DNA of 45,024 nt. It comes from a virus. A model generated the notes under the pieces. The model did no database searches. It had not been told where the DNA came from and saw only the letters and a program-made list of their open reading frames with translations. A program made the translations under genes and the position numbers. Positions 1 through 45,024 of the stretch are shown here, piece after piece (position 1 is the first letter of the stretch; each line of letters starts with the position of its first letter). The stretch lies in IMG/VR virus record IMGVR_UViG_3300048593_000163, positions 1-45,024 of that record, one strand, 5' to 3'.

Positions 1-176
1 TTTCGTCCTAGAACGGTGGGTCGTCTGACTCGGGTTTGACTACGGCGAGTTTTGTGGCAGCCACTTCTTAAACTTGATTGTCTCCCACTTCTTATACCTT
101 TCGATGTAGTTAGCCGGACCACGAACCTCAGAGATGTAAGTGTGTGGGCTATGAAGTTCAATGTACTGCTTAGCAG
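1..176. repeat. Terminal overlap, left copy
   Basis: These bases recur at 44848-45024 with one difference: the T run at about 51-54 has four T here and five in the right copy. This is what an assembler leaves at the ends of a circular or circularly permuted genome. A true short terminal repeat is less likely, because the overlap falls inside a gene and one copy has a homopolymer indel. The unique genome length is about 44.85 kb. Confidence 0.95.
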
Positions 177-306
177 CTTCAGACGTAGGCAGTATTGCCA
201 TTAAGAAGAAGTGTTCGCGGTTGGGTGTATAGCAGTCGCCTTCAATAAGCACTGAGCCAAAGATTTCGAAGAGGCCAGTGCGCGATGGTCTGGAACAGTT
301 AATCAT
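40..306 (-). CDS. Small protein of unknown function, C-terminus shortened by a T indel
   Basis: The function is not recognised. The gene starts at an ATG (306-304) preceded by the leader sequence CTTGGAGATAACAC, which is shared with the gene at 44416-44781. Its 5' leader is the 3' product of the hammerhead ribozyme at 330-379. As written the protein has 88 residues and ends in QNSP because the T run here has four T. With the five-T version seen at the other end of the window, the frame continues 14 residues past LPQ to give about 99 residues and ends in the acidic tail ESDDPPF. The stop codon would then lie at 44855-44857, touching the second ribozyme copy. An acidic tail ending in PF resembles the C-terminal tip of bacterial SSB proteins, but nothing else in the protein looks like SSB. 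The longer form is probably the real one. Confidence 0.75.
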   Translation of the reverse strand: MINCSRPSRTGLFEIFGSVLIEGDCYTPNREHFFLMAILPTSEAAKQYIELHSPHTYISEVRGPANYIERYKKWETIKFKKWLPQNSP

Positions 307-380
307 GTGTTATCTCCAAGTAAGTGAACGGACTCATCAGTGGCAGCACAACTGCCAGACCGCCGCAGCGGTTTCGTCCT
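306..380 (-). repeat. 75-bp direct repeat: ribozyme plus ribosome binding leader, copy A
   Basis: This stretch is identical over 75 bp to 44782-44856. It contains a complete hammerhead ribozyme followed by the leader with the GGAG ribosome binding site up to the start codon. In the closed genome the two copies flank the single small gene that spans the window ends. That gene is therefore bounded by two identical ribozymes in the same orientation. Confidence 0.95.
330..379 (-). ncRNA. Type II hammerhead ribozyme HHR-1
   Basis: Read on the minus strand from 379 to 330, the order is stem II 3' strand GGAC, core GAAA, stem III ACCGC-TGC-GCGGT, cleavage triplet GUC, stem I TGGCAG-TTGTG-CTGCCA, core CTGATGA, and stem II 5' strand GTCC. 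All invariant hammerhead core residues are present, and the permutation opened at stem II defines type II. Cleavage is predicted between 358 and 357, leaving a 51-nt leader in front of the gene starting at 306. The upstream gene's stop codon (382-380) abuts stem II. Two sequence-divergent ribozymes on the other strand (2145-2200, 2665-2723) keep the pairing through compensatory changes, which argues for a functional RNA. Confidence 0.92.
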
Positions 381-634
381 CAGTCAACTTCAAGAAAAGC
401 AAGGCCAAAGTCTTCTTCGAGAAGGTCAAGCACTTTCTGTTTCGTAGGTCCAACAGCGAGAACTTTGCCAAGCTCATTAACAGCGAACCACTTGCAGTTT
501 TCGTGAATCGCTGGGTAAGCGGCCCTGGGCGCTTCGTCGAAACGAACCAGCGTGACTCCGATGTTTGAGGTCAAGGAAGTCAGTGCAGTCGCGGTGTGGC
601 TTGTGGTCAGCAGCGCTTTGAAGATGTCGGTCAT
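380..634 (-). CDS. 84-residue protein of unknown function
   Basis: The ATG at 634-632 is chosen because a strong ribosome binding site, GAGGAGATAACTCAA, directly precedes it and matches the leader style of the other ribozyme-linked genes. The open frame continues upstream to an ATG at 757, which has no ribosome binding site. That extension overlaps the inverted repeat shared with 1653-1739, so it is probably leader rather than coding. The protein starts MTDIFKALLTTS and has no recognised domain. A central segment reads HENCKWFAVNELGKVLAVG, followed by an acidic helix. It is the last gene before the divergent repeat region, and its stop codon touches the ribozyme at 330-379. Confidence 0.7.
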   Translation of the reverse strand: MTDIFKALLTTSHTATALTSLTSNIGVTLVRFDEAPRAAYPAIHENCKWFAVNELGKVLAVGPTKQKVLDLLEEDFGLAFLEVD

Positions 635-659
635 TTGAGTTATCTCCTCAGGTTGAGTC

Positions 660-750
660 GTGTCGATCGGAAGTCGATCGACGACAGTTGAATTATCGAC
701 TATTCGAGGATTGATGTCTAGTGGAATCTGTGTTTTGGGCAAAATAATTT
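660..750. repeat. Imperfect inverted repeat, left arm
   Basis: The complement of this arm matches 1653-1739. Shared blocks are AATTTTGCCCAAAAC, CAGATT, TAGACATC, TAGTCGATA and TGTCGTCGATCGAC. GTCGATCGAC is a perfect 10-bp palindrome in both arms. The arms sit at mirror positions, each just upstream of the first gene of its block. They could encode similar short peptides (ILPKTQI...VVDR), but most differences are not silent and neither frame has a ribosome binding site. A regulatory DNA or RNA role is therefore more likely. Confidence 0.8.
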
Positions 751-764
751 TGACCATATACTAT

Positions 765-781
765 ACGCGTACGCGTACGCG
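765..781. promoter_or_regulatory. Overlapping ACGCGT palindromes
   Basis: The sequence ACGCGTACGCGTACGCG is two ACGCGT hexamers and a partial third in tandem. It is largely self-complementary and sits immediately beside the left inverted-repeat arm. The compact palindrome would suit an operator or a methylation-sensitive site in the leftward promoter, but no binding protein can be named. Confidence 0.35.
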
Positions 782-810
782 AAATCTGCCTGGGAATGCT
801 GGCCCACAGA

Positions 811-1383
811 GGTACGATAGTCTAGTCGACTTTAAGATGAAAGTGCGTTTGAAAGCAGCTCATAGAGCCATGCTGCGTCGCGGCTGAGGCATCTCACAAG
901 ATTTTCTGAAACGTGCACATTTCGTATTGACATGAAAATTGGGTCATTTGAAGCGATTTAATGTCAGAGCACCAAAACGCACTTTCGGAGAGTCGGTCGA
1001 CTACTATATCGACTTTGTGTGAAGAGTGCGTTTGAACGCGTCCATTTTAAGCGATCTAACGCATCGATTACGACATTCGTAAGAATTTTTCATTTTTCGT
1101 CATTTGGTATTGACAAGCAAAAATCTGGCAATTTGGGCACCAAAATGTCTGCCTCGAAATGCACTTTCGGAGAGTCGGTCGACTACTATATCGACTCAAG
1201 TTTTCACACAAATTTTGGGCATTTTTGGCATTTCACGAAAAATCGTCACGAAAACGCGTCGAAGTGAGAAATTTTCACATTTTGTGTGATTTTCTATTGA
1301 CAAGCCAAAATCTGGCACTCTGGGCACCAAAATGTCTGCTTCTAAATGCACGATTTCACCTCGGTACGACTATTATATCGACC
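811..1383 (+). repeat. Tandem array of four related units with GTCGA-N8-TCGAC core
   Basis: Core sites lie at 811-830 (degenerate), 995-1013, 1177-1195 and 1363-1383. Units 1 and 2 share 36 identical bases (979-1014 and 1161-1196). Units 2 and 3 also align from TATTGACAAG (1108 and 1295) through GGGCACCAAAATGTCTGC to the core, with a period of about 185 bp. Unit 1 has the same layout starting at 925. The core reads GGTCGACTACTATATCGAC, with 5-bp inverted arms around an 8-bp AT-rich centre. A reverse-oriented relative lies at 1597-1613. The core resembles the CGACTnACTATA part of T7-class promoters, but no single-subunit RNA polymerase is encoded here. Confidence 0.8.
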
Positions 1384-1652
1384 AGATTTTGTGTGATTTT
1401 TGACGCGATTTAACGAGGATTCGCCAGAACGCACCAAAACGCGTTCAATTTTGGCATGGATAGAATATCGACACCAGCGGTTCGATGCGTTTTGACGCGG
1501 CCTTGACCACTAGATTTCACTTCAACGTGGGTCTAGTTGGACTGCATTTCCATTTTAAGCCGTTTGGATGACACCAAAACGCGTCGAACTATTCGAGTCG
1601 ATATATTGGTCGAGTCTAAGATCGGATGCGTCAAATGCCACGCAAAGAATTT

Positions 1653-1739
1653 GAAAAAATTTTGCCCAAAACGCAGATTGCGGTAGACATCGATCATCCG
1701 TTAGTCGATACTATCATTGTCGTCGATCGACACGACTGA
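1653..1739. repeat. Imperfect inverted repeat, right arm
   Basis: This is the counterpart of 660-750 on the opposite strand. It overlaps a 34-codon frame at 1635-1739 that begins MPRKEFEKILPKTQI. This frame has no ribosome binding site and is not called as a gene. The arm is followed by a leader, TTCACAGACTTGGAGATAAC, that resembles the leader downstream of the minus-strand ribozymes. Confidence 0.8.
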
Positions 1740-1776
1740 TCGACCCGCACAGTTCACAGACTTGGAGATAACACAA

Positions 1777-2127
1777 ATGAACGTTGCAGAAAAGATCGCA
1801 AAGCGCATCGACGAAGTCGACACTGCGAAGAAGAAAGCCTTCGAAGGCATCGCAAACTGCCGCACGTCCGACGCACTGTCGAGTCTGGCTGGCCACGTGG
1901 CTCATCTCGAAGGCCGACAAAGATGCCTGTATGATGTACAACACAGCTGGGGCCATAAACCTGAACCCGGTTACTTGGCCGTACTCCTTGCTGGTCGTGT
2001 CGCTCAAGGCGCTGACGATGGCTGGTCCGGCCGCGGAAATGACCTCCAACGATGCAAACACGACGGGTACTGCGAAGAGACCCGGTACTGGATTCAAGCC
2101 TGCGAATTTGCCCAAGGCATGGCATAA
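1777..2127 (+). CDS. First rightward gene, 116-residue protein of unknown function
   Basis: The ATG at 1777 follows CTTGGAGATAACACAA, the same ribosome binding leader that precedes the ribozyme-linked genes on the minus strand. The protein starts MNVAEKIAKRIDEVDTAKKK, is helical and charged at first, then Cys- and Trp-containing (CEETRYWIQACEFAQ). No family is recognised. Its stop lies 17 bases before the ribozyme at 2145-2200. A competing frame in the second half (about 1914-2221) also looks protein-like but would run through the ribozyme, so the frame ending at 2127 is preferred. A sequencing frameshift near 1915 cannot be excluded. Confidence 0.6.
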   Translation: MNVAEKIAKRIDEVDTAKKKAFEGIANCRTSDALSSLAGHVAHLEGRQRCLYDVQHSWGHKPEPGYLAVLLAGRVAQGADDGWSGRGNDLQRCKHDGYCEETRYWIQACEFAQGMA

Positions 2128-2144
2128 TTTCCTATTTACACACA

Positions 2145-2200
2145 AGACGAAACAGAGTATAACTACTCTGTCTGGCAGTTGTTCTGTCACTGATGAGTCT
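2145..2200 (+). ncRNA. Type II hammerhead ribozyme HHR-2
   Basis: The order along the plus strand is stem II AGAC (2145-2148), GAAA (2149-2152), stem III of seven pairs (2152-2158 with 2165-2171), the GUC cleavage site ending at C2172, stem I TGGCAG-TTGTT-CTGTCA (2173-2189), CTGATGA (2190-2196), and stem II GTCT (2197-2200). Relative to HHR-1, stem II changes G-C to A-T on both strands, stem III is rewritten yet still pairs fully, and stem I carries one G-U wobble. Cleavage would leave a 62-nt leader before the ATG at 2235 and a hairpin at the 3' end of the upstream message. Confidence 0.9.
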
Positions 2201-2234
2201 ATTTCACTGTTCCCATTTTAGAGGAATCCGTACT

Positions 2235-2660
2235 ATGTCGACCGCGATTGCACCCAAGAAACCCGTCCCACCACCTGCCGCTGTTGGAGCGCCTGCTGCT
2301 GGCAAGAAAGAGAAGCAACCCAAGGAGAAGGCCAAGAAGATCGACTTCCCTGGTCTGTTCATCAACGGCGATTATCACAAGCTGACCGCATTGCCGACCG
2401 GCCTCGACGCAAAGCTGCACAAGCCGCTCAAGAAGAAAGATTTCCAAGACGAACCGCTGTTCCTCGAGTACCAAGCCACCTTGCTCGACGAAAAGGCCAA
2501 GTCGCTTCGATCTCAAGCTGAAAAGCTCCGCTCCGTCGGATCCACCGCCTCGTCTGCCAAGGCCAAGACTCTGGTCAAGATGCAACAGCGCATGGCCGAA
2601 CTCATGGCTCAGCTCAAGGCCGAGGGCATGGATGTCGATACCTTGCTTGCTAGCAAGTAG
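2235..2660 (+). CDS. Lys/Ala/Pro-rich 141-residue protein of unknown function
   Basis: The ATG at 2235 has GAGGA nine bases upstream. The N-terminal 45 residues are low complexity, rich in Pro, Ala and Lys (PKKPVPPPAAVGAPAAGKKE). A short globular stretch (IDFPGLFINGDYHKLTALPTG) follows, and the C-terminal 70 residues form an Ala/Lys/Gln-rich helix likely to be a coiled coil. A basic disordered tail plus a helix would suit nucleic-acid binding or a structural adaptor, but no family is recognised. The gene lies between two different hammerhead ribozymes (2145-2200 and 2665-2723), so its mRNA could be released as a single-gene transcript. Confidence 0.85.
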   Translation: MSTAIAPKKPVPPPAAVGAPAAGKKEKQPKEKAKKIDFPGLFINGDYHKLTALPTGLDAKLHKPLKKKDFQDEPLFLEYQATLLDEKAKSLRSQAEKLRSVGSTASSAKAKTLVKMQQRMAELMAQLKAEGMDVDTLLASK

Positions 2661-2664
2661 CACA

Positions 2665-2723
2665 GGACGAAACCGCTACACGCCCATAGCGGTCTGGCAG
2701 TCGATGCTGCCACTGACGAGTCC
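2665..2723 (+). ncRNA. Type II hammerhead ribozyme HHR-3
   Basis: The order is GGAC (2665-2668), GAAA (2669-2672), a seven-pair stem III (ACCGCTA 2672-2678 with TAGCGGT 2687-2693), GUC with cleavage after C2694, stem I TGGCAG/CTGCCA (2695-2700 with 2707-2712), CTGACGA (2713-2719), and GTCC (2720-2723). The core uses CUGACGA instead of CUGAUGA. This is the position known to tolerate any base in hammerheads. It begins four bases after the stop of the 2235-2660 gene and would leave a 77-nt leader for the gene starting at 2772. Confidence 0.92.
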
Positions 2724-2771
2724 AGGTATAGTTGATGTTCGTTCATCTCATTACCTCACAGGAGCTTTATC

Positions 2772-2942
2772 ATGAGCCACAATGTCCAGACCACTTTCAA
2801 TGATGTCGACGTTGAACAGCTTGACACGGGTGCGATCTTCGCACTCGGCGCCTTCGTTCGCTTCGACTCTGCGACGCAAGTCACGGTCATTTGCACGTCA
2901 GACACTCAAGACCAGGTTCGAAAGATTATCACAGAGGAATAG
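2772..2942 (+). CDS. Small 56-residue protein of unknown function
   Basis: The ATG at 2772 follows CAGGAGCTTTATC. The protein, starting MSHNVQTTFNDVDVEQLDTG, is acidic, with a probable beta segment IFALGAFVRF and a second VTVICTSD. No family is recognised. It is the gene downstream of HHR-3. A small hairpin AGAGG-AATAG-CCTCT spans its stop codon, and the next gene follows 17 bases later with its own AGGAG site. Confidence 0.8.
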   Translation: MSHNVQTTFNDVDVEQLDTGAIFALGAFVRFDSATQVTVICTSDTQDQVRKIITEE

Positions 2943-2959
2943 CCTCTAGGAGATTAGGG

Positions 2960-3274
2960 ATGACCCCTACAGATTGGACACGAGAAGAAAAAGAACTCGT
3001 CGCGTTGATTCGCGCACTGGAAGCTGACATAGCTAGCCCAGTCACTCTCATCGAGCGTATTCAACGCGACGAAGCGACAATCGCTGCCTTACAAGCAGGC
3101 ATTGCGGCTGCCAAAGACCGCCAGGCCCATCTGCCTGAAATCTTGGCTTCTACTCGCGAGCGTCTTCGCGATCATCGAGCTAAAAAGCCAAGCAACGATG
3201 CTAAGATCGCCCGTCTACTCAAGCTCAAGGAGATGATGAATGAGCTGCTTGCAGAGATCAATCCGGATAGCTGA
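2960..3274 (+). CDS. Coiled-coil protein, 104 residues
   Basis: The ATG at 2960 has AGGAG about ten bases upstream. Almost the whole protein is predicted helix with heptad-like spacing (LVALIRALEADI, LIERIQRDEATIAALQAGI, LREILASTRERLRDH-like segments). Function is unknown. It heads a tightly packed run of overlapping rightward genes that continues to about 8600. Confidence 0.85.
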   Translation: MTPTDWTREEKELVALIRALEADIASPVTLIERIQRDEATIAALQAGIAAAKDRQAHLPEILASTRERLRDHRAKKPSNDAKIARLLKLKEMMNELLAEINPDS

Positions 3275-3500
3275 GGTCTTTGCTGACCTCGTGCGTGGTA
3301 ATAGGCCTAGGCCTGAGATCCGCATCACGCACGAGACCGGCACTCATCGCATCGGAGGCGACTGGATCGAGCTTCAGTTGCCTCGTATCAATCAAGACAG
3401 CCAACTATACGACATCACAGTTGCGATGCTTATAGAGGCATTTTATCAATTACCCTTTGGAACGTTAGGACTTAAAGATGACACTACCCAAGTGGGCTGA
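3240..3500 (+). CDS. Hypothetical protein, 86 residues
   Basis: The ATG at 3240 lies ten bases after CAAGG and overlaps the previous gene by 35 bases. The first dozen residues may not matter, but the following segment (PEIRITHETGTHRIGGDWIE) looks like an ordinary beta-rich domain. No family is recognised. It overlaps the next gene by 23 bases, as is typical of translational coupling in this block. Confidence 0.7.
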   Translation: MSCLQRSIRIAEVFADLVRGNRPRPEIRITHETGTHRIGGDWIELQLPRINQDSQLYDITVAMLIEAFYQLPFGTLGLKDDTTQVG

Positions 3501-3888
3501 GGCCCAACTCGACACCCAAGAGCGAAGCATTGAAAAGCTTAAGGAGAACAACCGTAAGCTGTCTGATCAGCATATGCTTGTCGTAACCCAAGCGAACAAT
3601 CTAACGGAGTTGCTGGACAAGAGCACAGCTCAGACTAAAGAAGTCAAGTCGCTGCTTCAAACAGCTGATGATTGGATCGATGTCCTAGAGACGCTGAATA
3701 AGAATCTTGAAGCTGACATCGCAGATCGGCTTAATACGATCAAGCGTCTCGAAGACGCGGTCTGCATTCGCGACACCAGGATTGATGATCTGGACCGGGC
3801 GAACGATCGGCTGTCGCACGAGCTCAAAGAGCGCGATCAGCGGATAAATGGCCTCCTTGCTAAGCTCGCGGTGTTTGAACGCTCATGA
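3478..3888 (+). CDS. Long coiled-coil protein, 136 residues
   Basis: It begins at an ATG at 3478 inside the end of the preceding gene. From residue 10 onward it is one long charged helix (ERSIEKLKENNRKLSDQ, LNKNLEADIADRLNTIKRLE, RLSHELKERDQRINGLLAKL). This suggests a parallel coiled coil such as a structural or recombination accessory factor. There are no catalytic motifs. The stop overlaps the next start. Confidence 0.85.
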   Translation: MTLPKWAEAQLDTQERSIEKLKENNRKLSDQHMLVVTQANNLTELLDKSTAQTKEVKSLLQTADDWIDVLETLNKNLEADIADRLNTIKRLEDAVCIRDTRIDDLDRANDRLSHELKERDQRINGLLAKLAVFERS

Positions 3889-4298
3889 ACGTGTTCGTAC
3901 CCTTCACAGAGTTTGATCGCTGTGCAGCCTTCCTTGACAACTCGCGGCTTAACAAGCAGCTAGCTGAAGGCGCACAGATCATGCGTGTGATCGACAAATG
4001 GCCTAACGCTGCCTGGGCTCATCACCCTGCAGTGTTGTCCTGGGTCGGTCACCTTGACGCGCTGTTTGTTTATTTGCATGCGATCGAATTGCAGCGTCAT
4101 ATACGCGGTTTCAACACGCATCAAGAGTGGCTCAATATACTGGATCAGTTTGTTGAGTTCTATGTTGGTATGCCATTTGATTACCCTACGTGGTGGGGTG
4201 ACATGGCTGTTCACAAGTCACATTACGATAACCTATTACTCAAGTTCGCGGGTCGCCCGCATGGAGATTACGTATGGCCAGTAAGTATTTCGAAGTAA
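3885..4298 (+). CDS. Pyrimidine-dimer DNA glycosylase-like (Pyr_excise/MSMEG_6728-type) protein
   Basis: The N-terminus NVFVPFTEFDRCAAFLDNSRLNKQLAEGAQI and the following W...HPAV..W pattern match the family of small proteins related to T4 endonuclease V that carries the conserved LDN.RL.KQ...A.QI signature. Endonuclease V cuts at UV-induced pyrimidine dimers. Members of the bacterial subfamily are mostly untested. Length (137 residues) fits the family. The start overlaps the upstream stop by four bases (ATGA). Family membership is fairly clear, but activity is inferred. Confidence 0.7.
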   Translation: MNVFVPFTEFDRCAAFLDNSRLNKQLAEGAQIMRVIDKWPNAAWAHHPAVLSWVGHLDALFVYLHAIELQRHIRGFNTHQEWLNILDQFVEFYVGMPFDYPTWWGDMAVHKSHYDNLLLKFAGRPHGDYVWPVSISK

Positions 4299-4585
4299 GA
4301 GACTGCGGCACTAACATCCCCGTCGTTGCAGTGCAGCTCGATGACAGCCCAATCGCGAGACGCGCTGGTTTTCTGTCGGCCCCTTATAAGCATGTGATTG
4401 TCACTGCGCTTGCGTCGCTTAAGACGTATCATTGCACGGGCTTCATTGATGGTCGAACGATGCGCGTTGCATGTGAATACATCGGCGCTCACTTTGACGA
4501 TCTCAAAGATGGTTGCGTCGTTGACGTCGAGTTCATTCTTGGTGAAACGAAAGAACCAAAGGTGCCAGAATGCGTCCAACGATGA
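4274..4585 (+). CDS. Hypothetical protein, 103 residues
   Basis: It starts at the ATG at 4274, 25 bases inside the preceding gene, and ends 16 bases inside the next. The sequence alternates beta-like segments (NIPVVAVQLDD, HVIVTALASL, CVVDVEFILGET) without a recognised motif. It sits just upstream of the ligase gene, to which it may be translationally coupled. Confidence 0.75.
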   Translation: MASKYFEVRDCGTNIPVVAVQLDDSPIARRAGFLSAPYKHVIVTALASLKTYHCTGFIDGRTMRVACEYIGAHFDDLKDGCVVDVEFILGETKEPKVPECVQR

Positions 4586-5373
4586 AAGGCTATAAGCTAG
4601 GTGAGCCGGCCAACTTTGCGCATGTGAAACTAGACGGTCATTACCTTGAGGTTCATCAAGCTGCGAGCGGCCTCGTCACTTGTACGACACGGCATGGCAC
4701 TGAACTTGATCTCAAGTGGGTACCATCGCTCAAGGAAGCATGGCGTATGCCAGGCGAGACGACAGTGCTAGGTGAGCTCTGGTACCCAGGGCAACCGGCA
4801 TCTTACATCAAGACAGCCATCAAGAATAGGATTACTGGCTTGAGATTCTCTTGCTTTGCTGTTAGTACATGTGCGACCTTCGTTGAGTACAATGACTGGT
4901 GTCTGATGTATGGCTTTGCTGCAGTCGGGTTTTACATGCGCGAGTACTTACCGTGCAAGTACTGTCTTGGTCGTCTTGATGTGAATAACTTGCCGGACAT
5001 ACAGCACGAAGGCTTCGTTATGAAGGATGAGCTATGGGAGAACTGGCGTAAGTACAAGCCGTTCAAGACCATTGATCTTATCGTCGACGAAGTCACCGAA
5101 GGACGCGGACAGTTCACCGGTCTTGTTGGTTCACTCGTGTGTAAGACTACTGAAGGCCATGTGATTGCGAACGTCTCTGGGTTCACCTATGACGAACGGG
5201 TACAGCTCAGCGAATCGGACATCGGCCGCGTCGTTGAGGTCAAGTACCAGTACGTCGGTTCACAGGGTCGCTTGCGTCATCCGACCTTTGTCTGTTTCAG
5301 GGACGATAAGCTACCCGGCGACTGCGGCATCGACCAAGATGAGGATCTGCAATGCAAGTACAGCTCCAAGTAA
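4570..5373 (+). CDS. Divergent ATP-dependent DNA ligase-like nucleotidyltransferase
   Basis: Ligase motifs are visible in order: motif I with the adenylated lysine (HVKLDGHYLE, K20), motif III-like GELWYPG (E68 region), motif IV HEGFVMK (E146-K151), and motif V WRKYKPFKTIDLIV (about 158-171). A C-terminal beta-rich part (176-255) fits the OB fold. At 267 residues it is the size of minimal phage or bacterial ligases. It would seal nicks in phage DNA using ATP. ATG at 4570 is used, though the ATG at 4582 is possible. The motif I variant KLDG instead of KYDG and the low overall match are why confidence is not higher. Confidence 0.75.
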   Translation: MRPTMKGYKLGEPANFAHVKLDGHYLEVHQAASGLVTCTTRHGTELDLKWVPSLKEAWRMPGETTVLGELWYPGQPASYIKTAIKNRITGLRFSCFAVSTCATFVEYNDWCLMYGFAAVGFYMREYLPCKYCLGRLDVNNLPDIQHEGFVMKDELWENWRKYKPFKTIDLIVDEVTEGRGQFTGLVGSLVCKTTEGHVIANVSGFTYDERVQLSESDIGRVVEVKYQYVGSQGRLRHPTFVCFRDDKLPGDCGIDQDEDLQCKYSSK

Positions 5374-5576
5374 ATCCGGGCAATCGCTGGCACGCGTTCT
5401 GCAATCGCGAGTTTCCTAACATGGACGACGCTTGTGAATGGTTCAGCAGTGTGCGGGGTTCAGCATTTAAGACGAGGTTGGTTCCTCGTCACTCAGACCG
5501 CTGGGTTAGCGGTAAGACTCTTGAAGAAAGGTTTTGGGATAATGTCAGCAAAAGCAAAAGATCCCGAGAAGATTAG
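5352..5576 (+). CDS. Hypothetical protein, 74 residues
   Basis: The start ATG at 5352 lies inside the ligase C-terminus. The protein is basic and rich in aromatic residues (RWHAFCNREFPNMDDACEWF), with a charged C-terminal end. No family is recognised. It overlaps the kinase-like gene that follows by 35 bases. Confidence 0.65.
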   Translation: MQVQLQVNPGNRWHAFCNREFPNMDDACEWFSSVRGSAFKTRLVPRHSDRWVSGKTLEERFWDNVSKSKRSRED

Positions 5577-6213
5577 GCACAACTTCTGGTCGCGTAACAG
5601 ATGGTGCGCGCCTGGGTTCTTCGTATGGGAAGAAGGGTACACCCATTACTCGTACGTGACAGGCTATCATCCATCACGCGTTGGCCAGACCGTCTGGAAG
5701 GCTCTTGAGAAGCTGTGGGGTAACCCGGAGACTCAAGTGAATCATGAGCCATACCTAAAGTACATGGCTGATAAGATGCCGGCGGAAGACCTCGAGCTTG
5801 TGAACTCGAATCTGATTCGTCTTCACGCCGCGAACGAGGTCGTAGGCGACTGCACGCTTGAGAACATAATCTTATGCGATGGCCGTGTCTACTTTATCGA
5901 CCCCGGTCATCCTCGCGGACTTAAATGCAAAGAACTCGACATCGCCAAGATCCTGCAGTCGATGCGGGGTTGGGAGCACGTCAAACGACCCAAGGTGTTT
6001 GCGCCTAGGGAACCTGATCACTTGGGCATGTACACCCGAGAGACCGTTGCACTTTACATCACTCACCTATACAGGCTACTTAGACATGAGCACTCGCAAC
6101 AATGCCACGAATGGGCAAGACTCGAAATACACAACGCGAAAGAAAACCTACTTCATCGACATCGACGGGACCCTGTTGAGGAAGCCGGACAGTGGCGGCC
6201 AGCAATGGTCTGA
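5542..6213 (+). CDS. APH/kinase-fold phosphotransferase-like protein
   Basis: The motif GDCTLENIILCDGRVYFIDPG (residues 102-122) has the Asp and Asn of the kinase catalytic loop (D103, N108) and the metal-binding Asp (D120) of the aminoglycoside/choline kinase fold. It is close to the HGDLTLENI...IDP signature of phosphotransferases found in capsule loci. The 223-residue protein has a short N-lobe (CAPGFFVWEEGYTHYSYVTGYHP). The ATG at 5542 is chosen because AAAGG precedes it; the frame is open further upstream. It is followed by a HAD phosphatase, a sugar nucleotidyltransferase and a glycosyltransferase. A role phosphorylating a small polar substrate such as a sugar is plausible but not proven. 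Confidence 0.65.
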   Translation: MSAKAKDPEKIRHNFWSRNRWCAPGFFVWEEGYTHYSYVTGYHPSRVGQTVWKALEKLWGNPETQVNHEPYLKYMADKMPAEDLELVNSNLIRLHAANEVVGDCTLENIILCDGRVYFIDPGHPRGLKCKELDIAKILQSMRGWEHVKRPKVFAPREPDHLGMYTRETVALYITHLYRLLRHEHSQQCHEWARLEIHNAKENLLHRHRRDPVEEAGQWRPAMV

Positions 6214-6454
6214 GTTCACCGTACCTATTCAAGGGATGGTCGAGTGGGTCAATGACCTTGAGAAAGAAGGCCATTCGATTGTGTTAGTGACTGCAAGACG
6301 AGAGAGCCATCGCCTTCACACTGAGCGTATGCTAGCTAATGCTGGCTTCTGTTGGGATCACTTAATCATGGGTCTTACGAACGGCGAGCGTATCGTCGTT
6401 AACGATGGACCTTGTTCTGCTATTCGACTCGAAACGAATGTGGGGTTCAAATGA
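6086..6454 (+). CDS. HAD-superfamily phosphatase
   Basis: The HAD motif I TYFIDIDGTLL (D25, D27), the motif II region VLVTARRESHR and the late acidic motif IVVNDGP are all present in 122 residues. That is the size of minimal capless HAD phosphatases associated with sugar-phosphate metabolism. The start at 6086 overlaps the kinase-like gene by 128 bases and has no clear ribosome binding site, so it may begin slightly elsewhere, but residues from about 18 onward are secure. The ATGA overlap with the nucleotidyltransferase gene shows translational coupling. Confidence 0.75.
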   Translation: MSTRNNATNGQDSKYTTRKKTYFIDIDGTLLRKPDSGGQQWSEFTVPIQGMVEWVNDLEKEGHSIVLVTARRESHRLHTERMLANAGFCWDHLIMGLTNGERIVVNDGPCSAIRLETNVGFK

Positions 6455-7014
6455 TCGGCGTTGTTCTCGCTGCGGGTGAAGCGACTCGTATGCCCAATAA
6501 GCTCATGCTGCACGCTCCGAATGGCAAGCCGCTGATTCTTAATGCGATCGAGTACACCATGCGACACAGCTCGTATGTTGTGGTTGTGACCAGGAAGGAT
6601 ACGATTGTCGAAACGTATTTGAAGCAGCTGCGGTACAAGCTTGATATACGCTTTCAGACGCACGCAAGCGGAGTGATCGATGCTATATCGATTGCTGAAG
6701 CTAGTGACATTCTAGTGACGTTTGGAGATTGCTACGGGTACGATTGGCTACCGCCAGTAATGTCGAACTCCGCGACCGTAAAGCCAGGCGCCATTTCTGA
6801 GATGGACGGGTTCGGTTCACGTAAGTGGCTGAGCCGTAAGGACAAGGGTATTAAGAAGTCGTTCGTAGGCGCGTTCCGCTGCGACGCTTGGCATCCTAGC
6901 ACGAATGATCTCGTGTTTGAGTTTAATGATCATAACATTAAACCGCAAGAAGTAAAGACGTTGATTCAAGATTGTGGAACACCGAAAGGGTACGAAGGCA
7001 TATGGCAACGATAG
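6451..7014 (+). CDS. Sugar nucleotidyltransferase-like (MobA/GlmU-type fold) protein
   Basis: The N-terminus VVLAAGEATRMPNKLML is the LAAGxxTRMxxxK nucleotide-binding signature, followed by GKPLI and a later FGDCYGYDW that provides an acidic metal site. The family transfers a nucleoside monophosphate to a sugar phosphate or similar alcohol phosphate. At 187 residues it is shorter than full sugar pyrophosphorylases, so it is the core domain only. It shares an ATGA overlap with the HAD gene and abuts the glycosyltransferase. Together they look like an activation-and-transfer cassette. Confidence 0.75.
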   Translation: MIGVVLAAGEATRMPNKLMLHAPNGKPLILNAIEYTMRHSSYVVVVTRKDTIVETYLKQLRYKLDIRFQTHASGVIDAISIAEASDILVTFGDCYGYDWLPPVMSNSATVKPGAISEMDGFGSRKWLSRKDKGIKKSFVGAFRCDAWHPSTNDLVFEFNDHNIKPQEVKTLIQDCGTPKGYEGIWQR

Positions 7015-8051
7015 TGGTAAGTAAGTACGGCATGAAGTTCTACACGCGCGATTGCACGAAGAATGCAATCGGCGAGCAAGGCGAGACAGAAGGAGTACTC
7101 CGTCATCTTGTCGACGCCGGCCACCGCGTGCTCTACTTTGGGAAACACGATGGCGAGCTAGAGGGCGTCACGTTCCTTGAGCCGCACCTGACTGATCTCG
7201 ACGACATGAGCACTGCCGCGCATCAAGAAGCGTTGTGGAAGCTCGACACTGAGATGGTAGGTGATCACAAGCCTGATCTAGCGTTGCAGATCAATGGCAT
7301 GGCGCCCACGTTCTCATGGATTGACAATCCACGCGGCGCAAGGCTGCAAAGCTTTGCTGTCCGCATGTGCGGCCCTTGGCTTAATGTCCTCCAGTCGCTT
7401 AAGCTGAATCGCATGTGTATCAATAATGACCCGCGGTCTTATCCTCGTGATCAAGAGATGTCGTATGGCTGGGACTACGTCCGACCTAGTGTCTTGCTTG
7501 ATCAGTGCTCAGCGCAAAAGAAGATGACAGTCGGTGGCAAGGATTACTTGCGGGTCAGTCATTATGCCAAGGCTGAATCATTCGGCTGGCTGCCTCATAG
7601 GCCTAACCAGAAGAAACGCGACGTAGTGATCGTTGCTCATAGCCACTTTGACGACGGTCTTGGGTCGGCTGCAACTTGGCCTGACCTTGAGCGCCTGCTT
7701 GTCGAGACCGACTGCACAGTGTACGGCAAAGGATGGGACGGGACTGAGTGGCAGCGGCGCCACCCAGATAAGTTCCTTGGACCTGTGAAGCCGCTTGAGG
7801 TTCTTGACATCGTCAACGAAGCTAAGGCCTCGTACGTCTGCGATCACACGCCTGGCTTTAAGACCGGTAAGCCGTATGTCTTGACCTCGCAAGGCTGCGT
7901 GCCGTGCTGGTCGTACAACGGTGTGAAGCACGCAATCGAGAGCTACAAAGAAGACATCGAACTTGCGTATGAGCTTTACTCTCCAGACTATTCCGTTCTG
8001 GATGAAGCGATTGATAACCCTAACTTTGGAGGCGGCTATGTCCCGCGGTAA
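7002..8051 (+). CDS. Probable glycosyltransferase (GT-B-like)
   Basis: The 349-residue protein has an N-terminal Rossmann-like start (GETEGVLRHLVDAGHRVLYFG), a linker, and a second domain starting VVIVAHSHFDDGLG and containing YGKGWDG, VLDIVNEAKASYVCDHTPGFKTGKPYVL. The conserved order resembles the donor-binding domain of GT-B enzymes. The ATG at 7002 follows GAAGG and overlaps the nucleotidyltransferase by 13 bases. The donor is presumably the product of the upstream cassette. The acceptor could be virion protein, host glycan or modified DNA. Confidence 0.55.
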   Translation: MATIVVSKYGMKFYTRDCTKNAIGEQGETEGVLRHLVDAGHRVLYFGKHDGELEGVTFLEPHLTDLDDMSTAAHQEALWKLDTEMVGDHKPDLALQINGMAPTFSWIDNPRGARLQSFAVRMCGPWLNVLQSLKLNRMCINNDPRSYPRDQEMSYGWDYVRPSVLLDQCSAQKKMTVGGKDYLRVSHYAKAESFGWLPHRPNQKKRDVVIVAHSHFDDGLGSAATWPDLERLLVETDCTVYGKGWDGTEWQRRHPDKFLGPVKPLEVLDIVNEAKASYVCDHTPGFKTGKPYVLTSQGCVPCWSYNGVKHAIESYKEDIELAYELYSPDYSVLDEAIDNPNFGGGYVPR

Positions 8052-8271
8052 GGTCTTAAGATTGAAGAGAGGTCAACTTGCTTTCATCGCAGGCACTGCA
8101 GTGTACGCGCGTGACGGTAAGATCGATCTTTACGTATACGGCAACGGCGAGATCATCATGCCTAACGACGTAAGAAGCGTTGGGCAATTCGACACTAAAG
8201 AATCTATTGACAAAGTCTGGAGAGAAGTAAATGGAAATCAAGTGGACGAAGAAGATATGCAAGGAGCTTGA
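8038..8271 (+). CDS. Hypothetical protein, 77 residues
   Basis: The ATG at 8038 is preceded by TTGGAGGCGGCT, a strong ribosome binding site, which fixes the start inside a longer open frame. The protein is beta-rich and basic (KVLRLKRGQLAFIAGTAVYA, KIDLYVYGNGEIIMP). No family is recognised. It overlaps both neighbours. Confidence 0.75.
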   Translation: MSRGKVLRLKRGQLAFIAGTAVYARDGKIDLYVYGNGEIIMPNDVRSVGQFDTKESIDKVWREVNGNQVDEEDMQGA

Positions 8272-8599
8272 GGCTCAAGGTGCGATGATCTTTCCGATCG
8301 TAGCGAGTAGGATGCAACCTCCGGGTTGGCCTGATAGGATCATTGTTCATAAGAACTGGACCGGTTTCATCGAGTTCAAGGGCGAGAGCACTGCGATCAG
8401 ACCAGTTCAGGTTGTGGTCATGCGAAACCTGAGAAAGAGAGGTAAGATCGTGTATCTTGCGCGTGAACCTGGGATCCTGTATGACCCGTATGATTATCGC
8501 GTAGTTGGAGACTTTGGGTCGGCGGCTGCAATGCTTGAGCTTATTGTCCAAGATAACTGTCCAGCTGACTGTAAAGTTGAAACTGATTTTAGAAGTTGA
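8231..8599 (+). CDS. VRR-NUC family nuclease
   Basis: The 122-residue protein shows the PD-(D/E)xK core of VRR-NUC domains: PGWPDRII (D35), FIEFKG (E48, K50) and RPVQ (Q60). Stand-alone VRR-NUC proteins are common in phages and can cut branched DNA such as Holliday junctions, working as dimers. Here it would resolve replication or recombination intermediates before packaging. It is the last gene before a 280-base gap. Confidence 0.85.
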   Translation: MEIKWTKKICKELEAQGAMIFPIVASRMQPPGWPDRIIVHKNWTGFIEFKGESTAIRPVQVVVMRNLRKRGKIVYLAREPGILYDPYDYRVVGDFGSAAAMLELIVQDNCPADCKVETDFRS

Positions 8600-8736
8600 A
8601 AAACTATAATGCATTCTATTTTGTATCATATTGATATAGAATAGAATAAGCTACTTGGCTTTCTTAAGAAAAACCAATAAATATAGAGATAATAGTGCTC
8701 ATAAGATTTTGGAAATGTCTTTGGCAATTTTGGAAT

Positions 8737-8756
8737 GCAGTTGGCTGGACAGTTAT
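8737..8756 (+). repeat. 20-bp direct repeat, copy 1
   Basis: GCAGTTGGCTGGACAGTTAT occurs here and again at 8848-8867. A shorter inverted relative (ATAACTGTCCAG, 8553-8564) lies in the end of the VRR-NUC gene. Repeats of this kind around a transcription start are typical operator sites. Confidence 0.8.
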
Positions 8757-8847
8757 CTTGACTAGGTAAATGATGCGCTGGTCAGACTGTTTGGGCTTAG
8801 AATACTGGTTTTAAGATGAAATGTCGAGATAAGTGTCCAAGCGCTTC

Positions 8848-8867
8848 GCAGTTGGCTGGACAGTTAT
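8848..8867 (+). repeat. 20-bp direct repeat, copy 2
   Basis: Identical to 8737-8756 and 111 bases downstream. It ends four bases before the AGGAG ribosome binding site of the zinc-finger gene. A protein bound here could therefore block transcription or translation initiation. Confidence 0.8.
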
Positions 8868-8881
8868 ATTAGGAGATGATG

Positions 8882-9082
8882 ATGGAGAGACACGAAAGAC
8901 GAAAGAAGTCCCGCCTTGCAGCTTTACCGGCTGATCGTATATGCCCGTGCTGCGGCGAAGTTAAACTTTTAAGTAGAAGTTGGGTGATTAAAGATGACTG
9001 GATCTCATGCAGAGGATGCTACTTCACGAGCTTTTCAATACGCCCTACGAAACGAGAAGAGGATCCGAAGCATGCTCCTTAA
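8882..9082 (+). CDS. Small CxxC zinc-ribbon-like protein
   Basis: The 66-residue protein is very basic at first (MERHERRKKSRLAALPADR), then has two Cys pairs, CPCCGE and CRGC, that could hold one zinc ion. Three ATG codons stand in a row. The third, at 8882, has the best spacing from AGGAG (8871-8875). A small basic zinc ribbon next to a sigma-like gene suggests a transcription regulator. It overlaps the sigma-like gene by 89 bases. Confidence 0.7.
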   Translation: MERHERRKKSRLAALPADRICPCCGEVKLLSRSWVIKDDWISCRGCYFTSFSIRPTKREEDPKHAP

Positions 9083-9527
9083 GAGCGCAAGAGGTGATCG
9101 TATTCTGGCAGACGAAATGTTCAGTGATGTTGCACTCGTAAGACTGCCTAGGCTGTTCGAGCTCTATGACGAAGACAAAGGGCCAGAAGACAACTACATG
9201 CTTCGCAACATTCGGTGGTATGCGTTTAAGCATGTGAATCGTATTCGTCAAGGTCGACCCGAAATGCTCGAGCATGTAAGTCTTAGTGATAAGGCTGACT
9301 TCGTTGATGCCCTTGACGTTCTTGATGAACTTCACAGGTATCTTATTGAAGCAAACGTACTTTATGGAATGACTTATGGTGAGATAGCCCAAGAGCTCAA
9401 GTGGCCGACTCATATCGTAAGCAAAGCCGTGAAGGGCGCTAAAGAACGTCTGGCAGAGTGCTATGACGAGAATCGTGATTGGGTGTTAGTGAAACGTGTC
9501 ATAAGGATCTTATGCGATGCACAATGA
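8994..9527 (+). CDS. Sigma-70-family-like factor
   Basis: Residues 12-80 resemble sigma region 2 (ALRNEKRIRSMLLKSARGD, ADEMFSDVALVRLPRLFE, YMLRNIRWYAFKHVNR). Residues about 122-155 (YGMTYGEIAQELKWPTHIVSKAVKGAKERL) have the helix-turn-helix layout of sigma region 4. The size (177 residues) fits ECF-type or phage late sigma factors. It would redirect host RNA polymerase to phage promoters. It lies just upstream of packaging and head genes, as expected for a late-gene activator. The long overlap with the zinc-ribbon gene is unusual, but the N-terminal residues are needed for region 2. Confidence 0.7.
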   Translation: MTGSHAEDATSRAFQYALRNEKRIRSMLLKSARGDRILADEMFSDVALVRLPRLFELYDEDKGPEDNYMLRNIRWYAFKHVNRIRQGRPEMLEHVSLSDKADFVDALDVLDELHRYLIEANVLYGMTYGEIAQELKWPTHIVSKAVKGAKERLAECYDENRDWVLVKRVIRILCDAQ

Positions 9528-9633
9528 TAATGATGGTGAATGGGTCGGCAGTGACTACTTAGACCTAATGTTCGTGTTAGGCGGGATGATCATGATCATG
9601 GCTCTAACGATGGTGGCTTACTACTTATGGTAG
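9517..9633 (+). CDS. Small single-pass membrane protein, 38 residues
   Basis: A short gene with AAGGA upstream of its ATG at 9517. The protein has an acidic, soluble N-terminus (MHNDNDGEWVGSDYLDL) followed by one hydrophobic span, MFVLGGMIMIMALTMVAYYL. It overlaps the sigma-like gene's stop and the next gene's start. It could be an inhibitor, a pinholin-like protein or a host-membrane effector. No function can be assigned. Confidence 0.65.
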   Translation: MHNDNDGEWVGSDYLDLMFVLGGMIMIMALTMVAYYLW

Positions 9634-9812
9634 AAGATGAGTTCGTAATCATTGCAGTTAAGGGCAATGCGGCTGAGCTTCTTCGTAAAGGGGACGTTCT
9701 TACCATTGCCCAGGCCGCAAGCCGTGAGGCATATAAGAAGCCCGGCCCTGAGTGGGCTGTGATCGTGATGTCGTACTCTCGTTACTTGGAGTTAAAGCAA
9801 GATGCCAGTTGA
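9627..9812 (+). CDS. Hypothetical protein, 61 residues
   Basis: The start overlaps the membrane-protein stop and the end overlaps the next gene by 11 bases. The sequence VEDEFVIIAVKGNAAELLRKGD suggests a small alpha/beta domain. No family is recognised. Confidence 0.7.
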   Translation: MVEDEFVIIAVKGNAAELLRKGDVLTIAQAASREAYKKPGPEWAVIVMSYSRYLELKQDAS

Positions 9813-10461
9813 TCCTAGGCCAGCGGGTAAGGGCGGTAAGCCGCCATACGACCATGAACGACGATGCCAAGCTAAGCGTCGCTGCGGTCTTCGTTGTGAA
9901 CGATGGGCGCTGAAGGGTAGTAACTATTGTCAGTTCCATGGTGGACGACACAAAGGCCAAGGAAAGTACTGGACTCAAGCCGTGAGCAGATTCTACAAGA
10001 GAGCGTTGACGAAAGGCCTTGAAGAGGCGCTGTCAGAGCATCTTGAACAGAAGCCTAGTGAACAGCTTAATCTTCTTGAAGAGCTCGCGCTTATGCGTGA
10101 GGCTGCATCCGGGCATGTCCGCGTGTACAGCGCAGCTCTTGACACGGGTAAGCAAGAGACCATCCTCGCGGCTGGTGAGCTGATGGCCATATCGATGCAA
10201 CGCGTTGCAGACATGTGTAAGTCGGCTGCTACAGTCGCTGGCGCTCAAGACGATAAGCTAACCGCGCAAGACGTTGCTTACGTCATTGAACAGATCATAC
10301 GAATAAGCCATGACTGCTTTAAGGATGATGATCTTGTGAACCTGTTCGCAAGTCGTATCCGCACAGAGCTTCAGCTGAAGGAGAAAGATCGGGGTACGTC
10401 CATCACCCCTGATCAGGAAGTTATTGAGATGGACAGACTTACTTTAGGAGATGTCCCATGA
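9802..10461 (+). CDS. HGG-type zinc protein, candidate small terminase subunit
   Basis: The motif CQAKRRCGLRCERWALKG followed by CQFHGG (Cys 22, 28, 32, 43 and His 46) is the HGG-type zinc motif found in many phage proteins encoded directly upstream of the large terminase. The remaining 150 residues are helical and charged. Gene order and domain make it the likely small terminase subunit that recognises packaging sites, or a co-factor of it. Sequence alone does not prove oligomerisation or DNA binding. Confidence 0.6.
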   Translation: MPVDPRPAGKGGKPPYDHERRCQAKRRCGLRCERWALKGSNYCQFHGGRHKGQGKYWTQAVSRFYKRALTKGLEEALSEHLEQKPSEQLNLLEELALMREAASGHVRVYSAALDTGKQETILAAGELMAISMQRVADMCKSAATVAGAQDDKLTAQDVAYVIEQIIRISHDCFKDDDLVNLFASRIRTELQLKEKDRGTSITPDQEVIEMDRLTLGDVP

Positions 10462-10622
10462 GGACCATTTGTTTTCTGCTGTTCGTTGTTTCGTCGTCAT
10501 TCGCAATGGCGGCCGACAGTCCTTGCGTCGGTGGTCGCTGTGTGAAGAACACTGTGAGCGCCACAAAGCAGGTCGTTAAGACCAGCGTTCGACCCGTGCG
10601 CCGCGTCTTCCGAGGTCGCTAG
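10458..10622 (+). CDS. Secreted 54-residue peptide
   Basis: The ATG at 10458 overlaps the previous stop (ATGA) and AGGAG lies upstream. A clear signal peptide (MRTICFLLFVVSSSFAMAAD) with a likely cleavage after AMA is followed by a small mature peptide with two Cys (CVGGRC) and a basic end (RPVRRVFRGR). Similar small secreted Arg/Val-rich peptides occur in planctomycetes, a weak hint to the host. Its place between packaging genes is odd for a secreted protein. Confidence 0.7.
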   Translation: MRTICFLLFVVSSSFAMAADSPCVGGRCVKNTVSATKQVVKTSVRPVRRVFRGR

Positions 10623-10626
10623 ACTC

Positions 10627-11175
10627 ATGCTATTATACAAAGACTTTGCGATCCACAACCCGACAAAGTGCGGCACGCGTAGCTTACTGGCAATGCTAAG
10701 AAAGCGAGGCGCTGAGGTCGTACTCCCACTTCATGACTTCGATCGCAAAGTCGCAGGCTCAAGGACACGCATCTTAATGGTGCGTAACCCGTATGAGCGT
10801 TCGCGTTCGATGTATCATCATTGCTTTAAGTACCCGCCTATGCAGCGGTGGGTCGGCGATCCTACTGGCTTTCAAGAATGGCTCGTCACGGATGCTCAAC
10901 CCATCTGGCGTGACTTGCTTATTGAGATGTATGAACACGTAGAGCCTCATCGTGTCTTTAGGCTCGAGGACGGTCTTGATAACGTCCTGCAGCTGTTGGG
11001 CATCGACTGCAACATCTCGCATTCGAACAAAAGCAACACGACTGCACCGTACACAATCACAAATGAACGTCTTCTTGAACGGCTGAAACGCGATGAGAAC
11101 TTCTTTTATCTATGTGACGAGCAACAGAAACTTTCACGACGCATTCATGTCTCAAAGTCGTCGGTTCTGGAATGA
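10627..11175 (+). CDS. Sulfotransferase-family protein
   Basis: Residues 11-20 (NPTKCGTRSL) match the PAPS 5'-phosphosulfate loop (PKCGTTSL type). RILMVRNPYERSRSMYHH (48-65) matches the 3'-phosphate-binding RNPxxRxxSxY motif of carbohydrate sulfotransferases. The family moves sulfate from PAPS to a hydroxyl group, usually on a glycan. At 182 residues it is near the small end of the family. It is followed by an overlapping glycosyltransferase gene, so the two may build or decorate the same glycan. Confidence 0.75.
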   Translation: MLLYKDFAIHNPTKCGTRSLLAMLRKRGAEVVLPLHDFDRKVAGSRTRILMVRNPYERSRSMYHHCFKYPPMQRWVGDPTGFQEWLVTDAQPIWRDLLIEMYEHVEPHRVFRLEDGLDNVLQLLGIDCNISHSNKSNTTAPYTITNERLLERLKRDENFFYLCDEQQKLSRRIHVSKSSVLE

Positions 11176-11845
11176 AGACTTCATAGTCGTGTATGATGAA
11201 TCAAAGGTTAAAGTCGATGGCTTCGCAATGTCGTCATGGCATCTCGATCAAAGAGCGAGAGACCTTGGGATCGGACCGGCCTTGCAGCTCTACGATCTTC
11301 GCTTTAAGCTTATCTTGCCGCATATCATAGCCGGTCCTGTACTGCTGTGTGATGACGATGTCCTGTTGCAGCGCGACCCGTCTTATCTTGGCGATACGTG
11401 GGCGACACACTCGATCGCAAACTCAATGAACTGGTCTGATAAGAACATCACGCTGACGAACTTCTTATCGGAGTCCTGCGGCGTGTACTGGGATCCTGAC
11501 GTTCATAAGGCTTGGGCCTGTGATGCTGGGATCGTTAGGTACAATGAGGCGACCAAAGCTCAACTGCTTAAGAACACCATCGCCGTCTTCAATCATCCTG
11601 ACTTCTCAAAGATCTTCTTGTCCCTTTCAAGGTCTCAGCGCCGAGTCTTTGATCAGCAGATCATAGGCATCACAGCCATGCAAATGAGTATGCCCAGGTT
11701 GACGACCCGCGCTGATTACTTCCCAGTCTTGTACAAGTACCCAAGCCCGTACTGCACTAAGCGACCTAAGTCAACTTGGATCCACTACTGCGCCTCGTCG
11801 CATAAGCAAGCTTGGTTGGAGTTCTTCCTATGTGGCAGCAATTAA
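11093..11845 (+). CDS. Glycosyltransferase, GT-A type
   Basis: The sequence PVLLCDDDVLL (D87-D89) is the DxD metal and sugar-nucleotide site of GT-A enzymes. It is preceded by a Rossmann-like start (TSFIYVTSNRNFHDAF) and followed by a later WIHYCASSHK that could supply the second metal ligand. At 250 residues it is a single-domain enzyme. The gene overlaps the sulfotransferase by 83 bases and the terminase by 16. A lone glycosyltransferase immediately before the terminase suggests an accessory insertion into the packaging operon. Confidence 0.7.
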   Translation: MRTSFIYVTSNRNFHDAFMSQSRRFWNEDFIVVYDESKVKVDGFAMSSWHLDQRARDLGIGPALQLYDLRFKLILPHIIAGPVLLCDDDVLLQRDPSYLGDTWATHSIANSMNWSDKNITLTNFLSESCGVYWDPDVHKAWACDAGIVRYNEATKAQLLKNTIAVFNHPDFSKIFLSLSRSQRRVFDQQIIGITAMQMSMPRLTTRADYFPVLYKYPSPYCTKRPKSTWIHYCASSHKQAWLEFFLCGSN

Positions 11846-13104
11846 AGCATCACCCTATTCAGCATCAGCTTTGGCGCTCTAAGAAGCGGTTTGCGCTTGT
11901 GGCAGCTGGTCGGGGAAGCGGCAAGACAGAGCTTGCACGAAGACGCATCGTTCGTTACTTGCCGATCGTTAAGCCATGGGCTAACCCAATGTACTTCTAC
12001 GCGCTGCCCACGTACAACCAAGCTAAGCGTGTAGCCTGGGAAGAGATAAAGAACCTGGTCCCAAAGCATTGGCTGGCAGAGGAACCTAAAGACGGCGCGA
12101 TGGTCATCAGGACAATCTTTGGCAGCAGTCTTTATGTCGTAGGTCTCGATAAGCCTCAGCGTATTGAAGGAAACCAGTGGGACGGCGGGATCATTGATGA
12201 GTTCAGCGACCAGAGGCCTGGGGTCTTTGATAAGTCGGTACGACCAGCGCTGTCTCATAAGAAAGGTTGGTGCTGGATGATCGGCGTACCTAAGCGCTTC
12301 GGCGTAGGCGCCGTTGAGTTTAAAGACAAGTTCTATAAGTACAGCGACGTAGACATCGACCCTGACTTCAGTTCGTACACGTGGTCAAGCGAAGACATCT
12401 TAGACCCACAAGAGCTCGAGAGCGCAAGACGTAACTTATCACCTGAAGATTATGATGAACAGTACAGGGCCTCATGGGTTAGCATACGCGGCGCTGTCTT
12501 TCATTCGTTCAACGACGTTCTTAATGTCGTCTCAGACGCGACCTATCATAGCAACTTACCTATCATTGTCGGGCAAGACTTTAACGTCGACCCGATGTCT
12601 TGGTGTATGTGTCACGCAGCCTCGAACGGCCTGATCGTCTTTGACGAACTGCGGCTTAACAACACGAACACTCAGGCGTCGTTAGATGAACTGCACAATC
12701 GCTATGGCAGTCATAAGGCAGGTTTCATTTTCATCGGTGATGCTAGCAGCCGTGCGCGTAAGACAAGCGCAACTTCAACCGACTACGTTATCATCAAGAA
12801 TGACAGCCGCTTCTTAAATAAGACGATGTCGTATACGAAATCGAACCCGGCTGTTGAAGATAGGAACGCCTCAATGAACGCGCTGCTCTGCAATGCTAAC
12901 AGCGAGCGACGCTTGTTCATCAACCCCCGCTGCAAGTGGCTTATTCGCGACTTAACTTCGTTGTCCTATAAGCCTAACGTACGAGAGATACAGCTTGGGC
13001 CAGGCTTAGGCCACATGAGCGACGCACTTGGGTATATCGTCTACAGGTTATTCCCGCTGCGCACAGAGCATAAGATCACATCTTCGTTGGTGACACGTGG
13101 TTAA
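11830..13104 (+). CDS. terL: Terminase large subunit
   Basis: The 424-residue protein has Walker A GRGSGKT (27-33), Walker B GGIIDE (119-124) and a C-terminal RNase H-type nuclease with GQDFNVDP, FIGDASSRA and HMSDALGY. It powers DNA translocation into the procapsid and cuts the concatemer. The ATG at 11830 is chosen because it starts just before the conserved HPIQHQLW segment. The frame is open six codons upstream. It is directly followed by the portal gene. Together with the window-end overlap, a headful mechanism is possible. Confidence 0.93.
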   Translation: MWQQLKHHPIQHQLWRSKKRFALVAAGRGSGKTELARRRIVRYLPIVKPWANPMYFYALPTYNQAKRVAWEEIKNLVPKHWLAEEPKDGAMVIRTIFGSSLYVVGLDKPQRIEGNQWDGGIIDEFSDQRPGVFDKSVRPALSHKKGWCWMIGVPKRFGVGAVEFKDKFYKYSDVDIDPDFSSYTWSSEDILDPQELESARRNLSPEDYDEQYRASWVSIRGAVFHSFNDVLNVVSDATYHSNLPIIVGQDFNVDPMSWCMCHAASNGLIVFDELRLNNTNTQASLDELHNRYGSHKAGFIFIGDASSRARKTSATSTDYVIIKNDSRFLNKTMSYTKSNPAVEDRNASMNALLCNANSERRLFINPRCKWLIRDLTSLSYKPNVREIQLGPGLGHMSDALGYIVYRLFPLRTEHKITSSLVTRG

Positions 13105-14311
13105 GCAACTATCTTTAGGCATCACGGTTAACGAAACCGACAGTACGCTGTCGCAAGCGCCAGACTTTATTAAGTTCATTGACATACGTAAGATGCGTAA
13201 AGATCCAACGATCTTTCTTGCGCGTCTTATGGTACGGTCACCTATCATCGCGTCAGCTTGGACCATCGAGCGAGACGACGCTACGCTGCAGCCTGTCGCT
13301 GACTTCATATCCGCTCAGCTGATGCCGCTTAGGTTCAGGTTCTTAGAGGCTGCGTCTCAAGGTCTTATCGACTTTGGCTGGCAAGGCTTTGAGAAAGTAT
13401 GGGTCGTTAAGGATGGCCTCTTTACGATCAAGAGACTTAAGCCGCTTCTTCAAGACATCACTACGGTACGCGTCAACGTCGACACTGGCGAGTTCATCGG
13501 TTTCATTAACGGCACTGACGATGACGAACAAGAACTCGATCTCTTTGATTCGTTACTGCTTAACACCAACGTCGAGTGCGATTATCATTATGGCCAGTCG
13601 TACATGGGCAACGCTAAGAAGGCGTACGACGCTAGCAGTTCGATCATGCGCAGCGCTGACATCTACGACAAGAAGATCGCAGGCGCTCACTGGGTGATAC
13701 GCTTCCCTGATGGCGGCCTTAGCCTTTATGATGGAGTTGAGACGCCTAACGATGTCATCGCAAAGAGGTTGCTTGAGGCCCTCGAAAGCAGCGGGTCTTT
13801 CGCCATTCCTCATAAGATGCTTGACACTCTCGAACAGCTATCAGGTGCGTCGCCACAAGCCTGGCAGATCCAGTTAATAGAGTCCTCTGGCAGCGGCGCA
13901 AACTTTGAAGAGCGACTACTTCGCTGTGATCGTGAAAAGGTTCGAGCCTTCGGCGTACCTGAGCGTTCCATTCTTGAAGGACAGTTCGGTACAAAAGCTG
14001 AAGCCGACTCGCATGCTGACTTTGCTCTTCTTGGTATTGACTTGCTTAATCAAAGCATCGTCGAGCAACTTAACGTACAACTTGTGAATCAGATCTTGCG
14101 CGTCAACTATGGCGATGATATGCAAAATCGCGTGTACTTAAAGGCTCAGCCGTTAAGCGACACCTCGATAAGCTATATGCGCAGCGTGTACTCGACGATC
14201 TTAAGTAACTCTGACGGCTTTATCACTGAGCTCGCTCAGCTTGACATCGACGCGATTCGCGACCGCCTACAAATACCCTACGTTGAGGTGAATGATGGCC
14301 TTGGATCGTAA
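13097..14311 (+). CDS. Portal protein (DUF935, Mu gp29-like)
   Basis: The GTG start at 13097 overlaps the terminase end by eight bases. The 404-residue protein has the DUF935 pattern: RDPTIFLARLMVRSPIIASAWTIE-like start, FGWQGFEKVW, AGAHWVIRFPDG, and the late EGQFGTKAEADSHADF segment. It forms the dodecameric DNA entry ring. Position after the large terminase and before the Mu gp36- and MuF-like genes supports this. Confidence 0.88.
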   Translation: MVKQLSLGITVNETDSTLSQAPDFIKFIDIRKMRKDPTIFLARLMVRSPIIASAWTIERDDATLQPVADFISAQLMPLRFRFLEAASQGLIDFGWQGFEKVWVVKDGLFTIKRLKPLLQDITTVRVNVDTGEFIGFINGTDDDEQELDLFDSLLLNTNVECDYHYGQSYMGNAKKAYDASSSIMRSADIYDKKIAGAHWVIRFPDGGLSLYDGVETPNDVIAKRLLEALESSGSFAIPHKMLDTLEQLSGASPQAWQIQLIESSGSGANFEERLLRCDREKVRAFGVPERSILEGQFGTKAEADSHADFALLGIDLLNQSIVEQLNVQLVNQILRVNYGDDMQNRVYLKAQPLSDTSISYMRSVYSTILSNSDGFITELAQLDIDAIRDRLQIPYVEVNDGLGS

Positions 14312-14660
14312 GACTCTTGAACTTACTCTTGGCAGAGACAATGTGTTTAAGTGGGCCGACTTAGACAACAACGGCGACGACGCCGACGTTGAGCTTAGGA
14401 TCGCGCACGCGCTCTCTTGGGCCCAGTCCCACTTTGAGTCCTTGCTTAGGGGCGTACCGACTCCACCAAGTTCGGTCTCCGTTGATGACGTCATCTTAAA
14501 GTTTGCAGGCGTCTGGCTCTATGAGTCAAGAGGCATTGCTGAGCTGGATGCCGATAAGAGCCCTATCGCTCATCATCGTAAGTACTGTTACAATTGGGTC
14601 GACGCATACATTAAGTCGGTGATTCGCTTTTCAACACCTAACGCACCGAGCATCATATGA
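14292..14660 (+). CDS. Mu gp36-like (DUF1320) head-tail connector candidate
   Basis: The 122-residue helical protein contains DNNGDDADVELRIAHALSWAQSHFES and LKFAGVWLYESRG, the pattern of small phage proteins placed next to the portal that act as head-completion or adaptor proteins. ATG at 14292 or 14295 follows GAGGTGA. The assignment rests mainly on position and helical layout. Confidence 0.6.
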   Translation: MMALDRKTLELTLGRDNVFKWADLDNNGDDADVELRIAHALSWAQSHFESLLRGVPTPPSSVSVDDVILKFAGVWLYESRGIAELDADKSPIAHHRKYCYNWVDAYIKSVIRFSTPNAPSII

Positions 14661-15001
14661 GTTCTGACCGACTTTACTGGTATCGTCTCAAGGTCACGCG
14701 TATCATCGACGGCGACACGTTTGAGGTCGTAATCGATAAGGGTCATCGAGACTACGCTGAACGGCGTGTACGTCTATATGGTGTCGACGCCTACGAGAAG
14801 AACACGGAGCTTGGCTGGCGCGCCTATGAGATAGCTTGCGACTTTCTTGTTCTCAACACGTGGTACTTTGCCAAGTCTCACCAAGACAAGATCGATTCGT
14901 TCGGCCGGTATCTTTACGAGATCTTTCTTGACGACGGGTGTACAGTGTCTCTTGGACAGATGCTTATCGATAATAACGTCGCGGTACCTAGGACGCGCTA
15001 A
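14657..15001 (+). CDS. Staphylococcal-nuclease-like protein
   Basis: The order of motifs RIIDGDTFEVVID (D20), RVRLYGVDAYE (R39, D44, E47) and DSFGRYL (R84) matches the thermonuclease fold with its calcium and catalytic residues in place. There is no signal peptide, so it acts inside the cell or travels in the virion. Lying between the connector and MuF genes, it may process DNA during packaging or degrade host DNA. The overlap with the next gene is one base. Confidence 0.8.
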   Translation: MSSDRLYWYRLKVTRIIDGDTFEVVIDKGHRDYAERRVRLYGVDAYEKNTELGWRAYEIACDFLVLNTWYFAKSHQDKIDSFGRYLYEIFLDDGCTVSLGQMLIDNNVAVPRTR

Positions 15002-15774
15002 TGCAAAACATCACAGCTCTGCAGACACGTGAACTTATCCGCGTAGAGAACGCGATGGCTAGCGAAATCAGACGAGTGCTTGTGACCTTTAAGCTCAATG
15101 CCATACGCCGGGCAATGCGTAGCGACACTAGCATTATTACTCAAAAAGAGATCGATCGGCTAGTTAGGCTATTGGCTGCCGGCATGGCTGCTGCTGCGTC
15201 AATAGGCCAACGTAGAGCGCGTCTAAACGCACGCGTGATACAGGCAAGTATTATCGACCAGTACTACGATGACATGTCGTATATGCCACAGTCCTTGCAA
15301 TTAGTGACCGACTATACAACCGCAATAAATGCTGAGTTGAATGCGTTTACTAGGGATCTCATACGAGAGAACCTACCAGTATCGTCAATGAGGCGTAAGC
15401 TTAGCGAGAAGTTCGCAGCCTTAGGTGTCAACCCAACGAATGCATACCAGCTGGAGAACATTGCGCGTACACAGGCTCAGATCACCTATAACGCTGCAAA
15501 GTACAAGGAAGAGCAAGAAGACTACATCCAAGATATCTTATGGGGCTACAAGTACGTTACGACTGGAGATGAGCGGGTAAGAGCTGAGCACGCTGTGCTA
15601 GAGGGTGTTACTCTTCCTAAAGATGACCCATTCTGGCGGCGGTATTACCCGCCAAACGGCTGGTCCTGCAGGTGTCAAGTGATACCTGTCTTTGAAAAGA
15701 CCAAGGTGAAAAGGCCTCCTAAGGATGTCGCGCCGCCGGACCCGAAGTTCGCAACAACCCCAGACCGCATATGA
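15001..15774 (+). CDS. MuF-like minor head protein (SPP1 gp7 family)
   Basis: The C-terminal segment TTGDERVRAEHAVLEG...WRRYYPPNGWSCRCQVIPV (about 187-232) is the hallmark of the phage MuF/SPP1 gp7 domain. The N-terminal 150 residues are helical. In SPP1 and Mu these proteins sit inside the head near the portal and help head assembly or DNA ejection. The gene order portal, accessory, MuF, protease is Mu-like. Confidence 0.88.
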   Translation: MQNITALQTRELIRVENAMASEIRRVLVTFKLNAIRRAMRSDTSIITQKEIDRLVRLLAAGMAAAASIGQRRARLNARVIQASIIDQYYDDMSYMPQSLQLVTDYTTAINAELNAFTRDLIRENLPVSSMRRKLSEKFAALGVNPTNAYQLENIARTQAQITYNAAKYKEEQEDYIQDILWGYKYVTTGDERVRAEHAVLEGVTLPKDDPFWRRYYPPNGWSCRCQVIPVFEKTKVKRPPKDVAPPDPKFATTPDRI

Positions 15775-16703
15775 TACTCGATGCGCTTTACTTGACCCTG
15801 TCCGCTGACGGCGACATGAGTGGCGACGGCCTCGTTTACGAGAAGGAACTGATCTATGTCGGCACCTTCGTAAAAGGTGATGTCAAGTTTGAAGTGACTG
15901 AAAAGCTGATTGACAATTGGGTCAAAGAATCCGCGGCCATGGGCCAACACGGCTTTAAGATCAAGCTGCCTGTTGAACACACGTTTGATCCGGAAAAGAA
16001 CCGTGGTCATGTGACTTTGCTGTCCAAGCGCCTTGATAGCAAGGGACGAATCGGCATGTTCGGTCGCCTTGAGTTCATAACGGCTGACGACGCAAAGCTT
16101 GCGAAGTCAACCGACGTTAGTATTTACTCACCACCATCTTACCAGATGGGCAACGGGTATACTGCGAATAGACCTATAACGCATGTTGCGTTGACTGATT
16201 ATCCTGTGGTACCTGGCCTTGATCCGTTTGAGACCCTGGCCGCTTCTCTTAAAGAGGTGATGAAGATGTCGATGAAGGATCTCGCCGATAAGCTCGGCCT
16301 TACGATTCCGGCCGAAGTCACGGACGAGGCCGCGATCGCTGAAATGATCATGGCAGAGATGCAAAAGTTGAAGGACGCTGCAGCTCCGGCTGACGGCGCT
16401 TCAAACACTAAGGCTCTTGAGGCTTCAATGAAGTCGATGATGAAAGAGCTTCGCTCTGCCAAGATCGATTCTTTGGTAAGCGCTTGCAAGTTGACCCCAG
16501 CTGAGGCAACGTCTTGGAAAAAGACCTATGTCGCGTCTGAGGCCATCAGCTTGAGCGCAACCGACGGTTTTGACTCAGCGTTCAGCTTGGCGCAACAGCG
16601 CCAGTCGTTCACGCAACCCGGAGAGAAGACTGGTCAGCAGTCTTCTTTTGACCCAAACACCAACCCTCTTATGAAAGACGCAAAGCGTCGTAATGGAGCG
16701 TAA
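15771..16703 (+). CDS. Mu gpI-like head maturation protease with scaffold domain
   Basis: The first 160 residues carry the protease pattern: KLPVEHTFDPEKNRGHV with a candidate catalytic His, then DVSIYSPPSY and ITHVALTDYPVVPGLDPFE with the conserved ending before the scaffold. The last 150 residues are helical, Ala/Lys-rich and end basic (DAKRRNGA), typical of a scaffolding domain. In Mu an internal start gives the scaffold alone. The same arrangement is visible here at 16260. Confidence 0.8.
   Translation: MILDALYLTLSADGDMSGDGLVYEKELIYVGTFVKGDVKFEVTEKLIDNWVKESAAMGQHGFKIKLPVEHTFDPEKNRGHVTLLSKRLDSKGRIGMFGRLEFITADDAKLAKSTDVSIYSPPSYQMGNGYTANRPITHVALTDYPVVPGLDPFETLAASLKEVMKMSMKDLADKLGLTIPAEVTDEAAIAEMIMAEMQKLKDAAAPADGASNTKALEASMKSMMKELRSAKIDSLVSACKLTPAEATSWKKTYVASEAISLSATDGFDSAFSLAQQRQSFTQPGEKTGQQSSFDPNTNPLMKDAKRRNGA
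16260..16703 (+). CDS. Possible scaffold protein from an internal start
   Basis: AAAGAGGT directly precedes ATG codons at 16260, 16266 and 16272, all in frame with the protease gene. The shorter product, MKMSMKDLADKLGLTIPAEV..., would be the scaffold domain alone. This is the nested protease/scaffold organisation known from Mu I/Z and lambda C/Nu3. The later ATGs have better spacing from the ribosome binding site. Confidence 0.55.
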   Translation: MKMSMKDLADKLGLTIPAEVTDEAAIAEMIMAEMQKLKDAAAPADGASNTKALEASMKSMMKELRSAKIDSLVSACKLTPAEATSWKKTYVASEAISLSATDGFDSAFSLAQQRQSFTQPGEKTGQQSSFDPNTNPLMKDAKRRNGA

Positions 16704-16705
16704 TC

Positions 16706-17137
16706 TTGCCATCAACAAGTGAAAAGATGTATGTTGGCGATCTTGTGAAAACTGAATTTCACGAGACGTACAACTTCGAAGCGCTGGTGCTCGCAGCTGC
16801 GGTTACCGTCGCGATCAACTCAGACCTGCTCGGGTATCCCGTGGTAGTGTCTGGTGCGACTGCGACGATTCAAACCGCTGCTCAAGTCACCGCGTTCACA
16901 GCGACGTCCTCGTGCAATGTCGTCGCTGATGACACGCCTGCTGTCGCTGCGTTCTCCGCAACACCATCAACTGCAAAGTACCGTGTCTTGCGACGCGGCC
17001 CTGCTGTCGTTCATCGTCAAGGTCTCAAAACGGCTGATCCCGCAGCAGCCAACTATGACATGACCAAGTTCATCGCTGCGCTTCTCGTCGCTGGTGTCGT
17101 TGTCGTCAACGAAACCGGTCTGACCAACACCATCTAG
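16706..17137 (+). CDS. Head decoration protein candidate (lambda gpD-like)
   Basis: The TTG start at 16706 has GGAG ten bases upstream. The 143-residue protein, rich in Ala, Thr and Val, sits between scaffold and major capsid, the usual place for a gpD-like trimeric decoration protein. Segments FEALVLAAAVTVAINSDLLGYPV and YRVLRRGPAVVHRQGL fit a beta-rich capsid-bound fold. The assignment is by position and composition. Confidence 0.65.
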   Translation: MPSTSEKMYVGDLVKTEFHETYNFEALVLAAAVTVAINSDLLGYPVVVSGATATIQTAAQVTAFTATSSCNVVADDTPAVAAFSATPSTAKYRVLRRGPAVVHRQGLKTADPAAANYDMTKFIAALLVAGVVVVNETGLTNTI

Positions 17138-17147
17138 GAGGTGGACT

Positions 17148-18137
17148 TTGTTAGACATCTTTACTTCTGACGCGTTCAACGTCATCTCATTGACGTCGTC
17201 AATGGAGGTGCTGCCGGTCAACCCGACTCGGCTGTCTCAGTTGCGTCTCTTCTCCGAAGAAGGCGTTTCAACGACGGCTGTCGGCGTAGAGTTCCGAAAC
17301 GGTTCGTTGTCGTTGATCCCAACTCAGCCTCGAGGAACGATGCCTGAGTACGGGAAAGCCGACAAGCGAATCGTAAGGTCATTCAACATTCCGCACATTC
17401 CCAAGAATGACACGGTCAAGGCTGAAGAGGTTCAAAATCTTCGAGCGTTCGGTAGCAACGATGCGACAGAGGCTGTAGCGTCTGTCATCAACACGAAGCT
17501 TCAAAACCTCAAGCAAGACCACGAGTTCACCGCGGAATGGCATCGTGCTGGAGCGATCCGTGGCACGTTGCTCGACGCTGACGGGTCCACTGTGATCTAC
17601 AACTTATTCACCGAGTTTGGGATCAGTGAGACAAACGTCAACTTTGCAATGGGGACTGCGAACTCTGTCACAACGGCTTCGCGTACTGTCGTTCGCAACA
17701 TGGAGCTGGCGCTTGGCTCGTTGGTGTACAGCTCGATTCGTGCGATCTGCAGCCAGACCTTCTTCGACTCGTTCATCAACAGCGTAGACGTGAAAGCGGC
17801 CTATGACAAGTGGCAGGACGGACAGTTCTTCCGAGACGACCAGCGTAAAGGTTTCCTTTACCAAGGCATCTATTGGGAAGAATATTCCGCAGCGATCGGA
17901 GCAACGCCGTTCATCCCTGCGAATACCTGTCGTTTCATCGCTGAAGGCGTGCCCGGGTTGTTCAAACGTTACAACGCGCCAGCCGACTTCGTTGAGACGG
18001 TGAATACCGTGGGCAAGCCGTACTACGCCAAGCAAGAGCCAATGCGCTTTGGTAAGGGCGTTGAGATTCACACCCAGGCAAACCCACTTCACGTTTGCCT
18101 TCGACCGCAAACCCTCATCAAGGGGACTGCAACCTAA
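17148..18137 (+). CDS. Major capsid protein (lambda gpE family)
   Basis: A TTG start at 17148 follows TAGGAGGTGG, the strongest ribosome binding site in this block, as expected for an abundant product. The 329-residue sequence has the lambda gpE-like pattern: a PTRLSQLRLFSEEGVSTTAVGVE opening, KADKRIVRSFNIPHIPKNDTV, WHRAGAIRGTLLDADGSTVIYNLF and the C-terminal FVETVNTVGKPYYAKQEPM. It folds as HK97-type shell protein. The next gene starts with no gap. Confidence 0.9.
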   Translation: MLDIFTSDAFNVISLTSSMEVLPVNPTRLSQLRLFSEEGVSTTAVGVEFRNGSLSLIPTQPRGTMPEYGKADKRIVRSFNIPHIPKNDTVKAEEVQNLRAFGSNDATEAVASVINTKLQNLKQDHEFTAEWHRAGAIRGTLLDADGSTVIYNLFTEFGISETNVNFAMGTANSVTTASRTVVRNMELALGSLVYSSIRAICSQTFFDSFINSVDVKAAYDKWQDGQFFRDDQRKGFLYQGIYWEEYSAAIGATPFIPANTCRFIAEGVPGLFKRYNAPADFVETVNTVGKPYYAKQEPMRFGKGVEIHTQANPLHVCLRPQTLIKGTAT

Positions 18138-18647
18138 GTGATTGAGACCGATGTCACAATCTCACTAGACAAACTTAAGCTGTGGCGGAAGTCAATTCGG
18201 TCACAGCTTAAGCAGTCTAGCGCTGGTCCCTTAACCGACACCTTTAAGCAGTGGGCTGTTCGGTATCGCGCTTTCGTACAAGACCGCTTTGATCGAGCAA
18301 GTAAAGGCGATGGCACGTGGCCGCCGCTATCTCAAGCGACTATCGCTGGACGACGAAAAGGTTCGTCGACAATTCTTCGCGACACAGGGACGCTATTCGC
18401 TGCCCTATCGCCCATGTGGGCAGCTCCACCTGGCAGTATAAATGAACTTATTGATGGTGGCGTACGCGTAGGCTTTGGTGGTTCTGCTTCACACCCGGAT
18501 GGTCTCGCGACAATCGCTGAGATTGCAAGCTATCATCAAGTCGGAGGTGGCCGACTTCCTAAACGAGAAATCATCGTCCCACCTACGACGCCGTTACTTG
18601 AAGCTTTCGTTGCTGACTTAGAGAGGGCTCTTAAAAATGCTGAATGA
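18138..18647 (+). CDS. Mu gpG-like virion morphogenesis protein
   Basis: The GTG start at 18138 follows the capsid stop directly. The pattern WPPLSQATIAGRRKGSSTILRDTGTLFAAL and the later ASYHQVGGGRLPKREIIVPP is that of the phage virion morphogenesis (tail completion, gpS/gpG) family. It would act at the head-tail junction. Confidence 0.8.
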   Translation: MIETDVTISLDKLKLWRKSIRSQLKQSSAGPLTDTFKQWAVRYRAFVQDRFDRASKGDGTWPPLSQATIAGRRKGSSTILRDTGTLFAALSPMWAAPPGSINELIDGGVRVGFGGSASHPDGLATIAEIASYHQVGGGRLPKREIIVPPTTPLLEAFVADLERALKNAE

Positions 18648-19131
18648 CATCTACTCATTTATCTTCGGGTCTTTTCAAAAGAGCGTACCAGACTTGATTC
18701 GTCAAGGGAATATGCGCTCGATCACAGATAAGGAATACACGGTTAAAAGTGGAGTGTCGAGCGCTGACTTTCCGGAGTTTCAACTTGGCGTCGTACAGAT
18801 CTTAGGTCCGTTATCTTCTACATCGTCTCATTCAAAGTACGAGCTGATCTATGACTTACGAGTGGCCTCTGGTGAAATGTCTCAAGCGGTCATCAACGAC
18901 CTAATGTGGTGGGTTATGACTAGGGTCCAATGGCTGAACGTGAATCGCGGTATATTCGACTATAAAAGCTCGAGACCTATAACGTCTGTAACGTTTGCGG
19001 ACGCGTCAGTTGGCCTAACGGTTAACCAAGAAGGTCGTAACATCACGGGCTTTGCGTCGCTCTCTAAGATAAGGGTCTTAGTTAATGTTCCGAATCATCT
19101 GTTCATTCCTACTTCTTGCGATAATGTGTAA
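18637..19131 (+). CDS. Probable tail terminator or completion protein
   Basis: The 164-residue protein starts at 18637 after GAGAGGGC and overlaps the previous gene by 11 bases. Its mixed alpha/beta content and position right after the gpG-like gene fit tail terminator or joining proteins, but no motif is diagnostic. It overlaps the next secreted-protein gene by 47 bases. Confidence 0.6.
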   Translation: MLNDIYSFIFGSFQKSVPDLIRQGNMRSITDKEYTVKSGVSSADFPEFQLGVVQILGPLSSTSSHSKYELIYDLRVASGEMSQAVINDLMWWVMTRVQWLNVNRGIFDYKSSRPITSVTFADASVGLTVNQEGRNITGFASLSKIRVLVNVPNHLFIPTSCDNV

Positions 19132-19480
19132 CGGCGTCTTTGCTCAGGACAAGCCGCCGCCCGAAAAGAAGCCGCAAGTGGCATCTCAAGACGAGGCGAC
19201 TCCACAGTCGCTAGCGTCCTTTCGTCGATCCCTGATTCGAGCTGCAGAAGAAGCGCACGACGCCGGTGAGATCACGCGCGGCGAACTGTTCAAGATACGA
19301 ATCTCGTCCATCAGCCGCCCAGCTTTGAGACAGATGCAACAGGCTGTCGCTGAACAGGCGGTGCACGAAGGCAAAATCGTTGCAGGCTCTCCGATGAGCG
19401 CAGTGAACTGGGATAACCTCCTCCAGTTTATTAAAGAGTTGCTCCCAGTCATCCTCGAAATCATCAAGCTGTTCTCCTAA
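19085..19480 (+). CDS. Secreted or membrane-tethered protein, lysis-region candidate
   Basis: A signal peptide (MFRIICSFLLLAIMCNGVFAQ) with likely cleavage after VFA is followed by a Pro/Lys-rich linker, a charged helical region (FRRSLIRAAEEAHDAGEITRGEL) and a hydrophobic end (LLPVILEIIKLF). An export signal plus a C-terminal hydrophobic helix fits a spanin-like or envelope protein. A lipobox is not convincing. It starts a group of exported proteins before the holin-like gene. Confidence 0.6.
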   Translation: MFRIICSFLLLAIMCNGVFAQDKPPPEKKPQVASQDEATPQSLASFRRSLIRAAEEAHDAGEITRGELFKIRISSISRPALRQMQQAVAEQAVHEGKIVAGSPMSAVNWDNLLQFIKELLPVILEIIKLFS

Positions 19481-19481
19481 C

Positions 19482-20180
19482 ATGCGATCACTTCTCCTAC
19501 TATTAACGTTGACGTCGTCGGCATTTGCGCAGATTGAGACTTCGGTCTCGAAAGTGAAAGTGTTCGACGGCGTCGTGGGCGCTCGCCCTGTCGGAAGTCT
19601 CCTCTTCATCGACGCCATTAGCGAGCCTAAGCTTATTGATGCTGCCATCATTAAGATCGTGACCCCTGCGAAGTTCGTTAGGGTCCGCGCTCGACTCAAA
19701 GGTTCATTTGACCTGATGCCCCTACAGAAGATAAGTGAGACCGAGCATGCGCTCATTGGGCAAGGTCGTTTCTCTGTTGAGATCACGACGTTCGATCCTA
19801 CGCTGGGGATTGACGATGCCGTTGTTGATGTGGAACTCCAAGAGCCTAAGCCAGATCTTCCTGATAGTGGCAAGTTTGATAACATTGCAGCTCGTGTTGC
19901 GGCTTGGACGAAAGGTCTTCCAAAGAATAAGGAACTAGCGGCTTGCTACACTGACGCGTCTCGTCGTCTTGTAGAAGAGCCCGCGATGACAATCAACATC
20001 GCAGCTGATCAAATAGTCGTCTGCAGAAACAAAGTGCTGCAGAACGTCAGCCAGAGCTATACGAAGTTCATTGAGGAGCTAAACTCGGATCTTAAATCCC
20101 GTTGGAGCTCCGCCCCATTCACTAAAACGCTGATGTCGGAATACTACCAAGAAGTTTCAAGAGGCCTATCTCATGAGTAA
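19482..20180 (+). CDS. Exported protein, 232 residues
   Basis: The signal peptide MRSLLLLLTLTSSAFAQ is followed by a beta-rich domain (residues 20-120) with the FKLSVEVTTFDP-like strands of an immunoglobulin-type fold, then a helical C-terminal domain with two Cys (CYTDASRRLVEE, VVCRNKVL). No family is named. It sits in the probable lysis or host-surface region and overlaps the peptidase gene by eight bases. Confidence 0.65.
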   Translation: MRSLLLLLTLTSSAFAQIETSVSKVKVFDGVVGARPVGSLLFIDAISEPKLIDAAIIKIVTPAKFVRVRARLKGSFDLMPLQKISETEHALIGQGRFSVEITTFDPTLGIDDAVVDVELQEPKPDLPDSGKFDNIAARVAAWTKGLPKNKELAACYTDASRRLVEEPAMTINIAADQIVVCRNKVLQNVSQSYTKFIEELNSDLKSRWSSAPFTKTLMSEYYQEVSRGLSHE

Positions 20181-21186
20181 CCTGCAAGGTTGGGGCCCGC
20201 AAGACAACACGCCTATTGAGGATAGGCTCACGCACGAGCGTCGAGGCTTCGACCGTCTATACAGCGACATGCCTGTGTTAGCTGTGTCACGGTCTGAGGC
20301 GCCGTTAACGAACCTAATGGCTGAAAAGTGGGAGCAGTTTCAGTCAGGCAAAGGGAGAGGTGCTGGTTCTTACGACTTGACGCTCGTGCAGGCCTTTACA
20401 TGGGGTAAAGCCTTCGACTGGCTGCCTCAGATCGTTGGGAGCTGTGTCGCCAGTAACACGCTCCGTCCTTGGGTGACTCGAGCCTGCTACCAGATCGGTA
20501 TGCGAGGCGATGGCAGCGAGTTTCTTGGGCGAAATGAATTCTCGCCGTTTAACGTATCCTTTTATGCGCCGTTCTCATATGGGGAGGCGCGTCGTCGGGC
20601 TAACATGAAGGGCGCAACGCCACGTGATGACGGCTTGTACTGTGAGGCGTTTTATAACTCGCTCACTAAATGCGGAGTGTTACCTTGCAGCACCCCAGCG
20701 CTTACTGACTTGCTCAAGAGACTTAACGTCGGAAAAGACCGCGACTACCCGGAGCCACAAAACGAGCAAGTGTACCGAGCGTTCGGCAACTGGCAGTATC
20801 TTGACGAGCTGATTAAGTACTGCGACTTCAGGTTACTTGAAACGCAAAGCATAACGACGGTTGACGGCTTGTTAGCTTCAGGAAAGGAGTTCAAGCCATC
20901 GTCCGTATGCAGCCCAGTTGCTATTCGTAAAATAGGCACGCATAAAGACGGCTTCGACATCCATGCCCGTGACCCTAATGACGTGTGGATGCACAACATG
21001 AGTTTCCAAGGGTTCTGCATGTCGTCGGACGGCAAAGTGTTTCAGAAACTTTGCAACAAGTCATGGGGCCCAGAGCGCGTTTATAACGTACCTATCGAAG
21101 AAGTCGATGTTTGGTTTAAGCGTAAGATGCTTACAGTCCAGACCATTGGCGAGATCGATCTTCCCAAGTCAGTTCCGTTCACTTAA
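20173..21186 (+). CDS. Papain-like cysteine peptidase, lysin candidate
   Basis: The candidate catalytic Cys is in QIVGSCVASN (C91), His in DVWMHNMSFQG (H274) and Asn in LCNKSWGP (N295), the order of papain-like peptidases. At 337 residues it has no signal peptide and lies directly before a holin-like membrane protein. It could cut peptide bridges in the cell wall as an endolysin, or be a virion-associated peptidase. The fold call is based on the triad and its spacing. Confidence 0.6.
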   Translation: MSNLQGWGPQDNTPIEDRLTHERRGFDRLYSDMPVLAVSRSEAPLTNLMAEKWEQFQSGKGRGAGSYDLTLVQAFTWGKAFDWLPQIVGSCVASNTLRPWVTRACYQIGMRGDGSEFLGRNEFSPFNVSFYAPFSYGEARRRANMKGATPRDDGLYCEAFYNSLTKCGVLPCSTPALTDLLKRLNVGKDRDYPEPQNEQVYRAFGNWQYLDELIKYCDFRLLETQSITTVDGLLASGKEFKPSSVCSPVAIRKIGTHKDGFDIHARDPNDVWMHNMSFQGFCMSSDGKVFQKLCNKSWGPERVYNVPIEEVDVWFKRKMLTVQTIGEIDLPKSVPFT

Positions 21187-21521
21187 TGGAGATCGTGGTG
21201 GATGTCGGATCAGGAATATCTTTCTACTCAGCAATCTGGCTCATCGGCTTCACAACAGCCTTTGTTCGTGTATTGCGCGATGACGATTATAAATCTCTTG
21301 TGCACTGCCTTAGTGTCGCTAGTGCTTCTGGGTTTTTCTGCTTCGCAGTCGTTAGCATTGCTAACGGCGATAACCCTGGTGATGCTAGCAGAAGCTGGTA
21401 TTGGTTGGGTGTTGCAGCACTTATGGGTCTAGCTGTTAAAGAGCAAGATGCAGTCGCGCGTAGCATTCTTTCAAAGGTTTTAAAGGTTTTCTCTGATGAC
21501 AGCACTGGGACCAAAACCTAA
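21186..21521 (+). CDS. Holin-like membrane protein
   Basis: The 111-residue protein has three hydrophobic segments (ISFYSAIWLIGFTTAFV, SVASASGFFCFAVVSIA, WYWLGVAALMGLAV) and a charged C-terminus, the layout of class I holins. The ATG at 21186 overlaps the peptidase stop. With the peptidase it forms a plausible lysis pair. A second frame at 21202-21432 also encodes hydrophobic segments but is probably a shadow. Confidence 0.65.
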   Translation: MEIVVDVGSGISFYSAIWLIGFTTAFVRVLRDDDYKSLVHCLSVASASGFFCFAVVSIANGDNPGDASRSWYWLGVAALMGLAVKEQDAVARSILSKVLKVFSDDSTGTKT

Positions 21522-21861
21522 GCGTCTTGACCTATACGTAACTCGAGGTCTCACGTGGGCAAAAGGCCTACGCGTACGCGACCATGATGGGGCGCTGCTT
21601 GACTTAACCGGTCACACATTCACCGGTAAGATTCGTAAGACGCATACTGCAGCTGTGAGTTACAACTTTGCGTTTGCTCTGCTATCACCGAATGTTGTAA
21701 CTTGGAAGCTAGATGATGATGTTTCACAGACGATGCCAGTAGGCTGCAATGATACGGATCCGGCCTCGAAGTATGTGTATGACGTCTTATGGACGCGCCC
21801 AGGTAACGACCCGATCTGCATCATGAAGGGTGTGGTAACTCTTAACCCGAGGATAACATGA
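21496..21861 (+). CDS. Probable baseplate or fibre-adaptor protein
   Basis: The 121-residue beta-rich protein (LDLYVTRGLTWAKGLRVRDHDGALLDLTG, KYVYDVLWTRPGND) has the layout of small N-terminal BppU-like adaptor domains that join fibres to the tail tip. Its place at the head of the adhesin module supports that. No diagnostic motif is present. Confidence 0.55.
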   Translation: MTALGPKPKRLDLYVTRGLTWAKGLRVRDHDGALLDLTGHTFTGKIRKTHTAAVSYNFAFALLSPNVVTWKLDDDVSQTMPVGCNDTDPASKYVYDVLWTRPGNDPICIMKGVVTLNPRIT

Positions 21862-22229
21862 GTGACGTCATAGACGTAGAGATCATCGATGACTTTGACG
21901 TTACCCTAGAGTTATCGTCGAGCGTCGTGTACGTTGGAGGTGGCAGCGGACCTGGTGAGGGCTACTTAAGCTACGCAACTACACAAGCGCTTACACTCGC
22001 TGAGTTACGCCGTGTCAGGTCGAACCAGCTAATAGGGTCAGCGCCGACAGTCGCCTACACCGAGGGTGTCTTAGCATCTATCACGTACCAGGACGGGAGC
22101 GTAAAGACGTTCACTTACACTGACGGCTTATTGACTCGCGTTGATTACGCTATAGGTATACGTGTTTATAGGAAAGACCTTGCGTACACTAATGGCACGC
22201 TTACGAATGTAAGCGAGGTTATCATATGA
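21858..22229 (+). CDS. Small tail-fibre-associated beta protein
   Basis: The 123-residue protein begins with an acidic stretch (MSDVIDVEIIDDFDV), has a Gly-rich loop (VGGGSGPGEG) and ends with two YTDG/YTNG turns. It overlaps the previous gene by four bases and the next by four. The chain of ATGA overlaps shows one operon feeding the adhesin genes. Confidence 0.55.
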   Translation: MSDVIDVEIIDDFDVTLELSSSVVYVGGGSGPGEGYLSYATTQALTLAELRRVRSNQLIGSAPTVAYTEGVLASITYQDGSVKTFTYTDGLLTRVDYAIGIRVYRKDLAYTNGTLTNVSEVII

Positions 22230-22804
22230 GCATGACCCCAGAAGCATTGAAAACATTGATTGCCCGTATCCCAGGTTGGAACACAAAGTCCACCCAGGAG
22301 ATTCTCGATACACTCAAAGCAGAGTCCATCCCATTCGAGAACCACGAGAACTTCACCTGGAAAGGAATCAGCTCGGTCCATGTCCCTGAGACTGGACACA
22401 GGTTTGGTCGAGACGGCTGTAAGTTGCTGCAAGATATGTTGCTTGCCAACGGAGAACCGTGGGTTGTGAATCAGCTTGCAAACGGTCTGGTTTTGACCGA
22501 CGACGAAATTCAAGACACGTTTTACTACCTTGATTCGGCTGGACTTGTCCCTGGAGCAAGACACCTTGCTCGCGAGGTCAAACGAAACATCAGCCTGCTA
22601 GAGCAAGCTCGAATCAAAGAACGCATCGAAAAGTTTCACATCGAGATCGAAGTCCCAAGCCTCGAAGAAATCGAAGCCTGCCTGTTTGCGATGAAGCTGG
22701 CCGATTGGCGAGTTTTACGAGAAGAACAGGCATGGGACAGGTTCCAAGCCTACAAAGTTGCTTTGACTAATTATCCCGGTATTGGCCGGGAACCGGAGTT
22801 GTAA
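22226..22804 (+). CDS. Helical protein of the adhesin module
   Basis: The 192-residue protein is helical and contains PGARHLAREVKRNISLLEQARIKERIEKF and IEIEVPSLEEIEACLF. Its codon choice is visibly different from the flanking genes. It may be a chaperone or assembly factor for the following fibre proteins. Function is not recognised. Confidence 0.6.
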   Translation: MSMTPEALKTLIARIPGWNTKSTQEILDTLKAESIPFENHENFTWKGISSVHVPETGHRFGRDGCKLLQDMLLANGEPWVVNQLANGLVLTDDEIQDTFYYLDSAGLVPGARHLAREVKRNISLLEQARIKERIEKFHIEIEVPSLEEIEACLFAMKLADWRVLREEQAWDRFQAYKVALTNYPGIGREPEL

Positions 22805-24186
22805 TGCCTTTAAACGCAAATTGCATTTGGGAGATTAGAACAGATGGAAATGACGCTAATGGTGGTGCATTTCGATCTGGAGCTAGCGGCACAGATTTCT
22901 CAATGCAGGCATCAGCTCAAAAGTCTGGAACAGACTTAACTATGCACCCAACGCTGAACACCAGAGTACAACCAGTAGTTGCAGGCGTAGCGGCTGCTGA
23001 TGTTGGCAATGTTATAAACATCACAGCAGGAACCGGATGGACCGCAGGTTGGTACGAAATAACGTCGCAAGACGGGACTTACTGGACACTCGATCGCAGT
23101 CCTGCCGCTGCTGGTTCAACTAACTCAGGTACATATGCAATGGGTGGGGCATTAGCTTCACCGGGACGATTAGGGCAGGCGCTCTCCAATCTTAACAGCG
23201 GTGTAAGCGGCATGCGATGCTACATCCGAAGTGGAACGTACACGATCACAACAACCACAGCTAACGTCTCAGGTGGGAGAATATCACTTCCAGCCTCAAG
23301 GATGCTTTTGGTAGAGGGTTATCAGACAACCAGAGGCGACCTCGGCACACCCCCAGAGATAAACGCTGGAACACAAACTGCATTTACAATTTTCACAACC
23401 AACGGGCAATTCAACAATGGTCAGCAGCATGTGGTGAATCTCAGGCTCAACGGGAACAACCGAACAGGCGTAAGTGGGTTACAGACCCAAAACGGCTATA
23501 AAGATAAAGTCTGGAAATGCGTAGCCGCAAACTGCTTGAGCTTCGGATTTAATTCCGGACATGCTGACCATATAGAGTGCCTAGCAACTGCATGTGGTGT
23601 AGGATTTACTGGTAGTAGCTCCGGAACTTTTACAAATTGTGTAGCCAAGAGCAACACTACTGGTTTTGTGGTAGCCATAAATGGAGTGTACACAAACTGC
23701 TTGGCGTACTCAAACACAGCAGATGGTTTTCATTTAAGTGGAAACTATTCCGGAACTTTCATAAATTGTACGTCACATGCAAATAACGGGGACGGGTTTG
23801 ATTTCGTTTCTTACGGGATGAATGTTTGCATAAATTGCTTAGCTACAAATAACGGAGGTTTCGGGTTTAATCTTCCATTTGCGGATAATATGCTGCTTAA
23901 CTGTGCAGGCAGAAACAACACGGCAGGAAATGTTGATGCTTCACCAGCTCCATTCATAAATCGTGGTTTCGTGCTTCTGACAGCCGATCCATATCAAAAT
24001 GCCGCTGGGGAAGATTTCAGACTAAACGACATAGCCGGTGGCGGAGCAGCGATTAAAGGTAAAAGTATTCCAGTTTTTGGTCAAATTGACTATCGAGACA
24101 TCGGAGCCGTACAGTCGGTAGGCGGTGGCGGTGGTGGTGGTGGTGGCGGTTCGTACTCTCCAATTGACAACATTCTCATAGGATAA
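22804..24186 (+). CDS. Right-handed beta-helix tail spike or adhesin
   Basis: The 460-residue protein has repeating turns of about 20-25 residues with conserved Asn-Cys and Gly-Phe positions (for example FINCTSHANNGDGFDF, INCLATNNGGFGFNL), the pattern of pectate-lyase-like beta helices. It starts with LNANCIWEIRTDGNDANGG, a motif common at the beginning of phage and bacterial beta-helix surface proteins. It ends with ten consecutive Gly (encoded about 24121-24153) before SYSPIDNILIG. It likely binds or degrades a surface glycan. Confidence 0.8.
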   Translation: MPLNANCIWEIRTDGNDANGGAFRSGASGTDFSMQASAQKSGTDLTMHPTLNTRVQPVVAGVAAADVGNVINITAGTGWTAGWYEITSQDGTYWTLDRSPAAAGSTNSGTYAMGGALASPGRLGQALSNLNSGVSGMRCYIRSGTYTITTTTANVSGGRISLPASRMLLVEGYQTTRGDLGTPPEINAGTQTAFTIFTTNGQFNNGQQHVVNLRLNGNNRTGVSGLQTQNGYKDKVWKCVAANCLSFGFNSGHADHIECLATACGVGFTGSSSGTFTNCVAKSNTTGFVVAINGVYTNCLAYSNTADGFHLSGNYSGTFINCTSHANNGDGFDFVSYGMNVCINCLATNNGGFGFNLPFADNMLLNCAGRNNTAGNVDASPAPFINRGFVLLTADPYQNAAGEDFRLNDIAGGGAAIKGKSIPVFGQIDYRDIGAVQSVGGGGGGGGGGSYSPIDNILIG

Positions 24187-24188
24187 TC

Positions 24189-25448
24189 ATGTCCGATAAA
24201 TACATTGGAGATTTCAAAAAAGGCCAGCTTGTTCGTGTTAAATTCAACACGTTCAGCCAAGCACTCCTGCCAGCTGCTCCATCAGTCGCTCTGGAAGTTG
24301 CGATTTATAAAGACTCAGCAACAGAAATCACCACGACTGGAATCACGCAGCCGACACCCAACTTCGATTCCAAGGACGGTCTGCACGAACTTATGGTTGA
24401 CACTTCCGATACTGTGTACGAGACCGGCAAAGACTACGACATTGTTTTCACCAAAGGGATAGTCGACGGTAAAGACCTGACCAGAACGATCCTTCGGACG
24501 TTCTCGATAGAGAACCGAAACATCGATGCCAATGTTATTCGGATCGCAGGACAGGCAGCCAGTGCTGATGCTCCGGTCTCGTTCCCGGCGTCGGTGGCAA
24601 ATGAGTCAACGGTTGCTAGTCGAGCAACGCAAACCAGTGTAAATGCGATTCCAACAGACCCGTTGTTGACCACAGACACTAGGCTTACTAATCTTGACTT
24701 TCCGATCTCGTCTATTAACACTGCCATAAGCAATATTAACAACCTATCAGCCCTCGCCAATCTTTATGCGCCGATTCAGCTTGAGATCCCAGACTCCGGG
24801 AATATCATCTACCCATTCACGATTGTCGTTCGAGATAACGAAGGGAAGCTTGTCAATCTCGACTCATCCCCAACTCTCACTGCGGCAAACGCTAGTGGAA
24901 CGTCTCGCACATCAAACCTCTCCAGTGTCACAAACCCGGCGATAGGCAGATACACTTTCACCTACACTGTTGCGTCAACACATGCAAAAGAAAGCATACG
25001 CATCATGGCTTCAGGGGCGGTCTCCGGCGAACAACGATATGTAGAGTGGATCGGCAACGTCGTTGACTATGACACCTTGACAACATTGCAGCAAGTCCAA
25101 ACGACTGTGAACAGCATGGACGCTCGGCTTCCAGCTAGTCCAGCTGCTTCAGTTGACATCCCGGCTGCGACCGCTATACGCGATGTCATAATGAACTCAA
25201 TGCCAAGTGGCGGTTGGGTTGACGGTTCGTTCGGTGACCGCTGGGTCATTAGTAATAACGATCAACGTAGCATTGCCATCACCGGGTCGCATCACGTGGC
25301 AGCCGTGTTACACGATGCTGAACCCAACTCGATCACAGAAGAGGCATTCACGGCGAATGCGATCGCTCGGATCCAGTCTGGGCTTGCTCTGCAATCAACT
25401 ATTTTGATAGTCGACAAAGCCACGAGATTGATCCCAGCTTTATTGTAG
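24189..25448 (+). CDS. Tail fibre or spike subunit
   Basis: The 419-residue protein is beta-rich and Thr/Ser-rich (EIPDSGNIIYPFTIVVRDNEGKLVNL, GRYTFTYTVASTHAKESIRI), with an immunoglobulin-like segment around 195-290 and a helical C-terminal part. It starts three bases after the beta-helix gene. The pattern fits a baseplate or fibre protein that works with the spike. No enzyme motif is seen. Confidence 0.65.
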   Translation: MSDKYIGDFKKGQLVRVKFNTFSQALLPAAPSVALEVAIYKDSATEITTTGITQPTPNFDSKDGLHELMVDTSDTVYETGKDYDIVFTKGIVDGKDLTRTILRTFSIENRNIDANVIRIAGQAASADAPVSFPASVANESTVASRATQTSVNAIPTDPLLTTDTRLTNLDFPISSINTAISNINNLSALANLYAPIQLEIPDSGNIIYPFTIVVRDNEGKLVNLDSSPTLTAANASGTSRTSNLSSVTNPAIGRYTFTYTVASTHAKESIRIMASGAVSGEQRYVEWIGNVVDYDTLTTLQQVQTTVNSMDARLPASPAASVDIPAATAIRDVIMNSMPSGGWVDGSFGDRWVISNNDQRSIAITGSHHVAAVLHDAEPNSITEEAFTANAIARIQSGLALQSTILIVDKATRLIPALL

Positions 25449-25471
25449 GTATAGACATACAGGAGGATAGC

Positions 25472-26305
25472 ATGGGTGTATTTACGGGCCATCTAGGTGC
25501 CATCAATGGCATATCAAACGTTAGGAATTGGACGATCGAAGAGACGTCTGATCCAAAAGTAGCTGTTTCGTCTGCCACGCGAAGAGGAACCTCCCGTAAG
25601 TCAGGCGTCAAGTCATGGACTGGGACCTTCTCGCAGTACGGCGGCAACCCGTCGTACATGCCGGGCGACATACTGCCATTCGTAGGTTACCGCAATTCGT
25701 CCACTGACATACGCAACACGGCTGGCATCCGAAGCACCGGTGACATCATCATCGATAGTGTGGCGATCACCTGGAACTGGAACACGAATGAGATCATTAG
25801 CATGGTCTCCAACTTTAGCGGTGACGGCGCACTCGCGCACGCGTCAGGTGCCGGTGTCATTGACGCGACTATCGCTGATAACAAGACACCGTGCGGCACG
25901 AACGTCCTGCTTGATGAGGTTGTATTGCCTGACGTCTTAACTGCAACTTTGACTTTGAGCATGGCGAACCAGTCGTTCGTCAGTTCTAGCACCGCCTGCT
26001 GGACTAAGCGTAAGCGAGGAGCTGCCCTTGACTTTACTTTGGCGATAATTCAGTACAATGAGAGCGGCTTAGGCCCAGTGCTACTTGGTGCAGACGCGCT
26101 AATCAAGCTCTACACTGATGACACATCGTTCTGGTCGCTCAAGTGGTGCCAGTTACAAGGCATCACCGGCGTTTCAGTTGACATTGAGACGGGCGCGATC
26201 ATTCAACAGACCTTGAACTTCAACTTCAATGGCATCAGCGCTGGCGTTCTTGGTCATATTCGTAAGCCCGGATCACTAACTGACTACTGGCCATCAACAC
26301 CATGA
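25472..26305 (+). CDS. Major tail protein candidate
   Basis: The ATG at 25472 follows CAGGAGGATAGC. The 277-residue beta-rich protein sits directly upstream of the tail chaperone and tape measure genes, the fixed position of the major tail tube protein in siphophages. Segments such as GTSRKSGVKSWTGTFSQYGGNP and VDIETGAIIQQTLNFNFNG fit the tube fold. The strong ribosome binding site suits an abundant product. Confidence 0.75.
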   Translation: MGVFTGHLGAINGISNVRNWTIEETSDPKVAVSSATRRGTSRKSGVKSWTGTFSQYGGNPSYMPGDILPFVGYRNSSTDIRNTAGIRSTGDIIIDSVAITWNWNTNEIISMVSNFSGDGALAHASGAGVIDATIADNKTPCGTNVLLDEVVLPDVLTATLTLSMANQSFVSSSTACWTKRKRGAALDFTLAIIQYNESGLGPVLLGADALIKLYTDDTSFWSLKWCQLQGITGVSVDIETGAIIQQTLNFNFNGISAGVLGHIRKPGSLTDYWPSTP

Positions 26306-26805
26306 CCCACGCGCATATCACGGGTGCGTCAGCACCAATCAAACTTGGCGACAAGTTATACGACGTGTCGCCTCTCACCGATAAGGACATCGCTGAGCTG
26401 GACGCTTACGTGCGGCACGTTCATATTCAGACAGCGATCGAGGCCTCACGAGGTCAAGATGATCGATTAACTGATAAGCTGATTAACTTTGCAGTGATGC
26501 AAGCGTCAGCTATCACGTTCATGTCGCCACAAGGCGCTGCAATCATTAAGAGCCAGGATGGCGTCGCCCGTATCTTGTGGCATGGCCTCAAGCATAAGCA
26601 CCCTGACCTGACACACGAGCAGGTGCGTAAGCTCATGTACGACCCGTCATCGATTAAAGAGGCGAATAGGGTCTTTAAGGAGCTCAATGTCGAGCCGCTC
26701 GCGGAGGTGGCGGCGAAGGGAAAAGCGCTGGCGGCCGCTCACTTACGCAGGAAGAAGTCTATCTCGAGATCATCAAAAGGTACAAGCTCACGCCGAAAGA
26801 AATAG
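26302..26805 (+). CDS. Tail assembly chaperone, short form
   Basis: The 167-residue product begins MTHAHITGASAPIKLGDKLYDVSPLTDKDIAELD and is mostly helical. It overlaps the major tail protein by four bases. Its last 28 residues are a low-complexity basic tail (RRKKSISRSSKGTSSRRKK) produced by reading on in the zero frame past the slip site. It corresponds to the lambda gpG-type partner of a frameshifted pair. Confidence 0.8.
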   Translation: MTHAHITGASAPIKLGDKLYDVSPLTDKDIAELDAYVRHVHIQTAIEASRGQDDRLTDKLINFAVMQASAITFMSPQGAAIIKSQDGVARILWHGLKHKHPDLTHEQVRKLMYDPSSIKEANRVFKELNVEPLAEVAAKGKALAAAHLRRKKSISRSSKGTSSRRKK

Positions 26806-26921
26806 CGAACCTTACCAGGTATCAGCAATATGCTTTGCTCGGTATTATTGAGCCGCGGCATAAGACCTTTGACACGATCGAGGAGTACCAAGAATGGCTA
26901 ACGAAGCGGTCATCGACATAA
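26302..26921 (+). CDS. Tail assembly chaperone, -1 frameshift product
   Basis: A perfect slippery heptamer G GGA AAA lies at 26718-26724, in the right phase (codons GGA 26719-26721 and AAA 26722-26724). A -1 slip there leads into a frame reading SLTQEEVYLEIIKRYKLTPK..., clearly protein-like, which stops at 26919-26921, 25 bases after the tape measure start. This is the gpG/gpGT arrangement of lambda-like phages. The GC-rich AGCGCTGGCGGCCGCT just after the slip site could form a stimulatory structure. Confidence 0.85.
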
Positions 26922-28753
26922 AGGCGAATAACCGCAAGCTCGAGTCAGACCTTGATGAGTCCGAAGCACTAGTTAAGCAGTTCGCAGGTGGCGTTAAGAT
27001 TGCACTAGCTGCTGTAGCTGGGGCGTTCGTATTCGGCGCTGTGAAAGACACGATCTCTGGTTGGATCAGTGATGCGTCAGGTGCGAGCGATGCCACTGCA
27101 AAGTTAGCCGCCGTGATCGAGACGACTGGCGGTGCAGCTGGTTACACCGCCGATCAGCTCGCACAGATGGCTGACGAGCTTGAAAAGACGACTGGTATAC
27201 AGGCCGAGTCAATTCAACAAGCTCAAGCACTCTTGCTTACGTTCGATAACGTAAGAGGCGATCAGTTTCAAAAGGCGACTGATCTTGCAACCGATCTTGC
27301 AACAACATTAGGTGTCGACGTTACAGCCGCGGCGCGTATGGTCGGCAAGGCGCTTGACGACCCTGTCGACGCAGTCAACGCTTTAGCACGGGCTGGCGTG
27401 GACTTCACTGAAGAGCAGAAGAACATGATCCAGACGATGGCAGAGTCTGGAGACGTCATCGGCGCACAAGAACAGATACTGTCTGCTCTTGAAGGAAAAG
27501 TCGGCGGCGTTGCCGAGGCGATGGGCGAAACGTTCTCCGGCAAGGTCGCTATCTTAGGCGCAAAGTTCGGCGACCTAGGTGAGACTGTTGGCGGCGTTCT
27601 TATACCTTACATTGAGGCGTTACTGCCGGCTGCTGAGATTGCCATATCCGGTGTGCAGGCACTCCTAGAGATCTTCGCTGAGTTCGCTGGGGCGGGTGAT
27701 GACTTTCAAACATCGTTCGCTGACTCTGTGGTTGATGCATTACACACGGTCGTTAAGATAGGTGTCGACTCATTTACCTATCTTATGGCGACTATGGAAA
27801 CTTGGAGTATGCAGTCAGAACGCGACACTCTTGCAGTGTTCTTATCATTCACCACGCTCTTTGAAGATCTTAAGTACTGGTTCACTGACAAGCTGCCGGC
27901 GTACATCGAGTGGTTTGGCGAGAACTGGTCGAACATACTGACAGACATGGCATCGTTCACGTCCACAGTCTTCTCTAACATGTGGACGAACATTAAGAAC
28001 TTCTTCTCTAACGTATGGAAGTGGCTATCTGGAGAGGAAACGTCGTTCGAATGGAAGGGCCTCACTGATGGCTTTGAAGCATCAACAAAGAAGCTGCCCG
28101 AGATTGCAGAGCGCAACCTTACTGACACTGAAAGGTATCTTAAGTCGTCTATTGCTTCGATGGATAAAGACATTTCAGCGGTGTATGATCGGCGAAAGCA
28201 AGAGGGCGATGCCTTCGTTGAGAAGATCTTTACACGTGATAAGAAGGTTAAGACTGACTTTGAAACCACAGAGTCAAAAGACCGACGTAAGCTTGGCAAA
28301 GCGGAAGAAAAGAAACCAGAAGAGAAGAAGAAAGAAGAGAAACCAGCTTCGTCATCGGTCGCATCATCGCCACAAGCGAAGCAAGAATCGACAACTGCAG
28401 GCCAGACCGCTGGGATCGAAGACCTGTATAAGCGAATAAGCGAAGCGTCGTCTAAGTCACCGGATCAGCCTATGGCTGCGATGGGTCAAGCTAATGCATT
28501 GATGAACATGTTCCAAGGGCCGACGCAAGACCAGCAAGTGCAAGATGATCAGGCTCCGCCAACCGTCGCAAACATACCAGACGTCGTAGCTGTACCAGAG
28601 GTCAGCGTGAAAGTACCTGAGTCGCCAAAGCAAGAAGTCATTGATTACACGAACGTGTTTAATCTTATGGTAGGCAAGTTAAGCGACGCAGTGATGGCAG
28701 TCGATAGGGTGACTACCGCAGTTAAAGATCTTGAAGTTGGAGCAGTAATCTAA
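26894..28753 (+). CDS. Tail tape measure protein
   Basis: The 619-residue protein follows the frameshifted chaperone. It has a tape-measure-type N-terminal half with hydrophobic segments (IALAAVAGAFVFGAVKDTI, VLIPYIEALLPAAEIAISGVQALLEIF), a long helical middle and a Lys/Glu-rich disordered stretch (about 455-500). A tape measure of this length implies a tail of roughly 90 nm if the usual 0.15 nm per residue rule holds, a moderate siphophage tail. Confidence 0.85.
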   Translation: MANEAVIDIKANNRKLESDLDESEALVKQFAGGVKIALAAVAGAFVFGAVKDTISGWISDASGASDATAKLAAVIETTGGAAGYTADQLAQMADELEKTTGIQAESIQQAQALLLTFDNVRGDQFQKATDLATDLATTLGVDVTAAARMVGKALDDPVDAVNALARAGVDFTEEQKNMIQTMAESGDVIGAQEQILSALEGKVGGVAEAMGETFSGKVAILGAKFGDLGETVGGVLIPYIEALLPAAEIAISGVQALLEIFAEFAGAGDDFQTSFADSVVDALHTVVKIGVDSFTYLMATMETWSMQSERDTLAVFLSFTTLFEDLKYWFTDKLPAYIEWFGENWSNILTDMASFTSTVFSNMWTNIKNFFSNVWKWLSGEETSFEWKGLTDGFEASTKKLPEIAERNLTDTERYLKSSIASMDKDISAVYDRRKQEGDAFVEKIFTRDKKVKTDFETTESKDRRKLGKAEEKKPEEKKKEEKPASSSVASSPQAKQESTTAGQTAGIEDLYKRISEASSKSPDQPMAAMGQANALMNMFQGPTQDQQVQDDQAPPTVANIPDVVAVPEVSVKVPESPKQEVIDYTNVFNLMVGKLSDAVMAVDRVTTAVKDLEVGAVI

Positions 28754-29502
28754 TGGGAACTTACAGCAGCCTACCATGCGAAGAGATACATGGGACAAAG
28801 AAAGAAGGCGCGACTGCAACGAGCTTCACTGCGAGTGTAAATCTTAAATGCCCGTGGGCAGATCGCTTCGCGCTTGCAGACGACCTCGTTACGAATCAGC
28901 GGCCATGGCCTTACTTCGCCCCGGCGAAGGCGCGACAAGTGTCCATCACTCCAGTCTACGGCAAGTACACAACCTCGTCTCAAACCTGTGAGTACGAAGA
29001 CGCCATTCTTAGCGTGTCTTATAGCACTGAAGCTGACCGCGACTTACTCACCGAGTCAATCGAGCCCACTGCTGAGTTTCGTATTCTTGATCATAGGAAC
29101 TACAGATGGTCCAACAATAACGGGTTGCTATTGAATGAAAACGAAGCGCCTGGACAGCTCATTAGAGGCATCAACATAGTTCGTACTATGTATAATCGAC
29201 CGTCTGTTCCGATCTCACTATTAACCCTTCCAGGGACCGTAAACTCCGCACCGTACACGTCGTCATTACTGGGTCTAACCTTCGCAGCCGAAACACTGCT
29301 GTTCGGTATCCAGCCGATCACTAGGAGCATTAAGCTTAGTGGCAGCACGGGTTATAACGTCACTATGAGGTTGTCCTATAAGGAGTCGACTTGGAATAAG
29401 TTCTGGAATCAAAAGACGCTGTCGTACCAGCCAATCTATGAGTACGGCGGCGCAATCGTTAAGCCTTACACACCATCATCCTTCGCGGACTTCTTATTCT
29501 AA
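28753..29502 (+). CDS. Tail tip protein
   Basis: The 249-residue beta-rich protein is encoded right after the tape measure, where distal tail proteins are usually found (MGTYSSLPCEEIHGTKKEGATATSF). Trp and Tyr are abundant. No recognised motif; the role is inferred from gene order. The start overlaps the tape measure stop by one base. Confidence 0.6.
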   Translation: MGTYSSLPCEEIHGTKKEGATATSFTASVNLKCPWADRFALADDLVTNQRPWPYFAPAKARQVSITPVYGKYTTSSQTCEYEDAILSVSYSTEADRDLLTESIEPTAEFRILDHRNYRWSNNNGLLLNENEAPGQLIRGINIVRTMYNRPSVPISLLTLPGTVNSAPYTSSLLGLTFAAETLLFGIQPITRSIKLSGSTGYNVTMRLSYKESTWNKFWNQKTLSYQPIYEYGGAIVKPYTPSSFADFLF

Positions 29503-30251
29503 TGTACAAGACCGGCGATAAGATCCAAAAAGAGCACATGAACGCGCTCGTCTCATTGCTTGGCGACGGGTTTATGGGTCAAGGCTTTGCGTCGTCTAGT
29601 GGTGACATCTTACAGAAGACTAAGCCAAACTCAACAGACGATATAGTGATCATTCCTGGTCAGGCAATGCCTCGATACTCAGCATACGTAGTCACTAACA
29701 ACAACGGGCTGGACCCGTTCGCGTACGACGCTGACACTAAGAAGCCTTTGATGAAAGTCACGCGACTAGACGTGCAAAGCAGCGGTGACGCGCTGATGGT
29801 CACGAACGGCGATGTGGCAATTACGGCCGGTCAACGAGGTTATGGCCGGATCCTACGAGAAGGCGAATTCGCTTGGTTGCAGGCTGATGAGAACTGCACA
29901 GGCCCATGTGGCATCGACCCGTCAACCGGTAAGCTAAAGCAAGGTTGGCCCGGCTTTATCTCTGGCGGCTTCGCTACCATTGATGGGATGCTGTGCTCAT
30001 ATGTCACCAGGTATCGAAGCCTGCTCATCGGGAAAGCTGTATCTGGCGGTGGCGGTCAATGGTCGCGCGTTAACGTAACTCTCTACAAGACGAATGTTAA
30101 CATAGGCCCGCTTCCCGCAGGACTAGGTGTCCCGCCACTAACCGCTGCCATCATACCGTCTATAAATCTTGCGCCTAGCGCAGTGCGTGTTGGTGGCACC
30201 TGTCTTTTGATCCCGAATAACGGTCTTTACTTTTGTGTTGAGGTTTGCTAA
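29502..30251 (+). CDS. Tail tip or fibre protein
   Basis: The 249-residue protein starts MYKTGDKIQKEHMNALVSLL, then is beta-rich with a Gly-rich loop (SGGGGQW) and a few Cys (CTGPCG). Placed after the distal tail gene, it is probably a baseplate hub or minor fibre component. No enzymatic motif is seen. It overlaps the previous stop by one base. Confidence 0.55.
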   Translation: MYKTGDKIQKEHMNALVSLLGDGFMGQGFASSSGDILQKTKPNSTDDIVIIPGQAMPRYSAYVVTNNNGLDPFAYDADTKKPLMKVTRLDVQSSGDALMVTNGDVAITAGQRGYGRILREGEFAWLQADENCTGPCGIDPSTGKLKQGWPGFISGGFATIDGMLCSYVTRYRSLLIGKAVSGGGGQWSRVNVTLYKTNVNIGPLPAGLGVPPLTAAIIPSINLAPSAVRVGGTCLLIPNNGLYFCVEVC

Positions 30252-31432
30252 TGCCGTTAGGTAAGTGCTGTTGCTGGTGCGAGTATGAAGACTGTCCACG
30301 TATATGCGTCGGCAACAACCCATGCACGACACGTCTTGTGATCTCGGGTAATCACCCGGCTGACTTGATCTACCCCATATCTTATTCATCAGACCTTGGA
30401 GGTCTCGGGCCGTTTCCACCGGGCTGCGGCTTATTTGGAGAGGCGGACGTGAGCCGCGAAGTATCTAGCGGGCACACTCAATTAAAGACTTGGACCGCTG
30501 GCATTCGCTATTGGGACAGCGTTAACCGAACTCATTACACATGCTGCGGGTTTGATCCTCAGTACGAGGTTGTGTTTAACACTGAGAGCGGCTCAGGTGT
30601 GCACGTCACAGGTACGTGCTCACGCGCTGACTTACGATACGGCTCGCTTTCTGTGTTATTAAGACGAGACCGCATCATAGTGTACGGTGAGCCTCAATGC
30701 GTAGTTCGAGCAGACGTGTGCTTAAGAATCAAGAGGCTCGTCTATACGAACTATAAGACCTGCAAGTACGACACCATAACTAAGACCTACAACTCGTTGC
30801 CTGCAGACTGCGGTCTCATGGGCCTTTATCCGCCTGGGACTTATAATGGCGTCTGTTCATACTGCTACGACTCATCAACTGGGTTATCTTCGTCATACGC
30901 CAACCCAGGCGATATCTCGCAAGCCCCATATTCGTACCCAAGCTGTACTGCGTTAACTGACGCACAATGGGGTACCGACCCTAATGTTGAAGAGTTCTGG
31001 CTATGTCGGCGTAAGTACTTTACGTTGTCATCAATCGTATGCGGCCCTGTTTCGTTAATGCTTGGGCCTGAGGACAACCAAGCCTCAGGTCCTCCGATCT
31101 TAATGTATGAGCAGGACCCTGAGCCACAAACGGTGCAGTGTGGTCCGGGTTCGTTCGAGGATTGCCCTAGGAACGTACCTCGGACAACGGTGTACGGTAC
31201 GTGGAACTCGGTCTTTCAGCCTATTGGTAGCATAACGCATACGCCACCATCCTGCAGTCTTAGCCCGCCTACTGGGTTAGGCTTGCGCATCAGCTGCGGG
31301 CCGCGCTTCAGTGAATCGAGTCGGAACCAAGGGTGGGCGCGTACTGGTGGATGGACTGGAGACCCTAAACTCTTAGCAGAGGTTGAAGATACATGGACCT
31401 TACACCTGGACTGTTCACACTTAGGCGCTTAG
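30251..31432 (+). CDS. Cys-rich tail-associated protein
   Basis: The 393-residue protein is exceptionally rich in Cys (more than 25), starting MPLGKCCCWCEYEDCPRICVG and with repeated CxxC-like pairs (CSYC, CTAL, DCPRN). The ATG at 30251 overlaps the previous stop. Such a Cys content suggests disulfides or metal binding in a protein exposed outside the cell, such as a receptor-binding tip. The family is not recognised. Confidence 0.65.
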   Translation: MPLGKCCCWCEYEDCPRICVGNNPCTTRLVISGNHPADLIYPISYSSDLGGLGPFPPGCGLFGEADVSREVSSGHTQLKTWTAGIRYWDSVNRTHYTCCGFDPQYEVVFNTESGSGVHVTGTCSRADLRYGSLSVLLRRDRIIVYGEPQCVVRADVCLRIKRLVYTNYKTCKYDTITKTYNSLPADCGLMGLYPPGTYNGVCSYCYDSSTGLSSSYANPGDISQAPYSYPSCTALTDAQWGTDPNVEEFWLCRRKYFTLSSIVCGPVSLMLGPEDNQASGPPILMYEQDPEPQTVQCGPGSFEDCPRNVPRTTVYGTWNSVFQPIGSITHTPPSCSLSPPTGLGLRISCGPRFSESSRNQGWARTGGWTGDPKLLAEVEDTWTLHLDCSHLGA

Positions 31433-32451
31433 GCGAAGAAGTTGCGAAGTCAAGACCTGTTGCAGTTGCGCTGCCAGATGGTAACGGGCCTAAAGCCTGG
31501 CGAGCGCTACACACGAAACGACGCCCAACGCTTGAATGGCTTGAGAGCATATGGGAACCAATGATACCCGAGACCTGCAACTGCGGGAAGAACTACCAGT
31601 CATATAAGTTAGAGAACCCGCCTAACTTCAACGATGACTTCACCTGGGGTTGGAGGTTACACAACTTCGTGAACTGCAAGCTCGGACGAAAACACTACAA
31701 CTACTTTGAAGCGTTGCAGCACTGGCGACCCGACCTGCTGCCAAGCAATCGGCGCGTGCAGCGTGACGTGACGATCGTGACGTCTTTTTACGGCAAGAAC
31801 ATCGACAGGCAGCTTAAGTGTTTACGAACTTGGTTCGCTAATGGTTTCACTGTCGTGTCAGTGAACCTCGAACACGAAATCGATGCGCTTAAAGACGTCT
31901 TCCCTGTTACGTTTCAAGTTGGGCAACCTACGCTTTTGTATGATAGGCTCGTACCTAAGGTGTCGAGTCTTATACACGCTAAAGTCAACACGCACTCGAA
32001 GCTGATTCTTAATTCTGACATCGAGATGCTACACGACTGCAGCACCTTCTTATCACAGGCGCCAGCGATCGGTATTCGTAGGAACTACTTCGACACGCCG
32101 ATGGATGACGACATTGAGAAATGGGGTATGGATGCATTCTTATTAACGAATGAGCTATGCGACACAATCCCGAACTTGGACTTTGGCATTGGTCAACCTA
32201 TGTGGGACTACTGGGTGCCTTGGCATTTTGAAAAGTTGGGCGTAAAACTCAACTGGTTTGCTGACCCGCTCTTCTTTCATAAGAAGCATGACATCCAGTG
32301 GGATAACTCTGCGCTTGCGATAGGGTGTCAGTTGATTGAAGACCACTATCGCGCTGGAGAAGATTGGGAGCTTTGGCGCTTCAATCGACCGTACCATGAT
32401 GCGTTACAGAAGAAAGTTGTATTGGAACGCAGATATGGTCAAAAAGTATAA
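31393..32451 (+). CDS. Glycosyltransferase-like protein with Cys/His N-terminal domain
   Basis: The C-terminal two thirds (from VTIVTSFYGKNIDRQLKCLRTWF) has a GT-A-like start, and ILNSDIEMLHD could be the DxD-type metal site. The N-terminal part (CNCGKNY...WGWRLHNFVNCKLGRKHYNY) has Cys and His spaced as in a small metal- or disulfide-bound domain. It is the last gene of the rightward block, overlaps the Cys-rich gene by 40 bases and is the third glycosyltransferase candidate in the genome. Confidence 0.55.
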   Translation: MDLTPGLFTLRRLGEEVAKSRPVAVALPDGNGPKAWRALHTKRRPTLEWLESIWEPMIPETCNCGKNYQSYKLENPPNFNDDFTWGWRLHNFVNCKLGRKHYNYFEALQHWRPDLLPSNRRVQRDVTIVTSFYGKNIDRQLKCLRTWFANGFTVVSVNLEHEIDALKDVFPVTFQVGQPTLLYDRLVPKVSSLIHAKVNTHSKLILNSDIEMLHDCSTFLSQAPAIGIRRNYFDTPMDDDIEKWGMDAFLLTNELCDTIPNLDFGIGQPMWDYWVPWHFEKLGVKLNWFADPLFFHKKHDIQWDNSALAIGCQLIEDHYRAGEDWELWRFNRPYHDALQKKVVLERRYGQKV

Positions 32452-32542
32452 GATGCCCTATAACGCATCCTATAATGGTACGACAACTATATCGACCGTA
32501 CTAGTGAAAGTGCACTATAGAGCGTACCAGGAACCCAGTTTT
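32452..32542. promoter_or_regulatory. Convergent junction with a copy of the control-region motif
   Basis: The rightward and leftward blocks meet here. The gap holds a 21-bp site at 32477-32497 matching the tandem core at 1363-1383 in most positions (GGTACGA...TATATCGACC). The complement of GCACTTTC (32506-32513) sits beside it at the spacing seen in the left array but in inverted order. An outer inverted repeat, GGTACG (32477-32482) with CGTACC (32523-32528), and TAGTG/CACTA (32502-32517) can fold. It could be a bidirectional terminator or a paired site for replication. Confidence 0.6.
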
Positions 32543-34366
32543 TCAATAATTGACTGGTTCGCTATTGGAACTAGCATCCAACCAACTTTTCTCGCTATAT
32601 CCAACCCCAACTCGAATAGGCACCCGTAAGTTTATGCTTGGGCGCTCTAAGATGCGAGCGATGTCCTTTCTGGCTTCTTCTGTGTACTGTTCTTTAGGCA
32701 TTGTGATGATGATCTCATCATGGACGCTGCCAATGACTTCGTAACCGGCGAGCATTAACGCGACTAATCTTTCTTTCATAAGATCAGCCGCAGACGACTG
32801 GTTGGCAGTATTAAACGCTTTACGCGCGTGATCTGCAGGTAGGTGTCGACGCCTGCCGTACAGGTTACGAACATACCCGCGTTGACGGCACAAGCTCTCA
32901 GCTTCGCGAGACGTTCTCTTCAAACCTGGCAGCTTTGCGTGATAGGTGTTATAGATGTCGTTTCCTCGAGCCTCAGCTAAGCGCTTGAACTCATGAGTGT
33001 CGTTAGTCTTAATGCTCTCAACAACATCAGGGTCAACGCTTAACGCGCTGATTAACTTCGCTTTCCCGCCACCATAGCCCATCAAGAAGTTAACCGTCTT
33101 TGCAGGCTTACGCTTAATGCCGCACAGGTCTGCAACCCATTGATGATAGTCTTGATCTGGGTTCTTATGATAAGCTTCGATGGCATCAGGGTCTTTGATG
33201 TAGTGAACGATCGTGCGGTACTCGATTTGAGAATAGTCACATGACAACAAAATGTGACCCTCGCGTGGTACGATCAAGTCTTTAGCCTCAGGCATCAGCT
33301 GTTGCATGTTAGGTTTCATACAGCTCATACGCCCAGTACGAACACTAGCGTTATAAGACGGATGCAAAACGCCGTCTATGTGCAATGAAAGATAAGTAGT
33401 TAAGAATACGCTGTTAAACGTCGATAGCCGGCGGTACTCTAAGATAAGCTTTAAGATGTCAATCGGCGCATTTGGGTACGACAGATACGACCTAAGCGCA
33501 TGCTTATCGAAAGATGGTGCCCCGGAGTCGGTGTAGGCGATGACCGGCAGCCCGTGTGCATTGCAGATCACGTCAAAACAGTCAGCATCAGACGTCGGTC
33601 GGATCGGGTAACCGAGCAAAACCTCAAGTTCGCCATCAATCTCAAACAACCTATGAAGAGTCTTAAGCTGAGTCAGCTCAGTGTTCTTTATGTCGATGTT
33701 CATACCCGATCTTTCGATATGATACAGGCATTTAGTGATTTTGTTCTCAAGGTCACAAACAAACGCACAATCCTCAGGCATCTGTTCGATTAAGTACCTG
33801 TGCAAATTGCGCGTAACGAACACATCGTCAGTGGCATAAGCCGCCATGATGTCAGCTGGTATCCAGCCGAAGTCTTTGTTGTTCTTAAGATACGGCTTCA
33901 TCACCTTTTCATGATGGCTAATGTCGTGCTTAAGCCAGTCCTTTGAGACGTGATCAAGGCCGTATCGCATGCGGTCAGAGTTCAAGATCTTACAGTGAGC
34001 TAACGTGTCGATCACATTGCACTTCACTTCAACCCCAAGATTATTACTGAAGACGTGCATGTCATATTTGACGTTGTGATTGACCCAGACCTCGCAGCTG
34101 TTCACAACCTCTTCAAGCCACCTATAAACTGCCTCCCATGGAAGGTTCCCACCATGATGATGGCAGACTGGCACGTACCAGGCGTCTTCATGATCGTCTG
34201 CCGTCACTGCAATGCCAGCTATGTAGCAGTTGTGCCACACGTTAAGAGCGTCGAGTTCAGTGTTGCCGCTCGTTGTCTCAAAGTCAAGATACAGGTGCCT
34301 ACTGTTCTGCAAACATGGCAGATCGTCGAGCGTCGTACACAGTCTTCCGCCGTTCAATAACTTCAT
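32543..34366 (-). CDS. Family A DNA polymerase with 3'-5' exonuclease
   Basis: The 607-residue protein has the exonuclease motifs DFET (28-31), NHNVKYDMH (96-104) and YATDD (177-181). The polymerase motifs follow: A CDYSQIEYR (D377), B R419-K423-F427-Y431 in the O-helix, and C HDE (549-551). Phe at 427 corresponds to E. coli Pol I F762, so it should discriminate against dideoxynucleotides. It is the phage replicase. A ribosome binding site GGAGATCACT precedes the ATG. It overlaps the deaminase gene by 68 bases. Confidence 0.95.
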   Translation of the reverse strand: MKLLNGGRLCTTLDDLPCLQNSRHLYLDFETTSGNTELDALNVWHNCYIAGIAVTADDHEDAWYVPVCHHHGGNLPWEAVYRWLEEVVNSCEVWVNHNVKYDMHVFSNNLGVEVKCNVIDTLAHCKILNSDRMRYGLDHVSKDWLKHDISHHEKVMKPYLKNNKDFGWIPADIMAAYATDDVFVTRNLHRYLIEQMPEDCAFVCDLENKITKCLYHIERSGMNIDIKNTELTQLKTLHRLFEIDGELEVLLGYPIRPTSDADCFDVICNAHGLPVIAYTDSGAPSFDKHALRSYLSYPNAPIDILKLILEYRRLSTFNSVFLTTYLSLHIDGVLHPSYNASVRTGRMSCMKPNMQQLMPEAKDLIVPREGHILLSCDYSQIEYRTIVHYIKDPDAIEAYHKNPDQDYHQWVADLCGIKRKPAKTVNFLMGYGGGKAKLISALSVDPDVVESIKTNDTHEFKRLAEARGNDIYNTYHAKLPGLKRTSREAESLCRQRGYVRNLYGRRRHLPADHARKAFNTANQSSAADLMKERLVALMLAGYEVIGSVHDEIIITMPKEQYTEEARKDIARILERPSINLRVPIRVGVGYSEKSWLDASSNSEPVNY

Positions 34367-34769
34367 AGTGATCTCCGATTAAATGAAACTTCATAGTGTC
34401 ACCGACTCTATATGGTTGAAGACATAGGACGTCGGTTATGTTTGTCGTGTTAAGAATAAGACCTGCGCACAATGAGCAAGGTGAGACGGTCGTTAGCATG
34501 TAACACGGCGTTATCTTGTCACTAAGCTTTAATAATGCATTCATCTCAGCGTGTATACAGCCACATTCACCAGCTTCTCCAGTGCAAGATGCGTTGTCGC
34601 GGCTACTCGCAGGCCCATTATAGCCAAAAGCTAAGATGTCGCGAAACCCATGATCAACGATGACGGCCCCAACCTGCAATCTCTTACAGGTTGAGAGTTG
34701 CGCGATGTCTTTAGCGAATCGAAGCATCACTTCGAGTTTCGCATGATATCGGACCATTCTTCGATCCAT
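34299..34769 (-). CDS. dCMP deaminase
   Basis: The zinc-deaminase motifs CIHAEMNALL (H73, E75) and SPCSLC (C98, C101) are intact in 156 residues. The family turns dCMP into dUMP. The start at 34769 follows TAGGAGACTTAA. Neighbouring dNMP kinase and TS-family enzyme make it part of a nucleotide module that feeds replication. In phages with altered cytosine it also drains the dCMP pool. Confidence 0.9.
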   Translation of the reverse strand: MDRRMVRYHAKLEVMLRFAKDIAQLSTCKRLQVGAVIVDHGFRDILAFGYNGPASSRDNASCTGEAGECGCIHAEMNALLKLSDKITPCYMLTTVSPCSLCAGLILNTTNITDVLCLQPYRVGDTMKFHLIGDHYEVIERRKTVYDARRSAMFAEQ

Positions 34770-35251
34770 TTAAGTCTCCTAGTGTAAGACTCAGCGATCT
34801 TGTCAACTGTGACATCGAGTATGTCAGGCTGATCAGACGTTAAGTGAATACGGTAATCGCCATAGGCCTTTAAGCCGTTCTCAAACACATCGTTAACAGC
34901 GATGACGTCTTCGACGTTAAAGAGCTCACGCTTAGCATCGTACCGGCTGCCAATCACTGTTGGATCAGCCGTGATAAGAACCACAAATGCTTTACACTTC
35001 AAAAGAAGCGTGGCATGCAATACGCGGAGGTCGCGAATCTTGCAGTTACGCTTTAATGTCGATGAGTATGCCATCTCACTAAGGTGATAGCGATCACGAA
35101 CAGCTTTTGGAGAAGCCAAGTTAACGTAGTCTTCATCATACCATAAGTCAGGCAATGGACCAAGGTGCTGGTACACCATACTCAACTTCTTAGCCAGCTT
35201 ATGCGCCAGCGTTGTCTTGCCGACGCAATCTGTGCCTTCGATTATAAGCAT
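34727..35251 (-). CDS. Deoxynucleoside monophosphate kinase-like (thymidylate-kinase fold)
   Basis: The P-loop IEGTDCVGKTT (4-14) and the small 174-residue P-loop kinase layout identify a thymidylate/dNMP kinase-type enzyme. It would phosphorylate dNMPs, possibly including a modified dCMP made by the enzyme encoded just upstream, as T4 gp1 does. It overlaps both neighbouring genes by about 45-50 bases. Confidence 0.75.
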   Translation of the reverse strand: MLIIEGTDCVGKTTLAHKLAKKLSMVYQHLGPLPDLWYDEDYVNLASPKAVRDRYHLSEMAYSSTLKRNCKIRDLRVLHATLLLKCKAFVVLITADPTVIGSRYDAKRELFNVEDVIAVNDVFENGLKAYGDYRIHLTSDQPDILDVTVDKIAESYTRRLKWIEEWSDIMRNSK

Positions 35252-36113
35252 CTTCTAAAACCTCCGATTCAATGGGAACATCAAGAACGCACTGTAGTAA
35301 CGAACGAATTGTGGAGTCGGTAATATGAGAAAGATCATCACGTTTGTGAAAGAGACGATATCGAACTTCGTGCTGAGTAGCGAAAGAGATCTCGCAGTAA
35401 TTCGACGGCGTACTAGGACCCCACACCTCGTCAGGGTCATCAGCTGAATAGCCTTCTTTAATGGCTTCTTTAGCTGCTTCATAGTTCTTGCCGTAGAGAT
35501 GAAGGTCAGCCACTTGATGCTGATACCACCCAGGCTGAACACCAAGTACGCTTGCGACAAAGCGCTGGATTGAAGTGTTGACGAATACGTCGTAAGGCAA
35601 ACCTAACCAGACGTCGTTTGATCGCATGTTTGCGATCATGCACAGCTTGTCTTCTAGGATCATGAAGTTGTAAGAGAGTGTACACGCACAGTCATTTGAG
35701 AACACGGCATTAGTCAGGTCGTTATCCGTGTATAGGGGAACGACTGCGCGGCGTGTGTTTGGGCTGCGCTTCAACAGATCGATGACGTACGGCAGCGTAG
35801 TTACTAGCTTAGGCCCATATGCACCTAGTACTTTGCCTTGATTAGAGAAGTTAATGTACTGAGGCGCGTAGTGCATTATCTGGTCCAATGCACCAGTTGG
35901 GTTGAAGTACCAAAAGAATTCACCGGCCGCGTAACGCGGGTCCAGTTTGCGTCGGCTATTCGTCAACCATGTTGCTTTGGTCGACGTTAAGCGTGCTACG
36001 TAGCCGTGTGTCGCCACTGTTTCGCCGATGCGACTTACGGACCGCTGACCACGGCTGAATAAGTTGTCCAGTGTGTGGGTCCACATTGAATCGATACTTT
36101 GGTAGTGTGTCAT
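35199..36113 (-). CDS. Thymidylate-synthase-family enzyme, predicted dCMP-specific (dCMP hydroxymethylase-like)
   Basis: The protein has the TS core: catalytic Cys in CTLSYNF (C144), MRSNDVWLG (R164, D167), and LHLY (H205, Y207). At the position where thymidylate synthases have Asn in PFN (E. coli N177), this protein has Asp (PYD, D175). That Asp selects dCMP over dUMP in T4 dCMP hydroxymethylase. Replacing the Asn by Asp in a TS makes it act on dCMP. The enzyme is therefore predicted to make 5-hydroxymethyl- or 5-methyl-dCMP. It overlaps the methyltransferase gene by 158 bases. Confidence 0.75.
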   Translation of the reverse strand: MTHYQSIDSMWTHTLDNLFSRGQRSVSRIGETVATHGYVARLTSTKATWLTNSRRKLDPRYAAGEFFWYFNPTGALDQIMHYAPQYINFSNQGKVLGAYGPKLVTTLPYVIDLLKRSPNTRRAVVPLYTDNDLTNAVFSNDCACTLSYNFMILEDKLCMIANMRSNDVWLGLPYDVFVNTSIQRFVASVLGVQPGWYQHQVADLHLYGKNYEAAKEAIKEGYSADDPDEVWGPSTPSNYCEISFATQHEVRYRLFHKRDDLSHITDSTIRSLLQCVLDVPIESEVLEDAYNRRHRLRRQDNAGA

Positions 36114-37206
36114 CTGTAAAGTCTCTCTGTAAGGTTTGAAGGTAAGAAGTTAAATTGAACACCTTTTCCGGTTTGCCATCAGCTTGAGATGTCTTCCAAC
36201 CATCTTTGTACGACGCTTCCCAATCCTCGCCACCCCAAGCGTCATTATGATAATGAATCGCCTGCTCAGCGAGCCACTCGCCTACGCATGGGCAGACACC
36301 TTTAGCGATTTGTGCGACAGGGTCATCTCCGAGTGGAACAATCGGTAGTCCCATTATAGTTGATAACTCTTCATGTGTCAATCCACGGTTGTGCTCTGGG
36401 TGAATAAACCTGCCAGCTGAGGAAAAGATCGTTGGGCACGGACGCTGCCAGGACAACCTCTTCACGCAGTGCATGCTAAACGGCATTCCGCTGTTACGCA
36501 TAAGCCAAGTGTCACGGTATCGCTCAGGCAAGTTGTCAGAGTCATACTCTGCCAGCATGTTAAGATCCCAACCATTAGGTAGCCTGGGCAGGCACTGCTT
36601 TTCAGACTCAGTCAACTTCGTCAAAGTCATGTCAGACTGATCACGCATGTGCCAAATCGCGTCGTACAGCGTTGGAGCGTAATCAGGAAGCTTCATCGGG
36701 GCGATGTTGAAGTTCTTTGACTTGTCGTAAGCAACGAAGAAGTATCGCTTACGATATTGAGCGTTGCCTAAGCTCGCAGCATTCACGAACAGATGCGCAA
36801 CTCGATAGCCTTTAGCCACGACTTTCTCGACAAGCATGTCAATCAAAGGCCGACCGGTCGTGTATGCTTGTTGAACTGATTCCCATGCAAAGATAGGGTA
36901 GCGCTCAGTGCAGTAGTTCATAAACTCCCAGATGTCTCGAGTGCACGCAGCAAATGGCCCGTGAGTCTTCTCGTCATAGCCGGCAGTTACGGTGCTGAAC
37001 CCTGTGCATCGAGGGTTACCGAACGCAAAGTCAGCAGTGACGTCTGGCCAATCTTCAGCCGGCGAGTTGTGAATGTTCACATTGCACATCGCCTTGGCCG
37101 TTGCAAGACCAAACCCATGAACCTCTAGGTGATCAGTGACGTCAGCGACTTGCTGAACACCATGAGAAAACCCGCCTGCGAATACGTGAATGCCAACAGC
37201 TTTCAT
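35956..37206 (-). CDS. C5-cytosine DNA methyltransferase homologue
   Basis: Motif I VGIHVFAGGFSHGVQ, motif IV GNPRCTGFS with Cys67, motif VI FAWESV (E109), motif VIII QYRKRYFF (150-157), motif IX RPCPTIFSSAGRFIHPEHNRGLTHEE and motif X QIAKGVCPCVGEWLAEQ all match C5-cytosine methyltransferases. The catalytic Pro-Cys is changed to Arg-Cys. The last 53 residues are read from DNA that also encodes the N-terminus of the TS-family gene, so they are probably dispensable. It may protect phage DNA from restriction, or may be altered in activity. Confidence 0.85.
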   Translation of the reverse strand: MKAVGIHVFAGGFSHGVQQVADVTDHLEVHGFGLATAKAMCNVNIHNSPAEDWPDVTADFAFGNPRCTGFSTVTAGYDEKTHGPFAACTRDIWEFMNYCTERYPIFAWESVQQAYTTGRPLIDMLVEKVVAKGYRVAHLFVNAASLGNAQYRKRYFFVAYDKSKNFNIAPMKLPDYAPTLYDAIWHMRDQSDMTLTKLTESEKQCLPRLPNGWDLNMLAEYDSDNLPERYRDTWLMRNSGMPFSMHCVKRLSWQRPCPTIFSSAGRFIHPEHNRGLTHEELSTIMGLPIVPLGDDPVAQIAKGVCPCVGEWLAEQAIHYHNDAWGGEDWEASYKDGWKTSQADGKPEKVFNLTSYLQTLQRDFTDDTLPKYRFNVDPHTGQLIQPWSAVRKSHRRNSGDTRLRSTLNVDQSNMVDE

Positions 37207-37625
37207 AACAGCTTTTCCAAGTTAGGTGGTGTGTACCCAGTCTTATCGGAGCAACGCTGATCCGATGGCTTCTTTGTCATGTTGCTTTGGTGAACCTCTT
37301 CAAAAGCCTCTGCAAGAGGCAAGTTAAAGACGGCTGCAGTACCCAAAGTAACATACGAAAGATCAGCAAGACCATCCAAAGTATCTACCTTGTTGCAGGT
37401 CGCTAGCCCGCGAATCACCTCAGACAATTCTTCCATCATTAGGTGAACACGTAACCATCGAACGTCGTTGTGATTACGGTAAGTCGTAAGCGCGTCAATA
37501 GCCTCCAACTCTACCACTCTTGCGAGCATCACTAGGGCCTCATCTTTACTCTGAGGCCAGTCATGCTTAGGCGTAATACCCATGTGACTGTGGAAATCTT
37601 CCACTTGTTCAATTTGCTTTTTCAA
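37203..37625 (-). CDS. MazG-like all-alpha NTP pyrophosphatase
   Basis: The motif EELSEVIRGLA with later DGLADLSYVTLGTAAVFNLPLAEAFEEVHQSNMTKK matches MazG-like pyrophosphatases (ExxE and D-rich metal sites). The family hydrolyses (d)NTPs to monophosphates. T4 dCTPase, which removes dCTP so that modified cytosine is incorporated, belongs to the same wider superfamily. Here the gene sits two doors from the dCMP-type TS enzyme. It overlaps its neighbours by four bases on each side. Confidence 0.75.
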   Translation of the reverse strand: MKKQIEQVEDFHSHMGITPKHDWPQSKDEALVMLARVVELEAIDALTTYRNHNDVRWLRVHLMMEELSEVIRGLATCNKVDTLDGLADLSYVTLGTAAVFNLPLAEAFEEVHQSNMTKKPSDQRCSDKTGYTPPNLEKLL

Positions 37626-40408
37626 AATTCGACTCCTTCTGGGATGTGATCAGGCCTATCTGGGATATCGTTCAGACCTTTTAAGAATGAGATGAAAGCT
37701 GAAGTCTTAACGTAGGCACGTTGCTTACGCTCTAAGGCATGCTTTCGAACGAGTACGCTTAATAAACCTTGTGCAGCCTGTCGATCCCAGGCGCACCAGT
37801 CTTGAATGTCTTGAAGTTCAATGTACATCCGCGACAGTAGGTTCTGTACAAAGTCTTTGGGGAACGGCGTTGTTATGATCGCTCGTCTTACGGTGTCAGG
37901 GTCACTCAGTTTACTTTGGACTTCGATTGATTGGGTCAAGTCAAGATAACCGAATGTACGACTCGAATACGTTTCATCTAAGAAGTCGTGAATGTACTGC
38001 ACGTGACATGGTCGAACTAAGACGTCCTCGCCTTGATTTGAGAACGTGCGGATTGCAAGCGACGCTGCAAGGCGAGCAAGCTTGTACCTCATTGACCCGC
38101 GGTCTACGATAGGGATTGTGTCAGTGAACTTGGCGCTCATCTTGGCGCTTAACTCGAGCACTAAGTCAGTTGACTCTTTCTCAAAGATCACGTTTGAGGC
38201 TGTCCAGCCCCAAAGTATAAGCCGTCGGCAGTCCTCAGACGTGTAAACCGGCGTGTTCATGGGCAGCCGATCATTGATTAGGTCTTGAGACACGTCCCTT
38301 GCAGACACTAAGAGACATGCGTCAAACCGCCTAACGTCCTCAAGACTGCCAATGAGCTCCTTCACGGCGTCTATACCATAGCTGTAATGATCGATCGGTC
38401 TATCAGACCTTGGGTTAGAGAGCGCGATAAGCCGTGTACGGGCGTGAGTGCGTCGCTTCTCAATCTTTGGTATCTCAGCAACGCCGCTTGAGCGCATATC
38501 TGTTAGTTTACTAATGACCTCAACTGAGGTCCCTTTAAGTTCTTCAAGGATCACTAATCGCTTGTCGTGTGTTGGGATTACGCCCCAGCTAACGAACCAT
38601 CGCGAACCCATCTGTTGAAGGCCGCCAAGTAAGCCAGCAACTGTCGCATTCTTACATTCGACTTTTTCACCAAGGCCGTAATGCCTTTGCAGGTTCATTG
38701 TGGTTTCAGTCTTGCCTTGGGCTGAATCACCTACGATAAGTACTTCAACCCAGCCTTTGATTTTCTTTTCATCGAAAGTAAGAAACAACGGCGAGTGGTA
38801 GGCAAGGTCGACTATCAAATGAATTGATCTACGGCCATATATACGGGTCACGTTACGCTCTAAATCGTCATATATAGCGTCCAACTTTTCTTTAAGACTA
38901 CTATACGACCAATCCTTTGGCTGGAATTTAGAGAGCGTATCCAGGTCTTTTAATCGATACGAACTGAGCGCGTCTTGGCTAGTTCTGTACTTACTTATAA
39001 GCAAAGTTGATTGCTGCGTTTGCGGGTGCGGATACATTCTGCCAAGCATGTCATACGTCTCATTAAGATCAACGCCAGTACCTATGCAAATGGCCGGCTG
39101 CATCGACCTATCAATGGATCGGTTAGTGATCTCAAGTCTTGGGCTAATACGAACGTCTTCAACGTTATAGTAAGATGTCGCTTCGAACTCACAGACTTGA
39201 CAGCGCTTAGGAATCTCTAGCTCCTCTTTAAGAGCTGGCAGCTGATTAGCTTTAGGCCTAGCTACCATCTCAAGTATGACTGGAGACTCTGAGCCGATCT
39301 TGTAATCATGGGACTCATCATTTAAGAACACTGGACAAACCGCACAATCTTCAATGTCACGCGTGCATTTTACTTTCACGCTAGATGGTATGACGTAAGG
39401 CGAAGTGTCAAGCGTAGAGACTGTGCATGTGATTAAGACGCGCTTACCAGCGCTTGTCGCATTGATCGCATTAACCAAGTCGACGCGCTTTGGCTTTTCC
39501 ATTTCTTGATGCGCTTTCTTGGGCGCAACGAAGTCATTGGCGTTCTTGTAGACCGCAAGAAGGTCGCCTTTAGTGGCGACGAGGTCATTGATGTCGCCTT
39601 TAGGGAAGTGAGCTGGGTTGAGTGGCAGCAAAGCTGTGCGCACTTTAGTGACTCGTGATAGGTGCTTACAGGTGTTCGTCTGCGAGCGCTTACCTTCTTC
39701 GTCGATGTCATAGCATACGGTTGTTGGCTTATCTTTAAAGTGATTCGTTAACCTTGGGTCCCAGTTGCTTTCGCCCAAAGTAGACGTTACAACGCCGATC
39801 CCGTGCGGGTTCAGTATGCGAGCTGCAACGATTGCTTTGACCTCGCCGCCAACGACTAAGATCTCGTTAAAGCTTAACTGCTCAACTGGGAATAGTCGAA
39901 CTTTGCCACGGCCCTTAAGGTTTCTGAACTTGTCTTTGCCTGGCGCACCCGGCAGATACAACCTAAGATTGACAAAGTAGCCGGCCTCGTTCTTGATTGG
40001 GATAGTGACTCGGCCGTCTTTAGTGCCTAGCCTGTACTTACGAACATCGTCGTCAGTGACGCCACGATCGTAGAGTTCCTGAAGTAAAGGCTTAGCCTTC
40101 CAAATGTCTGAATGGTAGTCTTCAATGACGTCAGCTTTAATCACACGATCCGTGTTTAAGTCGTATCGAGTGCTAAGTTCCTTTTTGACGTCAGCTCGGT
40201 TGCTCTTAAGAGCACCGGCTAAGAAGGTGATAACATCACCCTTCGCTCCACAACCTGCTGTACAGCAGCGGAATCGTTGCTTCTCTACGTTAATCGCACA
40301 GCTGGGTGATGAGTCGTTATGAAAAGGGCAGAGACAGCGGACTTCGCTGTCTCCAGCCCAGTTAAAACCCCAGCCGATGCGTTCAAGCTCGGCTATTACG
40401 TTTATCAT
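37622..40408 (-). CDS. Primase-helicase: CHC2 zinc finger and TOPRIM fused to an MCM-like AAA+ ATPase
   Basis: Residues 24-54 form a CHC2-type zinc finger (CPFH at 27-30, Cys at 37, 49 and 53). Residues about 181-282 carry TOPRIM motifs (VVGGE 185-189, YDIDEEG 233-239, GDINDL 271-276). A second Cys cluster (348, 355, 358, 403, 406) resembles the MCM zinc element. The C-terminal ATPase has Walker A GDSAQGKT (560-567), Walker B LVILEEL (618-624), sensor ALSNPR (662-667) and VRRFD (692-696), the MCM arginine-finger motif. Most phage primase-helicases use a RecA-like DnaB domain instead. It would prime and unwind DNA for the family A polymerase. Confidence 0.8.
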   Translation of the reverse strand: MINVIAELERIGWGFNWAGDSEVRCLCPFHNDSSPSCAINVEKQRFRCCTAGCGAKGDVITFLAGALKSNRADVKKELSTRYDLNTDRVIKADVIEDYHSDIWKAKPLLQELYDRGVTDDDVRKYRLGTKDGRVTIPIKNEAGYFVNLRLYLPGAPGKDKFRNLKGRGKVRLFPVEQLSFNEILVVGGEVKAIVAARILNPHGIGVVTSTLGESNWDPRLTNHFKDKPTTVCYDIDEEGKRSQTNTCKHLSRVTKVRTALLPLNPAHFPKGDINDLVATKGDLLAVYKNANDFVAPKKAHQEMEKPKRVDLVNAINATSAGKRVLITCTVSTLDTSPYVIPSSVKVKCTRDIEDCAVCPVFLNDESHDYKIGSESPVILEMVARPKANQLPALKEELEIPKRCQVCEFEATSYYNVEDVRISPRLEITNRSIDRSMQPAICIGTGVDLNETYDMLGRMYPHPQTQQSTLLISKYRTSQDALSSYRLKDLDTLSKFQPKDWSYSSLKEKLDAIYDDLERNVTRIYGRRSIHLIVDLAYHSPLFLTFDEKKIKGWVEVLIVGDSAQGKTETTMNLQRHYGLGEKVECKNATVAGLLGGLQQMGSRWFVSWGVIPTHDKRLVILEELKGTSVEVISKLTDMRSSGVAEIPKIEKRRTHARTRLIALSNPRSDRPIDHYSYGIDAVKELIGSLEDVRRFDACLLVSARDVSQDLINDRLPMNTPVYTSEDCRRLILWGWTASNVIFEKESTDLVLELSAKMSAKFTDTIPIVDRGSMRYKLARLAASLAIRTFSNQGEDVLVRPCHVQYIHDFLDETYSSRTFGYLDLTQSIEVQSKLSDPDTVRRAIITTPFPKDFVQNLLSRMYIELQDIQDWCAWDRQAAQGLLSVLVRKHALERKQRAYVKTSAFISFLKGLNDIPDRPDHIPEGVEF

Positions 40409-41214
40409 TACAGCTCTGGGTTAATGGTTTGACCTTCAACAACGTCATCAAAGTCGTGATCGACTCGTAAAGACCGATCAGCGTGTGCCTTCTTGAGCTC
40501 TTGGTACTGGAACGACGTGTACTTGAACGTACTTTCGTCAACAAAAGCACCAACAGCTTCGGGTGGGTTCTCGACGTCGATGCCGTACCACTGACCCTTA
40601 TCGTTTTCACGATAACGAGTGCGGAACGTGAACTTGCAACCGTACATCGGAGCCATGCGCATCTTGATGAGCGCTGCAAAGTTAGAGCCAGACCTGTGCT
40701 CCGACCGCGAGAAGGACATGATCGCTGGCAGCATGTTCAAACCTTCAGCGTGAATCAACACGATGAAGTTCAAATGCTCAACGTATCGCATCATCTTCTC
40801 AGGCATCTCAGGGCAAGGTTCAAGTCGACGCTTCGAGTCACGGGCCTTGACCGCGATCATATGACTCGAGTCAAACGACGACTCCCTGATCATTGGGAGT
40901 GTGCCTTTCGACTCAAGCGGATTCCAGAGACAGTACTCGGGGAAAAAGAACAGCGGCGTGAAGATGACGGCGTCGCTCTCATTCTTGGGTCTGTTCTTTT
41001 CATCGACTTGAAGACCAGTGACGCGGATCATCTGCGGTACTAAGACAGCGTCTCCAGGGGAGAACTTGTCTTTGTATTCGCCGCGGGATACGGGTTGAAC
41101 GATCTTGATACGCGGTGGGACAATGAACTGTCCCATGTCTTCAGTCCCAGTGTCAGTCAAGGCTGGCTTCAAGTAATCTGGGAGATTGTCATTCGTAACG
41201 ATGAGCTTGCTCAT
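40408..41214 (-). CDS. Conserved replication-associated protein, possibly DNA-binding
   Basis: The 268-residue protein has IVPPRIKIVQPVSRGEYKDKF, a beta-rich core with FTPLFFFPEYCLWNP, and an acidic C-terminus (DHDFDDVVEG). This looks like an OB-type or similar fold of phage single-strand binding proteins, but no diagnostic motif is seen. Its place directly upstream of the primase-helicase (one-base overlap) supports a replication role. Confidence 0.6.
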   Translation of the reverse strand: MSKLIVTNDNLPDYLKPALTDTGTEDMGQFIVPPRIKIVQPVSRGEYKDKFSPGDAVLVPQMIRVTGLQVDEKNRPKNESDAVIFTPLFFFPEYCLWNPLESKGTLPMIRESSFDSSHMIAVKARDSKRRLEPCPEMPEKMMRYVEHLNFIVLIHAEGLNMLPAIMSFSRSEHRSGSNFAALIKMRMAPMYGCKFTFRTRYRENDKGQWYGIDVENPPEAVGAFVDESTFKYTSFQYQELKKAHADRSLRVDHDFDDVVEGQTINPEL

Positions 41215-41741
41215 TCAGTGATACCTTTCTTTGGTCTTATTGTGACCCCGTATACGGGGTAAGTTTTGGAGGGGTCAACACCCGCTGGGAGTGGACGCCC
41301 TGAAGTCAAAAGTTCAGTCACATGCTCAACGAGCCCAGGCCAATGAGGCCTGACTGCGTCAGCCTGTTGTAACTCTTGGTTAATGCCCAAGTAATTCATC
41401 AAGTCTGCATATTCGTCAGTTCCTTTCTTTGGGATTTGCGCAGCCATACGAATGCGCGGTGTGATGGTACAGTAAGTAGTGCGAATAGGTTCGGCGTCAG
41501 AACGCTGAGCCCATAACATACAAAGTAAGCGGTCTGCAAGGTCGCTTGTGCCTCGGGTCTTCTTCTCGATCTTATCGAAAATCTCAGTCACCTTACTAAG
41601 CGTGTAAGACATGTCTGCAAGCTCAGTCAGATCAGCTTCAGCATGTAAGTCTTTGATGAACTGATCGTGGCGTTCAGTCCATTCAGAGATCGTTCTCATT
41701 GCGAAGTTGAAGTACTCTTTGTTGCGCTCGTTCATCTCCAA
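41211..41741 (-). CDS. Hypothetical protein, 176 residues
   Basis: The N-terminal half is helical and acidic (NFAMRTISEWTERHDQFIKDLHAEADLTEL), the C-terminal half less regular. It overlaps both neighbours. No family is recognised. Co-location with replication genes suggests an accessory role. Confidence 0.7.
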   Translation of the reverse strand: MEMNERNKEYFNFAMRTISEWTERHDQFIKDLHAEADLTELADMSYTLSKVTEIFDKIEKKTRGTSDLADRLLCMLWAQRSDAEPIRTTYCTITPRIRMAAQIPKKGTDEYADLMNYLGINQELQQADAVRPHWPGLVEHVTELLTSGRPLPAGVDPSKTYPVYGVTIRPKKGITE

Positions 41742-42039
41742 TAACCCTCATGACATAACGTTGATCTGCTGCGTGGAAGAATAGCATCTTCACCCAGCCG
41801 TAATCTTGACACAAAAATGATGACGACAAGACCATCGGGACAGACGTGCCGATGCATAGGAAGTAGTCTTTGCGGTTATCAAACCCTAAGGCTCGAATGC
41901 GCTTTTTAAACTCCTCTCTAAAGCGGCCATGATCAAAGATCGATGGCCTTGTCGTCGGGAACACTACAGTTAACTGACCATAACGCAAAGCGTCGGTCAC
42001 ATCGTAATCAGTTTGGCTTAGGATAAATACGCGGCTCAT
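41683..42039 (-). CDS. Hypothetical protein, 118 residues
   Basis: The sequence MSRVFILSQTDYDVTDALRYGQLTVVFP is alpha/beta-like. It overlaps the 41211-41741 gene by 59 bases and the helicase gene by four. No motif is recognised. Confidence 0.7.
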   Translation of the reverse strand: MSRVFILSQTDYDVTDALRYGQLTVVFPTTRPSIFDHGRFREEFKKRIRALGFDNRKDYFLCIGTSVPMVLSSSFLCQDYGWVKMLFFHAADQRYVMRVIGDERAQQRVLQLRNENDL

Positions 42040-43892
42040 ATTTGTGCAACCAGTGAGGTTCTAATATCGTTAAGAATGTCTTTGATGTCAAGAGTTGACG
42101 CGGCATCGAGTCGCTTCTTAGCAACGCGGGTTGCAATGACAGTGTCGATCGTGTTAGGTACGACAACTTCAGTGACTCGCACTGGAGCTCTTGTGCCTCG
42201 ACGATGAGCGCGGTCTTCGCTTTGTTCGCGAAGTATAGCTGACCAGTTTTGCGATACGTAGATCACGTGCGTGCAGTTTGTTTGCAAGCGATCTGGGTCA
42301 TTAGGCGGATAGCCTAGTAGGTTCAATCCAGTGCCACCGGCTTGTGGATTGCCAATGAACCAACGGCAACTAGGATCCTCGTTGAAGCGACGCTCAGCCT
42401 CGATACGTTCGTCGAAACTTGAGGCGCCGTAGAATACTACAGGCTTTTCGCCAAGTGCTTCTAGCTGTGTTTTGATAGCTTCAATGTCCTCAACCCAGTT
42501 TGACCAAATGATCGTCTTGTCGTTTGGTCCTTTATCTTCAACTAACGAGGCAATGTAATCAGCCTTTATGTTAGTGCTAAACGGGATCACACGACGTTGT
42601 GATACGACGGCGCCGTTCTCGTCTATGACTGGCGGGATCACTCGGTACGAAGATGTGATCTGACTAAGACGAAGCAGCTGTGTCAAGATGTTATTGACTG
42701 CAACCGCTTCGTTATCAGTTGACTCCAAGGTGTTTTCGATCTCTATGACAAGCTCGTCTCGAAGCTTAGTGTAGGCTTCAGCTTGATCAGGCTCCATCTC
42801 TACTTCAGCAACATCATAGAGCTTGTCTGGCAGGTAAGGCAGTGCCTCCTCTTTCGAGATAATGAACGAGTATCTTGCAAGCTTATCCTTAAGGATCGGT
42901 AAGTTCTGGGCTGCTTCGAATGAGTCGCCGTGCTGTGCGCTTCGATACTTACCAAAGTACTTGCGAAAACTATCGAATGATCGAAAGCCACTCGTGCCTG
43001 GGCCCATGAACTCGAATAGAGTGAACAGATCGTTGACGTTGTTTGCGATAGGTGTGCCCGTGAGAACGAGGCGCTTTGCGGCATTACGACCAAGCTTTTG
43101 AGCGTATGAGTTACGCTTAGTGGTGTGTGCTTTGATGTAATGAGCCTCGTCAAGAATGGCGTAGTCGAACTCGATCGCCTGTAACGCATCCCAAGACTGC
43201 TGTAGAGTCTCATAATTGCAGATGATGACAGATATCGGTGCAGTCGACTTGATCGCATTTATGATCTGCACTAGGCGTGTAACTTGGCCGCCACGTAAGA
43301 TGTGAGTTTCACAATCTCGAGTCGCGAACTTGTTAAACTCTGACACCCAGTTGACGCGGACGTTAGGCGGGCAAACGACGATGGCTCTGTACTTAGGCTT
43401 GTTACGACGACCGGCATCATTGCAGATTGCAGCAATTGCAACAGCCGTCTTGCCAGTGCCTTGCTTCATAAACAACCCATAGCCTGGGAGCTTAAGAGCA
43501 TTGACGAGACCCACCCGTTGGTACGGCGAGAGGCTGCCAAAGTTGATGTCGCTGTCGTCTGGCACATGGCCTTCTAGCTTAAAGCGTGCAACGCAGTCAG
43601 CCGTGTTACGCGATTCCAACAACACAGCCTGCCAGTAGTCAAAGACTATGGCCGCATCATCGTCGAACTCAACAGTGTTGCCGCTCTCGCGGTACTTTGA
43701 GATGCGCTCAACAGATACGTCGCTAGCAGCTACGCGGATGTAGCCGTCATCAAGACGCTTAAGATCAGGCATCGTCTGCCATTCGGGACGAAGGCCGTAG
43801 TATACGATGCGTCGGCCGTCTTCTTGGCCTATGAACTCGCGAAGATGAAAGAACGAGCCATCTTCGCTTAACGAAACGTGTAAAATGTACAT
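42036..43892 (-). CDS. SNF2-type superfamily 2 helicase/translocase
   Basis: The 618-residue protein has Walker A MKQGTGKTAVAI (GTGKT 145-149), ILDEAHYIK (DEAH 248-251), TGTPIANN (278-285) and the C-terminal RecA domain ending in the SNF2 motif EDRAHRRGT (about 566-575). SNF2 proteins move along double-stranded DNA. Phage members help replication, recombination or overcoming defence. The ATG at 43892 is preceded by CAGGAGATAACCCA, the common leader style of this block. Confidence 0.85.
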   Translation of the reverse strand: MYILHVSLSEDGSFFHLREFIGQEDGRRIVYYGLRPEWQTMPDLKRLDDGYIRVAASDVSVERISKYRESGNTVEFDDDAAIVFDYWQAVLLESRNTADCVARFKLEGHVPDDSDINFGSLSPYQRVGLVNALKLPGYGLFMKQGTGKTAVAIAAICNDAGRRNKPKYRAIVVCPPNVRVNWVSEFNKFATRDCETHILRGGQVTRLVQIINAIKSTAPISVIICNYETLQQSWDALQAIEFDYAILDEAHYIKAHTTKRNSYAQKLGRNAAKRLVLTGTPIANNVNDLFTLFEFMGPGTSGFRSFDSFRKYFGKYRSAQHGDSFEAAQNLPILKDKLARYSFIISKEEALPYLPDKLYDVAEVEMEPDQAEAYTKLRDELVIEIENTLESTDNEAVAVNNILTQLLRLSQITSSYRVIPPVIDENGAVVSQRRVIPFSTNIKADYIASLVEDKGPNDKTIIWSNWVEDIEAIKTQLEALGEKPVVFYGASSFDERIEAERRFNEDPSCRWFIGNPQAGGTGLNLLGYPPNDPDRLQTNCTHVIYVSQNWSAILREQSEDRAHRRGTRAPVRVTEVVVPNTIDTVIATRVAKKRLDAASTLDIKDILNDIRTSLVAQI

Positions 43893-43911
43893 TGGGTTAT
43901 CTCCTGCAATG

Positions 43912-44172
43912 CTAATACCTTGGTTGATGCAAGTAGTCTTCGATGCACCAGAGCACTGTCCCTGCGGAACAGTTGAAATGCTTGGCGACTATGTCGGCAG
44001 CCTCATTATAACAACTTTCATACATGGTGTCAACAGGTAATGAGAACGCGACGCCGTATGCAGAGCACATCGAGTGTTCCATCTCGATGGAAGTCTGTAA
44101 GATGCCGTATGATGGTAAGCGCTTAAGTACGCGGAAGGCGACGCGTGCTATGAGTTTACTGTTGGGTGTCAC
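43912..44172 (-). CDS. Hypothetical protein, 86 residues
   Basis: The protein contains three Cys (CSAYG, CYNEAADIVAKHFNC, and a later WCIEDYL) and is helical (LIARVAFRVLKRLPSYG). No family is recognised. It overlaps the upstream gene by 17 bases and precedes the helicase gene by 19. Confidence 0.7.
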   Translation of the reverse strand: MTPNSKLIARVAFRVLKRLPSYGILQTSIEMEHSMCSAYGVAFSLPVDTMYESCYNEAADIVAKHFNCSAGTVLWCIEDYLHQPRY

Positions 44173-44419
44173 GTGTTAGGTCCTTGATTAAGAGGTTGAG
44201 TTGTCGGAGTTGCTTGCGGAGGTCTTTTTTCTCTTCGGGTAGGCCCATGTGTAGGGCTTCCCAGAGCACATGCCCTTCTTCTTTGAGTTCAGAGACGACT
44301 TCCTTAGCGAGCAAGAGTATCTCTTCGTTAGTGAATCCTCGGATGTCTCGCTGGTCATCATCGGACCAGAGCTGCATCTTGTAGTGCAGCTCTTCAATGC
44401 TTAGCGCTCTATCGATCAT
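44156..44419 (-). CDS. Hypothetical helical protein, 87 residues
   Basis: The protein is mainly helix and strongly charged (EEILLLAKEVVSELKEEGHVLWEALHMG, EKKDLRKQLRQLNLLIKDL), compatible with a coiled coil. It overlaps the upstream gene by four bases (ATGA). No family is recognised. Confidence 0.75.
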   Translation of the reverse strand: MIDRALSIEELHYKMQLWSDDDQRDIRGFTNEEILLLAKEVVSELKEEGHVLWEALHMGLPEEKKDLRKQLRQLNLLIKDLTRDTQQ

Positions 44420-44781
44420 CGTGTCTTTCCAGTGTAGTACGCTACAACAGATTCGCCTAGCTTACGAGCGCGTTCTTCGGTAGGTGCCCAGCCGAACTCG
44501 TTGACAATGCCAAAGGTGTCAGTCACAGTCCAGCACCATGAAGGTTCAGCAGTCTCTTCGTAATCAACAGTCAGCTTATACTTGGTTGGGACGTGTCGCT
44601 GCGGAACAGCGTCGACAGTGTGCAGCCAGCGGGCTGCTTCGTAAACAGTCTTACGTGAGTTTGTCGATCGGTAATCCCAGATGACCTGTGCGAGTGTCTT
44701 ACGATCGAGTTGATGGCTGTTCTGGGGTCCAGACCGCCAGGCTTCACTACGAATCTTTGGCCAAAGTTCTTGCCAACGCAT
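44416..44781 (-). CDS. 121-residue protein downstream of HHR-4
   Basis: The ATG at 44781 follows CTTGGAGATAACACA, the same leader used at 306 and 1777, and is the first gene of the leftward operon after the duplicate ribozyme. The protein contains Trp-rich segments (MRWQELWPKIRSEAWR) and a beta-like half (YKLTVDYEETAEPSWCWTVTDTF). No family is recognised. Its message would start 52 nt upstream at the ribozyme cleavage site. Confidence 0.8.
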   Translation of the reverse strand: MRWQELWPKIRSEAWRSGPQNSHQLDRKTLAQVIWDYRSTNSRKTVYEAARWLHTVDAVPQRHVPTKYKLTVDYEETAEPSWCWTVTDTFGIVNEFGWAPTEERARKLGESVVAYYTGKTR

Positions 44782-44856
44782 TGTGTTATCTCCAAGTAAG
44801 TGAACGGACTCATCAGTGGCAGCACAACTGCCAGACCGCCGCAGCGGTTTCGTCCT
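44782..44856 (-). repeat. 75-bp direct repeat: ribozyme plus leader, copy B
   Basis: Identical to 306-380. Perfect identity over 75 bp, when the two plus-strand ribozymes differ widely in sequence, means a recent duplication or ongoing gene conversion between the two copies. Confidence 0.95.
44806..44855 (-). ncRNA. Type II hammerhead ribozyme HHR-4 (duplicate of HHR-1)
   Basis: Sequence identical to the ribozyme at 330-379, with all core residues and stems. Cleavage is predicted between 44834 and 44833, producing a 52-nt leader for the gene starting at 44781. In the corrected five-T reading frame the stop codon of the window-spanning small gene (44855-44857) overlaps the first base of stem II. 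Confidence 0.92.
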
Positions 44857-45024
44857 AGAACGGTGGGTCGTCTGACTCGGGTTTGACTACGGCGAGTTTT
44901 TGTGGCAGCCACTTCTTAAACTTGATTGTCTCCCACTTCTTATACCTTTCGATGTAGTTAGCCGGACCACGAACCTCAGAGATGTAAGTGTGTGGGCTAT
45001 GAAGTTCAATGTACTGCTTAGCAG
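44848..45024. repeat. Terminal overlap, right copy
   Basis: Matches 1-176 with one extra T in the homopolymer near 44900. The five-T version gives the longer reading frame of the window-spanning small gene and is probably the correct one. Confidence 0.95.
44855..45024 (-). CDS. 3' part of the small gene that spans the window ends
   Basis: This is the C-terminal part of the gene that starts at 306. In this copy the frame runs on through KKWLPQKLAVV to the acidic end ESDDPPF and stops at 44857-44855, next to the ribozyme. The 5' part is outside the window end in this copy but present at 1-306. Confidence 0.75.
   Translation of the reverse strand, partial: AKQYIELHSPHTYISEVRGPANYIERYKKWETIKFKKWLPQKLAVVKPESDDPPF

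Follow-up and report, generated by a model that had tools for sequence, protein, structure and literature searches.

We found that a tailed phage carries four type II hammerhead ribozymes on the two arms of a divergent early region, and these probably self-cleave both early transcripts into separate messages with folded, probably protected, ends. The phage is represented by the window, i.e., the whole analysed record of 45,024 nt (IMGVR_UViG_3300048593_000163). Self-cleavage is the best supported reading due to a promoter-like site upstream on each arm, the placement of the elements relative to stop codons and ribosome-binding sites, and the retention of core and stem pairing in relatives. Cleavage in the cell, message stability and timing are what we infer from the observed sequence, core, covariation, position, strand, promoter-like sites and conservation.

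Layout of the divergent early region

A structure-aware scan for an intact CUGANGA, GAAA and UH core with three stems detected exactly four type II hammerheads in the 45 kb record, and a pattern search returned the same four sites (Table 1). Both confirmed the coordinates and strands given in the initial annotation; the cut positions predicted there are correct, and the next start codons (2235 and 2772 on the plus strand, 306 and 44781 on the minus strand) lie 51–77 nt beyond them. At all four sites the core residues C3 U4 G5 A6 N7 G8 A9, G12 A13 A14 A15.1 and U16.1 H17 are intact, the core-adjoining pairs 10.1–11.1, 1.1–2.1 and 15.1–16.1 are formed, stems I and III are closed by loops, and stem II is open. 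No type I or type III hammerheads were found in the window and the scanned relatives. In 40 order-2 Markov genomes of equal size, a single match was obtained in total (~0.03 per genome).

Both arms follow the same plan: a near-identical sigma-70-like promoter, a leader hairpin, and then the first small gene. Hammerheads occur on each arm only after this gene, none preceding it; each is bounded by the stop codon of one gene and the ribosome-binding site of the next, 3' of the promoter-like site of its own arm, and on either arm two of them bracket individual genes read in the same direction. The record ends overlap: apart from one T4/T5 difference, 1–176 matches 44848–45024. The map thus closes into a circle or represents a terminally redundant molecule of ~44.85 kb; after closure, the two minus copies stay separate loci, flanking one gene.

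The searches of the flanking small proteins against Pfam and PHROG gave no families at significant scores. The window contains a replication gene set, and no integrase was found among the 40 window proteins scanned; for the published clustered hammerheads, a prophage or integrase setting is common without being obligatory. Immediately 5' of the motif at 330–379 lies the TGA of the upstream gene, and at 44806–44855, reading the end copy of the terminal overlap, the upstream TAG shares one base with stem II. Identity of the elements as terminators was rejected, as no U-run follows stem III in the transcript sense.

Table 1. Features of the divergent early region of the window.
Feature	Position	Strand	Details
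Type II hammerhead 1	2145–2200	+	Stem II AGAC/GTCT; stems III/I/II of 8/6/4 pairs; predicted cut after 2172; 64.8 bits, model R1
Type II hammerhead 2	2665–2723	+	Stem II GGAC/GTCC; stems III/I/II of 7/7/4 pairs; predicted cut after 2694; 68.3 bits, model R1
Type II hammerhead 3	330–379	-	Stems III/I/II of 5/7/4 pairs; predicted cut after 358; 65 bits, model R1
Type II hammerhead 4	44806–44855	-	Same sequence as hammerhead 3; stems III/I/II of 5/7/4 pairs; predicted cut after 44834
75-bp repeat (hammerhead, leader, ribosome-binding site)	306–380 and 44782–44856	-	Two copies identical
Sigma-70-like promoter, minus arm	692–720	-	TAGACA-17-GATAAT; relatives have it at the same position
Sigma-70-like promoter, plus arm	1684–1712	+	TAGACA-17-GATACT
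78-nt inverted repeat, minus arm	673–750	-	Contains promoter and leader start; 79% complementary to 1654–1731
78-nt inverted repeat, plus arm	1654–1731	+	Partner of 673–750
Predicted 5' leader hairpin, minus-arm transcript	660–685	-	
Predicted 5' leader hairpin, plus-arm transcript	1722–1744	+	
Repeat-rich spacer between divergent promoters	826–1448		Repeats spaced ~185 bp
First minus-arm gene	380–634	-	84 aa, no family; homologues promoter-led in L010, L008
Second minus-arm gene	40–306	-	88 aa in start copy; 99 aa in end copy, ending at hammerhead
Third minus-arm gene	44416–44781	-	121 aa; hammerhead-led in window, L036, L010
First plus-arm gene	1777–2127	+	116 aa; 35% identical homologue hammerhead-led on minus arm of L036
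Second plus-arm gene	2235–2660	+	141 aa; hammerhead-led in window, L036, L008
Third plus-arm gene	2772–2942	+	56 aa; hammerhead-led in window, L036, L008

Covariation and Rfam detection

Judging by their core, stems and compensatory changes, the four elements belong to the type II hammerhead structural class. In an alignment of 12 hammerheads from the clade of the window, every one of the 192 pair cells holds a standard pair; there are 16 double changes, and the core is intact. A wider alignment of 31 hammerheads has 97.8% standard pair cells (77.1% in shuffles) and 90 double-change cells (24 in shuffles). It had been noted that the plus and minus pairs differ in sequence while their stems keep pairing; the double changes support the conservation of pairing, and the two minus copies are mutually identical as parts of the 75-bp repeat. 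The z-scores for folding, from -1.65 to -1.85, are modest, and the lowest-energy fold of the minus copies competes with the hammerhead fold.

The pseudoknot between loop I and the 3' tail, which accelerates many type II hammerheads and is absent from some members, is poorly formed or lacking in some copies: it reads GGUG/CACC or AGUG/CACU in several relatives, has 3 bp in the minus copies, and is not formed at 2145–2200. Over the whole set its signal is only moderately positive (P = 0.003 against shuffled tails, 0.04 against swapped tails).

The Rfam covariance search that had been proposed as a check gave no match of RF02276 (Hammerhead_II) in the window even at E 10. The model, with a gathering score of 37 bits, works elsewhere in the set, since the type II hammerheads in L042/L015, used as a positive control, scored 40–46 bits. 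This miss is a detection criterion, which bars filing of the elements under RF02276 as modelled, not under the structural class. Compared with RF02276, the sub-type has a 4-bp GGAC/GUCC stem II, a loop I of 5–6 nt, and several copies without a strong pseudoknot at the modelled offset. Because the current Rfam model does not detect it, the sub-type is probably commoner in phages than presently estimated.

Sister phages and the proposed processing of the early transcripts

Hammerhead junctions before the 141-aa and 56-aa genes are common to the window, L036 and L008, and the junction before the 121-aa gene is shared with L036 and L010. The recommended examination of related phages thus revealed hammerheads with an intact core at equivalent junctions, and among the relatives found none kept a junction with a broken core. 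The symmetric arrangement described initially is present in the window as two hammerheads on each arm, but strict symmetry does not hold, since copy numbers (minus plus plus arm) vary from 2+2 in the window to 2+3 in L036 and 1+2 in L008; in L010 one hammerhead is visible before the contig end. Ten promoter modules, each leading a small gene, are spread over the arms of the genome G002 (L008), eight on one and two on the other, and some of its small-gene junctions have no hammerhead. Given the variable copy number and these junctions, no single hammerhead is strictly essential, and the ten modules suggest that an own 5' end for each small gene is selected, via promoter or ribozyme. Such a swap is seen in the first plus-arm gene, promoter-led in the window and hammerhead-led as its L036 homologue. 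The distant relatives L079/L048 (most matched proteins 26–57% identical) had neither a hammerhead nor such a promoter module in the stretches examined, so the system may not extend beyond the close clade. Searching the phage collection with the control region, a clade hammerhead from L036 and the first 24 kb of the window returned no related isolates.

We propose that a host-type RNA polymerase would start at the mirrored promoters (~685 on the minus strand, ~1719 on the plus strand), and that both transcripts would present the leader hairpin followed by the first small gene. Each hammerhead would fold on the emerging RNA, between the stop of one gene and the next ribosome-binding site, and make a single cut. 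The upstream message would then end in the stem III hairpin and a 2',3'-cyclic phosphate, and the downstream one would start with a 5'-OH and the stem I hairpin, 51–77 nt ahead of the start codon. The first and second genes would yield single-gene messages, and the downstream genes operon-length ones. Folded ends without a 5' phosphate would likely be protected from RNase E-type decay, and each gene could be expressed and decay independently.

The programmed self-cleavage of divergent RNAs suggested in the initial annotation is in agreement with position, promoter-like sites and conservation, the cleavage being predicted; the likeness drawn there to phage T7 is reasonable only in the sense of working alike. 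In the T7 early region, a polycistronic transcript is cut at RNase III sites into gene-size messages with hairpin ends. There, a protein enzyme leaves 5'-phosphate and 3'-OH ends, whereas the window is predicted to use RNA catalysis, which yields 5'-OH and 2',3'-cyclic phosphate termini.

Two successive hammerheads might instead excise a gene-length RNA, to be closed into a circular message by a host RtcB-type ligase or by the ribozyme itself (expected circles of ~522 nt for 2173–2694 and ~370 nt for 357 to 44834 across the closed ends). Two hammerheads do bracket one gene on each window arm, the 5'-OH and cyclic phosphate ends suit ligation, and eukaryotic retrozymes act in this way (PMC7761336). 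We nevertheless consider circles very unlikely, since the lone hammerhead in the stretches examined of several relatives and other phages (L017, L023) is unable to yield a circle, and a search by Perreault et al. for circular or spliced products had no success (PMC3088659). The hammerheads might also serve mainly as recombination joints, identical hammerhead–leader repeats through which small-gene cassettes come, go and swap arms, with cleavage being secondary. The 88/99-aa gene lies between two identical 75-bp repeats, the sister L010 has the same neighbours minus this gene and one hammerhead, and genes change arms between relatives. However, non-identical copies retain exact cores and compensatory stems, which homology alone would not preserve, and promoter–leader modules shuffle likewise; we regard this explanation as quite unlikely.

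It is likewise very unlikely that the hammerheads are negative regulators, uncoupling or destabilising downstream messages and tuning protein ratios, perhaps conditionally. The predicted pseudoknot strength differs between copies, and cutting rates could differ with it, but after the cut each downstream gene still has a ribosome-binding site of its own, its 5' end would be protected by the stem I hairpin, and a ligand-binding extension is absent. The missing Rfam match could be taken to indicate inactive hammerhead-like folds, arisen by chance or decayed. This is extremely improbable: the Markov control led us to reject a chance origin of four sites, their positions are conserved, and 100% of the cells are paired, with an intact core, in the 12 clade members. 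Self-cleavage into separate messages remains the preferred reading. The clade offers a natural comparison, since a small gene can be promoter-led in one phage while a related one is hammerhead-led in a sister, which makes the function directly testable.

Known hammerheads and the stop-codon rule

Multi-copy hammerheads flanking single genes in prophages were described, and the same function proposed for them, by Perreault et al. (2011; PMC3088659); a 2017 review restated the clustered gene-flanking layout and called the function of bacterial and phage hammerheads an open question (PMC6155905). Consequently, the novelty claimed initially for multi-copy hammerheads around individual genes is not supported; the mirrored, two-armed arrangement is unusual, being found in none of the 30 multi-copy loci outside the clade of the window. 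Clustered hammerheads cleave in vitro and, in the case of A. tumefaciens, also in E. coli, and among the consensus hammerheads tested 14 of 18 cut in vitro and four did not (PMC3088659). The type II hammerheads of bacteria and prophages (PMC3088659; RF02276) resemble those of the window in core, permutation (stems I and III closed, II open), phage setting, the frequent occurrence of several gene-flanking copies, and proposed function; the window copies differ in being missed by Rfam and in being distributed over the two arms of a divergent early region. The hammerhead variant of haloviruses HF1/HF2 is likewise found in a lytic tailed virus, on an early transcript, with a cut a few nt before the start; in HF2 a transcript 5' end maps at most three nt from the cut. 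It differs in its variant core, archaeal host, and one described copy, 13 nt upstream of a helicase gene (PMC3088659). The phage PaP3 (in PMC3088659) had no type II matches in a strict scan.

Among 107 hammerhead-bearing loci surveyed, 30 are multi-copy (2–7 copies), all on one strand. Tandem arrays in L042/L015, L040/L069, L081, L137, L182 and others share the succession of stop, hammerhead, ribosome-binding site and next small gene, repeated 2–7 times; unlike the window, they occupy one strand only, and some match RF02276 with a GGCU/AGCC pseudoknot. New are the Rfam-invisible sub-type, the interchange of promoter modules and hammerheads at the junctions of related small genes between sister phages, and a tight rule by which the upstream stop directly adjoins stem II or runs into it.

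This rule, extending across ~195 phage hammerheads, provides a specific mechanistic prediction. Because the stop abuts or overlaps stem II, cutting could be gated by translation: a ribosome that terminates at this stop would sit on the GAAA core and on the 5' strand of stem II, and the ribozyme could fold and cut only once the ribosome has left, which would tie cutting to completed translation of the upstream gene. We consider such gating unlikely. In support of cleavage between genes, the stop lies within -3 to +4 nt of stem II in 93 of 157 other phage hammerheads (Fisher P = 5e-21 versus other GACGAAA sites), a plausible start codon lies within 30 nt in 113 of the 157, and the junction often reads UAG-GACGAAA, in many unrelated phages.

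Detection of the hammerheads and their conservation

Our scan, which required a complete hammerhead core and three stems, found four sites in the window (a virus record of 45,024 bases) and no others, each of type II, whereas a Markov control gave a single match across 40 genomes. These are the four placed there by the initial annotation, whose predicted cut positions and distances to the following start codons were also correct. The Rfam search that it had proposed turned out negative, as none of the four was matched (0/4). In a different phage contig (L042; L015) the Rfam type II model RF02276 did pick up five hammerheads of type II, so the search itself works, and the sub-type of the window lies beyond what the model can reach. 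A covariance model (R1) trained on 31 phage hammerheads scores the four at 65–68 bits, a consistency check only, since the training set contains them or sequences identical to them.

Hammerheads and promoter-like sites in the window
Feature	Position or sequence	Strand	Basis or location
Type II hammerhead	2145-2200	+	structural scan
Type II hammerhead	2665-2723	+	structural scan
Type II hammerhead	330-379	-	structural scan
Type II hammerhead	44806-44855	-	structural scan
Sigma-70-like site	TAGACA-17-GATAAT	-	on its inverted-repeat arm
Sigma-70-like site	TAGACA-17-GATACT	+	on its inverted-repeat arm

Standard pairs occupied 192/192 cells in the 12 distinct hammerheads of the clade (the window and its close relatives), and 97.8% of those in the 31 phage hammerheads, in comparison to 77.1% in shuffles. 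The fetch pattern fixed some core-adjacent letters and left the pairing of stem I and inner stem III free; the majority of double changes were located in these two.

Control region and the two divergent arms

The gene content (terminase, portal, major head protein and tape measure; DNA polymerase, primase-helicase, helicase and nucleotide enzymes) indicates a tailed phage that carries replication genes of its own, and no integrase was found among the 40 window proteins scanned. The record ends overlap over 176 bases (1-176 and 44848-45024) with a single T4/T5 difference, and this homopolymer puts the second minus-arm gene into a different frame (88 vs 99 aa). Genes point away from a spacer at about 640-1770, and the two directions meet at about 32.5 kb. 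The spacer holds a 78-nt inverted repeat (673-750 and 1654-1731, 79%), and the only two sigma-70-like sites detected in this region lie one on each repeat arm. A simple promoter consensus scan was not significant taken alone; AGTCGATAMT occurs twice in the window, both times at these sites, which was equalled in 1/100 shuffles. Relatives have the module in the corresponding position (two copies in L036, ten in L008 and one in L010), and downstream of it come a leader hairpin and a GGAG-type ribosome-binding site. Taken together, these features mean that the two transcripts probably begin ~1,030 nt from each other, each heading outward across its hammerheads.

Between the divergent promoters, repeats spaced by ~185 bp (window 826-1448; L036 1400-2400) with TCGACTATATATCGAC-like and TATTGACA motifs are possible origin or regulator-binding sites. 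At 8994-9527 there is a weak match (E 6.6e-06) to phrog_1740, a family of phage sigma factors for RNA polymerase; such a factor could serve later promoters.

The plus arm runs from its promoter through a 116-aa gene, a hammerhead, a 141-aa gene and a second hammerhead to a 56-aa gene and onward; the minus arm likewise carries genes of 84, 88/99 and 121 aa, with a hammerhead at each junction, and continues to the helicase. The first gene of either arm has no hammerhead ahead of it. The two minus hammerheads are each embedded in a copy of an identical 75-bp repeat, which also takes in the ribosome-binding site. The best-supported mechanism is that the two divergent early transcripts would self-cleave co-transcriptionally into single-gene or operon messages. 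Support for the class comes from published work: tandem phage-type arrays cleave in vitro, a triple array of A. tumefaciens cleaves in E. coli, and the early transcript of halovirus HF2 starts within 3 nt of a hammerhead cut (PMC3088659).

Relatives and exchange of small-gene cassettes

Helicase homologues share 84–87% identity in four IMG/VR contigs, and major head protein homologues 81–93% in further contigs. In related phages the junctions ahead of the 141-aa, 56-aa and 121-aa genes are conserved, L036 and L008 have hammerheads on both arms, and copy number varies. Around the divergent region, L036 (3300042879_002840) carries two hammerheads on the minus strand and three on the plus strand; L008 (3300031784_003532) has a single copy on one arm and two copies on the opposite arm; L010 (and L009) has one before the contig ends. 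L044 (3300042879_001539) and L036/L037, from the same metagenome, both break off inside one and the same gene and probably represent two pieces of a single phage genome.

In the window each arm has a single promoter, with hammerheads between genes. The genome containing L008 (G002) has ten promoter-leader modules, mostly with one small gene apiece, and each of its three hammerheads sits after the first gene of a module. The promoter-led 116-aa gene of the window has a 35% homologue in L036, which lies on the opposite arm and is led by a hammerhead; a gene starting MTVATLL, promoter-led in L036, is on the other arm in L008; and in L010 the neighbours of the window's 88/99-aa gene are retained, separated by a single hammerhead, while the gene itself is absent. 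We infer an exchange of small-gene cassettes, with promoter and hammerhead as alternative routes by which each obtains its own 5' end. The ten modules of L008 (4333-9197 and 2195-3360) are near-identical, with repetitive spacers between, and are an amplified array of early-gene cassettes.

Stop codons at stem II and relation to earlier work

In the window, stem II of a minus hammerhead directly adjoins the TGA of the first minus gene, and when the overlap is read from its end copy, the TAG of the second minus gene (99 aa) overlaps stem II by one base. In the first set, a stop codon lay within -2 to +4 in 29/38 hammerheads (the table gives 1+11+6+4+3+5 = 30 when the window's own four are counted, of which three qualify). 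A looser pattern in IMG/VR gave at least 116 new loci, at least 107 of them with a structured type II hammerhead. Among the matches listed, an upstream ORF (minimum length 50 codons) had its stop codon -3 to +4 nt from stem II in 93/157 distinct hammerheads, with peaks at -1 (33) and 0 (23), as against 12/132 of the remaining GACGAAA sites in this DNA (Fisher P 5e-21); in 113/157 there was, within 30 nt, a start codon with a ribosome-binding motif, the latter under a loose definition. This geometry is the sole source of the idea that translation might gate the predicted cleavage; genome compactness is a simpler and adequate reason for a stop codon next to stem II.

A mirrored multi-copy layout of hammerheads bounding single genes had been put forward as seemingly new. 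In its general form the claim fails, since multi-copy hammerheads on either side of single phage genes, together with a proposed role in message processing, were published in 2011 (Perreault et al., PMC3088659), and the association was repeated in a 2017 review (PMC6155905). To our knowledge, the sub-type missed by Rfam, the conserved two-armed layout, the promoter/hammerhead alternation within one clade and the stop-codon rule are new ("stop codon" is absent from the main text of the 2011 paper); unseen work may exist beyond the open-licence papers, to which the literature search was confined.

At least 30 survey loci carry 2–7 copies, on one strand only among the matches listed; both-strand arrays could be missed because the loci are fragments. 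Unrelated phage contigs (L042, L040, L081, L137, L182, L192 and others) have type II arrays of 3–7 copies, always confined to one strand among the matches listed. Hammerhead loci in L068, L069 and L071 are identical to L040 under the labels Phycicoccus jejuensis, Streptomyces iakyrus (63,072 bp), Eggerthellaceae MAG and IMG/VR virus (63,029 bp), and probably represent one phage or cross-contamination.
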